Positions 1-64,000 of a stretch of 64,000 nucleotides of DNA are shown piece by piece. Source of the DNA: Verrucomicrobium sp. BvORR034 (lineage in GTDB: Bacteria > Verrucomicrobiota > Verrucomicrobiia > Verrucomicrobiales > Verrucomicrobiaceae); assembly GCF_000739635.1 (NCBI RefSeq), contig NZ_BATQ01000166.1, positions 62,001-126,000 on the forward strand, in the 5' to 3' direction. The notes beneath the pieces were generated by a model. That model was given only the letters and a program-made list of their open reading frames with translations, had not been told where the DNA came from and did not search any database. Within the stretch, counting starts at the first letter, position 1. Every line of letters begins with the position of its first letter. Made by a program: the position numbers and the translations under genes.

Positions 1-825
1 CGCATCAGCTTCTCCACCGTCCACACCTCACAGGAGCCCACCTCCGGCGGATGGGTCGAGTTCAGCCGGCGGTACAATGCCGACATCGCCCTGCCCACCG
101 CCGCCCGGCTCTCCGCCACCTTCCCCCTCGTGAGCCCCGCCGCACGCCCCGCCATCAGTGATCACGAGTGGAAGGAGGTCAACATCATCCCAGGCCAGGA
201 GAACTGGGCCTCCTTCCCCAACGGCTGCAGCCTCCTCCATGTGGTGGACGGCGGGTACTATGAAACCAGCGGCGTGGTGGGAGCCCTGGCCTGGCTCGAT
301 GAGGCCCTGACCCAGCTCTCCAGCATCGCCGACTACCGCGCTCCCCTCCACCTCCCGCCGCCGCAGCACCAGTTCAAGATGCCCAGCCGCATCATCTTCA
401 TCGCCATGAGCGGATTTCCTGAACCGCCGGCCAACACCTGCAAGGATGAAGGCAAGTCCACCGCCGGTTCCGTCTTCGACGCCGTCTCGCCCATCATCGC
501 CGCCGTGGGAGTGCGCCAGGGCACCCAGAAGTACTATCCCGACGCCCTCCTCAAGATCTTCAAGTCAAGGTGGGACAGGCACGCCTCAGGCGTACGGTTC
601 GACTACACCCGCATTCTCCCGGAGATCCCCCTGGAGGACTGGAACAACGAGCCCGCCAGCACCTCGGGATACCTCCCCCAGGCACCTCCGCTTTCCTGGC
701 ATCTCCGTGCCTCCGAGCAGGCCCACATCGCGGCGCAGATGAAGTCCGACAGCACCCGCAAGCTGATCGAAAAAGTGCGCGCCCTCATCAACCAAAGCCC
801 CTCCGTCCCACCCACCTCACCATGA
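1..825 (+). CDS. Patatin-like phospholipase, C-terminal part (5' end outside window)
   Basis: The reading frame is open from base 1, so this is the C-terminal 274 residues of a longer protein. A stretch of the form R-L-S-A-T-F-P-L-V-S-P-A is followed by HVVDGGYYETSGV. This matches the patatin fold, in which the Asp of the DGG motif (codon at 247-249) is the second member of the Ser-Asp catalytic dyad. The GxSxG nucleophile elbow would lie upstream of the window. Patatin-like enzymes hydrolyse acyl esters of lipids; the substrate here cannot be told. The stop overlaps the start of the next gene (ATGA), suggesting translational coupling to that membrane protein. Confidence 0.8.
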   Translation, partial: RISFSTVHTSQEPTSGGWVEFSRRYNADIALPTAARLSATFPLVSPAARPAISDHEWKEVNIIPGQENWASFPNGCSLLHVVDGGYYETSGVVGALAWLDEALTQLSSIADYRAPLHLPPPQHQFKMPSRIIFIAMSGFPEPPANTCKDEGKSTAGSVFDAVSPIIAAVGVRQGTQKYYPDALLKIFKSRWDRHASGVRFDYTRILPEIPLEDWNNEPASTSGYLPQAPPLSWHLRASEQAHIAAQMKSDSTRKLIEKVRALINQSPSVPPTSP

Positions 826-2060
826 ATACAAGACGCAGCAGGTACTGGTTGTTCTGGTGGGCGCTGGTCGTTCTCATTTGCTACACCGTGTACCTCTCCG
901 GAGCCGCCAACTGGAGCCCCACCATGAAGAAGCACACCGGGCTGGGCTTCACAGACGACGTCACCAGCCCCGTCATCGCCATGGGGCTGGCAGACGATCC
1001 CGGCGAGTTTCACGGCGTGCTTGGCATCCCCGCGAAGCAGGCCAGCCCCTCAGACTCCTCCGCGGAACTGGGGCAACACAGCAGCTCCCAGAAAGACATC
1101 GGGCAGGACACCGACTCCGCGCAAAAGCTCCTCCGGCTCGATTTCGGCTTTCTCGCCCTTTACACCCTCGCCTTGCTGTTGCTCATCTGGCACCTCACCG
1201 CGGCAAAGATCCTCCAGCCCACGGCCTTTGCCGTCCTTCTGGCCAGTCTGCCGCTCGTCATCGCCGCCGCAGACGTGGTGGAGAATGTCAGCGCCCTTTC
1301 CATGCTCGGCAGGGTAGAGCAGTCGCTCATCAGGGCCATGCGGGAGGTCGTGGAAGCCCAACAAGACAAATCCGACGTAACAGCGCGGGTCAAGGACGTG
1401 CTGGCCAATGCCGCCACCCGCAACCCCGACAGCCCGCCCGTCTGGCAGACCCTCCACGACAAGAAGGTCATCCTCCTGAGCGGCGATGGCAAAGATCCGT
1501 CCGCCATTGAGACCATCGCCAAACTCGAGAACATTCCCGCCACCGTCTATGACGCCGTCGTGGATGCCAAGACCGCGGACGAAAAGGTGCAGACCCTGGA
1601 AGCCTCCGGCTACATCTTGATAAAAGGGGACCGCCCCACCGCCCGCAGCGAGAAGCTGCAGGAGGCATTCCACGCCCAGACCACGCCGGCCCCCGCCACC
1701 GCCCCAGCCACGCCACGGACGAACCCACAAGGCTACATCATGGAGCAAGTGCGCCAGGCCTGTCAGGACGTGCCCCTGCACATGCGCCAGGCCAGCCTCG
1801 CCAAGTGGGGCCTGTCAGGCCTCTTCTTCGCGCTCCTCGGTTGGGTCCTGCTGAAACGTCGGAAACGCGGCCCCACCCTTGCCGCACCTCGCGTGAGCTG
1901 GTGCCTCTCCGGCGTGCTCATGATCACCGGCGCCCTCACTCTCCTCACCGGCACCTTCATCTGGCCCATCTGCATCGAGGCCGGATTCCTCTTCATCATC
2001 GCCGCATTCGTCCCCCTCTTCCTCGGTGGTCTGAAGCTCGCCACCAGCCGCGTCCTGTGA
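822..2060 (+). CDS. Multi-pass membrane protein of unknown function
   Basis: This 412-residue protein starts at the ATG overlapping the stop of the patatin gene. Hydrophobic segments lie near residues 9-27, 108-126, 133-151, 329-347 and two more in the last 55 residues. Between them is a soluble, charged stretch (about 155-325) with a Pro/Ala/Thr-rich linker. No family motif was recognised. The four-base overlap makes it likely to be made with the lipase, perhaps as a membrane partner; that is inference. The frame stays open upstream into the lipase gene, but the start at the overlap is the natural one. Confidence 0.7.
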   Translation: MNTRRSRYWLFWWALVVLICYTVYLSGAANWSPTMKKHTGLGFTDDVTSPVIAMGLADDPGEFHGVLGIPAKQASPSDSSAELGQHSSSQKDIGQDTDSAQKLLRLDFGFLALYTLALLLLIWHLTAAKILQPTAFAVLLASLPLVIAAADVVENVSALSMLGRVEQSLIRAMREVVEAQQDKSDVTARVKDVLANAATRNPDSPPVWQTLHDKKVILLSGDGKDPSAIETIAKLENIPATVYDAVVDAKTADEKVQTLEASGYILIKGDRPTARSEKLQEAFHAQTTPAPATAPATPRTNPQGYIMEQVRQACQDVPLHMRQASLAKWGLSGLFFALLGWVLLKRRKRGPTLAAPRVSWCLSGVLMITGALTLLTGTFIWPICIEAGFLFIIAAFVPLFLGGLKLATSRVL

Positions 2061-2186
2061 TCCTCAGGGCCCTCATGTCGGCCAGAGCGCCCGATGTCAG
2101 CGCCTCGACGTCTCAGGCGAAGCTGTTTGTAGTTCAATCTTTAGATTGCTGCATTCGCCGCATGAGCAGCGCGATTGAGCGCTCTA

Positions 2187-2205
2187 AAGGGCCAACGGCC
2201 CGGCA
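2187..2205. repeat. Partial copy of the three-hairpin GGGCC repeat
   Basis: Contains GGGCCaacGGCCCGGC, the first hairpin of the longer elements at 5617-5720 and 9036-9138. The other two hairpins are absent here. Confidence 0.6.
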
Positions 2206-2250
2206 CCATCAAGCCTGCCCACGACGTCCGCGGCGCCCCAAAGGCAGCAA

Positions 2251-2290
2251 ACTGAAGCTGGAACGACGAAACACTTCACGGTTGTTGGAA
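2251..2290. repeat. Dispersed 40-bp repeat, copy 1
   Basis: Resembles 15146-15187 over about 40 bases, with the shared core GAACGACGAA and then a CGGTT block. Both copies lie in gene-free DNA next to other repeat families. Confidence 0.5.
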
Positions 2291-2588
2291 ACGCACCCGT
2301 TCGCCCGGAGATGTCGTCCGGCACGAGGATGACAGAAGCCGATCCCTACTTGCCTGCTGCGGCGGCCCCACCGCTCTGCCCAGCTTCAAGGTTCCATGAA
2401 ACTCCCCGGATCCGCAAAAGCGGCTGTTCCCGCACGCACTCCCCAGCCCCGCAAGCGGAGCCAGATGCTTGCGCGGCAAGGCACAAGCACCCCCATCCCC
2501 TCCCAACTCGGGCAAACGGAAACCCACCCCCTCATCCTCAATTCCGTAAATTCCGTTCATTCTGTCTAACCTCAGTTTCATTCTCAGT

Positions 2589-2617
2589 CTCTGTGCCCTC
2601 TGCGTCTCTGTGGTTAA
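2589..2617. repeat. CTCTGTG...GTGGTTAA dispersed repeat, copy 1
   Basis: Related copies are at 15446-15467 and 18045-18075. An AT-richer lead with ATTCCGT/ATTCTGT words precedes this copy and the one at 18045. Similar sequences occur in intergenic DNA of many bacteria, but I do not know an established name. Confidence 0.6.
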
Positions 2618-2719
2618 GCCCGACTCCCCTTCCACCCCAACCACCAACCACGAACTAAGAACCCGCCCCTTTCACCCGTAGAGCTTTTTCCGTCACCACC
2701 TCCCCTGCCGGGACATGTC

Positions 2720-5425
2720 ATGATGACCGTGAAAGCAACCGCCCCTCTCCTCGCCATCCTTCTGCTCACCGCCGCCCCTCTCCTGAGCGCGGCGGAGCTG
2801 AAGCCGAAGCCCGGCCCATTCTTCGAGCCCGACTTCCCCTTTTACCAGACCCAGGTGGATCTCACGGTCCCCGGCGGCCCCCTGGCGGAGAACTTTGCCG
2901 TGCGCGGCCTCGTGCTACCCCTGGCCCACGGCATGGCAGTCGCCTTTGATCAGGATCTGCTGCGCATCGCCGGCATCTGGTCAACCTCCACGGACAAGCC
3001 GCTGGTGACCCCCATGAACATGGCGCAGATCTCCTACGCCAGACCTCATGACAAGGCTGGCGCGCAGCATGCCAGGCCCACCGGCCCCATCTTCTTCCCC
3101 ACCGCACTCAAGCCCGGTGCCGCCACTTCCGCAGAGGCGCTGAAGACCGACCCGCGCCAGCCCAATGCGACCAGCGATCTGGGCCGTGGCGCGCTGCCCG
3201 ACGCCCATGGCCGCTTCCTTGGCATCGAGGATTGCGGCACCACCGCCGTGCTGCACTACCGCGTGGGCCAGACTCGGGTGCGGGAGTGGCATGAGGTCCG
3301 ACCCCTTTCCGGGCAGACCGTCATCCTGCGCCACTTCGCGATCCAACCGGAGCCGGGCCAATCAGCCCCATCGCCGTCGCAGCCCCTGCATTTCGCCGTC
3401 GGCCCGGCCACCTGGTTGCTTCCTACAACCCGGCTCGCCACCTGCTCCACCCCAGAGGGTGCGCTACTCGCCGTCGCCACCAATTCAGACGCCCTCACGC
3501 TCGCCACCCAGGATGGTGAACTCACCGCCACCTTCACCCCTGCACCCGGCGGGAAGGAACACCGCTTCACCCTGGCGCTGGCACTGGCGCTCGCCCCAGG
3601 TTCCGCACCAGCAGCCGCAGAGGCCTCCTCCCTGCCAGGCCAGATCGGCGTCACCCCGCCCGCCCCCACGCCGGGCAGCGCCCGACGCTGGCCGGAAGCG
3701 ATCACCACCGCTGGCACCACCGGGAGCGTGAAAGCCAATGGCCTCGCCCTTGATCTCCTGGCCCTGCCGGAAGACAACCCCTGGAAACGCCGTGTGCGCG
3801 CCGCCGACATCGGTTTCCTCGCACCCGATCGCGCCGCCGTGCTCACTTATGACGGCGATGTGTGGCTCGCAGACGGCCTCCAGTCCCCCAACCTCGAGCG
3901 CGTCACCTGGCACCGCTTTGCCTCCGGCCTGCATGAGTCCCTGGCCCTCGCCATTGTGGATGGCGGGGTCCAGGTGGCCACCAAGAACGGCCTCGTGCGC
4001 CTGCGGGATCGAGACCATAACGGCGAGGCCGACTGGTATGAGAACTTCAGCGACGCCATGCGCCAGAGCCAGTCCACACGCGCCTTCCCTCTGGACATGG
4101 ACATCGGCCCCGATGGCTCCACCTACGTCTCCCAGGGCGGCATCCCCATGGGCGGCGGCGGCACCTCCTATCTCGGCAGTGTCGCCCGCATCACCCCGGA
4201 CGGGCGCAGCGCAGAGATCATCTCCACCGGCGCGCGGGAGCCCTACGTCACCGTGCACCCGCAGACCGGCCTCATCACCGGCACCGACCAGCAGGGCGCC
4301 TTCATCCCCTCCTCCGTCAGCTACCTCATCCGCCCTGGCGATCACTTCGGCTTCAATCAGGAGAAGCCTGCCAAGCTCACCCCGCCGCTCCTCTGGATCC
4401 CTCACACGGAGGACAACTCCTGCGCCTCGCAGGTCTGGATTACAGGAAACAAGTTCGGCCCCATGGCCGGTCAACTGCTGCACCTCTCCTACGGCAACGG
4501 CGGCCTCTTCCTCATCAGCCCAGACCTCGATGCTCCCATCCCACAAGGCGCGTTCATCCCCCTCGGACTCGATACCAAGATCCCCATCCTGCAAGGCCGC
4601 CTCCAGCCTGATGGTGCCGCCGCCTGGCTGGCAGGATTTCAAATCTACGACTCCCGCGCGCCCCAGCTCCAGGCCCTCGGCCGCCTCCGTCTCAGCGGCG
4701 ATCCTGTCGCCAGCCCCATCTCCGCCAAGTCCTGTGCCGATGGGGTGATCCTGAACTTCGCCTCCCCACTCAAGGCCGACAGCGTACGCGCCGAGCAGGT
4801 CACCGCCCAGGCCTGGAACTACCTCCGCTCCAAGGCCTACGGCAGCGGCCGCTATCGCAAAGACGGCACCGTCGGCATGGACCCCGTCGGCGTCTCCCAG
4901 GCTGTTGTTTCCAAGGACCGCCGCTCCGTCTTCATCCACCTGCCCGGGCTCGGCCCCGTCATGCAGCTCGAGGTGCGGCACACCTTCAAGCTGGAAAACG
5001 GCACCCCCGCAGAAGGCGTCACCTACTTCACCATCCACCAGCCCCACGCGGTGAATCTCGCCCAGAGCGGCTTCCCCGGCGTCGATCTTACCAAGACCGA
5101 CATCGTCTCCCGTCCACAAATCGAAGGCCTCCCCACTGAAACGCTGGGCAAGACACTCAGCGTCACCTTGGGCTGCATCGCCTGCCACTCCGTGGATGGC
5201 ACCAAGGAAGGCAAGACCGGCCCCACCTGGAAAGGTCTCTTCGGCATCGAGCGCGAATTCGCCGACGGCTCCCAGGAGTCCGCCAACGAGTTCTACCTCC
5301 GCGACTCCATCCTCAATCCCCAGCGCAAGATCGTCAAAGGCTACCTCCCGGGCATGGCCAGCTACAAAGGCGTCCTCACCGATGCCCAGATCGAGTCGTT
5401 GATCATGTACATCCGGAGCTTGTAG
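2720..5425 (+). CDS. Secreted DUF6797-type protein with C-terminal cytochrome c domain
   Basis: This 901-residue protein begins with a clear signal peptide (hydrophobic core about residues 8-22, then Ala-rich cleavage region), so it is exported to the periplasm. The N-terminal half resembles the DUF6797-type proteins of Planctomycetes and Verrucomicrobia, followed by propeller-like segments. The C-terminus is a class I cytochrome c domain: haem-binding CIACH at 819-823 and a probable axial Met at 879. Such proteins are typical of PVC bacteria and are usually linked to periplasmic redox steps, often in carbohydrate breakdown. The exact reaction is unknown. It stands alone between two repeat-rich gaps. 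Confidence 0.85.
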   Translation: MMTVKATAPLLAILLLTAAPLLSAAELKPKPGPFFEPDFPFYQTQVDLTVPGGPLAENFAVRGLVLPLAHGMAVAFDQDLLRIAGIWSTSTDKPLVTPMNMAQISYARPHDKAGAQHARPTGPIFFPTALKPGAATSAEALKTDPRQPNATSDLGRGALPDAHGRFLGIEDCGTTAVLHYRVGQTRVREWHEVRPLSGQTVILRHFAIQPEPGQSAPSPSQPLHFAVGPATWLLPTTRLATCSTPEGALLAVATNSDALTLATQDGELTATFTPAPGGKEHRFTLALALALAPGSAPAAAEASSLPGQIGVTPPAPTPGSARRWPEAITTAGTTGSVKANGLALDLLALPEDNPWKRRVRAADIGFLAPDRAAVLTYDGDVWLADGLQSPNLERVTWHRFASGLHESLALAIVDGGVQVATKNGLVRLRDRDHNGEADWYENFSDAMRQSQSTRAFPLDMDIGPDGSTYVSQGGIPMGGGGTSYLGSVARITPDGRSAEIISTGAREPYVTVHPQTGLITGTDQQGAFIPSSVSYLIRPGDHFGFNQEKPAKLTPPLLWIPHTEDNSCASQVWITGNKFGPMAGQLLHLSYGNGGLFLISPDLDAPIPQGAFIPLGLDTKIPILQGRLQPDGAAAWLAGFQIYDSRAPQLQALGRLRLSGDPVASPISAKSCADGVILNFASPLKADSVRAEQVTAQAWNYLRSKAYGSGRYRKDGTVGMDPVGVSQAVVSKDRRSVFIHLPGLGPVMQLEVRHTFKLENGTPAEGVTYFTIHQPHAVNLAQSGFPGVDLTKTDIVSRPQIEGLPTETLGKTLSVTLGCIACHSVDGTKEGKTGPTWKGLFGIEREFADGSQESANEFYLRDSILNPQRKIVKGYLPGMASYKGVLTDAQIESLIMYIRSL

Positions 5426-5616
5426 GTGGGGGGGCGCGATGGCGGGTCAGTTCACGTTGCTTTCCTCGCACCCATTCTCTCTTTCGTTCCCCGCCAAACT
5501 TCAAACGCCAAACTTCAAACTTCAAACTTCAAACTTCAACGTCTAGATCAGCACGTCCGCTCGAGAACGAGCCTGGGCAACCAGGCACCTCAAACCTGGA
5601 ACCCATCCCACCTCAT

Positions 5617-5720
5617 GAGGGCCAACGGCCCGGCGTCATACCAGCCCAGGGCAACGCCCTGGGAACTGGGGAACAAAAAAATCTGAGGGCTGAAAGCCCG
5701 GCGTCATTCAACGTGCGTCC
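5617..5720. repeat. Three-hairpin repeat, copy 1
   Basis: Three perfect hairpins with 3-nt loops lie in a row: GGGCC-aac-GGCCC, CCCAGGGC-aac-GCCCTGGG and GGGCT-gaa-AGCCC. A second nearly complete copy is at 9036-9138 and a fragment at 2187. Loops and spacing are conserved, as expected of a REP/BIME-like element. Confidence 0.75.
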
Positions 5721-5721
5721 C

Positions 5722-5872
5722 TCCCACCCCGAAGGCCAATTCGACCGCCCAATCACCCAGCGCCCCTCCACCTGGATGCGAAGCATCTGTGGAGTGCGGC
5801 GAGAATCGCCGCTTTCGCGCCCCTTGCAACTTCCTGCAACCTTGACACAGGAGCAGAGTGAGACCCGCGTCG
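5722..5872. repeat. 145-bp direct repeat, copy A
   Basis: Closely matches 6638-6795 in the same orientation. It contains the hairpin GCGGCGA-gaa-TCGCCGC. Copies A and B flank the gene at 5873-6502: this copy ends at its stop codon and the other lies upstream of its start. Confidence 0.8.
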
Positions 5873-6502
5873 TCAAGCTCTTCCGTCTGCTTCAGCCACC
5901 ACCCGCTTCCACGTCTCCGTCAGGGTTATCTCCTGAGTGCAGGTTTCAGCATCCATCAAACGGAAACTGTGGCGGGCAAAATGGCCTGTCGACGGAACGG
6001 TGGATGAGAACAGCAAGACCGTATCGTTGCCCACCACATTCGAGATCACCAACGGCTCCCCATCTGACAAACAATGTCCTGAGACCGCTGGAGGCTGAGA
6101 AGAGACGTCAAAGGCAAACTCCACGTCCGCATCATCATCCTCATGTCGCCAGATACCTGTGAGGTCCCCAGCCTCCGAGGGACTCATCATAAAACGGCTG
6201 ATCGGGAGCCAAGCCACCCGAAAGCCTTCGAACCTCTGCTCGAGAAGCTTGGGAAGTGCCCGGCAGTTCTCGTCAGGCACAGACAGGTGCAGTACGTACT
6301 CCCCACCATGAAAGGTCCCAACTTCAAGATGCGAGACCTTCAGGCCACATGCCTCTGCGAGTCGGACCGCAGCCGTCATGGCAATCACGTATCCTTCCCT
6401 CTCATAGACGTGCCATTGCTGATGGTGCAACGCATCGCGCTCGGATTCATTCAAAGCCAACCACTGATCGTACGTCATAACGCGAGGGTGCAACATTCTC
6501 AT
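5873..6502 (-). CDS. Hypothetical protein, 209 aa
   Basis: A 209-residue soluble protein with no signal peptide or membrane segment and no family I recognise. Composition is ordinary, with an acidic patch (EDDDADVE) mid-protein. The even amino-acid use and clean start support a real gene. It is enclosed by a pair of 145-bp direct repeats (5722-5872 and 6638-6795), which could make it a unit that is gained or lost by recombination; that is inference. Confidence 0.6.
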   Translation of the reverse strand: MRMLHPRVMTYDQWLALNESERDALHHQQWHVYEREGYVIAMTAAVRLAEACGLKVSHLEVGTFHGGEYVLHLSVPDENCRALPKLLEQRFEGFRVAWLPISRFMMSPSEAGDLTGIWRHEDDDADVEFAFDVSSQPPAVSGHCLSDGEPLVISNVVGNDTVLLFSSTVPSTGHFARHSFRLMDAETCTQEITLTETWKRVVAEADGRA

Positions 6503-6637
6503 CCAGCCAATCAGGTTGTTCCAGAAAGGTCAATCCGCGAATCCGGGGCAAGATACACGCCCAAGGTCAAAGAATCGCCACCTGCACCCGCTAAAGCCGA
6601 CGTCCCCAGCCTCCGACAATACTCAGTTCCCCTTCAC

Positions 6638-6795
6638 TCCCACCCCGGAGGCCAATTCGACCGCCCAATCACCCATCGCCCCCTCCACCTGGATGCGTAG
6701 CATCTGTGGAGTGCGGCGAGAATCGCCGCTTTCGCTCCCCTTGTGACTTCCTTGAACCTTGATACACGAGCAGAGTGCGCCCTGCGTCCGTCGAA
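6638..6795. repeat. 145-bp direct repeat, copy B
   Basis: Second copy of the element at 5722-5872, roughly 85-90% alike by eye, with the same GCGGCGA-gaa-TCGCCGC hairpin. Same orientation as copy A. Confidence 0.8.
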
Positions 6796-6836
6796 TGAGC
6801 ACGACCACCCAGCAACTCCCCCCAGCCCTCCGACCC

Positions 6837-6946
6837 CCGAACCCGGAGGGTTCACCATGAATAGCCATAGGCCGGCCGAGTGTAGCGAGGACTGCCTATG
6901 GTATCCGCCCGAGCACTCACTACCGCGCAGCGGTAGGCCCATCGCG
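6837..6946. repeat. Two-hairpin repeat with 66-bp identical core, copy 1
   Basis: Bases 6837-6902 are identical to 12814-12879. The core has an inverted pair CCATAGG/CCTATGG. A second hairpin CTACCGC-gca-GCGGTAG follows at about 6920-6936, then CCCATCGCG, also shared. The two copies bracket a 6-kb block of small genes. Confidence 0.85.
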
Positions 6947-6959
6947 TCACCCACCCCCG

Positions 6960-7367
6960 TTACGCAATCACCTCCCCAACCGGTCGGAAATAACGCTCCG
7001 CCAGCTCTGTCATCGTGGCTGCGACCCGGGTGGATCCGGATCCAGGAAGGTGCATCACCAACGGCCAGGGCTCACCCGCCGTCATGTCATAGGCCAGATG
7101 CTGCGTGCCACCATCGGATCCAATGACGACGAACGTCGGCCACAACTCCTCAAACACCGACCTCAGACTCAACATCTCTGAGGAAGAGTAGAGTTGAAGG
7201 CAGTCGAACCAAGCCGGATCATCCTCATCAAATCCCACCTCGCCTCCATCAGATCGAGCCAGGAACTCGAAGTAGTCGTCGGGCACCGCAGCCGGAAGCA
7301 CGGCCCGGACCGCCCTGATGACATCCTGGTTCGCACCAGGTGGAAACAAACTTGCAACGACCTTCAT
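6960..7367 (-). CDS. SMI1/KNR4 (SUKH-like) family protein
   Basis: A 135-residue protein whose central pattern resembles the SMI1/KNR4 (SUKH) fold: PDDYFEFLARSDGGEVGF near the N-terminus, then FVVIGSDGGTQHLAYDM. In bacteria this fold is common among immunity proteins of contact-dependent toxin systems and also occurs as orphan genes. No toxin gene is visible nearby. I chose the ATG at 7367 because the domain begins there; an upstream in-frame start would overlap the preceding gene. It lies 23 bases after the small gene at 7391-7687, probably in one transcript. Confidence 0.75.
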   Translation of the reverse strand: MKVVASLFPPGANQDVIRAVRAVLPAAVPDDYFEFLARSDGGEVGFDEDDPAWFDCLQLYSSSEMLSLRSVFEELWPTFVVIGSDGGTQHLAYDMTAGEPWPLVMHLPGSGSTRVAATMTELAERYFRPVGEVIA

Positions 7368-7390
7368 GGCGGGTGGCGGCTGAAGCGAGT

Positions 7391-7687
7391 TCAACGTTCG
7401 CACGGATTCCGATGAAACCACCGTGAGGATCGCGCAACGAGCCATTTGTCGGCGACCGCAGACAACGCCAGCGGCTCGGGACCACCGCCCTGGACAAAGT
7501 CGCTTCTCCGCCCAGGCAAGACTTCATCAGAGCCGTCTGCAAAACGGATGCCGTGGTCCTCACCTCGATAGTCGTGCCAGTAGCAGGCAATCACGACAGC
7601 TCCGTCCAAGATATCGTATTCATAAGCACCGAATGGGTCACGAACGGTCCCAGTGTGCCGGATGGTGAAACGTTCGGCCTTTTGCAT
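7391..7687 (-). CDS. Small hypothetical protein
   Basis: A 98-residue protein starting MQKAERFTIRHTG, rich in aromatic and acidic residues, without membrane segments. No family recognised. The ATG at 7687 gives a compact protein; an upstream extension of 34 residues is Arg/Cys-rich and looks non-coding. It sits just upstream of the SMI1/KNR4-like gene on the same strand, so the two may form a small operon. Confidence 0.5.
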   Translation of the reverse strand: MQKAERFTIRHTGTVRDPFGAYEYDILDGAVVIACYWHDYRGEDHGIRFADGSDEVLPGRRSDFVQGGGPEPLALSAVADKWLVARSSRWFHRNPCER

Positions 7688-7698
7688 GAGTGAGTGAA

Positions 7699-8007
7699 CT
7701 AGTCTTGTTGGGGTAACAGGGACGCTGCAGGGACGGGTTCTTGATGCAGCTCCTCGGCAAACCGCTCGATGCCGGTGCAGTTGTCGCAAATCAGAGCCGA
7801 GGCTTCTTCATTAAGCCATTCCATCTCCAGAAAGGTGAGCCCCCTGGTGTTCATCATGATCTTCTTTTTGAAGAATGTAACTCCGTGACACCGGGAGCAC
7901 GAGATCACTCTGCCACGTATCACCCAGGCATTCACGAACTGAACCGGCGACTCACCAGACTGCGCGAGGTTCTTGGGTGGACCGTCTCGTCGGGGTGGGA
8001 TCTTCAT
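7699..8007 (-). CDS. Small CxxC protein, possible zinc ribbon
   Basis: A 102-residue protein with two CxxC pairs, C37-C40 (CSRC) and C74-C77 (CDNC), about 34 residues apart. This arrangement suggests a structural zinc site. No enzyme motif is seen. The ATG at 8007 is preferred, although the frame extends 17 residues further upstream. It ends 11 bases before the start of the 7391-7687 gene, so three or four genes here may be co-transcribed. Confidence 0.6.
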   Translation of the reverse strand: MKIPPRRDGPPKNLAQSGESPVQFVNAWVIRGRVISCSRCHGVTFFKKKIMMNTRGLTFLEMEWLNEEASALICDNCTGIERFAEELHQEPVPAASLLPQQD

Positions 8008-8150
8008 GAGTGGTTTTGGGTGCAAGTTAGATTCCAGTCCGCCCACCTGCGAGCACAAAAGGTTACGAACGCATCACAGGGCTCCACAGCACCTGATCTA
8101 GCCATTCCACGCCCTGTTCAGCTTGGCTTCTTATTCACCGGCTCCACGTC

Positions 8151-8363
8151 CTAGATCGATCTCAACCATCGAAAAAAACGGATCCCGGCGTAAATTCCGA
8201 TCCCTGCCCCCAAGACCATGCCAGGGATGATTTCAGGCCAATCAGGCTTTCCATAAGAAGGTGGGAAGAGAGTGATCCACGCGGGCACGATGAGAAAGAT
8301 CGAGGGAACCGCCACCACCCCAAAAAGGACGATGGATGCAGAAGCTGCGCCGATTACATTCAT
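8151..8363 (-). CDS. Small two-helix membrane protein
   Basis: A 70-residue protein with a hydrophobic segment at about residues 8-31 and a second at about 47-63, ending in a basic tail (RFFRWLRS). This predicts a hairpin-type inner membrane protein. No family recognised. It lies between the CxxC gene and the broken acetyltransferase, same strand. Confidence 0.5.
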   Translation of the reverse strand: MNVIGAASASIVLFGVVAVPSIFLIVPAWITLFPPSYGKPDWPEIIPGMVLGAGIGIYAGIRFFRWLRSI

Positions 8364-8381
8364 ACTTAGGATGTGCCCCAG

Positions 8382-8938
8382 CTACTCCGTCAACCGTCGA
8401 ATCACCCGGCACGGATTTCCCGCAGCAACGACATCAGAGGGAATCGACCGCGTGACCACGCTCCCAGCACCGATCACCGTCCGGTCGCCAATCGTCACGC
8501 CGGGGCAAATGATGGCGCCACCTCCCACCCAGACGTCCGAGCCGATGGTCACCGGCTTCGCCGCCTCCCGCCAGGTGCGGCGCTCCATGGCGCTAAGCGG
8601 ATGCGTCGCGGTATAGATCTGCACCGCCGGCCCAAAGAGCACATTGCTGCCGATGGTCACCGGCATCACATCCAGCACCACGCAGTTGAAATTGAAGAAC
8701 ACCTTGCTGCCCAGCACGATGTTGTAGCCGTAGTCGCAGTAAAAGGGAGGCTGGATCCACGCGTCGTTCGGATAGCCGAGCAACGCATCAAGAAGACGCC
8801 GCCGCTCCTCCGGTTCATCCTCCCGTGATCATTGAAGCGCTTGAAGAGATCCCGACAGCGCTGCCGTTCCCGGGAAAGCTCAGGATCCACGGCATCGTAC
8901 AACTCTCCAGCCAGCATCTTTTCCTTCTCCGTTTTCAT
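8382..8938 (-). pseudogene. Maltose/galactoside O-acetyltransferase-like gene with frameshift
   Basis: The N-terminus (MKTEKEKMLAGELYDAVDPE, start at 8938) is the typical start of maltose acetyltransferases. The left-handed beta-helix part (hexapeptide repeats such as VTIGSNVLFGPAV and VTIGSDVWVGGGAIICPGV) follows in a different frame. Reading crosses from one frame to the other at about 8821-8827, consistent with one missing base; joined, the text runs ...FKRFNDH then EDEPEERRRLLDALLGYPND. The active-site His (TATHPLSA) is present in the second part. It is either a recently broken gene or a sequencing error. The intact enzyme would acetylate a sugar hydroxyl using acetyl-CoA. Confidence 0.8.
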
Positions 8939-9035
8939 AGCAGAATAGATCGCGTGTGTCAGCCCAACACGATACAGGCGGTCTCCGAAAGCGCAGGCAA
9001 ATTCAGCCCATAGAGGCCGCAACAATTCATTTCAC

Positions 9036-9138
9036 AAGGGCCAACGGCCCGGCCTCATACCAGCCCAGGGCAGCGCCCTGGGAACAAGGGTCCCAGGAAG
9101 AACCTGAGGGCTGAAAGCGCGGCGTCATAGAACGTCCC
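9036..9138. repeat. Three-hairpin repeat, copy 2
   Basis: Same order of hairpins as 5617-5720. The middle stem has compensating loop change (CAGGGC-agc-GCCCTG) and the third stem is damaged (GGGCT...AGCGC). Confidence 0.75.
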
Positions 9139-9174
9139 TGCAATGTTCACCCTCCGGCCCACCTCAAGAGCCAC

Positions 9175-9213
9175 GCGACTGAACCGGCTAAAGCCGCCTA
9201 CTACCTTGCCCGC
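9175..9213. repeat. GACTGAACCGGCTAAAGCCG repeat, copy 1
   Basis: Hairpin CGGCT-aa-AGCCG followed by a conserved CTACtt/ccTTGCC tail. Other copies at 15219-15253 and 17914-17948 have the same orientation. Confidence 0.7.
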
Positions 9214-9339
9214 CCTCGCTCACCAAAAAGAGCGAGGGACATTCTTGTCCCGGTTCGCTGCAAACGTCCCATGACATCGACCTCAGATACACAGCACCAA
9301 TCCAGGTGCATTGCAGCGCACCCAACAGCTCCAATCCCG

Positions 9340-9690
9340 CTACTGCGTCAGGCGACTGTGCAAGTAGGCGACAAGGGAATCTACTGTACGCAGCCCAGCC
9401 AGTTCCGAGCCGACCAACCCGGGATCCGGTGAAGCAGCAGCAAGCTCAGCGAGGACCGAAAACGGCAGCGCCTCGGAGCACCTCCATTCCGGGATGGCTA
9501 TGGGACGCTGATCGATCCACGTACCATCCTGTTCGAACCTGATGCCTTTGGAATCGATTAAGAAGTCACCTTGATCGCCCCAATACCATTGATCCACATC
9601 GTCGCGCCAGCAGTCGATTGACAACAGCAGCTCAAGGCTCCCATCTCGACGCACTATGATGGCGGGGAAGACTGGTGCAATCAGGCTCAT
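9340..9690 (-). CDS. Small hypothetical protein, 116 aa
   Basis: A 116-residue, acidic, Trp-rich soluble protein (WRDDVDQWYWGDQGDF near residues 28-43). No family recognised. The size and style resemble stand-alone immunity-type or SUKH-neighbourhood proteins, but that is only an impression. It is one of a run of small minus-strand genes separated by repeats. Confidence 0.55.
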   Translation of the reverse strand: MSLIAPVFPAIIVRRDGSLELLLSIDCWRDDVDQWYWGDQGDFLIDSKGIRFEQDGTWIDQRPIAIPEWRCSEALPFSVLAELAAASPDPGLVGSELAGLRTVDSLVAYLHSRLTQ

Positions 9691-9780
9691 CGTATGAAGT
9701 CATCAACTAGCGTCAGCTCTCACCCCATGAATGGTTCCCGTTAACGCAAAAATCAATGCATGCGAAGCGCGACAGGAAAG

Positions 9781-10215
9781 TCATTGGATGGAAACGCTGA
9801 TCCGGCTTTTCAGCTTTTCAAGGTAAGCATCAGGGTGATCAGCAGTGGTCTCAAGCTGGCCTGTCAGCGCGCTTTGACAAAGCAAAAGTGCATAGGTGAG
9901 GTTCTGTTTCCAGGTCTCATTGTCAGTCACATGCGTGAGCAACGCTTCTCGCGGTGTCAGCAAATCCAACAACACCGCCTTGTCGTTGACAATCTCCAAC
10001 ACGCTTTCCAGTCCAGGACAGCATCCAGTCCAACGCCAGCAAGTGTGGCTCAACTCAGCAAGTTTCGTGAAATGCTCCGGATGGAAGACCTGTACTGAGA
10101 GCAGGAAGTAGTCAGCTACGGACTCACACAGGCCGGATGTCGTCCAGAACCCTTTTTCGTCAAACGAGATAAATGAACTCACCTGTTCCACCTCATGTTG
10201 TTCCAGCATCATCAT
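9781..10215 (-). CDS. Small hypothetical protein, 144 aa
   Basis: A 144-residue, predicted helical, acidic cytosolic protein with three Met codons at the start. No signal peptide or membrane segment and no recognised motif. Same strand and setting as its small neighbours. Confidence 0.5.
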   Translation of the reverse strand: MMMLEQHEVEQVSSFISFDEKGFWTTSGLCESVADYFLLSVQVFHPEHFTKLAELSHTCWRWTGCCPGLESVLEIVNDKAVLLDLLTPREALLTHVTDNETWKQNLTYALLLCQSALTGQLETTADHPDAYLEKLKSRISVSIQ

Positions 10216-10516
10216 GAATTCGCGAATCCATCTCGTCCACAGGATTGATCGGCATTTTGTGGCAACCGAATTCCAAGCGGAGGTTGTGCCCGCGATGACC
10301 TGCTACGGCCCACCAACAGGCTAATGTGACGACGAGCTTGCCCGCCCACGATCACTAAAGTCACTTTTGATCCTCGCACCCTGTCCGTCCCGGAGGGACG
10401 CTGGACCTTAGTCGGTGGTGACAACCACCGGATTTCGTGCCCCAACCCTTTTGCGTCCCGGAGGGATGCCGGAACGGACGGCGAGTAGCACTTGGAAATC
10501 CCGCGATATCAAAGCC
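10216..10516. other. Intergenic region with GTCCCGGAGGGAC repeats
   Basis: A 301-base gap whose right half (10386-10470) is a hairpin-rich repeat. A frame covering 10212-10445 on the minus strand reads through it and is not supported as a gene. Confidence 0.6.
10386..10470. repeat. CGTCCCggaGGGACG hairpin element
   Basis: Hairpin CGTCCC-gga-GGGACG at 10386-10400, then CGGTGGT-gaca-ACCACCG at 10413-10430, then a second GCGTCCC-gga-GGGATGC at 10454-10470. I recognise this layout as a common intergenic element in verrucomicrobial genomes, but know no formal name. Confidence 0.7.
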
Positions 10517-10810
10517 TCAAGGCGAAGATGCTCTCACTTGATCGTCGTTTGACATTCGAGTGAATACGATGGCTGCCCCCGTGGCAATGGAATGTCGGGC
10601 TGCATGGTAGAGTCTCAAACAGGAATACGACTCTCTACCGTATCGCTCCCAGAGTGTGGCCCCGGTGCCCTGCGTTTCGGCCGCCATGAAGACGCGATCA
10701 TCCTCTGGATCCAGATCAAGCGGCAGTTCCAGATCTTGATCAATTGTTTGCCGCACGTCAGCGATCAAGTGACGCCGATTCGCCTGCTGCGTCACTGGCC
10801 GGGTCAGCAT
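10517..10810 (-). CDS. Doubtful small hypothetical protein
   Basis: A 97-residue frame with plausible composition (acidic LDLDPEDDRVFMAAE mid-region) but no recognised domain. It overlaps the 3' end of the lipoprotein gene by 53 bases in another frame, which weakens the case unless a later start is used. Could be a remnant. Confidence 0.35.
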   Translation of the reverse strand: MLTRPVTQQANRRHLIADVRQTIDQDLELPLDLDPEDDRVFMAAETQGTGATLWERYGRESYSCLRLYHAARHSIATGAAIVFTRMSNDDQVRASSP

Positions 10811-11408
10811 TTCTTGATGTCGCCGACACCGCTGTTTTTTGATGCCGCACGTAGTCCGATTTCATGGACGGGAGCAGCGGCAACTTCACCCACTCTGCGG
10901 GAGCGGTGGCTTCACCCTTGTCGTAGCGAAATTTGACTCCATCTGGAATGCCGGCAATGAGGTTCAGATAGGCTCCGCCCTCAAATGAGTCCCACGTGCC
11001 GTACGGGCAAATTTGCAACTTACCGCCGGTCATCTCGATGGAGACCCCCATCTTGGAGCGCTCATCATCAATCGATGTTTTCGTGTCTGGGTGCCCCATC
11101 CAGCTCAGCGACTTCTTAACCTGCAAATCAACTGAGGACATTCCATGCCGATAGACTGAGGTTCCCTTGGGAAGCACGATCGTTCGAACCGTCTCCGGCA
11201 GCTTGAACTGGCATTGCTCATAGCTGTCACCATTAATGACGAGCGGGTTCGCCGAGAAACCAGAATGCACAATGCTCCCCTTCCATTCATCCCTGGGGAC
11301 AGGCTTCGATGCCGGCAAAAGTGCGGCATAGTCTGCCACCGGCGCACTTTGGCATGCAGCCAGCAGTACAGGAAGCACCGCGATGGCGACTCGCTTGAAC
11401 CATTGCAT
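10758..11408 (-). CDS. Putative lipoprotein, 216 aa
   Basis: Begins with a basic, hydrophobic signal and a lipobox LAAC with Cys19, so it should be lipidated and anchored on the outer face of a membrane. The rest is soluble with no recognised domain; two cysteines (in YEQCQF and LQICPYG) might pair. The last 25 residues are Ser/Ala/Asp-rich. Function unknown. Confidence 0.7.
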   Translation of the reverse strand: MQWFKRVAIAVLPVLLAACQSAPVADYAALLPASKPVPRDEWKGSIVHSGFSANPLVINGDSYEQCQFKLPETVRTIVLPKGTSVYRHGMSSVDLQVKKSLSWMGHPDTKTSIDDERSKMGVSIEMTGGKLQICPYGTWDSFEGGAYLNLIAGIPDGVKFRYDKGEATAPAEWVKLPLLPSMKSDYVRHQKTAVSATSRNADPASDAAGESASLDR

Positions 11409-11448
11409 GGAATGAACCTACACCCACTTCGCGGGCATGCTGGAAAAA

Positions 11449-11946
11449 TCAGCCTTGATCACCATGCTTGTCGGACAAAGATTCCCAATGGCGATCCCGC
11501 AGGTCACGCACCGTTCCATAGATGTCAGCGTTGTCTGAGATCACAAGCGCATCATCCTCGATGGGCATCGGCATCTGCTCCAGACCATCCAGAAGCTGGC
11601 TGACTGCCGGCCCCGATGCAGCCAGAGTCTCCTCCCGGCAATAGACGGCGATCAACTGATGGTCCAGGTGGCGGACCACGCGGCCCCGAAGAAAGCCGCC
11701 ATAGTCCGGTTCGTCATCCAGGATGTCCTCGAATCCTGGGGGCGGGCATGAGCGATGACTCCGTCTGGCATCGTGCAGTTTCCCGTCAGGGTAGATCCAG
11801 AACACAAACTCGGGAATGCCAAGGGTGAGGTCTCCAATCGCAGTCCTTCTGCCCCGATATTCAGGCGAGAGAAAATCGAACCACTTGCAGGCTTCCTCTC
11901 GAGGGACGCTACCGACGGTGATCATTGCAAATCGAGTGTCCCCCAA
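11449..11946 (-). CDS. Hypothetical protein, 165 aa
   Basis: A 165-residue acidic soluble protein starting MGDTRFAMITVGS, with a GIPEFVFWIYPDGKLHDARR stretch mid-protein. No family recognised. Its size and acidity fit the other orphan proteins of this block. It lies 40 bases upstream of the lipoprotein gene on the same strand. Confidence 0.55.
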   Translation of the reverse strand: MGDTRFAMITVGSVPREEACKWFDFLSPEYRGRRTAIGDLTLGIPEFVFWIYPDGKLHDARRSHRSCPPPGFEDILDDEPDYGGFLRGRVVRHLDHQLIAVYCREETLAASGPAVSQLLDGLEQMPMPIEDDALVISDNADIYGTVRDLRDRHWESLSDKHGDQG

Positions 11947-12058
11947 GAAAGACTACCGACCGCTGACGTCAAGCCATGAAGGAGCATCACCATCCGATGC
12001 CGACACCAATTTGCAAGCAGTGAGCGTTCAGTCACTTCGCCCCCGCCCAACCCATAAC

Positions 12059-12511
12059 CTACTTCCTCCCAAATCCCGCCCAGGCCACCGCAGCCAGGAA
12101 AAAGATCTGCTCCAAGGTGCGCTGCAGCAGCGGCGTGGCAGGTTCACCACCAATCATCAGATGATGCTGGGCCGCGTAGTAGTTGGCCGGGAACACCGCC
12201 AGCAGCAGCAGGATCAGCCCCACCGCGGCCACGCGCCGCATCGCCGGGATGAAGATGCCAATGGCCCCCGCGATCTCCGCCACTCCGGTGAAGGTGACCC
12301 AAAATCCCGGATTGCCAAAGGCCGGCGGCACCATGCGCATGAGATCCTCCCGCAGGCCGATGAAATGCGCCCCGCCAGTGAGAAGAAACAACGCCGCCAC
12401 CCCGGCGCACAAGGCCGCAGGCAGGGTCTGAAACCAGCCCCGGTCCAGCTTCAACGCTCCAGCGAGCCGGGCAAGCGCGGTGACAACGATGAGTGCGATC
12501 AAGGGAGCCAT
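12059..12511 (-). CDS. DoxX-like four-helix membrane protein
   Basis: A 150-residue protein with four hydrophobic segments (about 2-20, 30-50, 72-92, 95-115) and a C-terminal hydrophobic end. The pattern GVAEIAGAIGIFIPAMRRVAA is typical of the DoxX family. DoxX-like proteins are small inner-membrane proteins associated with redox or thiol metabolism; the specific role is unknown. It is the last gene of the block bracketed by the 66-bp repeats. Confidence 0.8.
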   Translation of the reverse strand: MAPLIALIVVTALARLAGALKLDRGWFQTLPAALCAGVAALFLLTGGAHFIGLREDLMRMVPPAFGNPGFWVTFTGVAEIAGAIGIFIPAMRRVAAVGLILLLLAVFPANYYAAQHHLMIGGEPATPLLQRTLEQIFFLAAVAWAGFGRK

Positions 12512-12984
12512 GACGAGAGACAGACAGGGGATGAAGGTGGCAGCCTACCTGCCGGTTACGTCTGGCGGAGCCCGGCGGCGTGAGACAAATTCGATACAAC
12601 TCCTCATCCTCCGCCCGGCCCGACTTGATCCCCTGCGCCCATTCTCCGTTCTTTAAAACTCACAAACTCCGCCAAAGCCGCGGTTCCCGCACGCACTCCA
12701 TCCCGACGCGTCGGGACGTCGCCAGGTGTCGGATGCGATTCGAAAACATCCCCCCCTCACATCGCCTCCCATCTTGCAGGGCACCACGCCCCACCCAGCA
12801 ACCACCGCCATAGCCGAACCCGGAGGGTTCACCATGAATAGCCATAGGCCGGCCGAGTGTAGCGAGGACTGCCTATGGTGGTTCACTGGAGTGATCCCTA
12901 CCGCGGAGCGGTAGGCCCATCGCGACGCCTGCCCCTGACCTCAGTCACACCCTGTGGCCCGTCCCTTGTTCGAATGAGAGCTAG
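12512..12984. other. Intergenic region with two-hairpin repeat
   Basis: The 473 bases contain the second copy of the 66-bp repeat (12814-12924). No gene is supported. Confidence 0.65.
12814..12924. repeat. Two-hairpin repeat with 66-bp identical core, copy 2
   Basis: Bases 12814-12879 equal 6837-6902 exactly. The following hairpin CCTACCGC-gga-GCGGTAGG at 12897-12915 and CCCATCGCG are also shared, with a diverged spacer between. Confidence 0.85.
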
Positions 12985-13647
12985 TCAAACATCCTCCCCA
13001 CCCGCTTGTTCAAGCTTGGTTGACTGAAGCCCCACGCTCCGCCAGGCATCCTCGCGCTTGGGATAGTAAACTTCCTCGGAAGGGATCATCAGCTCGTCGG
13101 ATCTGCTCAGTGCCATAGCCCTCTGTGCCGCAACGAACTCGCTGATGTCCTCAATGGCCACCACGTCATCCCTGCCGTATCGACGAAGCATATCACCCCG
13201 CAACCCCAGCTGAATCGCCCGCCTCTCTTCCGCTGCACCCGTAGGACTGTGATCAGGATCCCATTGAAGACGTACATTCGATGCTTCTACCGCCTTCTTC
13301 CAGGACTCCTGATCGGGATAAAGGGCGCTTGTGAACGTCGAAGGTACTGCCACGGCCAGCATCTCATCAAACAAGGTGCGGGGCAGGGTAATCGCGAGGA
13401 CAACCTCCTGACCTTCCTTGGTTCCCCACCCAGAGCGATACATCATCCAAAGAAAATTCGGCTTGATCCAGCTCATGCGCGAAAAGCTGAACTCTCCCCC
13501 GAAGACCTGAAGCTCAGCCGCGTAGCGCCCGATTGAGGGGCGGTAAGCCTGGTAAACGATGATGTTCTCGTCGTCGTATTGGGCAAGAATGTGCCGCCCT
13601 GAAGCAGGCCAGCGGTTTTTCTGATCTTTGTATCGTTCTACGCGCAT
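12985..13647 (-). CDS. DUF4291 family protein
   Basis: About 220 residues. The signature YQAYRPSIGRYAAE, then FSRMSWIKPNFLWMMYRSGW and TKEGQEVVLAI, identifies DUF4291. The family is widespread and scattered in bacteria and fungi, and its function is unknown. An ATG at 13647 (MRVERYKDQ) is preferred; a start eight residues upstream is also possible. It is a single gene downstream of the DUF6304 gene. Confidence 0.85.
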   Translation of the reverse strand: MRVERYKDQKNRWPASGRHILAQYDDENIIVYQAYRPSIGRYAAELQVFGGEFSFSRMSWIKPNFLWMMYRSGWGTKEGQEVVLAITLPRTLFDEMLAVAVPSTFTSALYPDQESWKKAVEASNVRLQWDPDHSPTGAAEERRAIQLGLRGDMLRRYGRDDVVAIEDISEFVAAQRAMALSRSDELMIPSEEVYYPKREDAWRSVGLQSTKLEQAGGEDV

Positions 13648-13758
13648 GGGTTTCGTTTCAGCGTCAAACAACCGATTACAATCGGAACAGTGATCCTGGG
13701 AAATGGCATGCCTCCACCGCTTCCCCTGAAGCCATTTGTCGTTCCATGAACTGCGTAG

Positions 13759-14397
13759 TCAACCTCGGTAACCTCTGCCTTTCGGGCGCGATTCATAGTG
13801 AGGGCAATAGTGTGTCTCCTGGACATCATCTGTTTTTCGTTTCCAGATCCTGAAAATGTCAGCTTTCGACTTCACAAGACGATACTCGTCAGCCACATCT
13901 CTGAAGCAAGCCAGGCAACCAAAGGCCCCTTGACCAGCGGGACTGTAGTCGCTGAGTCCACAGGTGATGCAGCACTCAAGTGAAAAGCCCGCAGGCAGCT
14001 GCTCAGTGAGTGAGCGCAACTCTTCCTCGAACAGCCCAGAAACCCCTGTCGAACGAATTGAAAACTCCGGTTGATGAAGGCTCACTTCAATGTCTTCACG
14101 ATCCAGGCCGCCCCGCTCCACAGGCAGGCCCAAAACAACCTCCGCCTGAAGATCGGCCTGCCGGAGCCCGTCTGGAGCTTGGAGCCGAACTGGCATCAGA
14201 ATGTTGAAAGTGCATCCGCAGATGTCCCCGAGCGACAAATGAAACAGATCCGTGGCAATGGCTGGCGTAAGTGCATCGAATCCCCAGCCAGAACACTCAA
14301 TGCCCCGAATGGTCGTCATAAGCGCTGATCCAGTTGAGTGGATGATGATAGACTCCTCCCCTCGTTGATCACGAAAAATGGCCTTCATTGATGTCAT
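13759..14397 (-). CDS. DUF6304 family protein
   Basis: A 212-residue protein with the C-terminal pattern CCITCGLSDYSPAGQGAFGC, then CFRDVADEY and a final VQETHYCPHYESRPKG block that I associate with DUF6304. The cysteines (CxxC, CxxC, and a last C) may bind a metal. Function unknown. It is 111 bases upstream of the DUF4291 gene on the same strand. Confidence 0.75.
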   Translation of the reverse strand: MTSMKAIFRDQRGEESIIIHSTGSALMTTIRGIECSGWGFDALTPAIATDLFHLSLGDICGCTFNILMPVRLQAPDGLRQADLQAEVVLGLPVERGGLDREDIEVSLHQPEFSIRSTGVSGLFEEELRSLTEQLPAGFSLECCITCGLSDYSPAGQGAFGCLACFRDVADEYRLVKSKADIFRIWKRKTDDVQETHYCPHYESRPKGRGYRG

Positions 14398-14563
14398 GGG
14401 GCTCTCCTTTGTTTGACCTCTCTCCTGTCACGCACGATGCTCCATCCCAGCAACCACCGGACCGCAAGCGCGGAGCACGTCGTCGCGAGTCGAATTCCCC
14501 ACAACCGTCAAACACAGCGCATGCCGGCCGCTCACTGCAGCGTCAGGCCAGATGCGACCTTGC

Positions 14564-14959
14564 TCAATGGAGTTCGGATCCACAGTGAGGACAGAACCGT
14601 TTCTGCGAGAAGATGGGTTGACGGTACAAGGTCTTGCCACACGAGTCGCAGAAGCGCGTCGTTCGAATGTTGAGGAATGAGACAAAGATGACCGCGGGGA
14701 CCATTAGATAGAGCACCTGCGGCTGCGCGCGCCCCATGATGAAGTAAACGAACGCGCCGAAGATGAGGCCGATGCCTACGTTAAACGCTGGCCAAATCTG
14801 CCGTTTGAGCGCAGCGCTTCGGTTAAAGTGGAAGAACAGAAAGCTGCCCAACCCGAGCAAACCCCAAACCACCATGAACACGACAAACTCCTGCGGTGGT
14901 CCATCTCCGCCCCGGGCTACGGCGGCCTCCGCAATGAAAATGGGTTCGTTTCCGCTCAT
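14564..14959 (-). CDS. Small membrane protein with C-terminal zinc ribbon
   Basis: A 131-residue protein with three hydrophobic segments (about 25-44, 58-75, 81-97) followed by a cytosolic zinc-ribbon tail with C104-C107 and C123-C126 (CDSC...CPHC). The combination suggests a membrane-anchored metal-binding protein; the partner is unknown. The 166-base gap to the DUF6304 gene holds no recognised element. Confidence 0.65.
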   Translation of the reverse strand: MSGNEPIFIAEAAVARGGDGPPQEFVVFMVVWGLLGLGSFLFFHFNRSAALKRQIWPAFNVGIGLIFGAFVYFIMGRAQPQVLYLMVPAVIFVSFLNIRTTRFCDSCGKTLYRQPIFSQKRFCPHCGSELH

Positions 14960-15145
14960 ACGCTGTATATCGCTGCGTTCAAGCTACGATGTTTCGCAAA
15001 TGCGCAGGCAAAAATCAACACCGCTTTAGCACCTGCGTTTTTTTGGTCGCTGCCCAAATGGAAACACATTGCCATGGCATTTCAGCCAGCGGGACACCCT
15101 GCCTTCCATATCACCACAGCTGAAGTCGCCACCGCGCCCGAGGCA

Positions 15146-15187
15146 AGCTGAGGCTTGAACGACGAACAACTTAGCGGTTCACTAGAA
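15146..15187. repeat. Dispersed 40-bp repeat, copy 2
   Basis: Partner of 2251-2290; shares the GAACGACGAA core and CGGTT block. Confidence 0.5.
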
Positions 15188-15218
15188 CCTTCTCCCACCC
15201 ATTGGACGTCAGGATCCG

Positions 15219-15253
15219 CGCGACTGAACCGGCTAAAGCCGTGCACTACTTTG
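15219..15253. repeat. GACTGAACCGGCTAAAGCCG repeat, copy 2
   Basis: Same hairpin as 9175-9196 with a CACTACTTTGCC tail shared with the copy at 17914-17948. Confidence 0.7.
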
Positions 15254-15400
15254 CCGGCCCGCGGCTGTTCAAAGCAGTCCAGAGCTTTAGCTCGTCGAGA
15301 GCAACCTACCCGACCCGCCTCCAAGCTCCAACCCAACCGCGCCCACCCAGCAACCTCTGCCGCAGCCGTACCTTCCGGGTTCATGAGACAACCGCGCTCA

Positions 15401-15447
15401 TCACTCCATCACTCCATCACTCCATCACTCCATCACTCCATCACTCC
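15401..15447. repeat. 8-bp tandem repeat (TCACTCCA)
   Basis: Five full units and seven bases of a sixth, perfect. Length may vary by replication slippage. Confidence 0.9.
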
Positions 15448-15467
15448 TCTGTGCCTCTGTGGTTAAA
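15446..15467. repeat. CTCTGTG...GTGGTTAAA repeat, copy 2
   Basis: The TTA of this repeat, read on the minus strand, is the stop codon (TAA) of the DUF2127 gene. Confidence 0.65.
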
Positions 15468-16020
15468 CCGCACCTCGCCCCCTCCCCCGCCCCCTCCGCA
15501 CCAGGGCATGCACCATGACCGCGACCACCACGAGGTTCACCACCAGCAAACTCCAGTGAAAGGCCGAGGGCTTCCGCATCAGGGCCAGGATCTCAAATGG
15601 CACATAGATCGCCCCACTCCCCGCCGCCAGGATCTCCGCCCAGGTCTTCTCCCGCAACAGGCCGTACGCTTCCACAAAGCGTAGCGCCGAATAACCCACC
15701 GCGCCCGTGGCCAGTAGCAACAGCCGGACGTTTTTGAGATCATCTGCCGCCAGGACGAAAATCTGCGGGTACTTCGATGCGGGGTTGAGGTGCAAGTGCT
15801 CCACCAGCGAAAGCGCGAGCGCATGCACATCCTTGTGCACGAGAGACAGGATCGCCGTCGCCGCAAGCAGCACCACCAGGCCCTTACAGGCCTCGATGGC
15901 AGCGACAATTTTGATGGCACGGCTCACGGTTTGAACAGCAAAGGGGACGGATACGGTTTCAGTTTCAACGACAACTCCGACTACAAGCACAGCGTCGGTC
16001 TCTTCGCAAGACAGCATCAA
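15463..16020 (-). CDS. DUF2127 family membrane protein
   Basis: 185 residues. Matches DUF2127 by the pattern AAIEACKGLVVLL, LHLNPASKYPQIFVLAA, RFVEAYGLLREKTWAEI and SGAIYVPFEI. Four hydrophobic segments follow in the family's usual order (about 42-62, 97-113, 128-146, 155-175). Function of the family is unknown. The true start may be downstream of the acidic first 30 residues, which look less conserved. The stop codon lies within an intergenic repeat. Confidence 0.85.
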   Translation of the reverse strand: MMLSCEETDAVLVVGVVVETETVSVPFAVQTVSRAIKIVAAIEACKGLVVLLAATAILSLVHKDVHALALSLVEHLHLNPASKYPQIFVLAADDLKNVRLLLLATGAVGYSALRFVEAYGLLREKTWAEILAAGSGAIYVPFEILALMRKPSAFHWSLLVVNLVVVAVMVHALVRRGRGRGRGAV

Positions 16021-16083
16021 TCACATGGCCCACCCAGCCACCTCACACCCACCCCATCACAGCGGTGGGCATGGCCACTTGCC

Positions 16084-17721
16084 TCACGGCGGCGGCCCCC
16101 ATCTTGCGAATCTCGCCAACACCACATCCCCCGCGCCACAGCCGCCTTCGTAGCAGCTCCCCACCCCGCCCGCAAAACTGGCCTGCCACGCCTTCCGTAT
16201 CGGCCAGCCTTCACCCGAGCAGGAACCAGTGACATACAGATCACCATTCGGTCCCAGACAACCGGAGCGCCCATAGTCCCACTTGGCCCCGCCCATACGC
16301 GTGGAGTATGCCAGGCGACGGAGATCCGGCTCAAGCAGGACGAGCACGGCGTCATTGTCCCCGCCAGGCATCGCTTGGAAGGCATCGGCGGTGCATTGGA
16401 AATTGTCCGAATTCGACTGCCCCGTGACAAAAACCCGCCCGTCACGATCAACGCCAATGCCATCGAACCCTTCCTCTCCAACACCCCCGAGCAGCGTGCT
16501 GGCGACGAGATTGCCCACCGCGTCAAAGCGTGCCACCAGCGCGTCCACCTTGCCACCACCGTACTGGGTCTGAAATGCGCCCGCCGTGACGGGCAGATCA
16601 TCAGCCGTAGTGTGCTGGCTGATCACCGCGTTACCCGCAGCGTCGAGCGCTAGATTGTGCGTGCTGCAACCTCCGGAATCCCCCGCTCCGCCGAAGTACG
16701 TGGCCCACTCCAGGGAACGACCATTTGCGCTGACCTTCACCAGGTAGGCGTCCTGCCCGCCGTGGTACTTGCGATCATACGCACCGGGTGTCGTGACCAT
16801 GTCCGCAGACTTCGTCCAAAACAACAGGCAGGGTCGACCTTCGGCGTCTACCCGCACGCAGGCCTCCTTTTGCTCGTCTTCGCTCCCGCCCAGCCAGGTG
16901 GCCCACAACACGAAAGCACCATCCGCCGCGATCTTGATCACTCCGTTGTCCCGGCCACCCCGCCTCGTCGGCTGGAAGGTATTGGCGAACCACGCGGCAG
17001 GCAGCTCCTGCGCACCGGTGCCTGGAGCACTCTCATAGGCGAGATGTGTGAAGACGTTCCCCTGCGCATCGAGATCAAAATCACGGCACAACGACCCCAC
17101 TCCCACATAGCTTGCCCAGACCAGGCCCGATCCATCCGGCTTCAACTTCGCGACAAAGCCATTGTTCATCCCGTAGATGCCCGCATCAACCCCGCGAAAG
17201 GTGGGCTGGAACGCGCCTCCTGTAACCGGAAACCCCGGCCCTGCCCGGCCACACACATAGACAAACCCGGCAGCATCCACCTTGATGCCGTAACCGCGAT
17301 CATAGTTCGGCCCGCCGAGATAGGTGGACCACAGCAGCTTCCCCTCGGGATCAAACTTGCTGACGAACACATCGCAATGCCCCCCACTCCCGATATCTTT
17401 GCCGCCCCGGTTGTACGTGCGGTCATAAGCACCAGGCGTGGTAGGGAAATCCACCGACGTCGTTCCGCCGGTGACATAGGCATTGCCGGCCGCATCCACA
17501 CAGACATCCCGAGCCTGATCCCAGCGCACCGCCCCCCCGAGATACGTGGAATACGCGAGCTGATAGGCCTCCGCCGCCGCCTGCACCTGCGTGGCGAGGC
17601 TGCCCACCAGGGACCAGAGAAGGAACCCAATCAGGCCAGCAGGATAGGGTGACAAGGCAGCGCGGGCACACCTGTGACGCCGAAGATCAATGGGGGTGGA
17701 GGTCATGGAGCCGGAGTGCAA
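16084..17721 (-). CDS. Secreted SBBP-repeat (beta-propeller) protein
   Basis: 545 residues (or 540 from the next Met) with an N-terminal signal region (hydrophobic about 30-48). The body is made of repeats of the form YSTYLGG...D...D.AGNAYVTG...FPTTPGAYD, typical of SBBP repeats, which build a beta-propeller. At least seven repeats are visible. Extracellular or cell-surface role; ligand unknown. It stands alone between the DUF2127 gene and a repeat-bearing gap. Confidence 0.85.
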   Translation of the reverse strand: MHSGSMTSTPIDLRRHRCARAALSPYPAGLIGFLLWSLVGSLATQVQAAAEAYQLAYSTYLGGAVRWDQARDVCVDAAGNAYVTGGTTSVDFPTTPGAYDRTYNRGGKDIGSGGHCDVFVSKFDPEGKLLWSTYLGGPNYDRGYGIKVDAAGFVYVCGRAGPGFPVTGGAFQPTFRGVDAGIYGMNNGFVAKLKPDGSGLVWASYVGVGSLCRDFDLDAQGNVFTHLAYESAPGTGAQELPAAWFANTFQPTRRGGRDNGVIKIAADGAFVLWATWLGGSEDEQKEACVRVDAEGRPCLLFWTKSADMVTTPGAYDRKYHGGQDAYLVKVSANGRSLEWATYFGGAGDSGGCSTHNLALDAAGNAVISQHTTADDLPVTAGAFQTQYGGGKVDALVARFDAVGNLVASTLLGGVGEEGFDGIGVDRDGRVFVTGQSNSDNFQCTADAFQAMPGGDNDAVLVLLEPDLRRLAYSTRMGGAKWDYGRSGCLGPNGDLYVTGSCSGEGWPIRKAWQASFAGGVGSCYEGGCGAGDVVLARFARWGPPP

Positions 17722-17913
17722 AGCGCAACAGCGCGGGGTTGGGAAATTCAGGCAACCCCATTACAGTCGTTTCCCAGAGGTTCATCAACCCCTCTTTGCA
17801 CTGATGCCTCCTCCTCCCCAAAACCAGGTGGAGGCGAAGCCGTCCGAAACTTGAACAATGGACAGTTTCCGGGTTCGTTGAAACATCACCGGGGCTTCCT
17901 CCCAGAGACCCCA

Positions 17914-17948
17914 CGACTGAGCCGGCTAAAGCCGATCACTACTTTGCC
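17914..17948. repeat. GACTGAGCCGGCTAAAGCCG repeat, copy 3
   Basis: Hairpin CGGCT-aa-AGCCG and ATCACTACTTTGCC tail, as at 15219-15253. Confidence 0.7.
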
Positions 17949-18044
17949 CGCTGCGGCTCCCCCAACTCCCGGCAAACAGGTTCACCTCAAGAACCCCAAT
18001 TCTGTTAATTCTGTCCAAAAATCCGTTGCCTGTATTTCCTCATT

Positions 18045-18075
18045 CCTCTGTGCCCTCTGTGTCTCTGTGGTCAAA
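18045..18075. repeat. CTCTGTG...GTGGTCAAA repeat, copy 3
   Basis: Third copy of the family at 2589 and 15446. It lies 40 bases beyond the 3' end of the ABC exporter gene. Confidence 0.6.
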
Positions 18076-18115
18076 CCTCATCCCCTCCTCACCCCTTTCT
18101 TACTCAATCACCAAA

Positions 18116-19831
18116 CTACGCCATCAGACTCGTTCGGCACAGCCCCGCATACAGCCCGTTGTGCGCCATCAGCTCCTCGTGCGTGCCGTTCTCCACCACC
18201 ACGCCCTTTTCCAGCACATAGATCCGGTCCGCGTTCCGCACCGTGCTCAGACGGTGGGCGATCACAAAGCTGGTGCGGTTCTTCATGAGCTGGTCCAGCG
18301 CCTGCTGGATCTGCCGCTCCGTCTCCGTGTCCACACTGGCCGTCGCCTCGTCCAGCAGCAGGATGGGCGGATTGCGCAAGAGCGCCCTCGCGATCGACAC
18401 ACGCTGCTTCTCCCCCACGCTGAGCTTGATACCGCGCTCGCCCACCTTCGTGTCCAGACCATCCGGCAGGGCCTCCACGAAGTGCTTCGCATTCGCGCTC
18501 TCCAGCGCGCTCCACAGCTCCTCATCCGTGGCCGTGCGCTTGCCGATGCGCAGGTTCTCCCTCACCGTCCCGTTGAAGAGGAAGCTCTCCTGCGTCACAT
18601 AGCCGATGCTCCGGCGCAGCCAGCACTTGTTCAGCTCATGCACCGGATTGCCGTCCAGCAGGATCTGGCCGCGGTCATATTCATAGAACCGCGTCAGCAG
18701 GTTGATCAGCGTGCTCTTGCCCGCCCCGGTGGGCCCCACCAGGGCGATCGTCTGGCCCGGCAGCGCCTCCAGGCTCACATCATTCACCGTCGGCACCTTG
18801 CCATAGGAGAAATGCACGTGGTCATAGACGATGCGCCCCTTGATCTCCTCCAGCTTGCGCCCCGCGTCCACATCCGCCTCCTCCTCGGCGTCCAGGATGT
18901 CGAACACCCGCTCCCCGGCCGAGCGACCACCCACAAAGAGCTGGTTCAGCGAGTGGATCTGCTCGATGGGTTCATAGAAATAACGCAACACCAGGATGAA
19001 GAGGGCGAACTCCCCCTTCGTCAGCGTGCCCTGGAACAGCTCCTTGGCGCCAAACCACAGCACCAGCAGATAGCCCGCATTGTTCAGGAACCGCATGCTG
19101 GGCCGGTAGATGGACCACACCCGCATCAGGTGCAGGCTTGCGCGACGCAGCGCATCGCTCGCCAGGTTGAAGCGCTCATGCTCCTCCTGCTCCATTGCAT
19201 ACGCCTTGATCTGGCGCATGCCCGCCACGTTGTCATGCAGCAGGGAGTTCATCCCGCTGCTCGCCTTGCGCACCTTCCGCGCCCGGTCCTTGGAGGTGAG
19301 CGTGTACGTCAGCGCCCCGGCCATGATGAAAGGCACCGGCGCGCACGCCACCCAGCCCAGCGTGGCATTGGTGTGAAACATCAGCACCGCCACCACCCCG
19401 ATCTGCAGCACCGCGATCACCCCCTGCTCGATCCCGTCAATCAACACGCGCTCCACCGCCGGGATGTCCTCCGACACCGTCGTCATGATGTCCCCCGTCG
19501 GCCGGTTGTCGAACCACCGCAGCGGCAGCCGCTGCAGCCGCTCATACAGCTCACTGCGCAGGTCATAGATCACCTTCTGCTCAAAGGTGTTGTTGAGCTG
19601 GATCCGCAGGCTGTTGAAGAGGTCCTGCCCAAAGAACGCCGCCAGACCAATCAGGATCAGCCCCGGCAGCCGGTCCATCTGCCCGTTCGGGATCACCACG
19701 TCCACAATCTCCCGGGTCAGGCTGGGGAACACCAGCACCAGCAGGGTGCCCAGCACGGCACAGGCGAGTTGCGCCCCGGCCATCCAGGGGTAGCGGCGGA
19801 CATAGGCAAAGACGCGGAAGATCGTTTTCAA
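18116..19831 (-). CDS. ABC exporter, MsbA-like (fused membrane and ATPase domains)
   Basis: 571 residues: six-helix exporter domain (about 1-310) followed by an ATPase domain. Walker A GPTGAGKS at 366-373, Q-loop YVTQESFLF, signature LSVGEKQ at 470-476 (Val replaces the usual Gly), Walker B ILLLDEAT ending at 497, and H-loop His526. This is the half-transporter plan of MsbA and other lipid or drug exporters, working as a homodimer in the inner membrane. The substrate cannot be told from sequence. The gene appears monocistronic. Confidence 0.9.
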   Translation of the reverse strand: MKTIFRVFAYVRRYPWMAGAQLACAVLGTLLVLVFPSLTREIVDVVIPNGQMDRLPGLILIGLAAFFGQDLFNSLRIQLNNTFEQKVIYDLRSELYERLQRLPLRWFDNRPTGDIMTTVSEDIPAVERVLIDGIEQGVIAVLQIGVVAVLMFHTNATLGWVACAPVPFIMAGALTYTLTSKDRARKVRKASSGMNSLLHDNVAGMRQIKAYAMEQEEHERFNLASDALRRASLHLMRVWSIYRPSMRFLNNAGYLLVLWFGAKELFQGTLTKGEFALFILVLRYFYEPIEQIHSLNQLFVGGRSAGERVFDILDAEEEADVDAGRKLEEIKGRIVYDHVHFSYGKVPTVNDVSLEALPGQTIALVGPTGAGKSTLINLLTRFYEYDRGQILLDGNPVHELNKCWLRRSIGYVTQESFLFNGTVRENLRIGKRTATDEELWSALESANAKHFVEALPDGLDTKVGERGIKLSVGEKQRVSIARALLRNPPILLLDEATASVDTETERQIQQALDQLMKNRTSFVIAHRLSTVRNADRIYVLEKGVVVENGTHEELMAHNGLYAGLCRTSLMA

Positions 19832-19933
19832 TCAGGTGGTGGTGGGAAAGTAAAACGCGGGCAGACTGGGCAATGTCGGGCAAAACCGCAGAGACGGGAT
19901 TCGCCCGTGCGGGGTCTCCGGTTGCAACGGCGG

Positions 19934-19971
19934 AGAAAAAAGACAAAAGGAGGACGGTTCCCCGCCCTCCT
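19934..19971 (-). terminator. Intrinsic terminator of the PfkB kinase gene
   Basis: Read on the minus strand: AGGAGGGCGG, loop ggaa, CCGTCCTCCT (one mismatch), then TTTGTCTTTTTT. It lies 47 bases past the stop of the gene at 20019 and before the ABC exporter start. Confidence 0.8.
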
Positions 19972-20018
19972 CCATAGATTAGATCGGCCCTCATCAGCCG
20001 GATCCGAGAACCAAAGCT

Positions 20019-20933
20019 TTAGAAGCTCGTGTAGGAGCGCAGCTCTTCCAGGCGGCCCTTCACCTCATCCAGCGTCACCGTCTGCAGGCGCTGCGTGCTG
20101 AAGGCCTCGCAGGTGAAGCTGGCTGCCACACTGCCGTGGGCCACGGCGGTGCGCAGGTCGGCAAAGGTCGGCTTGCTCTTCCCGTTGGCCGCCAGCCAGC
20201 CGATCATGCCGCCCAGGAAGCTGTCGCCCGCACCGGTCGGGTCATGCACCGCGCTCAGCGGGTACGCGGAGCAGGCGAAGAACTCCTGCGGCCCGGTGCC
20301 GAAGAGGAAGCTGCCGTGTTCACCGCGCTTCACCACCACGTACTTCGGCCCCTTCGCCTGGAGCCGGCGGCCCGCCTCGATCAGGTTCGTCGTTTCCGCG
20401 AACTGCTTGGCCTCGCCGTCATTGATCACCAGGAGGTCCAGCTTCTTCATCACATCATGCAGACGCTCGTTGGCGATGTTGATCCAGAGATCCATCGTAT
20501 CCGCCGCCACGAACTCCACTTCCGTGCACTGCTCCAGCGTCTGGAGTTGGTTGTCCGGGCTCATGTTCGCCAGCACGGCGAACTTCGCCTTGGCCGCCTC
20601 GGGCGACAGCTTGGGGAGCCAGTTTTCCAGCACATTGATGCCCACCTTGAGCGTGCTGCGGTTGTTCATGTCCTCGTGGTACTCACCCGTCCAGGTGAAG
20701 CTCTCGCCCGAGTTGCGCTCCAGGCTGTCCAGATTGATGCCGCGGCTCGTCAGCATGTCCAGGTGCGCCGCCGGGAAGTCATGCCCCACCACGCCCACCA
20801 GATGCACCGCCTCACCAAACAACCTTGCGGAAAGCGACGCATACGGAGCGGAACCGCCCAGCAGGCCCTCCTGCGACTGAACTTGCGTCTTGATGTTGTC
20901 GATAGCGACCGAACCGGAGATGATCAGGGACAT
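20019..20933 (-). CDS. PfkB/ribokinase family carbohydrate kinase
   Basis: 304 residues. GGSAPYASLSA near the N-terminus matches the substrate-binding GG motif. The C-terminal PfkB signature is DPTGAGDSF at 231-239, with catalytic base Asp237; VKRGEHG at 201-207 is the usual ATP-side strand. The family phosphorylates sugars or nucleosides with ATP; the exact substrate (for example adenosine or a ketose) is not clear. Single gene with its own terminator. The start ATG at 20933 gives MSLIISGSVAID, the typical N-terminus. Confidence 0.88.
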   Translation of the reverse strand: MSLIISGSVAIDNIKTQVQSQEGLLGGSAPYASLSARLFGEAVHLVGVVGHDFPAAHLDMLTSRGINLDSLERNSGESFTWTGEYHEDMNNRSTLKVGINVLENWLPKLSPEAAKAKFAVLANMSPDNQLQTLEQCTEVEFVAADTMDLWINIANERLHDVMKKLDLLVINDGEAKQFAETTNLIEAGRRLQAKGPKYVVVKRGEHGSFLFGTGPQEFFACSAYPLSAVHDPTGAGDSFLGGMIGWLAANGKSKPTFADLRTAVAHGSVAASFTCEAFSTQRLQTVTLDEVKGRLEELRSYTSF

Positions 20934-21304
20934 GAGTAGATGAAAAGAAGGATGAGGTTGAGGGCGGCAGACATGAATGCAGGCCCCCTCGTACGCAATC
21001 GGTATTTTCGTGGGTCGTTGGGAGTGGGAGTGCGGTCAGATGCCGTTTGGCACTGGGTCGTCATCCTCTCCGGATTCCAGTGCGTCAGTAGGCAGTGCGT
21101 CAGTGCGTCAGAGTCGCGGGGCACGACACTGGAGGCCCCCCCTCCCGCTCCGCCACAAGGGTTGGAGTCCCGCTTTCAAGCGGTCAGGCCGCGCTACCCC
21201 GGACGCCACTGCCAACCTAACACGCTCCTCATCCCTAAACCAGCGAAGCGTCTCAATCAGGCGCTTGCGCCATCTCAACCAGGTGCCGCCCCGGCGGCAC
21301 CGTC
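20934..21304. other. Intergenic region with repeats
   Basis: Upstream of the PfkB gene. Holds a GTGCGTCAGT cluster (21078-21112), a hairpin CCGCTT-tc-AAGCGG and the array of hairpin + TCTCAAC units that continues into the end of thiE. No gene. Confidence 0.6.
21078..21112. repeat. GTGCGTCAGT cluster, copy 1
   Basis: Three near-tandem GTGCGTCAG words. A matching cluster lies at 27379-27414, also upstream of a minus-strand gene. Confidence 0.6.
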
Positions 21305-21350
21305 TCAACCGGCGCAGCCCTTCAACCAGCGTAGCGCCTCAACTTCTCCC
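21239..21350. repeat. Array of short hairpins spaced by TCTCAACC
   Basis: Five units, each a small inverted repeat (GGCGC-tt-GCGCC, GGTGCCGC-cccg-GCGGCACC and others) followed by TCTCAACC or a variant. Its right part is the 3' end of thiE, which takes its last residues and TGA stop from the array. Related units lie at 28013-28046 and 29430-29519. Confidence 0.75.
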
Positions 21351-21937
21351 CTCACATCCTCCGCCTGAAGCCACGCGGAAACAATCACCACCCGCTTGGC
21401 CCCCGCCCCCACAATCTCCGGCAGGCGCTCCGGGTTCACCCCGCCAATGCAAAACACCGGGCAAGTGGCAAAGGCATTCACCTCCGCAATGTCCTGCAAC
21501 CCAATGGGCACGTAGTCCGGCTTCGTACCGGTGGCGTAGAGCGGGCCGAAGCCGATGTAGTCCGCCCCCTCCGCCATCGCCGCCCGGGCCTGGGCCACAC
21601 TGTGGGTGGACTTGCCCACAAAGCATCCTGGCCCCACGATGCGCCGGGTGGCCTCCACACTCTGGTCATCCTGTCCCACGTGCACGCCCTCGCTGCCCAC
21701 CGCCGCCGCCACCTCCGGGTGGTCATTGATGATCAGCGGGATCCCGCCGTCACGGGTGATCGGGTGCATGAGCCGCGCCAGGCGTTCCACCTCCGCCGCC
21801 GTGAACTTTTTGGCACGCAGCTGCAACAGATCCACGCCGCCCTCCACCAGAGCCAGCGTCATGGTGGGCACGTCCTCCGGTTTCACATAGCCCAGATCCA
21901 CAATGCCATAGAGATAAGAGTCCTTCAGCGCGCGCAT
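21305..21937 (-). CDS. thiE: Thiamine-phosphate synthase
   Basis: 210 residues, the usual length. Joins the pyrimidine (HMP-PP) and thiazole phosphate halves to give thiamine phosphate, in the cytosol. Family motifs: QLRAKK at 39-44, IINDHPEVA around 69-77 with the metal-binding Asp, HVGQDD at 86-91, GKSTHS at 108-113 and GPLYATGTKP at 131-140. The last about 12 residues and the stop are encoded by the repeat array. ThiL is encoded 3 kb away on the same strand; no TPP riboswitch is apparent upstream. Confidence 0.92.
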   Translation of the reverse strand: MRALKDSYLYGIVDLGYVKPEDVPTMTLALVEGGVDLLQLRAKKFTAAEVERLARLMHPITRDGGIPLIINDHPEVAAAVGSEGVHVGQDDQSVEATRRIVGPGCFVGKSTHSVAQARAAMAEGADYIGFGPLYATGTKPDYVPIGLQDIAEVNAFATCPVFCIGGVNPERLPEIVGAGAKRVVIVSAWLQAEDVRGEVEALRWLKGCAG

Positions 21938-22076
21938 GCGCCATGCTCCACGGGGTGAGGGGCGCGGTCAACGCCGCACCAGCGATTCCAGTTGACCAGT
22001 CCCACCAGACTGTGGACTCTCAGAGCCGCCAAACGGCGAAATTCTGCACCTTCTCGATTCTCCTCACCCACGAACG

Positions 22077-22991
22077 ATGTCCTCGAAACCAACCCTTCTC
22101 ATCCTGGCCGCCGGCATGGGCAGCCGCTACGGTGGCCTCAAGCAGCTCGACCCCATGGGCCCTAATGGCGAGACCGTGCTCGACTATTCCGTGTTCGACG
22201 CCCTCCGTGGTGGCTTCGGCAAGGTGGTCTTTGTCATCCGCCGCGACTTCGAAGAAGAGTTCAAGTCCAAGGTCGGCAGCAAGTTCGACCAGAAAGTCCC
22301 GGTGGAATATGCCTTCCAGGACCTCAATGACCTCCCCGAAGGCTTCAGCGTGCCTGAAGGCCGCGTCAAGCCCTGGGGCACCACGCACGCCGTGCTCGCC
22401 GCAGAGCAGAACATCAAGGAGCCCTTCGCCATGATCAACGCAGATGACTTCTACGGTCACGACGCGTTCGCCAAGCTCGCCGCCAATCTGCAGACCCTTC
22501 AGCCCAAGGATGGCAAGGCCCAGTACTCCATGGTCGGCTTCCAGCTCAAGAACACCCTCTCCGAGCACGGCAGCGTGGCCCGCGGCGTGTGCACCAGCAC
22601 GGACGGCAAGCTCGCCTCCGTCACGGAGATGACCAAGATCTACAAAACCGAGACCGGCGCCCGCAACGACGAGAACCCGGACAAGCCCGTGGAACTCACC
22701 GGCAGCGAACTCGTGAGCATGAACTTCTGGGGCTTCACTCCCGAACTCTTCCCCCAGCTCAAGGAAGCGTTTGTGGACTTCCTCAAGGAACACGGCAGCG
22801 ATCCCAAGTCCGAGTGCTACGTGCCCAAGGTCGTGGACCTCCTCATCAAGGCCGGCAAGGCCGACGTCGAGGTTTTGGAAACCAGCAGCTCCTGGTTCGG
22901 CGTCACCTACCCCGAAGACAAGGCCGTGGTCGTCAGCAGCATCCGCGCGCTCACCGAGAAAGGCGAATACCCCGCCCCCCTCTGGTCCTAA
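22077..22991 (+). CDS. Sugar-phosphate nucleotidyltransferase-like protein
   Basis: 304 residues. LLILAAGMGSRYGGLKQL at 7-24 is the GxGxR...K nucleotide-binding start of NTP transferases, and MINADDFYG has the metal-binding Asp. Such enzymes activate sugar 1-phosphates with an NTP. The length and the GLKQLDPMGPNGE start fit a group of uncharacterised nucleotidyltransferases rather than RfbA or GalU, so the sugar is unknown. It is the only plus-strand gene here and ends in a strong terminator. It might supply precursors for the glycan cluster; that is inference. Confidence 0.82.
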   Translation: MSSKPTLLILAAGMGSRYGGLKQLDPMGPNGETVLDYSVFDALRGGFGKVVFVIRRDFEEEFKSKVGSKFDQKVPVEYAFQDLNDLPEGFSVPEGRVKPWGTTHAVLAAEQNIKEPFAMINADDFYGHDAFAKLAANLQTLQPKDGKAQYSMVGFQLKNTLSEHGSVARGVCTSTDGKLASVTEMTKIYKTETGARNDENPDKPVELTGSELVSMNFWGFTPELFPQLKEAFVDFLKEHGSDPKSECYVPKVVDLLIKAGKADVEVLETSSSWFGVTYPEDKAVVVSSIRALTEKGEYPAPLWS

Positions 22992-23035
22992 GCTGGATGT
23001 CGGGAGCGTGAGAACGCTCCTCTTGTAATCTCCTC

Positions 23036-23071
23036 AACCCGCGATCCGCCCGCCGGATCGCGGGTTTTTTG
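23036..23071 (+). terminator. Intrinsic terminator of the nucleotidyltransferase gene
   Basis: Perfect 13-bp stem AACCCGCGATCCG, loop cccgc, CGGATCGCGGGTT, then TTTT. A smaller hairpin GGAGCGT-gaga-ACGCTCC precedes it at 23003-23020. Confidence 0.92.
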
Positions 23072-23179
23072 TATTTGGGGCGGCAACCCACTCTATCACA
23101 CGGTCAGCACCTCGAACCCTCCGGGTTCGAGGGCAAGATGCGTGCGCTCCCCGAACCTCAGGTCATCTGTCTTTTGTTT

Positions 23180-23208
23180 TCAAGTTTTCTGTCTCTCGCG
23201 AAGCGGGT
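23180..23208. repeat. TCAAGT...CTCTCGCGAAGCGGG repeat, copy 1
   Basis: Related to 27718-27752 and 27961-28009, with a small CGCG(a/t)AGCGG hairpin. Here it overlaps the 3' end of tsaB. Confidence 0.6.
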
Positions 23209-23839
23209 TCGCTTTCGTAATAAACGGCGCACTCAGATACACCGGCTCCAGCGCCGCAGCCGCCCGTTCCGCCACATTCTCCGCACTCAACCCCGCAGCC
23301 ATCCGGGCCAGCCCCACCGCAGACGGCCTCACCGGGGCCACGCCCTCCACCCCCGCTGGCGACACTGCATCCAGCGTGTACCAGGGCACCTCACGATGCG
23401 CCTCCTGGAACCGCGCAAAATCATCCTTCCCCATCAGCGGAATCTCTCCCACCGTCAGCGCCCCGCGCTGGATCTGCACGGCGTAGAACAAGCCCCGCCG
23501 CGCATCGCCGCACATCACGTAGCGATCCGGCACTTCCTCCACCTCCGGGGCCAGCAGCGAGCACAACCCGATGACCGGCACGCCTTTCGCCCAACCCAGC
23601 CCCTGCGCTGCCGCAATGCCGATGCGCACACCCGTGTATGATCCCGGTCCCGTCCCCGCCACGATCAGATCGAGCGCTCCACCACAAACCTCCAGCGCCT
23701 CCCCCAACGGGGCAAACAACTGCGAATTGTGCGAACGCTGCGACGAAAACGCCTTCGCATACCGCACTACCCCATCCTGCCACAACGCCACCTGCCCCTG
23801 CGGAGTGGACGTTTCAAGGGCGAGAATACAAGCAGACAT
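23180..23839 (-). CDS. tsaB: tRNA t6A37 synthesis protein TsaB
   Basis: 219 residues from the ATG at 23839 (MSACILALETSTPQGQVAL), the classic TsaB start in the ASKHA fold. HNSQLFAPLGEAL and GTGPGSYTGVRIG are family hallmarks. TsaB partners TsaD and TsaE to transfer threonylcarbamoyl to A37 of ANN-decoding tRNAs. TsaE is encoded next to it. The last residues (NPLRERQKT) and stop are read from an intergenic repeat also found at 27718 and 27961, so the C-terminus may be repeat-derived. Confidence 0.92.
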   Translation of the reverse strand: MSACILALETSTPQGQVALWQDGVVRYAKAFSSQRSHNSQLFAPLGEALEVCGGALDLIVAGTGPGSYTGVRIGIAAAQGLGWAKGVPVIGLCSLLAPEVEEVPDRYVMCGDARRGLFYAVQIQRGALTVGEIPLMGKDDFARFQEAHREVPWYTLDAVSPAGVEGVAPVRPSAVGLARMAAGLSAENVAERAAAALEPVYLSAPFITKANPLRERQKT

Positions 23840-23930
23840 GACTGAAAAATTAGGAATTATGAATGGAGCCTCGGGCTCTGCGTGCACAGCAGCCACCAAT
23901 CTGAGAACTCACGTCCCATGTATCACCCCT

Positions 23931-23963
23931 AATTCCTAATTCCTAATTCCTAATTCCTAATTT
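23931..23963. repeat. 7-bp tandem repeat (AATTCCT)
   Basis: Four units plus a partial one, lying between tsaE and tsaB. An inverted match (TTAGGAATTATGAAT) sits at about 23849, just upstream of the tsaB start. Confidence 0.85.
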
Positions 23964-23981
23964 CTCCCCGGCTCCCCACGC

Positions 23982-24389
23982 CTACTGCTCCGCCACTTCC
24001 CTGACCCCATCCTCGCGGATCGTGAAATAGAACCACCGCGTGCCATCTGGCAGGAGTTCCGGGAAACGATCTGCCCACTCCACGATCACCACGCCGTCTG
24101 CCGCCAGGATGTCATCCCAGCCCACGCCCAGCACCTCCTCTGCGGAGTCCAGGCGGTAGAAGTCGAAGTGGAAGGCGGGCAGGCGGCCGTCGTTGTACTC
24201 GTGCACCAGCGTGAAGGTGGGACTGCTCACAATCGCTTGGGACTCCAGCCCGGCCACGATGCCCTTGGTCGCGTGGGTCTTGCCCGCGCCCAGAGTGCCC
24301 ACCAGCGCCACCACGTCCCCGGACTTCAGAGTGCTCGCCAGATAGCGGCCCCAGTGCAAGGTCTCCTCAACGCTGGCCAGTTCAATCAT
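23982..24389 (-). CDS. tsaE: tRNA t6A37 synthesis ATPase TsaE
   Basis: 135 residues from ATG 24389. Walker A GTLGAGKT at 31-38, then SSPTFTLVHEY and HFDFYRL, which are TsaE hallmarks; VIVEWADR is the usual Walker B-like segment. TsaE is the ATPase that cycles the TsaBD complex. A TTG 12 codons upstream is possible but would nearly touch thiL. It lies 40 bases after thiL, probably in the same operon. Confidence 0.92.
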   Translation of the reverse strand: MIELASVEETLHWGRYLASTLKSGDVVALVGTLGAGKTHATKGIVAGLESQAIVSSPTFTLVHEYNDGRLPAFHFDFYRLDSAEEVLGVGWDDILAADGVVIVEWADRFPELLPDGTRWFYFTIREDGVREVAEQ

Positions 24390-24429
24390 CAGCCCGCACT
24401 CTACGACGGCAGCGCTCAGACTCAAGCCC

Positions 24430-25356
24430 CTACGCGGGAGGCACCGTCACAAAGTGCTCCCATCCCGCCCCGTCGAAGTCCGGCCTCACCCCCAGTCCCA
24501 CGGGGACAAAGGTGCCAATCCGCGTGAGCAGCACCTCCGGGAACTGCCCTGCCCACGCCGCAGCCAGCCCACCCCAAGCCTCCTCCGGAATGGCTAGCAG
24601 CAGCTCATAGTCCTCCCCATCGCCCCAGGCTTGGGCCGCGCTACAGCCTGCATTCACCGGCAGGGTCCCCTCCTCCAGCACAAACTCCAGCCCGCTGGCC
24701 TTCGCCATCCGCGGCAAATCCTTGGCCAGCCCGTCGCTGAGATCCATCATGGCCTGCACCCGCTGCGAATCCGCCAGCCACCCAGCCTCTGCCACGCGGG
24801 GGAGAAAATTCAGATGGTGTCCCGTGATGGAGCCTCCCAACCGACCCGTCACCGCGATGACATCACCCGCCTTGGCCCCATCGCGACGCAGCACGCAGCC
24901 CTCCCGCACCTTGCCCGTCAGGCTCACCGAGACCATCACCAACGGACCGCCCGCCGTCTCGCCACCCACAATGCTCACCCCGTAAGTTTCCGCGCACCGC
25001 CGCAGCCCCGCGTAGAGCCGCTCCACCCAGGCCACCTCCAGCTCCTGCGGCAGCACCAGCGTGACCAGCGCATGCTGCGGCACCCCGCCCATGGAGGCCA
25101 CATCGCTCACCACCCGGGCCAGAGCCTTCCACCCCACCTGCTCCGGCGCCGCCTCCCGTAGGAAGTGCACGCCCTCCACCACACAGTCCGTTTTCAACAG
25201 CTGGTTCCAACCGGATTCCACCGGACGCACCACCGCGCAGTCATCACCCGGACCCGTGATCACCTCCGGCCCCTGCGGCAGATCCTGCACCAGCCGTGAG
25301 ATCAGCTCATCCTCCCCGATGCTGGCCAGAGTAAGGCGGGAATCCGGCGTGTTCAT
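24430..25356 (-). CDS. thiL: Thiamine-monophosphate kinase
   Basis: 308 residues. Phosphorylates thiamine phosphate to thiamine diphosphate with ATP. Motifs: GPGDDCAVV at 35-43, LLKTDCVVEGVHF at 53-65, DVASMGG and the later MMDLSDGLAKDL with metal-binding Asp, and WGDGEDYELL. Complete against the family. It lies 26 bases after the CPBP protease gene and upstream of tsaE. Together with thiE it gives the last two steps of TPP synthesis. Confidence 0.93.
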   Translation of the reverse strand: MNTPDSRLTLASIGEDELISRLVQDLPQGPEVITGPGDDCAVVRPVESGWNQLLKTDCVVEGVHFLREAAPEQVGWKALARVVSDVASMGGVPQHALVTLVLPQELEVAWVERLYAGLRRCAETYGVSIVGGETAGGPLVMVSVSLTGKVREGCVLRRDGAKAGDVIAVTGRLGGSITGHHLNFLPRVAEAGWLADSQRVQAMMDLSDGLAKDLPRMAKASGLEFVLEEGTLPVNAGCSAAQAWGDGEDYELLLAIPEEAWGGLAAAWAGQFPEVLLTRIGTFVPVGLGVRPDFDGAGWEHFVTVPPA

Positions 25357-25382
25357 GGCTGCTGGTTGCTTCCTCTATTCCC

Positions 25383-26219
25383 CTACAATGACAGGGCCAC
25401 CAGGTTCCCCGCATTGAAGAGCGCATGCATGAACACCGGCACCAGCAGGCAGCCCGTGGTCTCATAGGCCAGGGCAAAACCAATCGCCAGCAGGAACAGC
25501 GGCACCAGGCTGCCCACATGCTGATGCACCGCCGCAAAGACCAGCGCCGAAAAGATCGCCGCGAACCACCGGTCCGTGAACCGCTTCACCACCCCGTACA
25601 GGAAGCCCCGGAAGAAGATCTCCTCACTCAGCGGTGCCACCACCACCGCCAGTACTCCCAGCAGCACCTTCGACATGACGTTCCCCGAGTTCTTAAAGAT
25701 CTTCACCGTGTCCTGCGGGGAATTGTCCACATCCTTCCATCCCAGTCCCAGGGACGTGGCGATGTACAGAATAACGCCCATGCTCAGCACCACCAGGAGC
25801 ACCGCGCCGATCGACACGCCAAACGCCCGCGCCATGCTCATCTGCCGCAGGCCAAACATCTCCGCCGGATTCAGCCCCCGGTAGATGGTCAGGTAGCCCA
25901 CCAGCATCAGGCTCAGAAAGATCAGGATCACTGCGCTGAAAAACAGCCCCGCCGCAGAGGCCGCATCGGACAGCTCCTCCACTTTTGGCGAGCCTCCCTC
26001 ACTGCGCTGCATTCCTCCCCACACCATCAGAGAGAGCAGCGCCAGCGCCACACACACGTCCACCGTGTTGTACGGCCGCACCAGCACATTGCCCTCCAGA
26101 TTCCAATGCAGGTCTTGGGTGACACGGAGCACTCCGTACACCGTCAGGGCGATTGCCAGGGACAGACCCGCGATGGCGAACACATCGCGCATCACGGCCA
26201 GTGTTGCCAGGTCACTCAT
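25383..26219 (-). CDS. CPBP-family intramembrane metalloprotease (Abi)
   Basis: 278 residues, about eight hydrophobic segments. The active-site set is intact: EE-x3-R at E199, E200, R204 (SEEIFFRGF), then H232 and H234, and H265 with N269 (FMHALFN). These enzymes cleave or process membrane-bound substrates; many are orphan, some protect against bacteriocins. It lies between sppA and thiL, with short gaps, so it is probably co-expressed with another membrane protease. The ATG at 26219 (MSDLATL) is preferred over one nine codons upstream. Confidence 0.88.
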   Translation of the reverse strand: MSDLATLAVMRDVFAIAGLSLAIALTVYGVLRVTQDLHWNLEGNVLVRPYNTVDVCVALALLSLMVWGGMQRSEGGSPKVEELSDAASAAGLFFSAVILIFLSLMLVGYLTIYRGLNPAEMFGLRQMSMARAFGVSIGAVLLVVLSMGVILYIATSLGLGWKDVDNSPQDTVKIFKNSGNVMSKVLLGVLAVVVAPLSEEIFFRGFLYGVVKRFTDRWFAAIFSALVFAAVHQHVGSLVPLFLLAIGFALAYETTGCLLVPVFMHALFNAGNLVALSL

Positions 26220-26265
26220 CGTGGGTCGTCTCGTCAGATGGATCAAGCCGGAGGATCACCCCCTC

Positions 26266-27297
26266 TTACCGCACCATGTGCGCCGGCAGGAGGTAGGGCT
26301 TGCCCGCCTCCAGACGCGGCAGCAGACGGTCGCTCACGTCAAGCTCCACCTTGCCCGTAGAGGAGGCCTGGGCCTTGCCCATGATCCCCAGCAGCTGCGC
26401 CAAAGAAGGGGTCAGGCTGTACTTCACCACCATCGCATCCTTCGCGCTGCCCAGCTCCTTTGCCAGAGCATACGCGTCTTCCACGTAGCCCAACTGGTCC
26501 ACCAGCTTGTATTCTAGCGCCTGCTTGCCCGTGACCACACGTCCATCCGCCACCCCCGTGCGCAGTTGCGCCTCATCAATGTTGCGAGCCTTGGCCACGA
26601 TGCCCACGAACTTGTCGTACATCGCCGAGACCAGGCTCTGGATGTACTCCCGCTCGTCTTCCCGCATCGGGCGGGAGCCGCTCAGCGTGTCCTTGAACTT
26701 GCCGCTGGCAAACGTCATCGTCTCCAGGCCCACTTTGCCAAAGGTCTGGCTGTAGTTCAGGCTCTGGATGATCACGCCAATGCTCGCCGTCAGCGTCGTC
26801 TCATTGGCCACGATCTTGGACGCCCCGCAGGCCAGGTAGTACCCGCCCGAGGCCGCGATCGAGTCCATGTACACCACCACCTTCTTCTTCTCCGCCGCCT
26901 TCTTCACTGCGTTGTAGAGATTGTCCGAGGCCGTCACCTCGCCCCCCGGGGAGTTCACCCGGATGACGATCGCCTTCACATTCTTGTCCTCAGAGGCCTG
27001 CTCCAGCGCCCGCTGGATCGCATCCACATTCATCCCGCCCTCGGAGAAGAGATCCCCGGCCGGGCCGCTGGCGATGATGCCCTCGATGTCGATGCGGACG
27101 ATCTTGTCCTTCGTCTCCGCCGCCCCCGCCTCCACCAGCGTCTCACGGAACTTCTGCTTCGGCTCCACATAGCCGATGGACGCACTGTCCAGCCCCATCC
27201 CCAGGACGGCAGCAAACGACACAAAATTCAGCGCCAGACTGACCAGCAGCGCAACAATCACGAAAGCAAGCAAACATCCCAGGCCTTTGTTTTTCAT
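26266..27297 (-). CDS. sppA: Signal peptide peptidase SppA
   Basis: 343 residues with one N-terminal membrane anchor (about 8-33). It is the short, single-domain SppA as in Bacillus. Catalytic dyad Ser150 (DSIAASGGYY) and Lys202 (GKFKD), 52 residues apart as in Bacillus SppA (147/199). It degrades cleaved signal peptides in the membrane. The ATG at 27297 (MKNKGLGC) gives the anchor directly. Probably the first gene of an operon with the CPBP protease, thiL, tsaE and tsaB. Confidence 0.92.
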   Translation of the reverse strand: MKNKGLGCLLAFVIVALLVSLALNFVSFAAVLGMGLDSASIGYVEPKQKFRETLVEAGAAETKDKIVRIDIEGIIASGPAGDLFSEGGMNVDAIQRALEQASEDKNVKAIVIRVNSPGGEVTASDNLYNAVKKAAEKKKVVVYMDSIAASGGYYLACGASKIVANETTLTASIGVIIQSLNYSQTFGKVGLETMTFASGKFKDTLSGSRPMREDEREYIQSLVSAMYDKFVGIVAKARNIDEAQLRTGVADGRVVTGKQALEYKLVDQLGYVEDAYALAKELGSAKDAMVVKYSLTPSLAQLLGIMGKAQASSTGKVELDVSDRLLPRLEAGKPYLLPAHMVR

Positions 27298-27378
27298 GGT
27301 CGCCGAGCCTACGATGGGATTGTCCCGCACGCAACAAATGGCGGATTGACGGTCTGGAGGCGGGATCAGTGGTGGGAA

Positions 27379-27414
27379 CCAGTGCGTCAGTACGTCAGTG
27401 GGCAGTGCGTCAAG
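27379..27414. repeat. GTGCGTCAGT cluster, copy 2
   Basis: Partner of 21078-21112; shares CCAGTGCGTCAGTA and GGCAGTGCGTCA. Confidence 0.6.
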
Positions 27415-27717
27415 GTGTTGGAGGCCGAAATTGTACGGAGTCCAAGCTTCAGCCTACGGGGCTTTCGTGCATGGTGCCTGGCGCTTCGTTGGCGACGACG
27501 CACACGACGCAGGGACATTCTGACCGTCCCGTATGCGGGACGGTGAAGCTCTTCGTTCGCATCGCCCTTGACGCGCCCAAAGGCCTGCACCGCCCTCCGA
27601 CTCGCCGACCTAAACTCGGGGACCGCATGGGTCGCAGCGTGCCCCCCTTCTGCATCCTGCGGAAGGCTCAGGCCCGCCGCACCCCAAACGCCCTTCCCAC
27701 CCACCACCCCCATCACC

Positions 27718-27752
27718 TCAAGTCTTGCGTCTTGTGTCTCCCGCGTAGCGGG
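27718..27752. repeat. TCAAGTCTTG...CCCGCGTAGCGGG repeat, copy 2
   Basis: Ends in a CCCGC-gta-GCGGG hairpin. Related to 23180-23208 and 27961-28009. Confidence 0.7.
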
Positions 27753-27960
27753 CCATGCCGAAGGCATCCCAGAAGGTAGCCGGAGGTTAAGGGAGCGTAG
27801 CGACCGACACCTCCGGTAGTCTCCAAGAAACAAGCCCGACCCTGAAGGGGTCGCAGCGCCTCCCTCACCTCACGCTACACCCCAACTGACGTTCCGGGCA
27901 GAATGCGTGCGCTCCCCAAGTTTCCCATCACTCCCGCCATTCCCCTCCCCGCCCATGACC

Positions 27961-28009
27961 TCAAGTCTTGTGTCAGGAGTATGCGAGTCTTCTGTCTCCC
28001 GCGTAGCGG
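27961..28009. repeat. TCAAGTCTTG...CCCGCGTAGCGG repeat, copy 3
   Basis: Same start and hairpin end as copy 2, with a 14-base longer middle. Confidence 0.7.
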
Positions 28010-28012
28010 TCA

Positions 28013-28046
28013 GCGTCTCAACGTGCCGCTTGCGGCACATCTCAAC
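28013..28046. repeat. Hairpin + TCTCAAC unit at the end of the CNNM gene
   Basis: GTGCCGC-tt-GCGGCAC flanked by TCTCAAC on both sides. The right-hand TCTCAAC, on the minus strand, contains the TGA stop of the gene at 28042. Confidence 0.7.
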
Positions 28047-29358
28047 TTCCCCCGCCCCCTCCCCTCACCGGCATCAACAGCACCTTGTCCACCCGGTGGC
28101 CGTCCATGTCGATGACCTCCACGCGGTAGCCTTGTTCCTCGAACCAGTCCCCCTCCTTGGGCACGCCGCCCATGCGGCGCATGAGATACCCGGCAAAGGT
28201 CTGGTAGTCACGTTCCGCGGCCGGAGGCAGGGTAAAGCCCTGCACACTTTCCTCGAACATCTCGCAGTCCATCATCGCATCGATGAGCCAGGAGCCATCG
28301 TCCCGGCGCAGGGCGCGTGGCTTGAGCCGCACGTCCTGGGAGGGGAAGTCTCCCACGATGGCCTCCATGATGTCGTGCACGGTGACCACACCGATGACAC
28401 TGCCGAACTCATCCACCACCAGCGCGAGGTGCTTGCCGGAGGTCTTGAAGGTGTCCAGCAGCTTGGACGCCGGCGTGGTGTCCGGTGTCATCATCATGGG
28501 CGTCATGACATCCCGCACCCGCACGGGCACTCCCGCCGCCAGGTTCGCGTAAATAGCCTTCACGGACACCACGCCCACCACATGGTCCCGCCGCCCTTCA
28601 TACACGGGGAAATACGAGTGACCGCTGACCACAATCTTGTGCCAGAGCAGGTCGTGAGGCTCATCCGCATTCACCCAGATGATCTTCGCGCGCGGCGTCA
28701 TCAGCTCCCGCGCCTGGAGGTGGTCGAGTTCGAGGACATTTTCCACCATGCTGGACTCTGTGGGGACAAACACTCCCGCCCGCATGCCCTCCCGCATGAG
28801 TGACTTCACCTCCTCATCAGAGATCGTCTGCTCCTCCGTGATCTTGATGCCAAAGAGGCGCAACATGCCGTCCGTGGAAGCACTCAGAAAATCCACCGCC
28901 GGTCCCGTGATACGGGACAGCCGGCTCATGGGCCGCGCCAGAAGCACGGCATAGCCCTCGGGATTGTTCAAACCCAGCCGCTTGGGGATGAGTTCCCCCA
29001 CCACGAGCGAGAGGTAAGTGATGGCCACCACCACGAGCACGAAGCTCACCGTCTGGGCGTAGTGCTGCAACCCGGGAACCTCTCTCAACACCACCACTAG
29101 ATGCTCTGACAAGGTCGCACCGCCATAGACCCCTGTCAGAATGCCCACCAGAGTGATGCCGATCTGCACCGTGGCCAGGAATCGGCTGGGATTCTCCGCC
29201 AGTTCCAGGGCCACTCCGGCACGGGCGTCGCCCGCCTCTGCCAGGGTTCGCAAACGGTTCCGCTTGGAGGAGACCAGGGCGATCTCCGCCATGGCAAACA
29301 CCCCATTGGCAACCACCAGGAAGAAGATGATCCCAATTTCAAACAAGATTACACTCAT
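28042..29358 (-). CDS. CNNM/CorC-type membrane protein (hemolysin family)
   Basis: 438 residues. An N-terminal DUF21 membrane domain (about 1-190; FFLVVANGVFAMAEIALVSS at the start) is followed by a CBS pair (about 200-330; ELMTPRAKI, VRDVMTPMM, VVDEFGSVIGVVTVHDI) and a C-terminal CorC/HlyC domain. The family is linked to Mg2+ or Co2+ transport and efflux, and the old name hemolysin is misleading. It ends in a Gly-rich tail whose stop codon lies in a repeat. Appears monocistronic. Confidence 0.9.
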   Translation of the reverse strand: MSVILFEIGIIFFLVVANGVFAMAEIALVSSKRNRLRTLAEAGDARAGVALELAENPSRFLATVQIGITLVGILTGVYGGATLSEHLVVVLREVPGLQHYAQTVSFVLVVVAITYLSLVVGELIPKRLGLNNPEGYAVLLARPMSRLSRITGPAVDFLSASTDGMLRLFGIKITEEQTISDEEVKSLMREGMRAGVFVPTESSMVENVLELDHLQARELMTPRAKIIWVNADEPHDLLWHKIVVSGHSYFPVYEGRRDHVVGVVSVKAIYANLAAGVPVRVRDVMTPMMMTPDTTPASKLLDTFKTSGKHLALVVDEFGSVIGVVTVHDIMEAIVGDFPSQDVRLKPRALRRDDGSWLIDAMMDCEMFEESVQGFTLPPAAERDYQTFAGYLMRRMGGVPKEGDWFEEQGYRVEVIDMDGHRVDKVLLMPVRGGGGGS

Positions 29359-29429
29359 GCATCAATAGAAATGTAGCCGGACACGCTCCCAGCTTGTTCC
29401 CGATTCAGCCGCCCAGCCACGGCAATACG

Positions 29430-29519
29430 GTGCCTGCGGGCAAGCACCTCAACAGGCACTTGCGCCGCCTCAACCAGCGCGGAGCCCGTCTTATCTAGAT
29501 CGCGGAAGATCGTCTCAAC
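29430..29519. repeat. CTCAAC-spaced repeat array, third site
   Basis: Three (C/T)CTCAAC words with short imperfect inverted repeats between them, just past the 3' end of the gene at 29525. Same family as 21239-21350, more degraded. Confidence 0.55.
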
Positions 29520-29524
29520 GCCCC

Positions 29525-30925
29525 TTAGTAGATCATCTTGGAGTCCGGCTCCGCCGTCTCCACCATGCTCACCGCTTCCACCATCGGCACCGTCTGGTTG
29601 CCCTCCTGACGATAGGTGACCTTTCCGATCACCTTCACCCAACCCATGTCTTTGAAGGCAGGCGGGGTCTTCCCAAACTCCACGGGGATTGAATACGGCC
29701 GGGCGTCCGCCGCGCAACACTGCACCTGCAGGCGGAAGATGCGCACGCGGGTCCCCGCATCATTGTTCACCTTCTCCGGCATCACTTGAGCGATCGTTTC
29801 CACAGACTGGCCGTTGAGCACGGACTGCACCTCCTTGTCGCCAGCGGTGTAGAAGATCTCCGGCACCTCCAGCATGAAGTTACCCTCCTTGCTCCGCGGC
29901 ACCTGGGCCTCCAGATCCTTCAGCGTGAAATGTCCGTAGTTTTTGGCCTCAGCACCAGCACTCTTGGCCTGGCGGTCAAGTTCTTGCGGATTCACTGGCG
30001 GCATCACATCTCCAGGTTGTCCAGCGGCAGCCTGGGGTCCAGGAGGGGAGTCAGAAGAGGAGGCCCCTGCCACTGTCGGACTTCCTGCGGGGCGATTACC
30101 CGCCTCTTTCTTCAGCGAGAACTGGTCGGCCAGACCGCCCTGACCATAATTCTGGTTGTATAAGCCCTTGTTGACCACCGCCCGGGAACTGAACTGGTCC
30201 GGCGTGTTGATCGCCGCGTAGCTAACTGGGACCGCCAACAGGAAAATGGCGACCAACCGGCCGACCACGCCGCTTTCCTCTAGAATGCCATGGGCGTGGG
30301 TATGGTCATGGTCGTGCTCGTGATGATCATCAAGACCGTGGCTGTGAGCGTGGTCATGATGCTCATGACCGCAGCACCCTTGCTTCCCGCCTGGTTCATG
30401 GGAATGAGCATGCGCGTGGGCGTGGGCGTGCCCATGCGCTTCCTCTTTCTGGGGATGCTCATGGCCGCAGCCTGGACCATGCACATTCCCATGGGAATGG
30501 GCCTGCACAGACGCTGCCGCGTTTTCATGGGCATGGGTATGCTCATGCTCGTGCCCACATCCAGGTCCGTGACTGTGCCCATGATCATGGCTGCACCCGG
30601 GCCCGTGCACATGTCCATGCTGGTGGCTATGGGCGTGTTCATGCTTGTGGCCGTGATCATGATCGTGGCCATGTTCATGCCCGCAACCGCCGCCTGCGTC
30701 ACCGTCATCCGAGCAACAATCAGCGTCTTTGGCCGTGGTCGTAACCAGATTGAACAACGCAAGAATCATGAGGCCGATACCAGCCACTAGGACCATGGGC
30801 CGGAAGATCCCATCCGCTGGCAGGTAGTTTATCAGGCGCCCGCTGGCATAGAAGTAGAGCATCACTGCGCCCCACAACATCAGGAGCAGAACGCTGGTCA
30901 CATGAATGGCAGTGCGTTTCGTCAT
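29525..30925 (-). CDS. TIGR03943/YcgQ-like permease partner with giant His-rich insert
   Basis: 466 residues. Two N-terminal membrane segments (about 9-27, 41-60), then a third near 221-239, and a C-terminal soluble domain (about 350-466) typical of the YcgQ/DUF1980 family, with QVQCCAADARP and VKVIGKVTY. Between the second and third segments (residues about 81-213, bases 30287-30685) is a His-rich stretch with roughly 47 His, mostly alternating with Asp, Glu, Ala, Ser or Gly, and three HGPGC motifs. Usual members have no such insert. Its start overlaps the stop of the permease gene (ATGA). Metal binding is inferred from composition. Confidence 0.85.
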   Translation of the reverse strand: MTKRTAIHVTSVLLLMLWGAVMLYFYASGRLINYLPADGIFRPMVLVAGIGLMILALFNLVTTTAKDADCCSDDGDAGGGCGHEHGHDHDHGHKHEHAHSHQHGHVHGPGCSHDHGHSHGPGCGHEHEHTHAHENAAASVQAHSHGNVHGPGCGHEHPQKEEAHGHAHAHAHAHSHEPGGKQGCCGHEHHDHAHSHGLDDHHEHDHDHTHAHGILEESGVVGRLVAIFLLAVPVSYAAINTPDQFSSRAVVNKGLYNQNYGQGGLADQFSLKKEAGNRPAGSPTVAGASSSDSPPGPQAAAGQPGDVMPPVNPQELDRQAKSAGAEAKNYGHFTLKDLEAQVPRSKEGNFMLEVPEIFYTAGDKEVQSVLNGQSVETIAQVMPEKVNNDAGTRVRIFRLQVQCCAADARPYSIPVEFGKTPPAFKDMGWVKVIGKVTYRQEGNQTVPMVEAVSMVETAEPDSKMIY

Positions 30926-32010
30926 GGCTTGGCTTCGGTTGAAGGTGAGGGCGATACAGTAGGTGCGGATGCTGGAGGCGAGATTGGAGCCGCAGGAGGA
31001 GCGCCCGAAGGCCCACCTGGACCGGTACTTGAGACAGCGGTGGGCACCGGCTTGTTGGAAAGCTTGCCCACCCATTTTGCCCAGGGCTCGCAAAGAAGCG
31101 CCACCAGCAGGAAGATGGCCACACACAGCCCGACCATGAACTTCCGACGGAAAACGGAGGAATACATGAAGACCAGCTTCACATCCAGCATGGGGCCAAA
31201 GACCAGGAAGGCCAGCTTGGCTGCATTGGAGAAGCTGTCCATGGGTGCCGCAATGAACGCATCCGAAGTGCTGCACAGCGCCAGGGCAAAAGCGAGCCCC
31301 ATCAGGGAGGGCACAGCGAAGAGTTCATTCCCCGCCACCGCCGTGATCTTGCTCTGGTCGATCTGCGTGTTGAAGGCCGCCGTGATGATCACCCCGATGG
31401 TGAAGTACATCGCCGTATCCAGGAAGTCCCGCATGGCCGTGCGCATGGCGTGCGTGAGCTTCGCATCGAAACTCTGGGTGGCTCCATTGGCAGCCGCCGC
31501 CCCCTTGCCAATGCCCCGGACGACCGCATCCGTCAGCACGTCCGCTGGCTTCTTCCGGATCAACGCCAGCCCCACTATGACGGCCACCGCATACCCCAGG
31601 GTGATGCGGGAAAGCGTCATCGTCGCATTCCCGATACCGAAGATACCGTCTATTTTCTGGAACTCCTTGAACGCGGTGAGGGTACTCGCGATGACGATGG
31701 GATTGATGATGGGGGCGCTTAACAGGTAGGTGATGCCGCAAGATATCGGCAACCCCTTCTGCACCAGCCGTCGCACCACCGGGACCACCGCGCACTCACA
31801 CACCGGAAACACCAGCCCCAGAAAGCCCGCCGCGAAGGTGGAAAGGACGCGATTCTTCGGGAGCACCCTCTCCAGCAGCTTCGCAGGGAGGAAGGCGTCA
31901 ATCAACCCCGACAGTAGTGTGCCCACCAGGATGTAAGGGGCCCCCTCAAACAGGATGCTCAAGAAGGCCTTCAGAATGTCACCGGTCGCGCTCGGTTCAG
32001 GCAGGGTCAT
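30922..32010 (-). CDS. Permease of the YraQ/YcgR (DUF318) family
   Basis: 362 residues with about eight membrane segments. The family signature is clear: FPVCECAVVPVVRRLVQKGL then YLLSAPIINPIV, repeated in the second half as LCSTSDAFIAA. The C-terminal 45 residues are Pro/Ser-rich and probably disordered. The substrate is not firmly known. The partner gene overlaps by four bases, so the two products are probably a complex. The His-rich partner makes a transition metal a reasonable guess. Confidence 0.87.
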   Translation of the reverse strand: MTLPEPSATGDILKAFLSILFEGAPYILVGTLLSGLIDAFLPAKLLERVLPKNRVLSTFAAGFLGLVFPVCECAVVPVVRRLVQKGLPISCGITYLLSAPIINPIVIASTLTAFKEFQKIDGIFGIGNATMTLSRITLGYAVAVIVGLALIRKKPADVLTDAVVRGIGKGAAAANGATQSFDAKLTHAMRTAMRDFLDTAMYFTIGVIITAAFNTQIDQSKITAVAGNELFAVPSLMGLAFALALCSTSDAFIAAPMDSFSNAAKLAFLVFGPMLDVKLVFMYSSVFRRKFMVGLCVAIFLLVALLCEPWAKWVGKLSNKPVPTAVSSTGPGGPSGAPPAAPISPPASAPTVSPSPSTEAKP

Positions 32011-32243
32011 GCGGAAGTGGTCGAAATGTGAATGGAGCCCCTACTTACGTCCGAAGGCATTCGGTTCAAACGGGGAAACACAAACATGACCACTTTTCAC
32101 AGGTCCATTGGACAACTGCTCCGCGATGCCCTTCGTATTTCTGCTGTCACCGCACCAATCCCCAAACCTTCCCTTGCCGCGTGGCGTATCCCTGCTAGCA
32201 CTTTTCCCGAGTTCAAACCTAAAACACTGAACGGAACAACACC

Positions 32244-32849
32244 ATGGCCCATACCCTGCCTCCCCTTCCTTACGACAAAGCCGCCCTTGAGCCCCACATC
32301 GACGCCCAGACGATGGAAATCCACCACGGCCGTCACCACAACGCCTATGTGACGAACCTGAACAACGCGATCGCTGGCAACGCAGAGCTCGAGGCGCTCA
32401 GCATCGACGACCTGAACAAGAACATCAACAGCGTGCCCGAGGGCATCCGCACCGCTGTGCGCAACAACGGTGGCGGCCACTGGAACCACACCTTCTTCTG
32501 GAACATCATGGGCCCGAACGCCGGTGGCGCCCCCAAGGGTGAACTCGCCGCCGCCATCGACGCCGCCTTCGGCAGCTTCGACGCCTTCAAGGAAGCCTTC
32601 GCCAAGGCTGGCGTGGGTCGTTTTGGCTCCGGCTGGGCCTGGCTGGTGAAAAAAGACGGCAAAGTCGCCATCACCTCCACCCCCAATCAGGACAACCCCC
32701 TCATGGACGGTTCCGGCACCCCGCTGCTGGGCATCGACGTCTGGGAGCACGCCTACTACCTGAAGTATCAGAACAAGCGCCCTGACTACATCGCCGCCTG
32801 GTGGAATGTGGTGAACTGGGACGCTGTCGCCGAGCGCTTTGCTGCGTAA
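32244..32849 (+). CDS. sodA: Superoxide dismutase, Mn-type
   Basis: 201 residues. Converts superoxide to oxygen and peroxide. Metal ligands His27 (EIHHGRHH), His82 (HWNHTFFW), Asp165 and His169 (DVWEHAYY). GGGHWNH and the Gln in NQDNPLM favour manganese over iron. The ATG at 32244 gives the usual [11 protein letters not shown] start. Divergent from the permease pair; the 233-base space between them should hold both promoters, but no clear boxes were found. A terminator follows. Confidence 0.95.
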
Positions 32850-32878
32850 TCACCGCTCTCAAACTGGATCCATTCCTC

Positions 32879-32911
32879 AAATGGCCGTCGCAACCCGACG
32901 GCCATTTTTTT
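32879..32911 (+). terminator. Intrinsic terminator of sodA
   Basis: Stem AAATGGCCGTCG, loop caacc, CGACGGCCATTT, then TTTT. It lies 30 bases past the sodA stop. Confidence 0.93.
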
Positions 32912-32992
32912 CGTCCGGGAGGTAACGATGTGAATTTCCGTGAGTAAACTGCTCGCACTCACCGAAAAACGCATCACATTCCGTGCGACGAA

Positions 32993-33310
32993 ATGCCCTG
33001 CACGTTAGCCAGACTGCCTTGCGGCGTCATCTACACCCAAGCTTTCAGCGAGCACCTTGCCCGCGTCCACGCGGAGCAGGCGGACAATCATCCCAAGAGG
33101 GTGATGACCTTCGAGTATGTGCGATGTGCCAGCGGCCCCATGCGAGGCCGAGCTTGGTGGCAGGTGCTGTGGCTCCCAGACGAGGTCGTGCCGGACTACC
33201 GGCGCTATCGCATGGGCCGGATCACCGTGCATTTCCCCAAGAGCTCGCAGCATGGGCTGCGGGAACGCTGCCTCGACTACCTCAATGACCGGGTCGTCGT
33301 GCGCCCTTGA
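32993..33310 (+). CDS. Small hypothetical protein, 105 aa
   Basis: A 105-residue basic, Arg- and Trp-containing protein without a recognised domain. The C-terminal two thirds (from MTFEYVRCASGPMRGRAWW) look more protein-like than the start, so a later start is possible. It lies between sodA and the glycan cluster. A short minus-strand fragment at 33370-33438 resembles its C-terminus. Confidence 0.45.
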   Translation: MPCTLARLPCGVIYTQAFSEHLARVHAEQADNHPKRVMTFEYVRCASGPMRGRAWWQVLWLPDEVVPDYRRYRMGRITVHFPKSSQHGLRERCLDYLNDRVVVRP

Positions 33311-33636
33311 ACGGGGCGTGTCCAGAGCAGCAAAGCGCTGGGGAGCAGGCCTCTGATGGTCCTCTTTTGCTAGTCCTCCAGCTGCGGCAAGACCTTGTCG
33401 CCCAGCCCCTCAACTACCGGGTCATTCAGGTATCGCAACCGTCACAATCTTGAGCAGAAAGGGACGACATTTGTCTTTCAATCCTGAGTCGCGGGGTGCT
33501 ACAGTCCGCTCTCTCTCTCTCTGGCTGTCCTTTCATACAGAGTCATTTCTCTCATTTCGTCATTATCGGGTCGATCGACTGAGGGCGGTAGCATGCTCGC
33601 ATTTCAGTGTAGTCCCTTCTGAACCCCCTCCGGACG
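33311..33636. other. Intergenic region before the glycan cluster
   Basis: The 326 bases are more AT-rich near the right end and probably contain the cluster promoter. A CT run lies at about 33508-33522. Bases 33370-33438 read on the minus strand as a short coding-like tail. No clear -35/-10 pair could be chosen. Confidence 0.5.
33370..33438 (-). other. Possible remnant of a gene 3' end
   Basis: Reads LRYLNDPVVEGLGDKVLPQL, then ED and TAG, preceded by an in-frame TGA, so it cannot be a whole gene. YLND-x-VV also occurs at the end of the plus-strand ORF at 32993-33310. May be a decayed gene fragment or chance. Confidence 0.25.
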
Positions 33637-35418
33637 ATGTTCGTTCTCGGTCTTAACGCCTACCACGGCGACTCCTCCGCCGCCATCCTCAAGGACGGGC
33701 AGGTCATTGCCGCTGTCGAAGAAGAGCGCTTCCGCCGTATCAAGCACTGGGCGGGCCTCCCCACCGAGTCCATCAAGTACTGTCTGGAAGTGGCAGGCAT
33801 CACCTATGGCGACCTCCGCCACATCGCCATCAATCTGGACCCGAAGGTCAACCACGGACGCCGGCTCCTGCATGTCCTGCGGCATCTGCCTTCCCCGAAG
33901 CTGATCCTGGCCCGGCTTGCCAAGCTGGGCAAGACCCGCAGCCTGCGGGATACGCTGAACTCCGCCTTCCCTGATCAGCCGCTGCACCCGGAGGCGCAAG
34001 TGCACCATGTGGAGCACCACCTGGCCCACCTCGCTTCTTCCTACCTCTGCAGCCCGTTCGAGGAGGCGGTCAGCGTTTCCGTGGACGGCATGGGCGACTT
34101 TGCCTCCGCCGCCTGGGGCATGGGCCGCGGTCAGAGTCTTTCCGTGGATGGGCGCGTGTACTTTCCCCATTCCCTGGGCATCTTCTACTCCGCACTGACC
34201 CAGTGGCTGGGCTTCCCGCACTATGGCGATGAGTACAAGGTGATGGGCCTCGCCCCCTACGGCCAGCCCCATTTCCTGGACCAGATGCGTCAGATCGTCC
34301 GTGTGCAGTCCGATGGGACCTTCCGGCTCGACCTGCGTTACTTCCGCCACCATCGGGAGGCCGTGCCCTACTCCTGGGACAACGGCTCCCCTGAGGTGGG
34401 CACCCTCTTCACCCCGGAGCTGGAAAAGCTCCTCGGTCCCGCACGGAAAAAGGATGAACCGCTGGAGCAACGGCATCGGGACATCGCCCGGTCCATCCAG
34501 GCCATGTTCGAGGAGGCGCTCTTCGCCCTCCTGGAGCAGTTGCACTCCCGCTATCGCTGCGATGCGCTCACGCTCAGCGGCGGCTGCGCGATGAACTCCG
34601 TCGCCAACGGCAAGGTTTACCAGCGCAGCCCTTTCAAAAAGCTCTACATCCAGAGCGCCGCAGGTGATGCCGGCGGGGCCATCGGCTCCGCCATGGTCGT
34701 CGCGCAGACCCTGCCGAACTCCCAATCTGGCGGCCAGCCCCGTCACTACTGCCGCCACGCCTACTGGGGCCCAGAGTACACAGAGGCCGACTTCGCCACG
34801 TTACTGGAGGCAGAGAGCACCCGACTTCAGGAAGCTGGCTGCCAAATCACCATTCACGCCAACCCTGCCCTCCTCTGTGATGCCGTCGCCACCGCCATCA
34901 GCGAAGGCAAGGTCATCGGCTGGTTCCAGGGCCGTCTCGAATGGGGCCCGCGCGCCCTGGGCAACCGCTCCATCCTCGGCGACCCCCGTCGGGCAGACAT
35001 GAAGGACATCCTGAACGCCAAGATCAAACGTCGCGAATCCTTCCGCCCCTTCGCCCCCAGCGTGCTGCGGGAGGAAGTGCCCGCCTGGTTCGAGACCGAC
35101 GACGACGTCCCGTTCATGATGCAGGTCTTCCAGCTGCGTGAGGAGAAGCGTCCCCAGATCCCCGCCGTCACCCATGTGGACGGCAGCGGCCGCCTCCAGA
35201 CCGTCTCTGCCGACACCAATCCTATCTACCACCAGCTCATCAGCCGCTTCCACGCCCTCACCGGCGTGCCCATGGTATTAAACACCTCCTTCAACGAGAA
35301 CGAACCCGTCGTCTGCCACCCGCAGGAGGCCCTCGAGTGCTTTCTTCGAACCAAGATGGATGTGCTGGTGCTCGGTGGTTATCTGGTGGCGCGACATCCC
35401 AACGTTGCTCAATCATAG
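33637..35418 (+). CDS. NodU/CmcH-family carbamoyltransferase
   Basis: 593 residues, full length. The N-terminal YrdC/Kae1-like part has LNAYHGDSSAA, EEERFRRIKH, EHHLAHLASSY, DGMGDFAS and GDEYKVMGLAPYG; the C-terminal part has GRLEWGPRALGNRSIL, RESFRPFAPSV and NTSFNENEPVV. The family transfers a carbamoyl group from carbamoyl phosphate, through an adenylate, onto a hydroxyl of a sugar or antibiotic. As the first gene of a glycan cluster it probably decorates a sugar residue. The next gene starts 66 bases downstream. Confidence 0.92.
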   Translation: MFVLGLNAYHGDSSAAILKDGQVIAAVEEERFRRIKHWAGLPTESIKYCLEVAGITYGDLRHIAINLDPKVNHGRRLLHVLRHLPSPKLILARLAKLGKTRSLRDTLNSAFPDQPLHPEAQVHHVEHHLAHLASSYLCSPFEEAVSVSVDGMGDFASAAWGMGRGQSLSVDGRVYFPHSLGIFYSALTQWLGFPHYGDEYKVMGLAPYGQPHFLDQMRQIVRVQSDGTFRLDLRYFRHHREAVPYSWDNGSPEVGTLFTPELEKLLGPARKKDEPLEQRHRDIARSIQAMFEEALFALLEQLHSRYRCDALTLSGGCAMNSVANGKVYQRSPFKKLYIQSAAGDAGGAIGSAMVVAQTLPNSQSGGQPRHYCRHAYWGPEYTEADFATLLEAESTRLQEAGCQITIHANPALLCDAVATAISEGKVIGWFQGRLEWGPRALGNRSILGDPRRADMKDILNAKIKRRESFRPFAPSVLREEVPAWFETDDDVPFMMQVFQLREEKRPQIPAVTHVDGSGRLQTVSADTNPIYHQLISRFHALTGVPMVLNTSFNENEPVVCHPQEALECFLRTKMDVLVLGGYLVARHPNVAQS

Positions 35419-35484
35419 TTCCCTTGTCACAGCGCAATTTCCTGGGCCGACGACCGTTGGCACTCCTGGACGACTGAAAGCTGA

Positions 35485-36747
35485 ATGAATCGCCTTATAA
35501 CTGCTGCACTGAAACTCGCTCACTCGTCGTCAGAACTTCTGGCACGCCCTTGGGACAATGGTCGGAGGATGCTGAGCTCAGTGATCGCGGGTTCTCTGGC
35601 GTACGCAGTGGCCCTCTTTGTGACGTTTCCGGGAACTCTGCTTCACAGAAACTTCTTCCACACTCGCATGTGGGACACGCTCTTGCTCTCCGAGAATCTC
35701 TTCGCGAGAAATTTACAAGAGCAAATCATGGCCCACCGGCTCACCGTACCGGTTCTCGTAAAGTTTCTGCACATTGACCAGCCTGCACTGATCACAATTC
35801 TATTTCAGATCTTGCCATCGGTGGCCACTTTGGCGTTGATCTACTATAATGCCGCCCGCCGAATCGGCCCACGGACGGCATGGCCCATCACCTTGGCCCT
35901 GGCCCTCAGCTTCCTGTTGTTCTACACGTTCTATTACGGCGGCCTGTTTGACCCTGTCACCCACTTGTGTCTGGCTGCCGTGATGACCACCGCCAACCCC
36001 GCTGTGGGATTCGCCTGCGCAATAGCGGGAATCTTTAATGACGAACGATTTGTCATCGCCGCTCCATTCGCATTGCTGTGGCACTACCAGGGGGGCACTT
36101 GGAGCAGCCTGATCCGGCAAACTGTCAAACCAGCAGCCGGAGTGTTGCTCGGCCTCGCCTGCGCAATTCCGTTGCGGCACGCGATCGCCGTCGGTTGGCT
36201 GGGGCCCGGCGTTACATCAAATGTTGATCTAAGTCAGGCACTCACAACATTGCGCCCCTACGACACCAAGAGCTTCTCAGCGGGATGGGCTGTCTTCGCG
36301 CTGAATTTCTTCATGTCCTTTCGTTGGACATGGTTGCTGGTCTTCATGTTCTTCGTCAGGAAAAGCCCTCGCTACTCATCTTTGTTTAAAGGCCTCCTCT
36401 TCTGCTCTCTGATTCCGCCAGTCCTTTCCGCTGCTCTGGTCATGGATGTCGCAAAGAGCATTGGATATCTCTTCCCGGCCGTCCTGTTTTGCATCGTCAA
36501 TCTAGTTGCTGACAGCAAGGACGCGGAAAATCTCGGCAATCGTCTCTGGGCAGTCGTCGCCGCGCTGGTCATCACGCCCGTGTTTTGCATCAACGGGGTG
36601 TACCCCGCGTTCTGGCTGCCACTGCCAATAGAGGGCGTTCGAAGTCTCGTTGAAGGCATTTGGGGTATCGACATCATTCGTGAGTGGATTGTTCCCGCTG
36701 TCCACTCTGACACGATCCTCATTCCGGCGGACTCCTGGAAAAAGTAG
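35485..36747 (+). CDS. Polytopic membrane protein of the glycan cluster
   Basis: 420 residues, about nine hydrophobic segments, starting near residue 31. A loop LHRNFFHTRMWDTLLL and the motif NDERFVIAAPFALLW are reminiscent of GT-C-type membrane glycosyltransferases, but no catalytic motif is certain. Codon use and base composition are less GC-rich than the preceding gene. Possible roles: glycosyltransferase or polymerase-like protein; unproven. Confidence 0.7.
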   Translation: MNRLITAALKLAHSSSELLARPWDNGRRMLSSVIAGSLAYAVALFVTFPGTLLHRNFFHTRMWDTLLLSENLFARNLQEQIMAHRLTVPVLVKFLHIDQPALITILFQILPSVATLALIYYNAARRIGPRTAWPITLALALSFLLFYTFYYGGLFDPVTHLCLAAVMTTANPAVGFACAIAGIFNDERFVIAAPFALLWHYQGGTWSSLIRQTVKPAAGVLLGLACAIPLRHAIAVGWLGPGVTSNVDLSQALTTLRPYDTKSFSAGWAVFALNFFMSFRWTWLLVFMFFVRKSPRYSSLFKGLLFCSLIPPVLSAALVMDVAKSIGYLFPAVLFCIVNLVADSKDAENLGNRLWAVVAALVITPVFCINGVYPAFWLPLPIEGVRSLVEGIWGIDIIREWIVPAVHSDTILIPADSWKK

Positions 36748-36889
36748 AGCCAGCCCGCGCACTTCTTCGTTACGTCTGGAGCGGGATTCACTCTGTCTCG
36801 AAAGTCAGCTCCGGCCGAATCACCCTGCCAGCCTCCCGCTGCGGCATCGGCCTCGCCCCCCCATTGCGTCCCACTCTGTCTTCTAGCCC

Positions 36890-37525
36890 TTGATCAAATT
36901 CCTTTTCCGCTTCGTCTTCGGCCTGATCAAATTCGCACTGGCGCTCATCCTGGTGCTGGTCTTGGCATGGTATTTCCGCGAGCCCCTGCTCGGCGGCATA
37001 GCTCGTGCCTGGGTGGTGGATGACCCCTCCGCCAAAGCGGACGCCATCGTCGTTTTGGGCGGGGGCAGGGACTGGCGGCCCTTTGCAGCCGCAGACATGT
37101 TTCTGGCGGGCCAGGCTCCGGTCCTTCTTGTGTCACAGCCGGAACAAAGCCCGTCCCAGAACCTCCTGCAGCAGCCCACTGAAGCCGACGTGAACACCGC
37201 AGTCCTGACCAAAAAAGGAGTTCCTCCCACTGCGATTCAACCGCTGGGACATAACGTCACCAGCACCAGGGATGAAGCACTGGCGCTTCGTGAATGGGTT
37301 GTTGCTCATCGCGCGAAGGACATCTTGATCCCCACCGACCCATTTCACACTCGTCGTACGCGCTGGATCTTCCAGAAGGCCCTGGAGGGCACCGGTGCCT
37401 CAGTCCACATGAGAGCCATTCCCCACCCCCGGTACACGACAGAAAACTGGTGGCAGCAGGAGGAAGGCTTCCTTGGATTTCAGAACGAGATAGTGAAGAG
37501 CCTCTATTATCTCATCAACTACTGA
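36890..37525 (+). CDS. YdcF/ElyC-like (DUF218) envelope protein
   Basis: 211 residues with one N-terminal membrane segment (about 9-28). The DUF218 fold is shown by ADAIVVLGGG at 50-59, TSTRDEA at about 125-131 and IPTDPFHTRRTRWIF further on. Members include ElyC and SanA, linked to envelope polysaccharide or lipid carrier metabolism. The start is TTG at 36890; no better codon lies near. It ends four bases before the ABC permease gene. Confidence 0.82.
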   Translation: MIKFLFRFVFGLIKFALALILVLVLAWYFREPLLGGIARAWVVDDPSAKADAIVVLGGGRDWRPFAAADMFLAGQAPVLLVSQPEQSPSQNLLQQPTEADVNTAVLTKKGVPPTAIQPLGHNVTSTRDEALALREWVVAHRAKDILIPTDPFHTRRTRWIFQKALEGTGASVHMRAIPHPRYTTENWWQQEEGFLGFQNEIVKSLYYLINY

Positions 37526-37529
37526 CTTC

Positions 37530-38357
37530 GTGCCCCAAGTGCAAGAACCTCTCATCATCGAAGCCGGGCGCGCTGAAGCCCACTACTGGCGCGATCTCTG
37601 GCGCTATCGTGAACTCTTTGGCTTCCTGGCCTGGAGGGACATCCTGGTCCGGTACAAACAGACGGCGATCGGCATCGCGTGGGCGGTCCTTCGCCCCTTG
37701 CTCAGCATCCTGATCCTCACCGTTGTTTTTGGGAACGTCGCGAAATTGCCGGCCGGCCCGCTGCCCTACGCCATCCTTGTCGCAGCAGCCATGCTGCCCT
37801 GGCAGTTCTTCACGAACTCCCTGACGGAGTCCAGCCAGAGCCTGGTTGGCAACGCGAACCTCATCTCCAAGGTCTACTTCCCCCGCATGATCCTGCCTGC
37901 AAGTGCGGTGGTGGTCAGCCTCGTGGACTTTGCCATCTCGTTTGGCATCATCGTCTGCTTGATGTTCTGGTACCAGTACCTTCCCGGCTGGCAGATCCTC
38001 GCACTCCCCGCGTTCGTCGTGCTGGCGTTGCTCTCCGCGCTTGGTCCTGGCCTCCTCATCACGGCTCTCAACGTGAAATATCGTGACTTCCGGTACATCA
38101 TCCCGTTCATCGTTCAGCTCGGTCTGTTCGTCTCCCCCGTGGCCTACAGCTCCTCGGTCATCCCGGAGAAGTGGCGTTTTCTCTATTCCCTGAACCCGAT
38201 GGTTGGAGTCATTGATGGGTTCAGGTGGTGCTTCGGCGACGCTGGCGGGATTTATCTTCCCGGGTTGCTGGGCTCCATGGGAGTTACCGCACTTCTCTTG
38301 TACTTTGGGATCCGTTACTTCCGGAGAATGGAACGGGGTTTTGCTGATGTGATCTAG
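37530..38357 (+). CDS. wzm: ABC-2 type polysaccharide export permease
   Basis: 275 residues, six membrane segments, GTG start at 37530. WRDILVRYKQTAIGIAWAVL near residue 35-54 and the later SLNPMVGVIDGFRW are typical of Wzm/KpsM-like permeases. It moves a finished lipid-linked glycan across the inner membrane with a Wzt ATPase. It is the only permease of this type in the window, yet two Wzt genes follow, the first 27 bases downstream. Confidence 0.92.
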   Translation: MPQVQEPLIIEAGRAEAHYWRDLWRYRELFGFLAWRDILVRYKQTAIGIAWAVLRPLLSILILTVVFGNVAKLPAGPLPYAILVAAAMLPWQFFTNSLTESSQSLVGNANLISKVYFPRMILPASAVVVSLVDFAISFGIIVCLMFWYQYLPGWQILALPAFVVLALLSALGPGLLITALNVKYRDFRYIIPFIVQLGLFVSPVAYSSSVIPEKWRFLYSLNPMVGVIDGFRWCFGDAGGIYLPGLLGSMGVTALLLYFGIRYFRRMERGFADVI

Positions 38358-38384
38358 CCTTCGCGCCGTCACCCAGGACACACC

Positions 38385-39647
38385 ATGGCCAGTGTACATA
38401 TCAAAGCCGAAAAAATCGGAAAGAGATACACACTGCGCCACTCCGATGCAGGAGCCCGCTACACGGCCCTGCGGGACGTGCTGGCGACCAAACTACGGAA
38501 CCTGCTCCATCGCCCTCTCCGCCAATTGCAAGCATCCTCGGAAGAGGAATTCTGGGCTCTGCAGGACATTTCGTTTGAAGTGAATCAGGGGCAGGTGCTC
38601 GGCATCATCGGCCGCAATGGTGCCGGCAAGTCCACTCTGGCCAAGATTCTCTCCCGCATCACAGAGCCCACCAGCGGCCGGGTGACCCTCCACGGCCGGG
38701 TCGCCAGTCTGCTGGAAGTGGGGACAGGCTTTCATCCCGAACTGACTGGCCGGGAAAACATCTACCTAAATGGGGCGATTCTTGGCATGTCCCGCAGTGA
38801 GATCCGGGCGAAGTTTGATGAAATAGTCAGCTTCGCAGAGGTAGAGCCGTTTCTTGACACCCAGGTGAAGCACTACAGCAGCGGCATGGCAGTCCGCCTC
38901 GCCTTTGCCGTAGCCGCCCATCTCCAGCCAGAAATTCTCATCGTGGACGAAGTGCTGGCAGTTGGGGATGCAGCCTTCCAGAAGAAATGCCTGGGAAAAA
39001 TGGAGTCCGTAAGCAAAGAGGGGCGCACCGTCCTTTTCATCTCCCACTCCATGTCGCTCATCACAAGGATTTGTGACCGCGCCATCGCCCTGGAAAAAGG
39101 GAAAATCGCCAACGATGGCACCGCGCACGAAGTGGCACGAACCTACTTGGCGGCCTCCGGCACCGGTTCCTCCTCCTCCTGGCGCCCCTCCGCACCCGTC
39201 GGCGACAGTGCGGCGAAAGTCCACAGCGCGCGTCTTCACTCGCCCGACGGAAACTGTGCCTCTACCTTTTCCATTGGCTGCCCCATTTATTGCACCGTGG
39301 AGTACGAGCTCCTGGCAGGCGGGCAGCGCGCCATGCCCGCCCTTCAGTTGGTCAACGAATCAGGGACCGTCGTCTTTGGTTCCGCAGCATTCCAGTTGCG
39401 GGAAACAACCCGCATCGGTTGCCATAGCGCCACCTGCACCATTCCCGCCCACCTCCTGGCCGAGGGGCACCACAGCCTCAACATCGCGGTGGTCAGTTAC
39501 AACCCCAATACCCTCCACGCATTTGAGCGGGAGGTCCTTTCCATGCTTCTCGTGGATGACACCTCCGGCGATGGCGCCCGGGGGGATGCCACGGGGCACT
39601 GGCCAGGTATTGTACGCCCCAAGCTGGACTGGGCCGTTGCCTGTTAA
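38385..39647 (+). CDS. wzt: Wzt-type ATPase with C-terminal domain (first copy)
   Basis: 420 residues. ATPase part (1-about 255): Walker A GRNGAGKS at 76-83, signature HYSSGM at 163-168, Walker B ILIVDEV ending about 190. The C-terminal part (about 265-420) fits the Wzt domain that in known systems binds the modified end of the glycan and sets export specificity. ATPase part is strongly similar to the second copy at 42324, but the C-terminal parts differ. It follows the permease closely and should pair with it. Confidence 0.92.
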   Translation: MASVHIKAEKIGKRYTLRHSDAGARYTALRDVLATKLRNLLHRPLRQLQASSEEEFWALQDISFEVNQGQVLGIIGRNGAGKSTLAKILSRITEPTSGRVTLHGRVASLLEVGTGFHPELTGRENIYLNGAILGMSRSEIRAKFDEIVSFAEVEPFLDTQVKHYSSGMAVRLAFAVAAHLQPEILIVDEVLAVGDAAFQKKCLGKMESVSKEGRTVLFISHSMSLITRICDRAIALEKGKIANDGTAHEVARTYLAASGTGSSSSWRPSAPVGDSAAKVHSARLHSPDGNCASTFSIGCPIYCTVEYELLAGGQRAMPALQLVNESGTVVFGSAAFQLRETTRIGCHSATCTIPAHLLAEGHHSLNIAVVSYNPNTLHAFEREVLSMLLVDDTSGDGARGDATGHWPGIVRPKLDWAVAC

Positions 39648-39674
39648 CCGCCCTCCTCACTCCAAGATCTTACG

Positions 39675-40445
39675 GTGAGCGGACTTGCCTACACAGGGGA
39701 ACGAATGGTGCCAGGAGCGGCGGATGCCGCCACCTACTGGGAACATGCAGAGAGATACCGTTTCGCCACCCGCTTTGCGTTCGGCAAAGACGTCGCCGAC
39801 ATCGCCTGTGGCGAGGGCTATGGTGCAGCCGCACTGGCAGAAGCAGGCGCGGCTTCGCTCGTCGCCATTGACAATGCTGATGCGGCCGTATCCCATGCCC
39901 GGGAGACCTACGGCATCGATGCCCGGCTCGGCAACGCCGAAGCCATCCCTCTCAAGGACGCTTCAGTAGACTTGATCGTATCTTTCGAAACCATAGAACA
40001 CCTCGTCCACCCCGATCAGTTTCTGGACGAATGCCAGCGCACCCTTCGACACAGCGGCCGCCTCGTCATCTCCACTCCGAATGTGGACATCTACCGGCAG
40101 ACGTCGCCAGACAATCCCTACCACGTTTCGGAAATGCGGTCCGATGAGTTCCACAGACGCCTGCTGAGCCGCTTCCGCAAGGTGCAGTCCTTTGGACAAT
40201 GTCGGCCCTCCCCCCGCTGGACCAGGTTGAGAGGCGGCACCCGTCTGTTCCATCTCGGCACCCGGCTCTTCAACCCTCTACGAACGGTGCAGACGCAGGC
40301 CATTTCGCAAAAGTCCACTCTGGAGTACTGCCTTGCGCGAACCACCGCACCGGGCCGCTACTTCACGCCCGAGTCCGTACAACGCGTGACCGGGGCTGAG
40401 CTTGCGCGCTGCAAATATCTCATCGCCGTAGCGTCGCAACACTGA
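39675..40445 (+). CDS. SAM-dependent methyltransferase (class I)
   Basis: 256 residues, GTG start at 39675. SAM-binding motif I VADIACGEGYGAAALAEAG at about 40-58, then VDLIVSFETIEHLVHP and LRHSGRLVISTPN. Probably methylates a sugar of the glycan or its terminus; methylated ends are known to signal export in Wzt systems. The stop is followed after one base by the frameshifted glycosyltransferase. Confidence 0.85.
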   Translation: MSGLAYTGERMVPGAADAATYWEHAERYRFATRFAFGKDVADIACGEGYGAAALAEAGAASLVAIDNADAAVSHARETYGIDARLGNAEAIPLKDASVDLIVSFETIEHLVHPDQFLDECQRTLRHSGRLVISTPNVDIYRQTSPDNPYHVSEMRSDEFHRRLLSRFRKVQSFGQCRPSPRWTRLRGGTRLFHLGTRLFNPLRTVQTQAISQKSTLEYCLARTTAPGRYFTPESVQRVTGAELARCKYLIAVASQH

Positions 40446-40446
40446 C

Positions 40447-41383
40447 ATGGGCAGCAGTCCCGTCGTCTCCGTCGTCATCCCCGCCTACAATCATGCCGAG
40501 TACATCCTGGCGTGCTTGGATTCAGTCTTCAAGCAATCCTACCGTGACTTCGAGATCCTTCTCATTGACGATGGTTCTCCTGACCAAACTGCCGACATGG
40601 TCCGCCCATTTGTCAGCGATGGCACGATTCGCTACTTTCGCCAGGAGAACAGCGGGCAGGCACAAGCACGAAACCGGGGGCTACAGGAGGCCAGAGGGAA
40701 GTACATCGCCTATCTGGACGACGACGATCTCTGGCCCTCAGACAAACTTGAATGGCAGGTGGCAGCTCTGGAAGCCAACTCCTGGTGTGCCGTTGGGGGC
40801 ACGGTCGAGGTGCTGGGAGAGCCGTCACAAGACTCCGACGTTCCCTGCTCCGCCCCCTTTGCTCATCACTCCAGCGTCCGTTTACAGTGGCAATCCCTTC
40901 CGATCTCCCGGTCAGGTGCTGGCCCGCACCGGGGCCCTCCGATCAGCGGGAGGGTTTGATGCGTCCATTTGGGGTTGCGACGACATGGATCTGTGGATCC
41001 GTCTCGCAGCAGTCGGGACCTTGGTACGGGTCTCGCGGCGAGCGCTCCTCTATCGTCGCCATCCCCAAGGCGCATCCCGCAACACCCGGCGCATGTTGGA
41101 GAATGCCCTGAGAGTCCTTTCCAAAAACGCCTCCATTCTCGCTGAGAAAGACAGAGCCAGCACGCTTCAGAAGGGTTACCGCTGGCTCTATCGCGACTAT
41201 GGTTTCCACCTGCTGTACAAAGCCGTGAAGTCAAGACCTCGCATGCCATCCGATGCTCTCCTCTTCGCCCGGGCATTTGTGGGGCCACTGATCCGGGATC
41301 GGCATCTGGTATGGATGGTCATGCAGGACACCGTCATCCGTCCTGCGAAAAAACTGCTCTTCCACAACCGTTCGTCGAGTTGA
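40447..41383 (+). pseudogene. Family 2 glycosyltransferase with internal frameshift
   Basis: The first part (from 40447) reads as a GT-A enzyme: SVVIPAYNHAEYILACLDSV, LLIDDGSPD, RNRGLQEARG and AYLDDDDLW. The continuation NPFRSPGQVLARTGALRSAG, GFDASIWGCDDMDLW lies in the +1 frame and runs to 41383. The change occurs at about 40850-40890; a CCCCCTTT tract at 40853-40860 is a likely slip point. All motifs of a full enzyme are present once joined. May be a recent mutation, a sequencing error, or less likely programmed frameshifting. Confidence 0.85.
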
Positions 41384-42294
41384 TTTCCATCGTCATCTGC
41401 ACGCACAATCCTCGAGCCAGCTACTTGGCCCGCACGATTGATGCCCTCCGGCAGCAGACGCTGCCAACGGAGCAGTGGGAGCTGTTGGTGGTGGACAACG
41501 CCTCTACCCCTCCTGTGGAGCCCGGCTTGAACCTGGGGTGGCATCCCTCCGCGCGTTTGATCAGGGAGGAGTCGCTCGGCCTCACCCATGCCCAGCTGCG
41601 CGGCATCAAGGAAACCAACGGTGACCTGTTGCTGTTTGTCGATGACGATAATGTCCTCGATCCGAACTATCTAGAAACCCTCACTCAACTTGCTGCGGCC
41701 CGGCCGTACCTCGCCGCATTTGGAGGCAACATCTCTGGCGAATTCGAATGCTCACCTCCGCCATGGTACAACGGACTGCTGGGATGGCTGGCCATCATCA
41801 AGACGGATCGCGACATCTGGGGCAACAGTTACAAGCTCGAACAACTTCCAGTCGGCGCCGGCTTGTGCGTCCGCCGTGAGGTCGCAAACAGGTACGCCGG
41901 CGATGTGGCGAATGACCCTGGTCGCCTCACGCTTGATCGCCGGGGTGAGATTCTATCCTCAGGCGGTGACACAGATCTGGTCCTCACCGCCATCGACCTT
42001 GGTTACGGCGTCGGCGTGTTCAAAGCCCTTCACCTTACGCATCTCATCCCCTCGACAAGGCTCACGCAATCCTATCTGCTACGCCTTGCCGAAGCGATGG
42101 CATTTTCCCAGGTGATTCGAGCCCGGATGGGCCGCGGGCCATCCAAGCCAGCCGCCAACTGGAGACGAAAGGCCCTCGATTTCCTCAAACGGCCGTTCCT
42201 CTCCCGCTTCAACCGGCAACTTTTGAACGCCAGGATCCAAGGCGATTCCAGGGCGCGGCAAATTCCTCTCACTGCACCATCGTCAAAGAGCTGA
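41380..42294 (+). CDS. Family 2 glycosyltransferase (first of a paralogous pair)
   Basis: About 304 residues from a TTG overlapping the previous stop (TTGA). ISIVICTHNPRASYLARTID is the GT-A start, with VVDNAST and the metal-binding LFVDDDNVL. PVGAGLCVRRE and DTDLVLTAIDLGYG follow. Very similar along its length to the gene at 45587. Transfers a sugar from a nucleotide donor in the cytosol. An ATG at 41311 would add a 23-residue N-terminal extension overlapping the previous gene. Confidence 0.88.
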   Translation: MISIVICTHNPRASYLARTIDALRQQTLPTEQWELLVVDNASTPPVEPGLNLGWHPSARLIREESLGLTHAQLRGIKETNGDLLLFVDDDNVLDPNYLETLTQLAAARPYLAAFGGNISGEFECSPPPWYNGLLGWLAIIKTDRDIWGNSYKLEQLPVGAGLCVRREVANRYAGDVANDPGRLTLDRRGEILSSGGDTDLVLTAIDLGYGVGVFKALHLTHLIPSTRLTQSYLLRLAEAMAFSQVIRARMGRGPSKPAANWRRKALDFLKRPFLSRFNRQLLNARIQGDSRARQIPLTAPSSKS

Positions 42295-42323
42295 CGTCCT
42301 CTGCGTCGCCCGCCAATTCACAC

Positions 42324-43580
42324 ATGTCAGATGCCATCATCACGGTAGAGAATCTCGGAAAGAAGTATACTCTCCGGCACGCGGCTTCAGGGGCGCGCTA
42401 CACAGCCCTGCGGGACGTCATCTCCGCCGGCCTCAAACGCTTTCTCAAAAGGTCGGGCGGCTCCTCCGCAGCTTCCCACCAGGACGAATTTTGGGCGCTT
42501 CAAGATGTCTCCTTCAACGTGAAACAAGGGGAGGTGCTCGGCATCATTGGCCGCAATGGAGCGGGGAAGTCCACCTTGCTCAAGATCCTCTCCCGCATCA
42601 CGGAACCCACCAGAGGCCGCATCACCCTGCGCGGCCGGGTTGCCAGCCTTCTTGAAGTCGGCACCGGGTTTCACCCGGAGCTCACCGGTCGGGAGAACAT
42701 CTTCCTCAACGGCGCCATCCTGGGCATGACCAGGGCAGAGATCACCAGGAAGTTCGATGAAATCGTCGCGTTTGCCGAGGTGGAGCGGTTTCTTGACACC
42801 CAGGTGAAGCACTACAGCAGCGGCATGTATGTCCGGCTCGCCTTTGCCGTCGCAGCCCACCTGGAACCGGAGATCCTGATTGTTGATGAAGTCCTGGCTG
42901 TAGGAGACGCGGATTTTCAGAGGAAATGCCTGGGCCAAATACACAAGGTGTCCAGACAGGGCCGCACAGTTCTGCTGGTCAGCCATCAGATGGACTTGAT
43001 CACACGGCTGGCCACCTCCGCACTGCTTTTGCATCGTGGCAAAATAGAGCACCACGGCACCGTGTCGGAAATTGTGCACTCGTACCTTGGTTCTTCGGCC
43101 GGCAATGAGGCAAGGTTCAGCTATGCCAACCGCGCCTCCGTTGTGGCAGTGAAGTTGAACCAGGAGCGGCTTCTGAGCGGCTCGTTGGAGATTGCGGTGA
43201 CTTTCGCCGCGCCAGGCCCGATCTCCAATCCAACTGTAGGAATCGTTGTTTCCACGCTCGGAGGCATGCCCGTCTTCGGGTCGAACACCCTGATGCACCC
43301 CTCCGCCAGTCAGATGTACTCGATCTCTTCGGGCCAGGCGATATTCTTGCTCGACGGCATTCCCCTGCTCTCGGGAGAGTACAACATTGCCGTCTGGTTG
43401 AGCAATGGCATGACCAACCTTGATCATCTGCCGGAGGCGCTTTCCTTCCGGTATCAAGATCCCGCCCCCACTCCTTACTATGCGGATCCCCAAGTTCAGG
43501 GCCCCTGCAAGGTAACCCCCACTTGGCGGTTTGACACGGCCGATTCGGGTGTGCTTGAGCATCCGCACCAAAAGAATTGA
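42324..43580 (+). CDS. wzt: Wzt-type ATPase with C-terminal domain (second copy)
   Basis: 418 residues. Walker A GRNGAGKS, then SLLEVGTGFHPELTGRENI, signature HYSSGM and Walker B ILIVDEVLAVGD, nearly the same text as the first copy. The C-terminal about 150 residues are different and carry no obvious similarity by eye. No second permease is nearby, so it may share the one at 37530. Its stop overlaps the next start (TTGA). Confidence 0.92.
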   Translation: MSDAIITVENLGKKYTLRHAASGARYTALRDVISAGLKRFLKRSGGSSAASHQDEFWALQDVSFNVKQGEVLGIIGRNGAGKSTLLKILSRITEPTRGRITLRGRVASLLEVGTGFHPELTGRENIFLNGAILGMTRAEITRKFDEIVAFAEVERFLDTQVKHYSSGMYVRLAFAVAAHLEPEILIVDEVLAVGDADFQRKCLGQIHKVSRQGRTVLLVSHQMDLITRLATSALLLHRGKIEHHGTVSEIVHSYLGSSAGNEARFSYANRASVVAVKLNQERLLSGSLEIAVTFAAPGPISNPTVGIVVSTLGGMPVFGSNTLMHPSASQMYSISSGQAIFLLDGIPLLSGEYNIAVWLSNGMTNLDHLPEALSFRYQDPAPTPYYADPQVQGPCKVTPTWRFDTADSGVLEHPHQKN

Positions 43581-44371
43581 AAATCAGCGCTGAACAACTT
43601 CCCGCCCATCTGGCGGCCGATGATTACCTTCGTCAGCGGCTGGCACCTTCGCCAGGTGACCCTCTGTACCTCCATCTGGCTGACCTGCTGGAGGCCTTGA
43701 AAACCGTTGCCGCAGACGCTCCCATCAGAGTTCTAGACTTTGGTGCCGGAGGATCTCCCTATCGTTCCCTTTTCCCCAACGCCGACTACAAGAGAGCCGA
43801 CCTGCCGGGAGATGCCACCCTGGATTTTCATATCGACTCCAACGGAACGGTTGATGCCCCCAGCGCATCGTTCGACCTTGTTCTTTCCACCCAGGTTCTG
43901 GAACACGTCCGCTACCCGCCCGTATATTTTTCTGAGTGTCAGCGTTTGCTGCGGCCAGGCGGCATGCTGGTATTGAGCACCCACGGCATGTTCGAAGACC
44001 ATGGCTGCCCTTACGATTTTCGCCGGTGGACCTCCGATGGCTTGAAGCACGATCTCAGCGATTCAGGATTTGAATCCGTCCAGGTGTCCAAACTCACCTC
44101 AGGTGGCAGAGCCGTCATCTTCCTGGGGGTGTCCTGGTTTCACCTGCTTCACCAGACAACGCACAAAGGCTGGCACCGGTTGCTGCGTGTCGTCACGACC
44201 CTGGTACACAAAGCCCGGCCCATGCTCAACCGTCTTGCTGACCGCCTGTATCCCCTGCACTCAGTGGCGGACGCCACGCAGTCCCCATCCACAGTCTATG
44301 TCGCGGTCTTCGCCACTGGATTGAAACCAGCAGGCGAAATTTCCTCCGCGCCCCCCCACTCCAACCCTTAG
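43577..44371 (+). CDS. SAM-dependent methyltransferase (class I)
   Basis: 264 residues, TTG start overlapping the Wzt stop. IRVLDFGAGGSPYRSLFP is SAM motif I, then FDLVLSTQVLEHVRYPPVYF, LLRPGGMLVLSTHG and YDFRRWT. Different subfamily from the methyltransferase at 39675. Direct coupling to the second Wzt suggests it makes the end group that this Wzt recognises; inference. Confidence 0.82.
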   Translation: MKISAEQLPAHLAADDYLRQRLAPSPGDPLYLHLADLLEALKTVAADAPIRVLDFGAGGSPYRSLFPNADYKRADLPGDATLDFHIDSNGTVDAPSASFDLVLSTQVLEHVRYPPVYFSECQRLLRPGGMLVLSTHGMFEDHGCPYDFRRWTSDGLKHDLSDSGFESVQVSKLTSGGRAVIFLGVSWFHLLHQTTHKGWHRLLRVVTTLVHKARPMLNRLADRLYPLHSVADATQSPSTVYVAVFATGLKPAGEISSAPPHSNP

Positions 44372-44444
44372 GAGTCTGTTTTGATCCAGACAGGTTCTTG
44401 AGCCCAGCACACCGGGCTGCATCAGTTTCAGCAGCCCCACGCAA

Positions 44445-45590
44445 ATGCGCATTGTGTTCATATCCAGCATGGCTGGCTACCCTTGGGGGGGGAGCGAGGA
44501 GTTGTGGAGTCAGGCCGCGCTGCATCTCAAGCGGAAAGGTCACGATGTCGTTGCCTCGGTGGCCACCTGGCACCCGGTACCCGCCCCAGTGGTCGCGCTT
44601 GAACAGCAAGGAGTCCAGATCAAAGCCCGTCCGGAAATGGCCAGCAATCTCCTGGCAAAGATCGCCGCAAGACTCCGCAGACAGCACTATTGCCGGCAGC
44701 TTCTCAACGGCAAGCCGGATCTGATCGTTGTGTCACAAGGAAACAACTCGGACGGCCTTGAATGGATGGAGCTGTGCATGCAGCAGGCGGCCCCCTTCGT
44801 CTCCATTGTTCAGGCAAATTCCGAATCGTTCTGGCCGGATGATCAATTGGCAGCACGGCTGGCGAAAGCCTACGCCAGCGCCAGCCGCGTGGTATGCGTT
44901 TCCCAGCAGAACCTCGACCTCCTGGAAAATCAGATTGGGTGCGACCTTCCCAACGGACTTGTGATCCAGAACCCGTGCAAACTTGCGGACCTGGACACCC
45001 TCCCGTGGCCGCCGGACAATGATGGCCTCCATTTCGCATGCGTCGGGAGACTCGACCCTGCAGCCAAAGGTCAGGACATCTTGCTGACGATTCTCGCCAG
45101 CCCACCATGGCGCAGTCGTACGGTTCATCTCAACTTCTATGGTTCCGGTCGCAGTGGAAACAGTCTCAAGTCCATGGCAAAACGCCTGGGATTGTCCAAC
45201 GTCACCTTTCAGGGCCACTCGGAGAACGTGGCTCAGATCTGGCGGGACCATCACTTGGCGCTCATGCCCTCCCGTCTGGAAGGCACTCCGCTGGCATTGA
45301 TCGAAGCCATGTGGTGCGGCAGGCCTGCCGTCGTTACTGATGTCGGGGGCAGTTCAAGTTTGTGTATCGAAGGCGAAACTGGCTTCCTTGCGACGGCCCC
45401 CGTTCCGGAGCTTTTTGCCGCGGCCATGGAGCGCGCCTGGAGCTCCCAGGCATTGTTGCAGGCAATGGGAAATGCTGCGCGGCGGCGAGTGGAACACCTC
45501 CGCCCACAAGATTCCGCCATCAATCTTTCTGATCTTCTGGAAGTTTGCATCTCTCAGACTCAATCCTTTTCCAAGCCACTTCCCGCGTGA
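44445..45590 (+). CDS. Family 4 glycosyltransferase
   Basis: 381 residues, GT-B fold. MRIVFISSMAGYPWGGSEEL at the start, HFACVGRLDPAAKGQDILL in the donor domain, and the E-x7-E region LEGTPLALIEAMWCGRPAVV with a terminal TDVGG. Retaining transferases of this family add hexoses or related sugars. The stop overlaps the next GTG start. Confidence 0.9.
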   Translation: MRIVFISSMAGYPWGGSEELWSQAALHLKRKGHDVVASVATWHPVPAPVVALEQQGVQIKARPEMASNLLAKIAARLRRQHYCRQLLNGKPDLIVVSQGNNSDGLEWMELCMQQAAPFVSIVQANSESFWPDDQLAARLAKAYASASRVVCVSQQNLDLLENQIGCDLPNGLVIQNPCKLADLDTLPWPPDNDGLHFACVGRLDPAAKGQDILLTILASPPWRSRTVHLNFYGSGRSGNSLKSMAKRLGLSNVTFQGHSENVAQIWRDHHLALMPSRLEGTPLALIEAMWCGRPAVVTDVGGSSSLCIEGETGFLATAPVPELFAAAMERAWSSQALLQAMGNAARRRVEHLRPQDSAINLSDLLEVCISQTQSFSKPLPA

Positions 45591-46558
45591 GTTTGCGTCT
45601 GTCTGTCATCATCTGCACCCACAATCCCAGGACGGACTATCTTCGTCAGACGGTGGATTCGCTCCGTCGCCAGACACTGCCCACCAGCCAATGGGAACTG
45701 ATCTTGATCGACAACGCGTCAACATCAAACCCGCCCCCTTCCGACATGGTGGAATGGCATCCGTGCGGCAGGCTGGTTGTCGAGCAGGAATTGGGTCTCA
45801 CCCCCGCAAGACTACGCGGCATTTCCGAGGCCACCGGATCACTGTTGGTGTTCGTGGACGATGACAACGTATTGCATCCTGGCTACCTGACCTCCGCACT
45901 GGAGATCGCCCTGGCCAGGCCTTACATCGGAGCATTCGGGGGGAACGTCACGGGTAAATTTGAAATCCCCCCCGCACGTCATCTGGTGCCCTTCCTCAAC
46001 TGGCTGGCGCTCCTGCGCGTTGAAACGGATCATTGGGGAAACGCACGGAATATGGACCCCCTGCCCGTGGGAGCCGGGCTCTGCGTCAGGCGCGAAGTAG
46101 CCCTTCAGTATTCAAATGAACTGAACTCCCAACTGCACCGTAGAAAACTGGATCGCAGGGGCGCAGCTCTCGTCTCCGGCGGGGACAATGACCTCATCCT
46201 CACCGCCATGGAGATGGGCCTGGGTGCCGGCATCTTCATCAGCCTTGAGCTGACCCACCTTATCCCTCGCGAACGTCTGACCGATGCCTATTTTGTCCGC
46301 ATGGCAGAAGGCATGTCCTACTCGCAAACCCTGCGCGCACGTATGGGAAGAAGCAGAAGCCTTCCTCCAGCTTCGTGGAGAAGGAAGCTGCTCGATCTTG
46401 TTAAGTTCCCGTTTTTTGGCAGTTTTCAACGGAAACTGGTTCTCGCCTCACGCCGCGGCGAAAGGCTTGCCCGGCAGTGCGACCTTGCTCATCCCCAGTC
46501 GTTCAGCAATCCATCGTCCCGACTCTCTCCAACAGAGTTCAAGCAGTCCGACTTGTAA
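45587..46558 (+). CDS. Family 2 glycosyltransferase (second of a paralogous pair)
   Basis: 323 residues from GTG 45587, overlapping the previous stop (GTGA). LSVIICTHNPRTDYLRQTVD, LIDNAST, LVFVDDDNVLHPGYL and DPLPVGAGLCVRREVA closely match the gene at 41380. The pair probably arose by duplication and may add the same or similar sugars to two chains. Confidence 0.9.
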   Translation: MSLRLSVIICTHNPRTDYLRQTVDSLRRQTLPTSQWELILIDNASTSNPPPSDMVEWHPCGRLVVEQELGLTPARLRGISEATGSLLVFVDDDNVLHPGYLTSALEIALARPYIGAFGGNVTGKFEIPPARHLVPFLNWLALLRVETDHWGNARNMDPLPVGAGLCVRREVALQYSNELNSQLHRRKLDRRGAALVSGGDNDLILTAMEMGLGAGIFISLELTHLIPRERLTDAYFVRMAEGMSYSQTLRARMGRSRSLPPASWRRKLLDLVKFPFFGSFQRKLVLASRRGERLARQCDLAHPQSFSNPSSRLSPTEFKQSDL

Positions 46559-46592
46559 CCCCGGCCATACTTAACTTCCAAATCTCCGGCCT

Positions 46593-47375
46593 ATGTCACG
46601 ACTCCTAACGACCGCCTTCAAGTTGTTGGACCGGATTCGCAACCGGACCGGCGATCCCCTCCTGCTGCGCAGACTCAGGGACAGCTTGACAGGTCTTCTG
46701 ACACTCTCGCCAAAGACCAAGGCAAACCTGGAGGCCGAACTTGGCAGATGCAAAACCATTGGAGACCTCTACGATTTCAGCAGTTCAAGAAAGGTATTCG
46801 CCCCCCACCAGATCAAGTCAGAGATTGTTTCATTTTTGGAGTTCGCTCGCACTCACCAGCCCAAGGTAGTGCTGGAGATCGGCACCGCAGATGGCGGCAC
46901 TCACTTTTTGCTTGGCCACAGTCTCCCCACCGTCACCTCCACCATCGCCGTAGACCTTTTTGTCTGGAATGCATCCATCCTCAAAGGCCTCAAACGAGAC
47001 CAGACAGAGCAGAGGTTCATCCATGCCTCGTCATACGATCCCGCCACCATTCAAGAAGTCACCAACACCCTGGCTGGCAGACCCATTGATCTTCTCTTCA
47101 TTGACGGTGACCATACCTATGAAGGCGCCAAGAAGGACTACCTGGGCTATCGGCATCTCGTCCGTGAGGGCGGGATCATAGCCTTCCACGACATCATGCC
47201 GGATTACAAAACCCGCTATGGAAGAGATACAGGACGGTGGGCAGGCGACGTTCCCATTTTGTGGAATGAGCTCAAACACAACTTCGAACATCACGAGTTT
47301 GTTGACTCTCCAGACCAGGACGGACTGGGCATCGGAGTCTTGATCCACCGTAGCGAGATCGCTCAACTGCCCTGA
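46593..47375 (+). CDS. CmcI-like SAM-dependent methyltransferase
   Basis: 260 residues. VVLEIGTADGGTHFLLG is motif I, then LLFIDGDHTYEGAKKDY and GGIIAFHDI, typical of the Methyltransf_24/CmcI type that methylates hydroxyls in antibiotics and polysaccharides. An N-terminal helical extension of about 65 residues precedes the fold. Probably modifies the glycan. Confidence 0.82.
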   Translation: MSRLLTTAFKLLDRIRNRTGDPLLLRRLRDSLTGLLTLSPKTKANLEAELGRCKTIGDLYDFSSSRKVFAPHQIKSEIVSFLEFARTHQPKVVLEIGTADGGTHFLLGHSLPTVTSTIAVDLFVWNASILKGLKRDQTEQRFIHASSYDPATIQEVTNTLAGRPIDLLFIDGDHTYEGAKKDYLGYRHLVREGGIIAFHDIMPDYKTRYGRDTGRWAGDVPILWNELKHNFEHHEFVDSPDQDGLGIGVLIHRSEIAQLP

Positions 47376-47445
47376 CGGGCCTACACGCCGCCGTATCAAG
47401 ATCCTGGTAGCAAACAATTATTCGTTCGCCCGTGTCGAACGCGAA

Positions 47446-48489
47446 GTGGCCAACGGCGACAAGCCGGCGCACCATCTCTACGCTGTAGAAAAGCTGCGCG
47501 ACGCAGGCTTCGACGTTCACCTTCTTGCCCTTGCCGAATCCCATCCCAATCCATGGTGGTGGCCTGAGTTTCTTGGCAGTTTTGACCAACAGAGAGAAGC
47601 TTGGAAACTTCGTCACCAGGCGGATGCGATCTATGCCCCATGCCAGACGCAGATCCAGCTCCTAAGTGCGTTGCGGGCATGGGGGCTTTTCCAGGTACCC
47701 TTGTTCATGATTGCTCATCATCCAATGACCGGAGGCCGGCTGGCTGGCTTGCGTCACTGGTGGGCCGCCATGCAGTTGCGCGGGCTCGATGCATGCCATG
47801 CGCTGAGTCATGCCCTGGCTGGTGACATCAATGCCCTGACCTCACGAGAAAGCAGGTCACAAGCCCTGGTCTGGGGACCGACTCTTTCCTATTACCCACC
47901 ACCAGACGGATCGCCAGGTGATCGAGCCGTCGCAGCGGGACGCACCGGCCGCGACTTCATCACCTTTGGTCGTGCGGCAACTCTCGCGGGAGTGGGGGCA
48001 GACATCATCTGCCTTTCTTCAGATCCCGCGGCGTCGTTCGACAAATTTGGGAGCACCGTTCAAGTGACCGATTCCGCCCGTGAGGACACTCTCAACTACC
48101 GCTCTCTCATCCCCAGACTTCAGTCCGCGAGAGTGCATGCTATCCCGCTTCACCCCGGTCACTCTCTCGCGGGGCTGACCAGCCTCACCGATGCCGTAGC
48201 GCTGGGCAAACCCGTGATCATGACCCGGCATCGGCTCATTGACATTGACGTTGAATCGGAGGGCATCGGACGTTTTGTTGACCCTGGTGATGTGGAAGGC
48301 TGGCGGGAAGCACTCCTGTGGTTCGATCAAAATCCGGCTCAGGCAGTTGCAATGGGCAAACGATCAAGGGCACTCGCAGAGCGCCTTTGGAATGATCGGA
48401 CTTTTGCCTCCGCGATTGCAAACATCCTTGGAGAATTGCCCCGCCCAGTTCGGGAAACCGATCACAGCCTCCCCAATCAGGTCAAGTGA
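47446..48489 (+). CDS. Glycosyltransferase, GT-B type, start uncertain
   Basis: 347 residues from GTG 47446. The text upstream in the same frame (KILVANNYSFARVER, from 47398) looks like the first beta strand of a GT-B enzyme, but has no ATG, GTG or TTG; CTG 47404 or an ATC would be needed. C-terminal PLHPGHSLAGLTSLTDAVAL and PVIMTRHR replace the usual E-x7-E region. A glycosyltransferase role is likely; the acceptor is unknown. Confidence 0.75.
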   Translation: MANGDKPAHHLYAVEKLRDAGFDVHLLALAESHPNPWWWPEFLGSFDQQREAWKLRHQADAIYAPCQTQIQLLSALRAWGLFQVPLFMIAHHPMTGGRLAGLRHWWAAMQLRGLDACHALSHALAGDINALTSRESRSQALVWGPTLSYYPPPDGSPGDRAVAAGRTGRDFITFGRAATLAGVGADIICLSSDPAASFDKFGSTVQVTDSAREDTLNYRSLIPRLQSARVHAIPLHPGHSLAGLTSLTDAVALGKPVIMTRHRLIDIDVESEGIGRFVDPGDVEGWREALLWFDQNPAQAVAMGKRSRALAERLWNDRTFASAIANILGELPRPVRETDHSLPNQVK

Positions 48490-48543
48490 CGCCTTTTGCG
48501 GCAATGGTAAGAGGCCGCAGCTTTTCAATGCTCCACTCCGGGA

Positions 48544-49515
48544 ATGAAGGTCCACCTCTTAAGTGCTTACAACGAACCCACTCCGAACTACGGACCCGAA
48601 TGGCTGAAACACCACACCAGCAGCCCTTCTCCGCACACCCTCGTGGAGGCCCCAAAAGACGCTGACCTCATTCTTTTTGTCGAGACTTTTGCCAGCCTCG
48701 ACCCATTCTTCCTCGACGTCATCCTGCATCCCGTCTACCGCGCATTCCGTTCGAAGTGTGTCTTGTACCACATCAGCGACATTCCCTTCACCCTTTGCAG
48801 GACCGTGTCCCCTTCAGTGGTGGTATCACAACCCGGTCTCCAGCACCGGCGCAGCTTTCACTACATGGCACGCCGCAGGGACAACTACGAGCTGCCTTCA
48901 TCAACGGAATCACGCGATCATCTCCCGCATCTGTTCTCATTTGTCGGAGCTGTCGAAACCCATCCTGTCCGCAAGGAGATTCTCCGACTCAAACATCCTG
49001 CCGCCCTCCTAAAAGACACGTCCGAACAAAGATCAGACCTGATGTCTCCCGCCGATCGCGCGGTGTTCCAGCGTGACTTCGTGGAATCGGTCCTCTCCTC
49101 TCATTTCGTGTTGTGCCCGCGGGGATACGGCCCGTCCTCGATGAGATTGTTCGAGGTCATGCAGCTGGGAAGGGTACCAGTCATCATCAGTGATGACTGG
49201 GTGCCGGTTCCAGGTGTCGCCTGGGACACCTTTGCGGTGTTTGTTCGTGAAGATTCGGTTTCATCCATTCCAGATCTGCTCGAATCCCTCGTGCCAAACG
49301 CAAAGTTCATGGGAGAAAATGCAAGAGAAGCCTGGGAAGTTCACTTTGCACCCGCACACGCCTTCCATCAGCTTGTTTCTACCGCAGCCTCTCTCTTGCA
49401 TTCCCCCTACGGAATCAGGGAGACCATTCTGGATGCGCTCCCCCTGGTTCACCCCAGGTTCTGGCGCAAACTAACTGGTTACTTCCGACGCCGCATTCAA
49501 AGAAGCAACCGCTGA
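48544..49515 (+). CDS. Exostosin-family (GT47-like) glycosyltransferase
   Basis: 323 residues. The C-terminal half carries the exostosin signature: HFVLCPRGYGPSSMRLFEVM, LGRVPVIISDDWVPVPGVAW. In animals this family makes heparan backbones; bacterial members occur in capsule or O-chain clusters. The sugar is unknown. It follows the GT-B gene by 54 bases. Confidence 0.87.
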   Translation: MKVHLLSAYNEPTPNYGPEWLKHHTSSPSPHTLVEAPKDADLILFVETFASLDPFFLDVILHPVYRAFRSKCVLYHISDIPFTLCRTVSPSVVVSQPGLQHRRSFHYMARRRDNYELPSSTESRDHLPHLFSFVGAVETHPVRKEILRLKHPAALLKDTSEQRSDLMSPADRAVFQRDFVESVLSSHFVLCPRGYGPSSMRLFEVMQLGRVPVIISDDWVPVPGVAWDTFAVFVREDSVSSIPDLLESLVPNAKFMGENAREAWEVHFAPAHAFHQLVSTAASLLHSPYGIRETILDALPLVHPRFWRKLTGYFRRRIQRSNR

Positions 49516-49550
49516 CCCCAAACCAATCACCGATACAGATTGGATTCCAA

Positions 49551-50150
49551 ATGAACAGTCCTTTCCACGACCAAATCAGCAGGCGTCCGCGCATTTTCAA
49601 TGTGCTGCACAAACTTCGTTTGATTGCTCCGCAAACTCAAACTCACCCGGCAGAACGAGCTGTGCTCAAAAGGTACATAAAGGAGTGCGTCGCAGCTGTT
49701 GAAGTCGGAACCTACATGGGCGTAACTGCCGCCGAGCTTGCGTCTGAACTGCCGCAAGGAGGCATGCTGTACTGCGTCGACCCCTATCTCAATGACGACC
49801 CGTACCAGCGGGTTGCCCAACGGCACTTCGCTAGACAGAAAGTAACATCGAGGATTCAGATACTCGCAGCCACCAGCACGCAGGCAGCCTCAGTCCTGCC
49901 TGCTGAGGTTGACTTCTTCTTTGTCGATGGAGACCATAGTCGAAAAGGACTGGAGGCAGACTGGAGGGTGGTCCTGCAGTTGCTCAAAAAAAATGGAGTC
50001 GCCGCCTTTCACGACACTTCGCCAGTGCACGAGAAAGATCGCAACTCCATCGAGGCTATTGCGTTTTTTGACGAAGTCATCAAGCCAGACCGGAGATTCA
50101 AGTTGGTTGAAACCTGCATGAGCACGAACATCTTGGTGCGCCTCGCGTAG
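49551..50150 (+). CDS. SAM-dependent methyltransferase, CmcI-like
   Basis: 199 residues. AAVEVGTYMGVTAAELASEL is motif I; DFFFVDGDHSRKGLEADW and GVAAFHDTSP match the same Methyltransf_24 type as the gene at 46593, which it resembles without the N-terminal extension. Probably another O-methyltransferase for the glycan. Confidence 0.82.
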   Translation: MNSPFHDQISRRPRIFNVLHKLRLIAPQTQTHPAERAVLKRYIKECVAAVEVGTYMGVTAAELASELPQGGMLYCVDPYLNDDPYQRVAQRHFARQKVTSRIQILAATSTQAASVLPAEVDFFFVDGDHSRKGLEADWRVVLQLLKKNGVAAFHDTSPVHEKDRNSIEAIAFFDEVIKPDRRFKLVETCMSTNILVRLA

Positions 50151-50172
50151 ATCCTCACAGCACCAGATTGAG

Positions 50173-51288
50173 ATGCGCATCCTAACTGTCTCAAACTGCA
50201 GGCTCACCCTCCACGAAGGTTCAGGCCAGGTGGTGCTGAGCTTCTCTCAAGGGTTGAGAGATGCAGGGCACACCGTCGACACCTTTGGACCCGACTCGTA
50301 CGCTTTCGCGGGTTGGATGGAACCTCGAGCCCGCTCGCCGCGCCAGGTGGTCGGCATGCTCAAGTTTATCTCACGAAAGCTGAAAAGTGAGAAGTATGAC
50401 ATCATTGAAATCTACGGAGGCGAAGGATGGGCGACCTTCCTCTGGATCAAGCGATTCATAGTGGGAAGACCGATGCTCGTGTTTCATTCCAATGGGGTAG
50501 AGCCCCATGTGGAATCGGTCTTTAGAAGCATCGACATGACAGGACACCCATGGTGGCACATCGACCAGACGGCCATGATGCGCCGAGGGTTTGGCGCCGC
50601 CGACTATCTGGTTACAGTCGGAAACTATGACCGTGACTTTGTCATCAGGGAAAAATTGCTGCCACCGGCAAGAGTGCTGACCATTCACCCCGGCCTGAAC
50701 CCTGTATTTCTCAAGCAACCCATCATCGAAAAGAATGAGCAAGTCATTGGGTTTTGTGGAACTTGGATGCCACGAAAAGGTTCCTCAGTGATTGCGTCCG
50801 CCCTGCCACACGTTCTCCGCGCCCACGTCTCTGCCAAACTGCTCCTGGTGGGGGTAGGCAAGCAGTTCCGCAAGGAGGAATGGTTTCCGGCTGACGTGTG
50901 CAACCAGATCGAAGTGGTGCCCTTTGTATATGACAAACCCCAGTTGCTTGACTGCTACAAACGCATGCAGGTCTCACTCATGCCCTCCCACTACGAAAGT
51001 TTCGGGTTGGTGGCGGTCGAGGCCATGGCTGCAGGAGTTGCGCTGATAGCCAATAAAACTGGAATCGTCGCTGAACTTACCCATGGTAAGGAAGCGTGGA
51101 TCCTGGAAGACAATTCCGCCGACAATCTCACTGCGGCGCTGCTTCATCTGCTCGCCAATGACGACCTGCGCAGGCACATTACGTATCAAGGCTGGAAGTT
51201 TGCCCAGCACCTGACATGGGAAAATGCGTCTACCCAGCTGGAAAGCCATTACTCAACCTGGCTCCGGAGCTTCAATGGCAACTTCTAA
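50173..51288 (+). CDS. Family 4 glycosyltransferase
   Basis: 371 residues. MRILTVSNCRLTLHEGSGQV at the start, GFCGTWMPRKGSSVIASALP in the donor domain, and the E-x7-E segment YESFGLVAVEAMAAGVALIA. GT-B fold, cytosolic or membrane-associated. The next gene starts 49 bases downstream or overlaps the end, depending on start. Confidence 0.9.
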   Translation: MRILTVSNCRLTLHEGSGQVVLSFSQGLRDAGHTVDTFGPDSYAFAGWMEPRARSPRQVVGMLKFISRKLKSEKYDIIEIYGGEGWATFLWIKRFIVGRPMLVFHSNGVEPHVESVFRSIDMTGHPWWHIDQTAMMRRGFGAADYLVTVGNYDRDFVIREKLLPPARVLTIHPGLNPVFLKQPIIEKNEQVIGFCGTWMPRKGSSVIASALPHVLRAHVSAKLLLVGVGKQFRKEEWFPADVCNQIEVVPFVYDKPQLLDCYKRMQVSLMPSHYESFGLVAVEAMAAGVALIANKTGIVAELTHGKEAWILEDNSADNLTAALLHLLANDDLRRHITYQGWKFAQHLTWENASTQLESHYSTWLRSFNGNF

Positions 51289-51337
51289 AAACACACATCC
51301 CAGTCCGGGAAGCAGGGAGAAAATTTCGCGCGGTTCC

Positions 51338-53794
51338 ATGAAGGGCTTCGACACCGCCTATTTTCTTACCCACCCCATCCAGTATCAAACGCCTCTTCTC
51401 CAGGCTCTTGAAGACGCAGGCCTGGGTGTGAATGTGTTGTACGCATCAGACAAGGCCACGTGGAACGAATCCAACTGGCGGACCCAAGTTCCAGTAAACT
51501 GGGACATCCCCCTGTTGGATGGCTATTCTTACCAAAGCCTCAACGACGGCCCACTCCAGGGCGGGTTCTGGACACAGTTGCGGCACTACCGGTCGCAGAT
51601 CCGTGCTTGGTTGAAGGTCAATCCGACACTGATTGCCTGGGTCCACGGTTGGGGAAATCCGTATGCCCTCGCCGCTTTGCTGGAGTCTCGGCGGGCCGGT
51701 GCCCGTATCGTCTTGCGAGGCGAGTCACATCTGGACTGTCTGCGAGGTCCCTGGTGGCGCAAAGCAGTGCACAGAATGCTGCTGGGCACCCTCTTCAAAC
51801 ACATCGACCACTTCCTGGCGATTGGCTCCGCGAACCTCGCCTTCTACAAGGCGTACGGAGTCGGATCGGAACGAATCTCCTTCATGCCGTATGTAGTGGA
51901 CAACGACTTCTTCCGTCGCCCTGCCCTCTCGCCTCCTCACGGCAATCCATTTTTGGCCGAACCGGGCCGGCCCATCGTGCTTTACACAGGGAAACTTGCC
52001 CACCACAAGGCGGTGGATGTTCTCATCGAGGGAATCCACCGCGCATCCCAGACCATGCCAGCAGGAGTCCGCCCCCGCCTGGTACTGGTGGGAGAAGGCG
52101 AACAGAGGCCTGCCCTGGAAGCTCTGGCCGAGCGCCTCCTTCCGGGGGATGTCTGGTTCGCGGGCTTCCGCAACCAGACGGAAATGCCTGCTTTCTATGC
52201 CCTCGCAGACATTTTTGTTCTTCCCTCGAGCTTTGAGCCCTGGGGCCTCGTGGTCAATGAAGCGATGAACTCCAGCAAACCCATCGTTGTCAGTGACATG
52301 GTCGGAGCACGCCATGATCTCGTGAAACCCGGAGTAAACGGCGTCGTGTTCAAATCGGGGAACGCCTCGGCACTCGCAGAGGCATTGGACCCACTCCTGG
52401 CGAATGTAGATCTGCGGGACCGATTCGGGAGAGCAAGCCTCGAGATCATCAACCAGTGGGGCATCCCGCAAGCGGTAGACGGTTGGCGCCAGGTTGCCGT
52501 CGCCCCCCGCCCACTTCACACGGCAGCAGCACGAGTCGTTGACAATGCACCGCCCAAAAGATTGAACGAGGCCCAAGCAGGCGGCACCATTTCTGTCAGC
52601 TACGCCTATGTGCACAATGCCTATCAGCAGGCTGAAGCGGCCTCCGACGCTGGTCGCCTCGAAAAATTCTACTGCTCCTGTCTTGATGCGGAGGGGCACT
52701 GGGGCAGTTGGATTGGCCGGCTGGCAGGGCGGGCGACGATGGCCAGTAGAAGCGGCGTGCATTTGCAAGCTGAATCCGTCGTCGAAAACCCCTGGCCCTT
52801 GCTTCGTTCGCGGCTGAGCGAAAGAATGTCCGGAGCACCGCATCACGACTGGATCGCAGTTAGCGCTGAGTTTGACCGCTGGGTAGCCCCCAGGCTGGAG
52901 CAAGATCCGTGCGATCTCCTGCTCTGCTATGAAACAGGAGCACGCGAATCATTTACTAGAGCCCGGGAACTGGGCAAACGTTGCCTTCTCGATTGCCCGC
53001 AGTTCCACCCTGACTTCCTCTGGGACCTCTTGGCTGAGGCTGCCGAGCATTGCAGCCTTCCTCCCCCCCCACCCATTGACACGCCAGAGACAGCTCGCCG
53101 GAAGGCGGATGAATTCTCTCTCGCCCACCATTTCCTCGTCTATTCACCACTGCATGCCACCAGCTTCCTGCGCGCAGGATTCAAGCAGGAGCAAATTCAC
53201 ATCGCCCCGTTGTGGATTGATCCAGAGCTTTGGTATCCAGAATCGCGCTCCTTTCACCGTGCCTCCCACCCGCTGAAGCTCCTTTTCGTCGGGGGTGCCA
53301 GCCTCCGCAAAGGCATCCCCTTCCTGCTCAAGGCCATGAGAGCCTGCGGCAATCAAGTACATCTCACGCTGGCAGGCGAAATTGATTCAGCGATGCTGCC
53401 CCTCATCAAGGCGCATGAGTCGCAGTGCACCTTTGTTGGTCCACAGACCAAGCCGACCCTCCGGCGCATGTATGCCAGTCATGACTTGCTTGTGCTCCCT
53501 TCTATTGCCGATGCCTTCGGCTTCGTAGCGTTGGAAGCCATGGCCTGCGGCATCCCCGCACTCGTCAGCGACAAATGTGGCGTTCCAGTGCCGGACGAAA
53601 GCTGGCGTGTGCCCGCCCTTAGCTCACTGGCCATCCAGGCCCGGTTTGAGCACTACATCCGCAGTCCTGATGCCTTGATCGCGGATGGTGTGACGGCACA
53701 AGGATTTGCTTCTGGCTTCACTGCCAACGTCTTTCGCCGTCTTATGCAGCAGTGCTATGACAATGTGTTGCAATCCCCCTTCCAGCGCGACTGA
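51338..53794 (+). CDS. Two-domain glycosyltransferase (two GT4 modules fused)
   Basis: 818 residues from ATG 51338 (MKGFDTAYFLTHPIQYQTPL, a typical GT4 start); ATG 51275 would add 21 residues. The first module (about 1-400) ends with SFEPWGLVVNEAM (E-x7-E). The second (about 435-818) has KLLFVGGASLRKGIPFLLKA and ADAFGFVALEAMACGIPALV, in which the first Glu is Asp. Each half is as long as a normal GT-B enzyme. Probably adds two sugars in sequence. Confidence 0.88.
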   Translation: MKGFDTAYFLTHPIQYQTPLLQALEDAGLGVNVLYASDKATWNESNWRTQVPVNWDIPLLDGYSYQSLNDGPLQGGFWTQLRHYRSQIRAWLKVNPTLIAWVHGWGNPYALAALLESRRAGARIVLRGESHLDCLRGPWWRKAVHRMLLGTLFKHIDHFLAIGSANLAFYKAYGVGSERISFMPYVVDNDFFRRPALSPPHGNPFLAEPGRPIVLYTGKLAHHKAVDVLIEGIHRASQTMPAGVRPRLVLVGEGEQRPALEALAERLLPGDVWFAGFRNQTEMPAFYALADIFVLPSSFEPWGLVVNEAMNSSKPIVVSDMVGARHDLVKPGVNGVVFKSGNASALAEALDPLLANVDLRDRFGRASLEIINQWGIPQAVDGWRQVAVAPRPLHTAAARVVDNAPPKRLNEAQAGGTISVSYAYVHNAYQQAEAASDAGRLEKFYCSCLDAEGHWGSWIGRLAGRATMASRSGVHLQAESVVENPWPLLRSRLSERMSGAPHHDWIAVSAEFDRWVAPRLEQDPCDLLLCYETGARESFTRARELGKRCLLDCPQFHPDFLWDLLAEAAEHCSLPPPPPIDTPETARRKADEFSLAHHFLVYSPLHATSFLRAGFKQEQIHIAPLWIDPELWYPESRSFHRASHPLKLLFVGGASLRKGIPFLLKAMRACGNQVHLTLAGEIDSAMLPLIKAHESQCTFVGPQTKPTLRRMYASHDLLVLPSIADAFGFVALEAMACGIPALVSDKCGVPVPDESWRVPALSSLAIQARFEHYIRSPDALIADGVTAQGFASGFTANVFRRLMQQCYDNVLQSPFQRD

Positions 53795-53795
53795 A

Positions 53796-54983
53796 ATGCC
53801 GCCCCCTCTGATGCCGAAGGTCTTGCTCATCACCCCCTTCCATCCTGACATCGGGGGAGGCTCCGCTCATCTGCGGAAGCTGCTCCCTCACTTCAAGGCG
53901 CTGGAAGTAGAATGGTTGTACTTTGGCTCGCCACCTTCGACTTTCCCCAACGCCCACAGCCTCGGGCCCAATCTCATCGGTGGGCCACTGCTACAAGACC
54001 TCCCCCGGTCCTTGGCTCTTTGGTCGGGCTTGCCCAGCTCGCACCTCCAGCACCATCTGCAAAGCATCCTGGACCGGAAGGCGGATGGTTGCTGGATCGT
54101 GGCCATGAATGAGTGCATTCCGCTGGGCAATTTGCTTCGCGCCAAATCCTCACTGCCCCTGCATGTGAGTGTTCAGGATGACCAGGCTGATGGAATTGCG
54201 GGCCGCTCAAAAAGGTACTGGTGGCTCGCGCCCCTGATGAGGAGGGCGTGGTTGAAGCTGTTGCGCAGTGCTTCAACCATCGACGTCATCAGCGAACCAA
54301 TGGCTCGCTACTACCGCACCCGTTATAGTTTGACGTCCACGGTCGTGCATCCCTACCTGCTTGACCGATACCAGCAACCAATCCAAGACGATAACCCGAC
54401 CTCCCTCCGGGTGGGTCATATTGGGAACCTCTACTCCCAGCGCGAATTCCTGGCCTTCCTCCATGCCTTTGGCACAACCGCCCGGAAACTAGGTAAAATC
54501 CCTGAACTTGTCCTGGTAGGAGGTGGTTCATTGGACAGGGCTCGATTGCAGGTCGCACTGGGGACAACCGGCATCATCTACGATTTCCCCAATCTGGACG
54601 AAGCGGCGGCCATTGCTCACCTTTCGACCTGCCAGATGTTGTATGCGATGTACCCCTTCGCCCCAAATGCGAGGGTCTTCAGACAGACAAGCCTTCCCAC
54701 CAAGCTGTCCACTTACCTGCAATGTCATCGTCCCGTCTTTGCGCACACGCCTCTGGACAGCAGCCTGGCCACCCTGGTGCAGGATCACCACCTGGGCGTG
54801 ACTTGCGACGACCTGGAGGAAGATGCCATGGCGCCGAAAATTGACGCTCTCTTGTCATCCCCCCCGCCTCCTCTTCACTTTGAGGTCATCAAATCGTCAC
54901 TCTACGGCCCTGACAATGTCTCCAAGCTGGAAGCAGCCATTCTGGGCACAATCGGCAAAGCGGAGGGTCAGCCGGATCGATGA
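53796..54983 (+). CDS. Glycosyltransferase-like protein (GT-B)
   Basis: 395 residues. VLLITPFHPDIGGGSAHLRK is a GT-B start. The donor domain has RVGHIGNLYSQREFLAFL and VLVGGGSLDRARL, but no clear E-x7-E motif; TSLPTKLSTYLQCHRPVFA takes that place. Starts one base after the stop of the fused enzyme. Start could also be ATG 53811. Confidence 0.8.
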   Translation: MPPPLMPKVLLITPFHPDIGGGSAHLRKLLPHFKALEVEWLYFGSPPSTFPNAHSLGPNLIGGPLLQDLPRSLALWSGLPSSHLQHHLQSILDRKADGCWIVAMNECIPLGNLLRAKSSLPLHVSVQDDQADGIAGRSKRYWWLAPLMRRAWLKLLRSASTIDVISEPMARYYRTRYSLTSTVVHPYLLDRYQQPIQDDNPTSLRVGHIGNLYSQREFLAFLHAFGTTARKLGKIPELVLVGGGSLDRARLQVALGTTGIIYDFPNLDEAAAIAHLSTCQMLYAMYPFAPNARVFRQTSLPTKLSTYLQCHRPVFAHTPLDSSLATLVQDHHLGVTCDDLEEDAMAPKIDALLSSPPPPLHFEVIKSSLYGPDNVSKLEAAILGTIGKAEGQPDR

Positions 54984-56071
54984 AAATCCTCCAGATCATC
55001 CCCAGAGTGCCGCCCCCCATCTGCGGCGTCGCTGACTACTCGCTCAACCTCGCACGAGCGCTGAGGTCTCAGCATGGGATTGAAACCACTTTTGTTTCCG
55101 GCGCCCCCCCTGCACCCGGTGTCGAAAAGTGGGGCGCGTTCGGTCTCGTCGGTGCGACGAGGCATCACCCAAGGGAGTTCGCATCCCAGTTGATGGAGCG
55201 ACCTGGATCGGAGGGATTGATTCTCCACTACTCCGCCTACGGCTTCGCCAAGCGGGGAACGCCACTCTGGCTCGCCCTCGCACTGCTCAAGCTCAAGAAA
55301 GTTCGCCCTGCCATGCCAATCGTGGTCATGTTTCACGAACTGGGCAGCAGAGGCACCACCTGGCGCTCAAGCTCTTTTTGGAACTGGCCCATTCAACAGT
55401 GGATCATCAGCCGCCTGTACAGGACCGCGAGCGCCGTGGTCACCAATCGCGCAGCATACGCTGCCGAGCTTCTCCGCAAAAATCCGGGCCATCTGCAAAA
55501 GACAACCGTCCTGCCTGTTTCATCGGGTTTTGGAGAACCAGCTTTTACTCGTGAACTCTCGCAGAGAGACAACGCCATAGCATTCTTTGGCTGGCCCATG
55601 CCGCCGGCCAAATGGGCGACACTGCGACCACGACTGCTCCGCGCCATCGAACTGAGCAAAGCTTCGAAACTGGTCGTCTTTCGCCATCCACTTCCCGCAG
55701 ACTTCGACCCAGGCATCCCGACAGTCACTCATGGCATTCTGCCTCCGGAAAAAGTTTCGGCCGCGCTGGCGGATTGTAGATTTGCCTTTTCGGACTACGA
55801 TCCGGCTTACCTCGGAAAATCCAGCTTGTTTGCTGCGTATTGCGCCCATGGTCTGGCAACCTTCATCCATGAAGGATCAGGCACCCTGGAGGACGGAATT
55901 GTGGTGGGGCAACATGTGCAAGGTCTGTTCGAATCCACCTATCCTTCTGAATCCGTGGCCAGCAACGCCCATACGTGGTACAACATGCACAACATCAGCC
56001 GGATGGGTGAACACTTCGCAAACTTGATCAAGACGAAAGCCCCGGAAGCCGTATTCAAAAACAGAAATTAA
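54980..56071 (+). CDS. Glycosyltransferase-like protein, family uncertain
   Basis: 363 residues, ATG overlapping the previous stop (ATGA). MKILQIIPRVPPPICGVADY and LNLARAL match the N-domain of GT4 enzymes, and VVMFHELGSRGTTW fits too. The C-terminal half lacks the E-x7-E motif; LGKSSLFAAYCAHGLATFI takes its position. It may be a diverged transferase. Confidence 0.75.
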   Translation: MKILQIIPRVPPPICGVADYSLNLARALRSQHGIETTFVSGAPPAPGVEKWGAFGLVGATRHHPREFASQLMERPGSEGLILHYSAYGFAKRGTPLWLALALLKLKKVRPAMPIVVMFHELGSRGTTWRSSSFWNWPIQQWIISRLYRTASAVVTNRAAYAAELLRKNPGHLQKTTVLPVSSGFGEPAFTRELSQRDNAIAFFGWPMPPAKWATLRPRLLRAIELSKASKLVVFRHPLPADFDPGIPTVTHGILPPEKVSAALADCRFAFSDYDPAYLGKSSLFAAYCAHGLATFIHEGSGTLEDGIVVGQHVQGLFESTYPSESVASNAHTWYNMHNISRMGEHFANLIKTKAPEAVFKNRN

Positions 56072-56100
56072 GACGAGCCAGAAGCTCCACGCACATCTTC

Positions 56101-57579
56101 ATGGGTCCGCTTACCAAAGAACACATCCTCATTTTTGGGGCCGCCGGCGCAGCAGCCATCTTCCTATGGTCATTCGTCAACTGGCGATTGAGCATCAAAG
56201 TGGCCGTCATAGCAGCCCTCTTGGAAGGCGCAATTCGCAAATGGGGCCTGCCCCAGGCACAGGAGATTGTCTACTTCCTGAAAGACATCTTTCTCGCAGG
56301 AGCTTATGCCCGTTTCTTTCTTTTCCCTGAACCCGAGATAAGGCGGGTCAAAGTGAACGGTCCTACCCTGCTAGTCACCCTGGTGGGAGCCATCGTTTTT
56401 CTCAGCGCTCTCAATCCGAACATAGGATCCATACCTGCGGCAATTCTGGGACTCAAAATTTACCTCTTCTACATCCCCATGGCATTTATGATGCCCTTCC
56501 TTTTCAAGGACGAAAAGGATGTTGTTCGTCAACTCTCCTGGTTTGCCTTGCTTGCGCTCCCTATTTGCCTTCTGGGAACCCTTCAATTTTTCTCCTCACG
56601 CTTTTCACTGTTGAACGTCTATGCACACGAGGCGGGAAATCTTGAGAACACAGTGTACGGTGTCCAAGCCCAAAATGTGGCATCATTCGGCCTCGCCGAC
56701 CACGCGCGCATTACTGGCACCTTTTCCTTCATCTCAGGAATGGTTGCCTACCTGGTTACGGTCACTGGCATCACACTCTCCATTCTTACCTCTCCGGCCG
56801 TCCGTTTCCGGGTTATCTTGCTTGCAGGAGTGCTGCCTCTCACGGTGGCTAACTCCTTGATGAGCGGCTCCCGTGCTGCCGTTCTCGGACAGGGTATCGT
56901 TATTCTGGTGATGTTTTGTGCTAGCTTTTTCATCAAGTCATCAGGCAAATCCAAGGGATCGATTGCTGTCACCATCGCTCTTGGTATCGCGCTGATTGCG
57001 GTGCGATTCCTGTTCCAGGATGCAACCGCTGCCTACCAGCAGCGAACTGGGTCAGCAGAAGCCAACCAGGAGATGTTTGATAGAATATTTCAAACGGCCA
57101 CTGCCCTGGAGAGCGGGTTTGAAGCCGGGGGATGGACGGGCTTGGGCATTGGCGTCACTCACCCGGCAACCTATGCGGTAAGGAGTTTTTTTGGGCACTC
57201 CCCCCCACATACCCCGCCCCCTCCCATGGAGTCGGAGCCCACGCAAATTCTCATCGAACTTGGAGTGGTTGGGTTCCTCGCATGGTATGCACTTCGCCTA
57301 GGGTTGATCTACCTCACCTTCCAGAACATTGGCCGCTCTCCATCCCCATTTTTCAAGAACCTGAATGTCTTCCTCCTGACATTCCAGATTGTGCACCTTC
57401 AGTTGCAGTTCATGTTGAATCACACGGCCCAATTCTTGTTTTGGGCGATGTACGGCATCACCTTGATCCCCTTCTGCACGACGTTCGCAGCGCATCGCTC
57501 TCGGCGTCCGGCTGATCAGCGCAGCACACCCGCGCCCCTCCCTCATCCTCAGAGGGCCTTGCCTGGTACCAGCAAGTAG
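56101..57579 (+). CDS. O-antigen ligase/polymerase-like membrane protein
   Basis: 492 residues, about eleven hydrophobic segments. LMSGSRAAVLGQGIVILVM and the large loop ending PMESEPTQILIELGVVGFLA are typical of the O-antigen ligase/Wzy superfamily. Such proteins either polymerise glycan units or ligate glycan to lipid A. Polymerase activity is not needed in a standard ABC-dependent pathway, so ligase or another role is possible. The C-terminal 30 residues are basic and Pro-rich. Confidence 0.82.
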   Translation: MGPLTKEHILIFGAAGAAAIFLWSFVNWRLSIKVAVIAALLEGAIRKWGLPQAQEIVYFLKDIFLAGAYARFFLFPEPEIRRVKVNGPTLLVTLVGAIVFLSALNPNIGSIPAAILGLKIYLFYIPMAFMMPFLFKDEKDVVRQLSWFALLALPICLLGTLQFFSSRFSLLNVYAHEAGNLENTVYGVQAQNVASFGLADHARITGTFSFISGMVAYLVTVTGITLSILTSPAVRFRVILLAGVLPLTVANSLMSGSRAAVLGQGIVILVMFCASFFIKSSGKSKGSIAVTIALGIALIAVRFLFQDATAAYQQRTGSAEANQEMFDRIFQTATALESGFEAGGWTGLGIGVTHPATYAVRSFFGHSPPHTPPPPMESEPTQILIELGVVGFLAWYALRLGLIYLTFQNIGRSPSPFFKNLNVFLLTFQIVHLQLQFMLNHTAQFLFWAMYGITLIPFCTTFAAHRSRRPADQRSTPAPLPHPQRALPGTSK

Positions 57580-57585
57580 GATTCT

Positions 57586-58467
57586 ATGGATGAAGCGAGA
57601 ATCGCCATTTCCGCCATCGTTCCTGCTTGTCAAAGAGTAAGGGAACTGCGGGAAACTTTGCATCGGATTCAAAGCTGCAGACCTGCCCCTGCAGAGATCC
57701 TCGTTCATGCTGATGGATCAGATTCGAGCGTTCTGGATATGGTGCGGTTAGAATTCCCAACTGTTCGTCTAGTCTCGAGTGACTGCCTTCTGGGCCCAGG
57801 GGGAAGCCGTGATCGTCTTGTTCGAGAGGCTTTTCACAATTGGATTGCAAACTTCGATGACGATTCGTATCCGTTGGATGCAGACTACTTCGAGGCTGTT
57901 CGGCAAGCGGTGGAGGCTTCGCCAGATTGCGCAGTTTTCAGCGCAATTACCTTGCACGACCAAGACGTCGATCCGTCATCAACCCGTACAGTCAAACGCT
58001 CAGAAATCCCGGTCTTCTCCGGGTGCGGTTGCATCTACAACAAAACTTGGTACGAACGCACCCGGGGTTACGTCCCAGTGCCGGTCGCGTACGGCATGGA
58101 AGAAGTGGACCTTAGCCTCCAGTTGCACGCTCTTGGTGCTGTGATCCTCGAAACGCCACAGCTACGGGTGTACCACAAAGATCCCTATGCCACTCCCCCC
58201 TCCCACAATGTCCTCGCGTACTCCATCGCCAACATCGCCTTGTTGGGGTATCTGCGCTATCCTGTGATTTTATGGCCCTTGGTACCGTTGCAACTGCTGT
58301 CTCGTATCGTTTGGGCAGTCCGCCGCGGATGGACCGCCGGTCTGCGGCAAGCGTTTTGTATCATTCCACGCCATCTTCGTAGATACACTAGCTATCGGAT
58401 GCCGCTGCCAGCACTCAGCGTTCTGAGCTGGCTGGCAAAACGTCATTCCCCATCGACTTCCACGTGA
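57586..58467 (+). CDS. Family 2 glycosyltransferase
   Basis: 293 residues. AISAIVPACQRVRELRETLH, EILVHADGSDSSV, GPGGSRDRLVREA and NFDDDSYPLDADY give the GT-A fold with DDD metal site; YGMEEVDLSLQLHALG is the acceptor part. Hydrophobic patch about 235-250 may attach to the membrane. Its stop overlaps the next GTG start. Confidence 0.87.
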   Translation: MDEARIAISAIVPACQRVRELRETLHRIQSCRPAPAEILVHADGSDSSVLDMVRLEFPTVRLVSSDCLLGPGGSRDRLVREAFHNWIANFDDDSYPLDADYFEAVRQAVEASPDCAVFSAITLHDQDVDPSSTRTVKRSEIPVFSGCGCIYNKTWYERTRGYVPVPVAYGMEEVDLSLQLHALGAVILETPQLRVYHKDPYATPPSHNVLAYSIANIALLGYLRYPVILWPLVPLQLLSRIVWAVRRGWTAGLRQAFCIIPRHLRRYTSYRMPLPALSVLSWLAKRHSPSTST

Positions 58468-59645
58468 GCCGACATCTTGATCATGGACCGAAGCTCACCG
58501 ATGCTCACATCGTGCTGGCAGGCCCCTACTTGCCAGACCGACAGCACAGCATGGAGCGCTACGCCCAGTTGCTCAAGGATGGACTGACTCAAGAAGGTGT
58601 CCAGGCGAGCCTCCACAAGCCGGAGGTAACCTTCGGTCGCTTTTCAAGAATCTTGGGCCGCCTCCGGAAGCACTTGACCTACCTTGACAAGTTCATGCTC
58701 TTCCCAGCGCGACTTGCCAGGACGGTCCACGAGCTTCAATCCTCTGGACCGGTTCTCCTTCATATTCTGGACCAAGGGAACGCCTTATACCTGCGTGGCC
58801 GGCCAACGGCCCCAGTCCTGATCACCTGTCATGATTTGATTGCAGCAAAGGCAGCACTTCTCACACCAACCGGTTCGAGGTCCAAGCAGCGAAGCTTGGG
58901 GCAGTGGTTCCACTCCCGAGTGGTGCAGACACTTCAACGTTCTCAAGCGGTCATCTGCGATTCCGACAAGACATTGAGTGACTGTCAACGCCTGTTTGAT
59001 GGCAGCAACCCCATGCCACAGCTTCGCAGGGTTCACGTACCACTCGACCCATTTTTTTGTGAGTCAGTCAGCACCGACGCTTCCATATCGCCCTTCCTGC
59101 TCCACGTGGGTAATAGTGCCTGGTACAAAAACAGGACAGGTCTGTTGAGGCTGTATGGGGAGCTCTGCACTCTCGACGCCAGGGTGCCTCCCCTCCATCT
59201 CTATGGAGAACCGCTTCAGGACCACGAACTGGCAGTGCTCACTGAGCTTCAACTCCACTCTCGTGTAACCTGCCATCCCCGTCCCTCCAACGAGGCCATC
59301 CGACTGGCTTACAATCAGGCGACAGCCCTCATCTTTCCCTCTCTGGAGGAGGGCTTTGGCTGGCCGCCTCTTGAAGCCATGGCTTGCGGCTGTCCTGTTT
59401 TTACATCTAACCGGGCACCGCTCACTGAAATTGGGGGCCCGGCCGCAGAGTACATTGATCCGGAGAATCCCGCCGATGCTGCGGCCACGATCGCCAAATG
59501 CCTTGCCCTCGGCCCCGCATGGCGGGAAGAGAAAGTCAGGGCGGGAAAAATCCGTGCAGCCCAGTTTACCTCCGCAGGCTTCATGCGGGAGATGAGCCAG
59601 TCCTACCTGTCAGTACTGGACCAAACTGCAGCACACAAGCCTTGA
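58464..59645 (+). CDS. Family 4 glycosyltransferase
   Basis: 393 residues, GTG start overlapping the previous stop (GTGA). HVGNSAWYKNRTGLLRLY in the donor domain, EEGFGWPPLEAMACGCPVFT with E-x7-E, and NRAPLTEIGGPAAEYIDPEN match the mannosyltransferase-like branch of GT4. Probably adds a mannose-like sugar; inference. Confidence 0.9.
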   Translation: MSRHLDHGPKLTDAHIVLAGPYLPDRQHSMERYAQLLKDGLTQEGVQASLHKPEVTFGRFSRILGRLRKHLTYLDKFMLFPARLARTVHELQSSGPVLLHILDQGNALYLRGRPTAPVLITCHDLIAAKAALLTPTGSRSKQRSLGQWFHSRVVQTLQRSQAVICDSDKTLSDCQRLFDGSNPMPQLRRVHVPLDPFFCESVSTDASISPFLLHVGNSAWYKNRTGLLRLYGELCTLDARVPPLHLYGEPLQDHELAVLTELQLHSRVTCHPRPSNEAIRLAYNQATALIFPSLEEGFGWPPLEAMACGCPVFTSNRAPLTEIGGPAAEYIDPENPADAAATIAKCLALGPAWREEKVRAGKIRAAQFTSAGFMREMSQSYLSVLDQTAAHKP

Positions 59646-59646
59646 A

Positions 59647-60384
59647 ATGATGAACCTGTATCACCTGCCAGCAGTCAGAAAAATTCGCCATTGGGCCAGG
59701 CGCATTGGCATGATTCAACTCTTGAACCGGATGCGCAAGCCCTCTTCGTATGAAGAGTCCTTTGCCGCCGCGTTGCGGCATTCGATCATCCCCGGAGACG
59801 TCATTTGGGACATCGGTGCAAATGTGGGTTTCTATTCCCGCCAATTCGCGGAATGGACGGGAGAGCTAGGCAAGGTGGTGGCGTTTGAACCTCTCCCAGC
59901 TGCTTTTTTGGAGCTTCAGAAGACCGCAGCGATGGGTGGTCCAGGAGCTCCCATCGAAACTCGAAATGAAGCACTTGCTGAACGCACGGGGCTAGCAATG
60001 TTTGACCTTGGTGACACCCTCTCTGGCGTTGCGATCACCACGACGGCCCATCTTGGCGACGACCACAGCTCGAAGCCTTCGGGACACCTGGTTGAGGTTT
60101 ATGTAAACACAATTGATGAAGCCGTGGGCACAAATGCAGTCACTGCCCCCACCGTTACCAAAATTGATGTGGAAGGGTTCGAAGAGGAAGTTTTGCTTGG
60201 CGGCGCTGCCACTTTTTCAAGCCTCCGGAGTCGCCATGTCTTCATTGAAGTCCACTTTGCGCGCCTGGATGAACGCAACAGGGGGGACGCGCCCGGCCGT
60301 ATTGTCCGCATGCTCAAATCCTGGGGCTATCAGGTCAGATGGGCAGATCCTTCCCACCTCCACGCCTCCCGTCTGGACGCCTGA
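59647..60384 (+). CDS. FkbM-family methyltransferase
   Basis: 245 residues. DIGANVGFYS at 55-64 is motif I, then VVAFEPLPAAF and TKIDVEGFEEEVLLGG, hallmarks of FkbM. The family O-methylates sugars and polyketides with SAM. It starts one base after the previous stop. Its end overlaps the next gene by 46 bases if that gene uses ATG 60339. Confidence 0.9.
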   Translation: MMNLYHLPAVRKIRHWARRIGMIQLLNRMRKPSSYEESFAAALRHSIIPGDVIWDIGANVGFYSRQFAEWTGELGKVVAFEPLPAAFLELQKTAAMGGPGAPIETRNEALAERTGLAMFDLGDTLSGVAITTTAHLGDDHSSKPSGHLVEVYVNTIDEAVGTNAVTAPTVTKIDVEGFEEEVLLGGAATFSSLRSRHVFIEVHFARLDERNRGDAPGRIVRMLKSWGYQVRWADPSHLHASRLDA

Positions 60385-61601
60385 GCCAACTTTTCAATTC
60401 CCCACTTCTGGATCTGAAGCCTGTCCTCCATCTCATCCCCTCCATCGCTCCCGCCCACGGAGGATCCACCACCGCGGTGCTGGGCATGGTGCGCGCCCTG
60501 CGCGACCAGGGCACGGACGCCCGGATTGTCTCCACGGATGACGACGTTGGACAGCGCATGAACGTGACCTTGGGTCGCTGGGTAGAACACGAAGGCCTCC
60601 CTGTCTGGTTTATCCCCCGGATCCCTGTCCGTCAGCACACCCTGGTTGGCTTCACCTATGCTCCCGAGTTTGGGCCGTGGTTACAGAGGCATCTGGGAGA
60701 TTATTCGTTCCTTCACCTGCACACCGTCTTTTCCTACCCCTCCAGCGTGGCGGCGCGCCAGGCGTTCCGCCGCCAGTTGCCCTATGCGGTCAGCCTGCTG
60801 GGCCAGCTCTGCGACTGGTCACTGGGACAGCGCAGCCTCGTCAAGAGACTGCACCTGAGCCTGGTGGGCCGACGCAACTTGAACCACGCCGCATTTCTCC
60901 ACTCCACCTCTCCCATGGAGACGCGTGATGCCCAGGCTCTGGGCATCTCCAGCCCCGTCCGGGAGATTCCCCTTGGAGTACCGCTGCCAAAACTCTATCC
61001 GGGTGCGCGGAAACAAATCGAGTCCGAGCTCGGTCTCCCTCCGGGACGCACGCTCGCCATCTTCCTTTCGAGGATTCATGAGAAGAAGGGGATAGAGATG
61101 CTGCTCCAGTCGATGGCACAGCTCCGGGGTCCCGAGCTCGACCTCATCGTCGCAGGAGACGGCCATCCGGCCTACGTCCAATCGCTTCAGGATCTGGCCC
61201 GAAGCCTGGGGGTTGAAGACCGGGTTCACTGGGTGGGGCATGTCGAAGGAGACCGCAAATGGAGCCTCCTGGCCGGATCGGACTTCTTTGTCCTGCCATC
61301 CTATTCTGAGAACTTCGGCATCGTGGTCATCGAAGCGCTCGCCTCCGGCCTGCCCGTGGTCATCTCGGATGCGGTGGGCCTTGCCGACAGCGTCCGCGCG
61401 GCAAATCTCGGCTTGGTGACGACTCCAGATCCAAAGGCGCTCACCGAAGCATTGAAAGCAGCCTGCCTGCAAACATCCGACCGGGAAAAAACCGCCCAGC
61501 GCGCACGACAATACGTCGCGGCCCATCACTCCTGGGAAACCGTGGCCTCGCAGCTCATGGAGGCTTACGAAGCCTCTCAGACACTCCCCTCCCGCTCATG
61601 A
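60339..61601 (+). CDS. Family 4 glycosyltransferase
   Basis: 420 residues from ATG 60339; the fold itself starts at about residue 28 (PVLHLIPSIAPAHGGSTTAV), so a later start is possible. LAIFLSRIHEKKGIEMLLQS, then YSENFGIVVIEALASGLPVV with E-x7-E. WcaI/WbaZ-like style. It overlaps both neighbours by a few codons. Confidence 0.88.
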   Translation: MGRSFPPPRLPSGRLSQLFNSPLLDLKPVLHLIPSIAPAHGGSTTAVLGMVRALRDQGTDARIVSTDDDVGQRMNVTLGRWVEHEGLPVWFIPRIPVRQHTLVGFTYAPEFGPWLQRHLGDYSFLHLHTVFSYPSSVAARQAFRRQLPYAVSLLGQLCDWSLGQRSLVKRLHLSLVGRRNLNHAAFLHSTSPMETRDAQALGISSPVREIPLGVPLPKLYPGARKQIESELGLPPGRTLAIFLSRIHEKKGIEMLLQSMAQLRGPELDLIVAGDGHPAYVQSLQDLARSLGVEDRVHWVGHVEGDRKWSLLAGSDFFVLPSYSENFGIVVIEALASGLPVVISDAVGLADSVRAANLGLVTTPDPKALTEALKAACLQTSDREKTAQRARQYVAAHHSWETVASQLMEAYEASQTLPSRS

Positions 61602-63607
61602 GAATTCTTTTGTTTGGTTCTTCCAGTTTCGCGGCCCAGGGTCTCCCCGTCTTTCTGGAGTCTAAAGGTCACGAGGTCTGGACCTTTGACCGGGCTCCGG
61701 TGTTTCAGCGAACCGGGCGGTCCCTGCGTGGCCCCTACGATCAACTGGATCTCGCCGTCGCGGAGATGGGTTCCTGTGACGCCGTCCTTGTCTACGCCCT
61801 GGTGAAGTTTCGAAACGTCAGGGAGAACGAGGAGCTGTGGCATCAGATTCTGGACGCAGCGCGCAAGCTGAACCCTTCGCGGCTCATTATGATCTCCTCG
61901 ATCAGTGTTCTTTCCTCGAATCTTGGACTGGCTGATGAAAACGCCCCTTTGGAAGACCATCCGTGGAAGGGGGAGTATGCGCGCATCAAGATTGCGGCCG
62001 AGCGTGTCGTGCGTTCCACCTGGAAGGAATCACCTCTCTTTGTGCTGAGACCCGGCTTCATTTTGGGCGAGGGCATTCTGGACCCCATGGTGGGCATGGG
62101 TCGGGCCCTCCCGGGCGGGTGGATGTTGGGAATGGGCAGCCATCGCACCACCATCCCACTGATTGAACGCGATGCGGTGCATGCCTGCGTGGCCCGGCTG
62201 CTAGACATCCCGGCCGCGGCGGAGACGGCTGAGACCTACATGGCGGTCATGCCAGACCCGCCCTCACGCGGTGAATACCTGAAATTCATGTGTGAGGCGC
62301 TGGGGCGGGGTAAACGGGCGCTGCATCTCCCTGCGTGGTTCTGGAAGCTGGGACTGTTGTCCGTGTCTCTTCCCCTCTCGTTGCTGAAACGGCGCTGGAT
62401 GCGGCTGGATCGCACCTTTGAGCACAATCTCGGCCGGCGCGACTACGACTGTTCCAAGACGTCTTCCACCTTGGACGTCGATTTCTCGCTCGAATGGAAA
62501 ACTCGACTCCTCCAGATCGAGAAGGTGGAGCGCCAGTCTGTCTGGCCGGGCCAGACCGTGATCGACGATGCAAAGACGCACGACCATGTGAGGAAGGTCG
62601 CTTACTATGGCATGGGCAGGATCGTCCGGCAGAAGCATCTGCCCGCCCTTCAACAGCTCGGCGGGATTCAGGAAATAGCCTGGGAGGACCCCGCCCCCTT
62701 TCCGGCCGACGAGTTCCCCGCACTGCCCATTCTCAAGTCCCGGGGAATCCCCAGCCACATTTCCCATGCCGTGGTCACAGCGCCGTTGCACGCGCGTGAG
62801 CCCCTGCAGGCAGACACACCTTCCCACCTGAGGCACCTTCTCGTCGAGAAGCCGCTGCTCAATTCCTCTGGTCAATGGGAGGCGGTGGTCAACTGGGCGA
62901 AGGACCGCTCGGTCTTTGTCCTGCACAACTACCGCTTCAAGTCCAATGTCCTGGCCTTCCGCCGGTATCTGCAACAACATCACCCGGGCCGGATCCTCCG
63001 GACCACACTCCATTTCGAGACACCCTCTCCTGCCAACGAGATGGCACCCTGGATGCGCCGTGAGCGGGAACACCGCATCCTGCTGACAGACTACGGGCTT
63101 CATTTCCTCGATCTCGCCTGGGTGTTCTTCCAAAGTGCCGCCACCATCAACCGTTGCGACGCCCATTACAATACTCGTGGCGAAGTTGAGTCCATCGCTG
63201 CAGACATGAGCTTCGCCGAAGGGACCTCCACTGTCTTTCTTCGCCAGGGCAGACACCAGAGGCAGGTCATTATTGGCTACGACTTCCAAAACTACAGCGC
63301 GCAGCTGCGGTTCTTCCCTGACGTCTTTGTGCCTGTTTTCGGTGGCCATGGTGGGATGGACGACCTTTCCCTTGCAACTCGCTCCCTCTCTGCCACGGCG
63401 GTCAAAGTGGGCGAGAAACTCGGCCTCAACGCGTGCCGCGACCAGAGCCATGAGAAGGTTCTTGCAGCCTTTCTCCAGCCAGACCCGTCCGAGAGTCTCG
63501 ATGAACTTTCATTCCGGTCGCTCACACCGTTTTACACCAACCTCTGCCGTCTGGCTGACCGGGTCTATGGCAGCGGCGCGGCAACTGGAAACCCGGCTGT
63601 ATCGTGA
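61598..63607 (+). CDS. Fusion of an NAD-dependent epimerase and a Gfo/Idh/MocA oxidoreductase
   Basis: 669 residues, ATG overlapping the previous stop (ATGA). The N-terminal extended SDR (1-about 320) starts ILLFGSSSFAAQG, has Ser around 100-102 and Y127-x3-K131. The C-terminal Gfo/Idh/MocA part (about 332-669) has YYGMGRIVRQKHLPAL at 336-351 and EKP at 417-419, followed by HNYRF. The two folds both act on sugars or nucleotide sugars, so two-step conversion (for example oxidation and epimerisation) is likely. The substrate is unknown. Confidence 0.85.
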   Translation: MRILLFGSSSFAAQGLPVFLESKGHEVWTFDRAPVFQRTGRSLRGPYDQLDLAVAEMGSCDAVLVYALVKFRNVRENEELWHQILDAARKLNPSRLIMISSISVLSSNLGLADENAPLEDHPWKGEYARIKIAAERVVRSTWKESPLFVLRPGFILGEGILDPMVGMGRALPGGWMLGMGSHRTTIPLIERDAVHACVARLLDIPAAAETAETYMAVMPDPPSRGEYLKFMCEALGRGKRALHLPAWFWKLGLLSVSLPLSLLKRRWMRLDRTFEHNLGRRDYDCSKTSSTLDVDFSLEWKTRLLQIEKVERQSVWPGQTVIDDAKTHDHVRKVAYYGMGRIVRQKHLPALQQLGGIQEIAWEDPAPFPADEFPALPILKSRGIPSHISHAVVTAPLHAREPLQADTPSHLRHLLVEKPLLNSSGQWEAVVNWAKDRSVFVLHNYRFKSNVLAFRRYLQQHHPGRILRTTLHFETPSPANEMAPWMRREREHRILLTDYGLHFLDLAWVFFQSAATINRCDAHYNTRGEVESIAADMSFAEGTSTVFLRQGRHQRQVIIGYDFQNYSAQLRFFPDVFVPVFGGHGGMDDLSLATRSLSATAVKVGEKLGLNACRDQSHEKVLAAFLQPDPSESLDELSFRSLTPFYTNLCRLADRVYGSGAATGNPAVS

Positions 63608-64000
63608 ACCTGGCCGACATCACCCCCCTTGTCCTCACCTGGAACGAGGCCCCCAACCTGGCGCGCTGCCTTGGGCCGCTGGCAGCGTTCCCCAGGGTGC
63701 TGGTGCTGGACAGCCACAGCACCGACGATACAGAGGCCATTGCCAGATCCTTCCCCAATGTCATCTTCCAGCAGCGCGTCTTTGACGATCACACCGCCCA
63801 GTGGAACCACGGCGTGGCCCTGGCGGATTCCCCCTGGGTCCTGGCTCTGGACGCAGATTATGTCCTCGATTCCGGCTTTGTGCCTGAACTGGCTTCTCTT
63901 GCACCAGCTCCAGAAGTGGTCGCCTATCGCGCACGCTTTCGCTACTGCATCGCCGGCCACCCTCTCCGTGCCACGCTCTACCCACCGCGTGCCGTGCTGT
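63604..64000 (+). CDS. Family 2 glycosyltransferase, N-terminal part (runs off window)
   Basis: GTG start at 63604 overlapping the previous stop (GTGA). ITPLVLTWNEAPNLARCLGP, VLDSHSTDDT and WVLALDADYVLDSGFV are those of WaaE/KdtX-like GT2 enzymes. 132 residues are visible; the rest lies beyond the window. Confidence 0.88.
   Translation, partial: MNLADITPLVLTWNEAPNLARCLGPLAAFPRVLVLDSHSTDDTEAIARSFPNVIFQQRVFDDHTAQWNHGVALADSPWVLALDADYVLDSGFVPELASLAPAPEVVAYRARFRYCIAGHPLRATLYPPRAVL

Follow-up and report, generated by a model that had tools for sequence, protein, structure and literature searches.

Results

Two adjacent genes on the minus strand of the window, the 64,000-nucleotide stretch of the Verrucomicrobium sp. 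BvORR034 genome that was analysed, encode a YraQ/YcgR-type permease and a DUF1980 (YcgQ-like) partner (Table 1). The sequence-only reading had noticed that the two genes overlap, which is confirmed: 4 nt are shared between the start ATG of the DUF1980 gene and the end of the permease gene. Translation and hydropathy likewise bear out its description of 133 residues with 47 histidines and three HGPGC motifs (aa 107, 119 and 149) between membrane segments, which flank the His-rich loop on either side. The AF2 model of the DUF1980 protein (mean pLDDT 71) places helices at residues 2-28, 41-64 and 220-240, and most of the loop between the latter two has a pLDDT below 50. The His-rich stretch is no clean tandem array, and Tandem Repeats Finder reports only 17-nt and 51-nt arrays inside it. 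An open frame on the plus strand (30290-30790) corresponds to the His-loop codons read in reverse. A wrong reading frame for the loop was ruled out, since TM segments and the C domain are conserved in the same frame.

In Pfam, residues 390-466 match DUF1980_C (PF21537) with 39.3 bits, above the gathering cut-off of 25.9. The TIGR03943 score of the protein is 68.1 bits and lies below the equivalog cut-off of 88.8; we therefore class it as a DUF1980_C protein working like TIGR03943 rather than as a TIGR03943 member. A CNNM/CorC-type protein (best NCBIfam match PaeA, 306.6 of 500 bits) is encoded directly downstream on the same strand at 28042-29358, and its gene has the same place in both genus relatives (L032, L033) and in L126.

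Table 1. Coordinates of the permease/DUF1980 pair in the window and of the palindromic sites in related loci
Feature	Position	Strand	Basis or remark
DUF1980 / YcgQ-like subunit, 466 aa	29525..30925	-	Order: TM1, TM2, His-rich loop, TM3, linker, OB-fold domain
C-terminal OB-fold domain, about aa 344-461	29543..29896	-	Predicted model and fold matches
Cys403-Cys404 of the CCAADARP motif	29714..29719	-	Invariant over 89 sequences
Whole TM2-TM3 loop, aa 61-218 (158 aa, 47 His and 8 Cys), predicted disordered	30272..30745	-	Alignment and model
First-noted His-rich stretch, aa 81-213	30287..30685	-	133 residues: 47 His, 21 Gly, 6 Cys
YraQ/YcgR-type permease (ArsP_1), 362 aa	30922..32010	-	Pfam ArsP_1; 4-nt overlap with the DUF1980 gene
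Permease Cys246-Ser-Thr-Ser-Asp250	31261..31275	-	Between model helices 229-243 and 247-254
Permease central loop, aa 150-180	31471..31563	-	Site of a giant His loop in other relatives; very likely cytoplasmic
Permease Cys71-Glu72-Cys73	31792..31800	-	Invariant, 68 sequences; between model helices 54-67 and 75-84
Palindrome sites	L196:4329, 4553, 7174, 7234, 7398, 15962; L169:1454; L170:1451; L171:2148		

The permease matches ArsP_1 (PF03773) with 177.4 bits (gathering cut-off 32.3) and is the only ArsP_1 match in the genome sequence searched. It is only a distant match to the SO_0444 Cu/Zn efflux family (NF033936; 74.9 bits, far below the equivalog cut-off of 300), and it scores 50.1 bits against the SaoE efflux transporter (NF040736; equivalog cut-off 325). 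Besides the Cys-Glu-Cys motif, C246, S247, D250 and N103-P104 are invariant over 68 sequences, and most invariant residues fall at breaks of the model helices that resemble re-entrant tips and broken TMs. CEC and CS...DAF motifs are present in all eight plasmid permeases read. For most of its length the AF2 model (pLDDT 88) can be superposed on Pho90, NaS1, NaDC3 and INDY (VIA Z 12.8-14.6; for 8r35_A, Z 14.6, rmsd 5.4 and 291 aligned residues), with a best Foldseek E-value of only 0.032; TRAP carriers and YdaH reach a Z of about 10. Among the best 35 fold matches one is a crosslink-based model and all others are carriers of these kinds. The matched carriers (of the Pho90, NaS1, NaDC3, INDY, TRAP and YdaH kinds) we take to be elevator types. 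Judged from its model, the permease resembles an elevator-like carrier with the invariant Cys-Glu-Cys and Cys-Ser..Asp motifs at apparent re-entrant tips. This modelled resemblance to DASS/TRAP carriers is at odds with a sequence study placing the ArsP family in the TOG superfamily (PMC7176098).

An Fe/Mn superoxide dismutase gene (32244-32849) is oriented divergently to that of the permease. The same divergent arrangement occurs in other genera (L035, L071, L075, L081, L114, L151), and the gap between the two genes is 93-95% identical within the genus.

The C domain of the DUF1980 protein is predicted to adopt an OB fold (best Z 10.6; best Foldseek E 9.7e-6); a sequence search against solved structures gave no convincing relative (best E 0.59 and 0.57). 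Fold matches include PA4066 (4hsp; Foldseek rank 3, E 1.2e-3) and CusF (E 0.029), and most are DNA-binding OB folds. PA4066, with which the C domain has the OB fold in common, belongs to the operon PA4063-PA4066, reported as a zinc-deficiency operon in which PA4063 is a His-rich zinc-binding protein (PMC8561739). However, PA4066 is described as periplasmic and without TM helices and has no sequence match to the DUF1980 protein, and other OB folds, mostly DNA-binding, match the C domain as well as PA4066 or better.

The loop was then compared across relatives. The DUF1980_C profile matches 76 places in 75 of 96 genomes, the window's genome included, and loci were read for 71 of these, five of the weakest places being left out. 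The loop is conserved: at least 10 histidines lie between TM2 and TM3 in 65 of the 71 homologues and at least 20 in 58, with loop lengths of 16-178 aa (median 99) and a median His fraction of 0.31. All three genus orthologues compared also have the insert, so that the earlier claim that relatives lack it was wrong. The alignment that the sequence-only reading had proposed as a check did not find the insert absent in all close relatives, and short forms occur in other phyla as well. A recent local repeat expansion is ruled out by the retention of the loop in the genus orthologues and in homologues throughout the order. Fewer than 10 histidines are found in six of the 71 homologues (L034, the second copy in genome G003, and L037, L063, L065, L070 and L071); L034, L063 and L071 have no His cluster in this loop, and in L063 and L071 the permease is present beside the DUF1980 loop without His.

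DUF1980_C proteins occur in 19 of 288 genomes of the phylum sample. A second family of the same order, f2 (nine loci: L154, L158, L159, L163-L168), carries a short loop of the form CGHDH...HDHE with 3-7 His. Among four loci outside this order but within the phylum, L155 carries 4 His, while L153, L160 and L162 have none and still have the permease. Plasmid loci of Pseudomonadota, Bacillota and Actinomycetota have 1-7 loop histidines in eight of eight cases (Pseudalkalibacillus 1, Priestia 2, others 4-7, with Magnetococcus and Enterococcus counted by eye), and the short loop of the Bacillota plasmid partners occupies the same place as the giant loop of the window protein. A plasmid search with the C part of the window protein gave no match. 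Outside the order the loop is shorter or at times missing, so the giant form seems to have arisen by enlargement of an older short element that, from these sequences, appears widespread in the family.

Within the genus the three orthologues share 99-100% of the C domain and 63-75% of the loop, with 20-34 gap columns in the latter. In these comparisons 39/47, 41/49 and 46/51 His columns are kept, against 65/91, 47/90 and 48/94 of the other loop columns, although aligning His on His inflates the conservation of His columns. Among the kept histidines 12/39, 14/41 and 25/46 have switched between CAT and CAC. The giant form thus changes fast in length yet keeps its His, which suggests selection for His content with loose spacing. 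It is very improbable, in our view, that the giant loop is a tolerated low-complexity expansion without a function of its own. The wide range of loop lengths, the frequent indels within the genus and the count of 4 His in L037, where the sisters L035 and L036 have 38 and 30, would fit such an expansion; against it stand the steady His fraction, the His codons kept despite CAT/CAC switches (in an alignment that favours His on His) and the long His loops of the partner subunit described below, which need about 4 changes on a quick tree.

A permease match was found in 155 of the 166 loci tried, and the TIGR03943-type pairing with an ArsP_1 permease holds for the window pair. The His loops of both subunits were compared over 112 usable pairs, 90 of them distinct. 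The other 54 of the 166 loci were set aside, 11 because no permease match was present, 42 because the permease was short or unmatched and 1 because it had too few TM segments; a stricter pass kept 80 distinct of 98 pairs. In L163-L168 there are 12-24 His in the central loop of the permease, repeatedly in the form CCGHDHDH, versus 5-6 in the DUF1980 loop by the limits of that count; in the window's genus the permease loop has 1 His versus 47-55 in the DUF1980 loop. At least 4 His are present in one loop or the other in 88 of the 90 distinct pairs, the exceptions being L071 and L160. A permease loop with at least 10 His accompanies 7 of 13 DUF1980 loops with fewer than 10 His versus 3 of 77 with more (Fisher p 2e-5 on the raw table). 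A quick tree, several forks of which are poorly supported, implies about 4 changes for the giant permease loops. These data do not establish a trade-off between the subunits, as no rank correlation is seen (rho -0.11, p 0.29) and the tree yields 4 independent pairs, too few for a test. We accordingly restrict the claim to placement and repeated gain: as read from these sequences, the giant His loop can sit on either subunit and appears to have been gained repeatedly.

Lysine and arginine are concentrated on the central-loop side of the permease (mean 13.4 vs 1.8 on the other side, 68 permeases, with sides assigned from the model helices), which makes a cytoplasmic position of this loop very likely. 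The DUF1980 loop would share that position if the two loops are equivalent, and we consider it probably cytosolic. The DUF1980 proteins of Verrucomicrobiota, with values of 1.64 for the N-tail and 1.12 for the loop edges vs 2.25 and 2.75, lean slightly against a cytoplasmic loop, and six DUF1980 proteins of two other phyla lean towards one (32 vs 21; two of eight were uncountable). The His-rich tails that precede TM1 in L065, L066 and L070 are on the same side as the loop, whichever side this is.

A zinc-type neighbourhood surrounds a paralogue. Genome G003, from the same genus, has a second DUF1980 gene (L034) without the His loop, which follows HisI (PRA-CH) and CobW genes in an operon at L196:15964-18719; no permease match was found in its 7.3-kb locus. 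A Fur-family gene and another CobW gene (closest to ZigA, 186.5 vs a cut-off of 600) lie within 15 kb of this operon. HisI paralogues and COG0523 proteins are reported as members of zinc-limitation regulons (PMC2770081). As it is the loopless paralogue that sits in this zinc-type operon, its evidence reaches the loop-bearing pair only via the family.

Nine distinct sites in the 1.26 Mb examined match a palindrome, TAATGCAA-N(4-5)-TTGCATTA, when up to 3 mismatches are allowed. One precedes the HisI-CobW-DUF1980 operon, two lie beside the Fur-family gene and three beside a choice-of-anchor M gene belonging to that cluster. Further sites precede CobW-domain genes in three genomes, including that of the window. 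The adjacency of the palindrome to zinc-type genes is partly built in, because the scanned sequence was chosen rich in these loci. Three base-composition shuffles, searched with spacing 5 only, gave no site at up to 2 mismatches and five at 3. In three genomes of the genus we take the palindrome to be a candidate Zur box of Verrucomicrobium. Neither the promoter of the pair nor the rest of the window has a copy at the limit of 3 mismatches, and no inverted repeat was found upstream of the pair at 31990-32280.

Gene neighbourhoods were sampled as 180 ORFs from 32 chosen loci, 129 of which were run against Pfam. The commonest family is Fe/Mn SOD (5/129), and among the matches listed no metal-transport family recurs beyond FeoB_N (2/129). 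On the Pseudalkalibacillus plasmid a CobW-type GTPase with a GCICC motif precedes the pair. On a Priestia megaterium plasmid (L206:1-5852) the neighbours of the pair include a cation P-type ATPase and three proteins with HMA2 domains.

Published work on related systems adds to this. Purified Zur of B. anthracis is reported to bind upstream of BAS1632, an ArsP_1 permease, by EMSA, and as the EMSA primers are the yciC primers swapped, the BAS1632 operon and yciC have one upstream region in common (PMC6336718). Shewanella is reported to require SO_0444 when stressed by Zn or Cu (PMC3219624), a relative to be induced by Cd and Cu in Nitratiruptor (PMC10092412), and a characterised ArsP to export organoarsenicals (PMC7176098). 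The sequence-only reading had proposed that the insert points to transition-metal binding and may reveal what the pair carries. Metal handling and a guessable cargo gain support as inferences, from the HisI-CobW operon of the paralogue and from the Zur EMSA (PMC6336718).

Discussion

Zinc is likely the cargo of the pair and is the best supported one. This reading draws on the HisI-CobW-DUF1980 operon of the paralogue, the shared palindrome, the CobW gene of Pseudalkalibacillus, the Zur EMSA (PMC6336718) and the need for SO_0444 under stress (PMC3219624). A different soft or borderline ion (Cu, Cd, Ni, Co or a thiol-bound arsenical), with the loop as a general metal buffer, seems to us quite unlikely. 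The failure of SO_0444 mutants under Cu as well as Zn (PMC3219624), the Cd- and Cu-induced relative (PMC10092412), organoarsenical export by ArsP (PMC7176098) and the P-type ATPase and HMA2-domain neighbours in Priestia would agree with such a cargo, but the HisI, CobW and Zur contexts point to zinc, and the SO_0444 cut-off lies far above the score of the window permease.

As to direction, export of zinc is somewhat favoured. Uptake or salvage under zinc limitation, in which the loop would gather incoming zinc and pass it on, for example to CobW/COG0523 chaperones, is rather unlikely in our judgement. It would account for the paralogue's operon, for the zinc-limitation regulons to which HisI paralogues and COG0523 proteins are assigned (PMC2770081), for the CobW-type gene ahead of the Pseudalkalibacillus pair and for the upstream region that the B. 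anthracis operon has in common with yciC (PMC6336718). On the other hand, SO_0444, of the permease superfamily, is reported to protect against Zn and Cu (PMC3219624), the authors of the EMSA study infer activation of the ArsP_1 operon by Zur, not repression (PMC6336718), and the window pair has no palindrome beside it.

We propose, with evenly balanced confidence, a two-subunit transition-metal transporter, most likely for zinc and with export favoured, in which an elevator carrier works with a disordered, probably cytosolic His/Cys trap. The ArsP_1 subunit would be the elevator-type carrier, with Cys-Glu-Cys and Cys-Ser-Thr-Ser-Asp, each at a re-entrant tip, forming the lining of its site, and the DUF1980 subunit would contribute three TM helices and an extracytoplasmic OB domain with the Cys-Cys pair. 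The disordered His/Cys loop between TM2 and TM3, probably cytosolic, would capture zinc and either hand the metal to the carrier or gate the carrier. In the window's family the short ancestral loop would have grown to a long multi-site trap, and in the other family of the order the trap would have grown in the permease. The sequences themselves show that the loop is conserved, that it can lie on either subunit, that the two genes go together and that a paralogue has zinc-type neighbours; from these we infer the cargo, its direction, the side on which the loop lies and what the loop does. Several observations weigh against the proposal: the permease-bearing pairs with no His in the DUF1980 loop (L063, L071, L153, L160 and L162), the absence of the palindrome from the window, the lack of a recurrent metal family among the 129 neighbour ORFs, the slight charge bias of the DUF1980 proteins in Verrucomicrobiota, and a carrier fold match that depends on VIA Z values and conflicts with the published superfamily assignment (PMC7176098).

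His loops in metal transporters are already known, and ZIP and CDF zinc transporters have disordered His-rich cytosolic loops between TM helices. These are unrelated families; here the His loop is on an accessory subunit, or on the carrier in relatives. ArsP organoarsenical exporters (PF03773, TC 2.A.119) belong to the same Pfam family as the window permease, but no ars genes were seen by the window pair and the gene context of the family is here of the zinc type. Linked genes for a permease and a DUF1980-type partner, as here, are also described for two TIGR03943 pairs, B. subtilis YcgR/YcgQ and the ScfA/ScfB pair of group A Streptococcus (PMC5584981); the window partner stands apart by its giant loop and by its score under the TIGR03943 cut-off, ScfA/ScfB being likened by description. 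Zur binding at an ArsP_1 operon is already in print (PMC6336718). Literature naming DUF1980, COG3689, COG0701, TIGR03943 or PF09323, mostly titles and abstract starts, held no description of the His loop, and in the literature searched, to the same extent, we found nothing on the occurrence of the loop across the family, on its giant form, on its location in one subunit or the other, or on a thiol-lined elevator model.

Tentatively, and with more doubt than confidence, the view can be widened: YcgR/YcgQ-type pairs including ScfAB may represent a new type of zinc exporter with two subunits, with an elevator carrier, a thiolate/carboxylate site and a cytosolic His/Cys trap on either subunit that would have expanded repeatedly in Verrucomicrobiota. 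DUF1980/YraQ-type pairs are widespread and include streptococcal genes described as needed for infection fitness, with function unknown (PMC5584981). Given the recurrent His loop on either subunit and the contexts with HisI, CobW and Zur, zinc becomes an answer that can be tested directly for them. The window's family represents the extreme form, and deletion of the loop should act clearly there.
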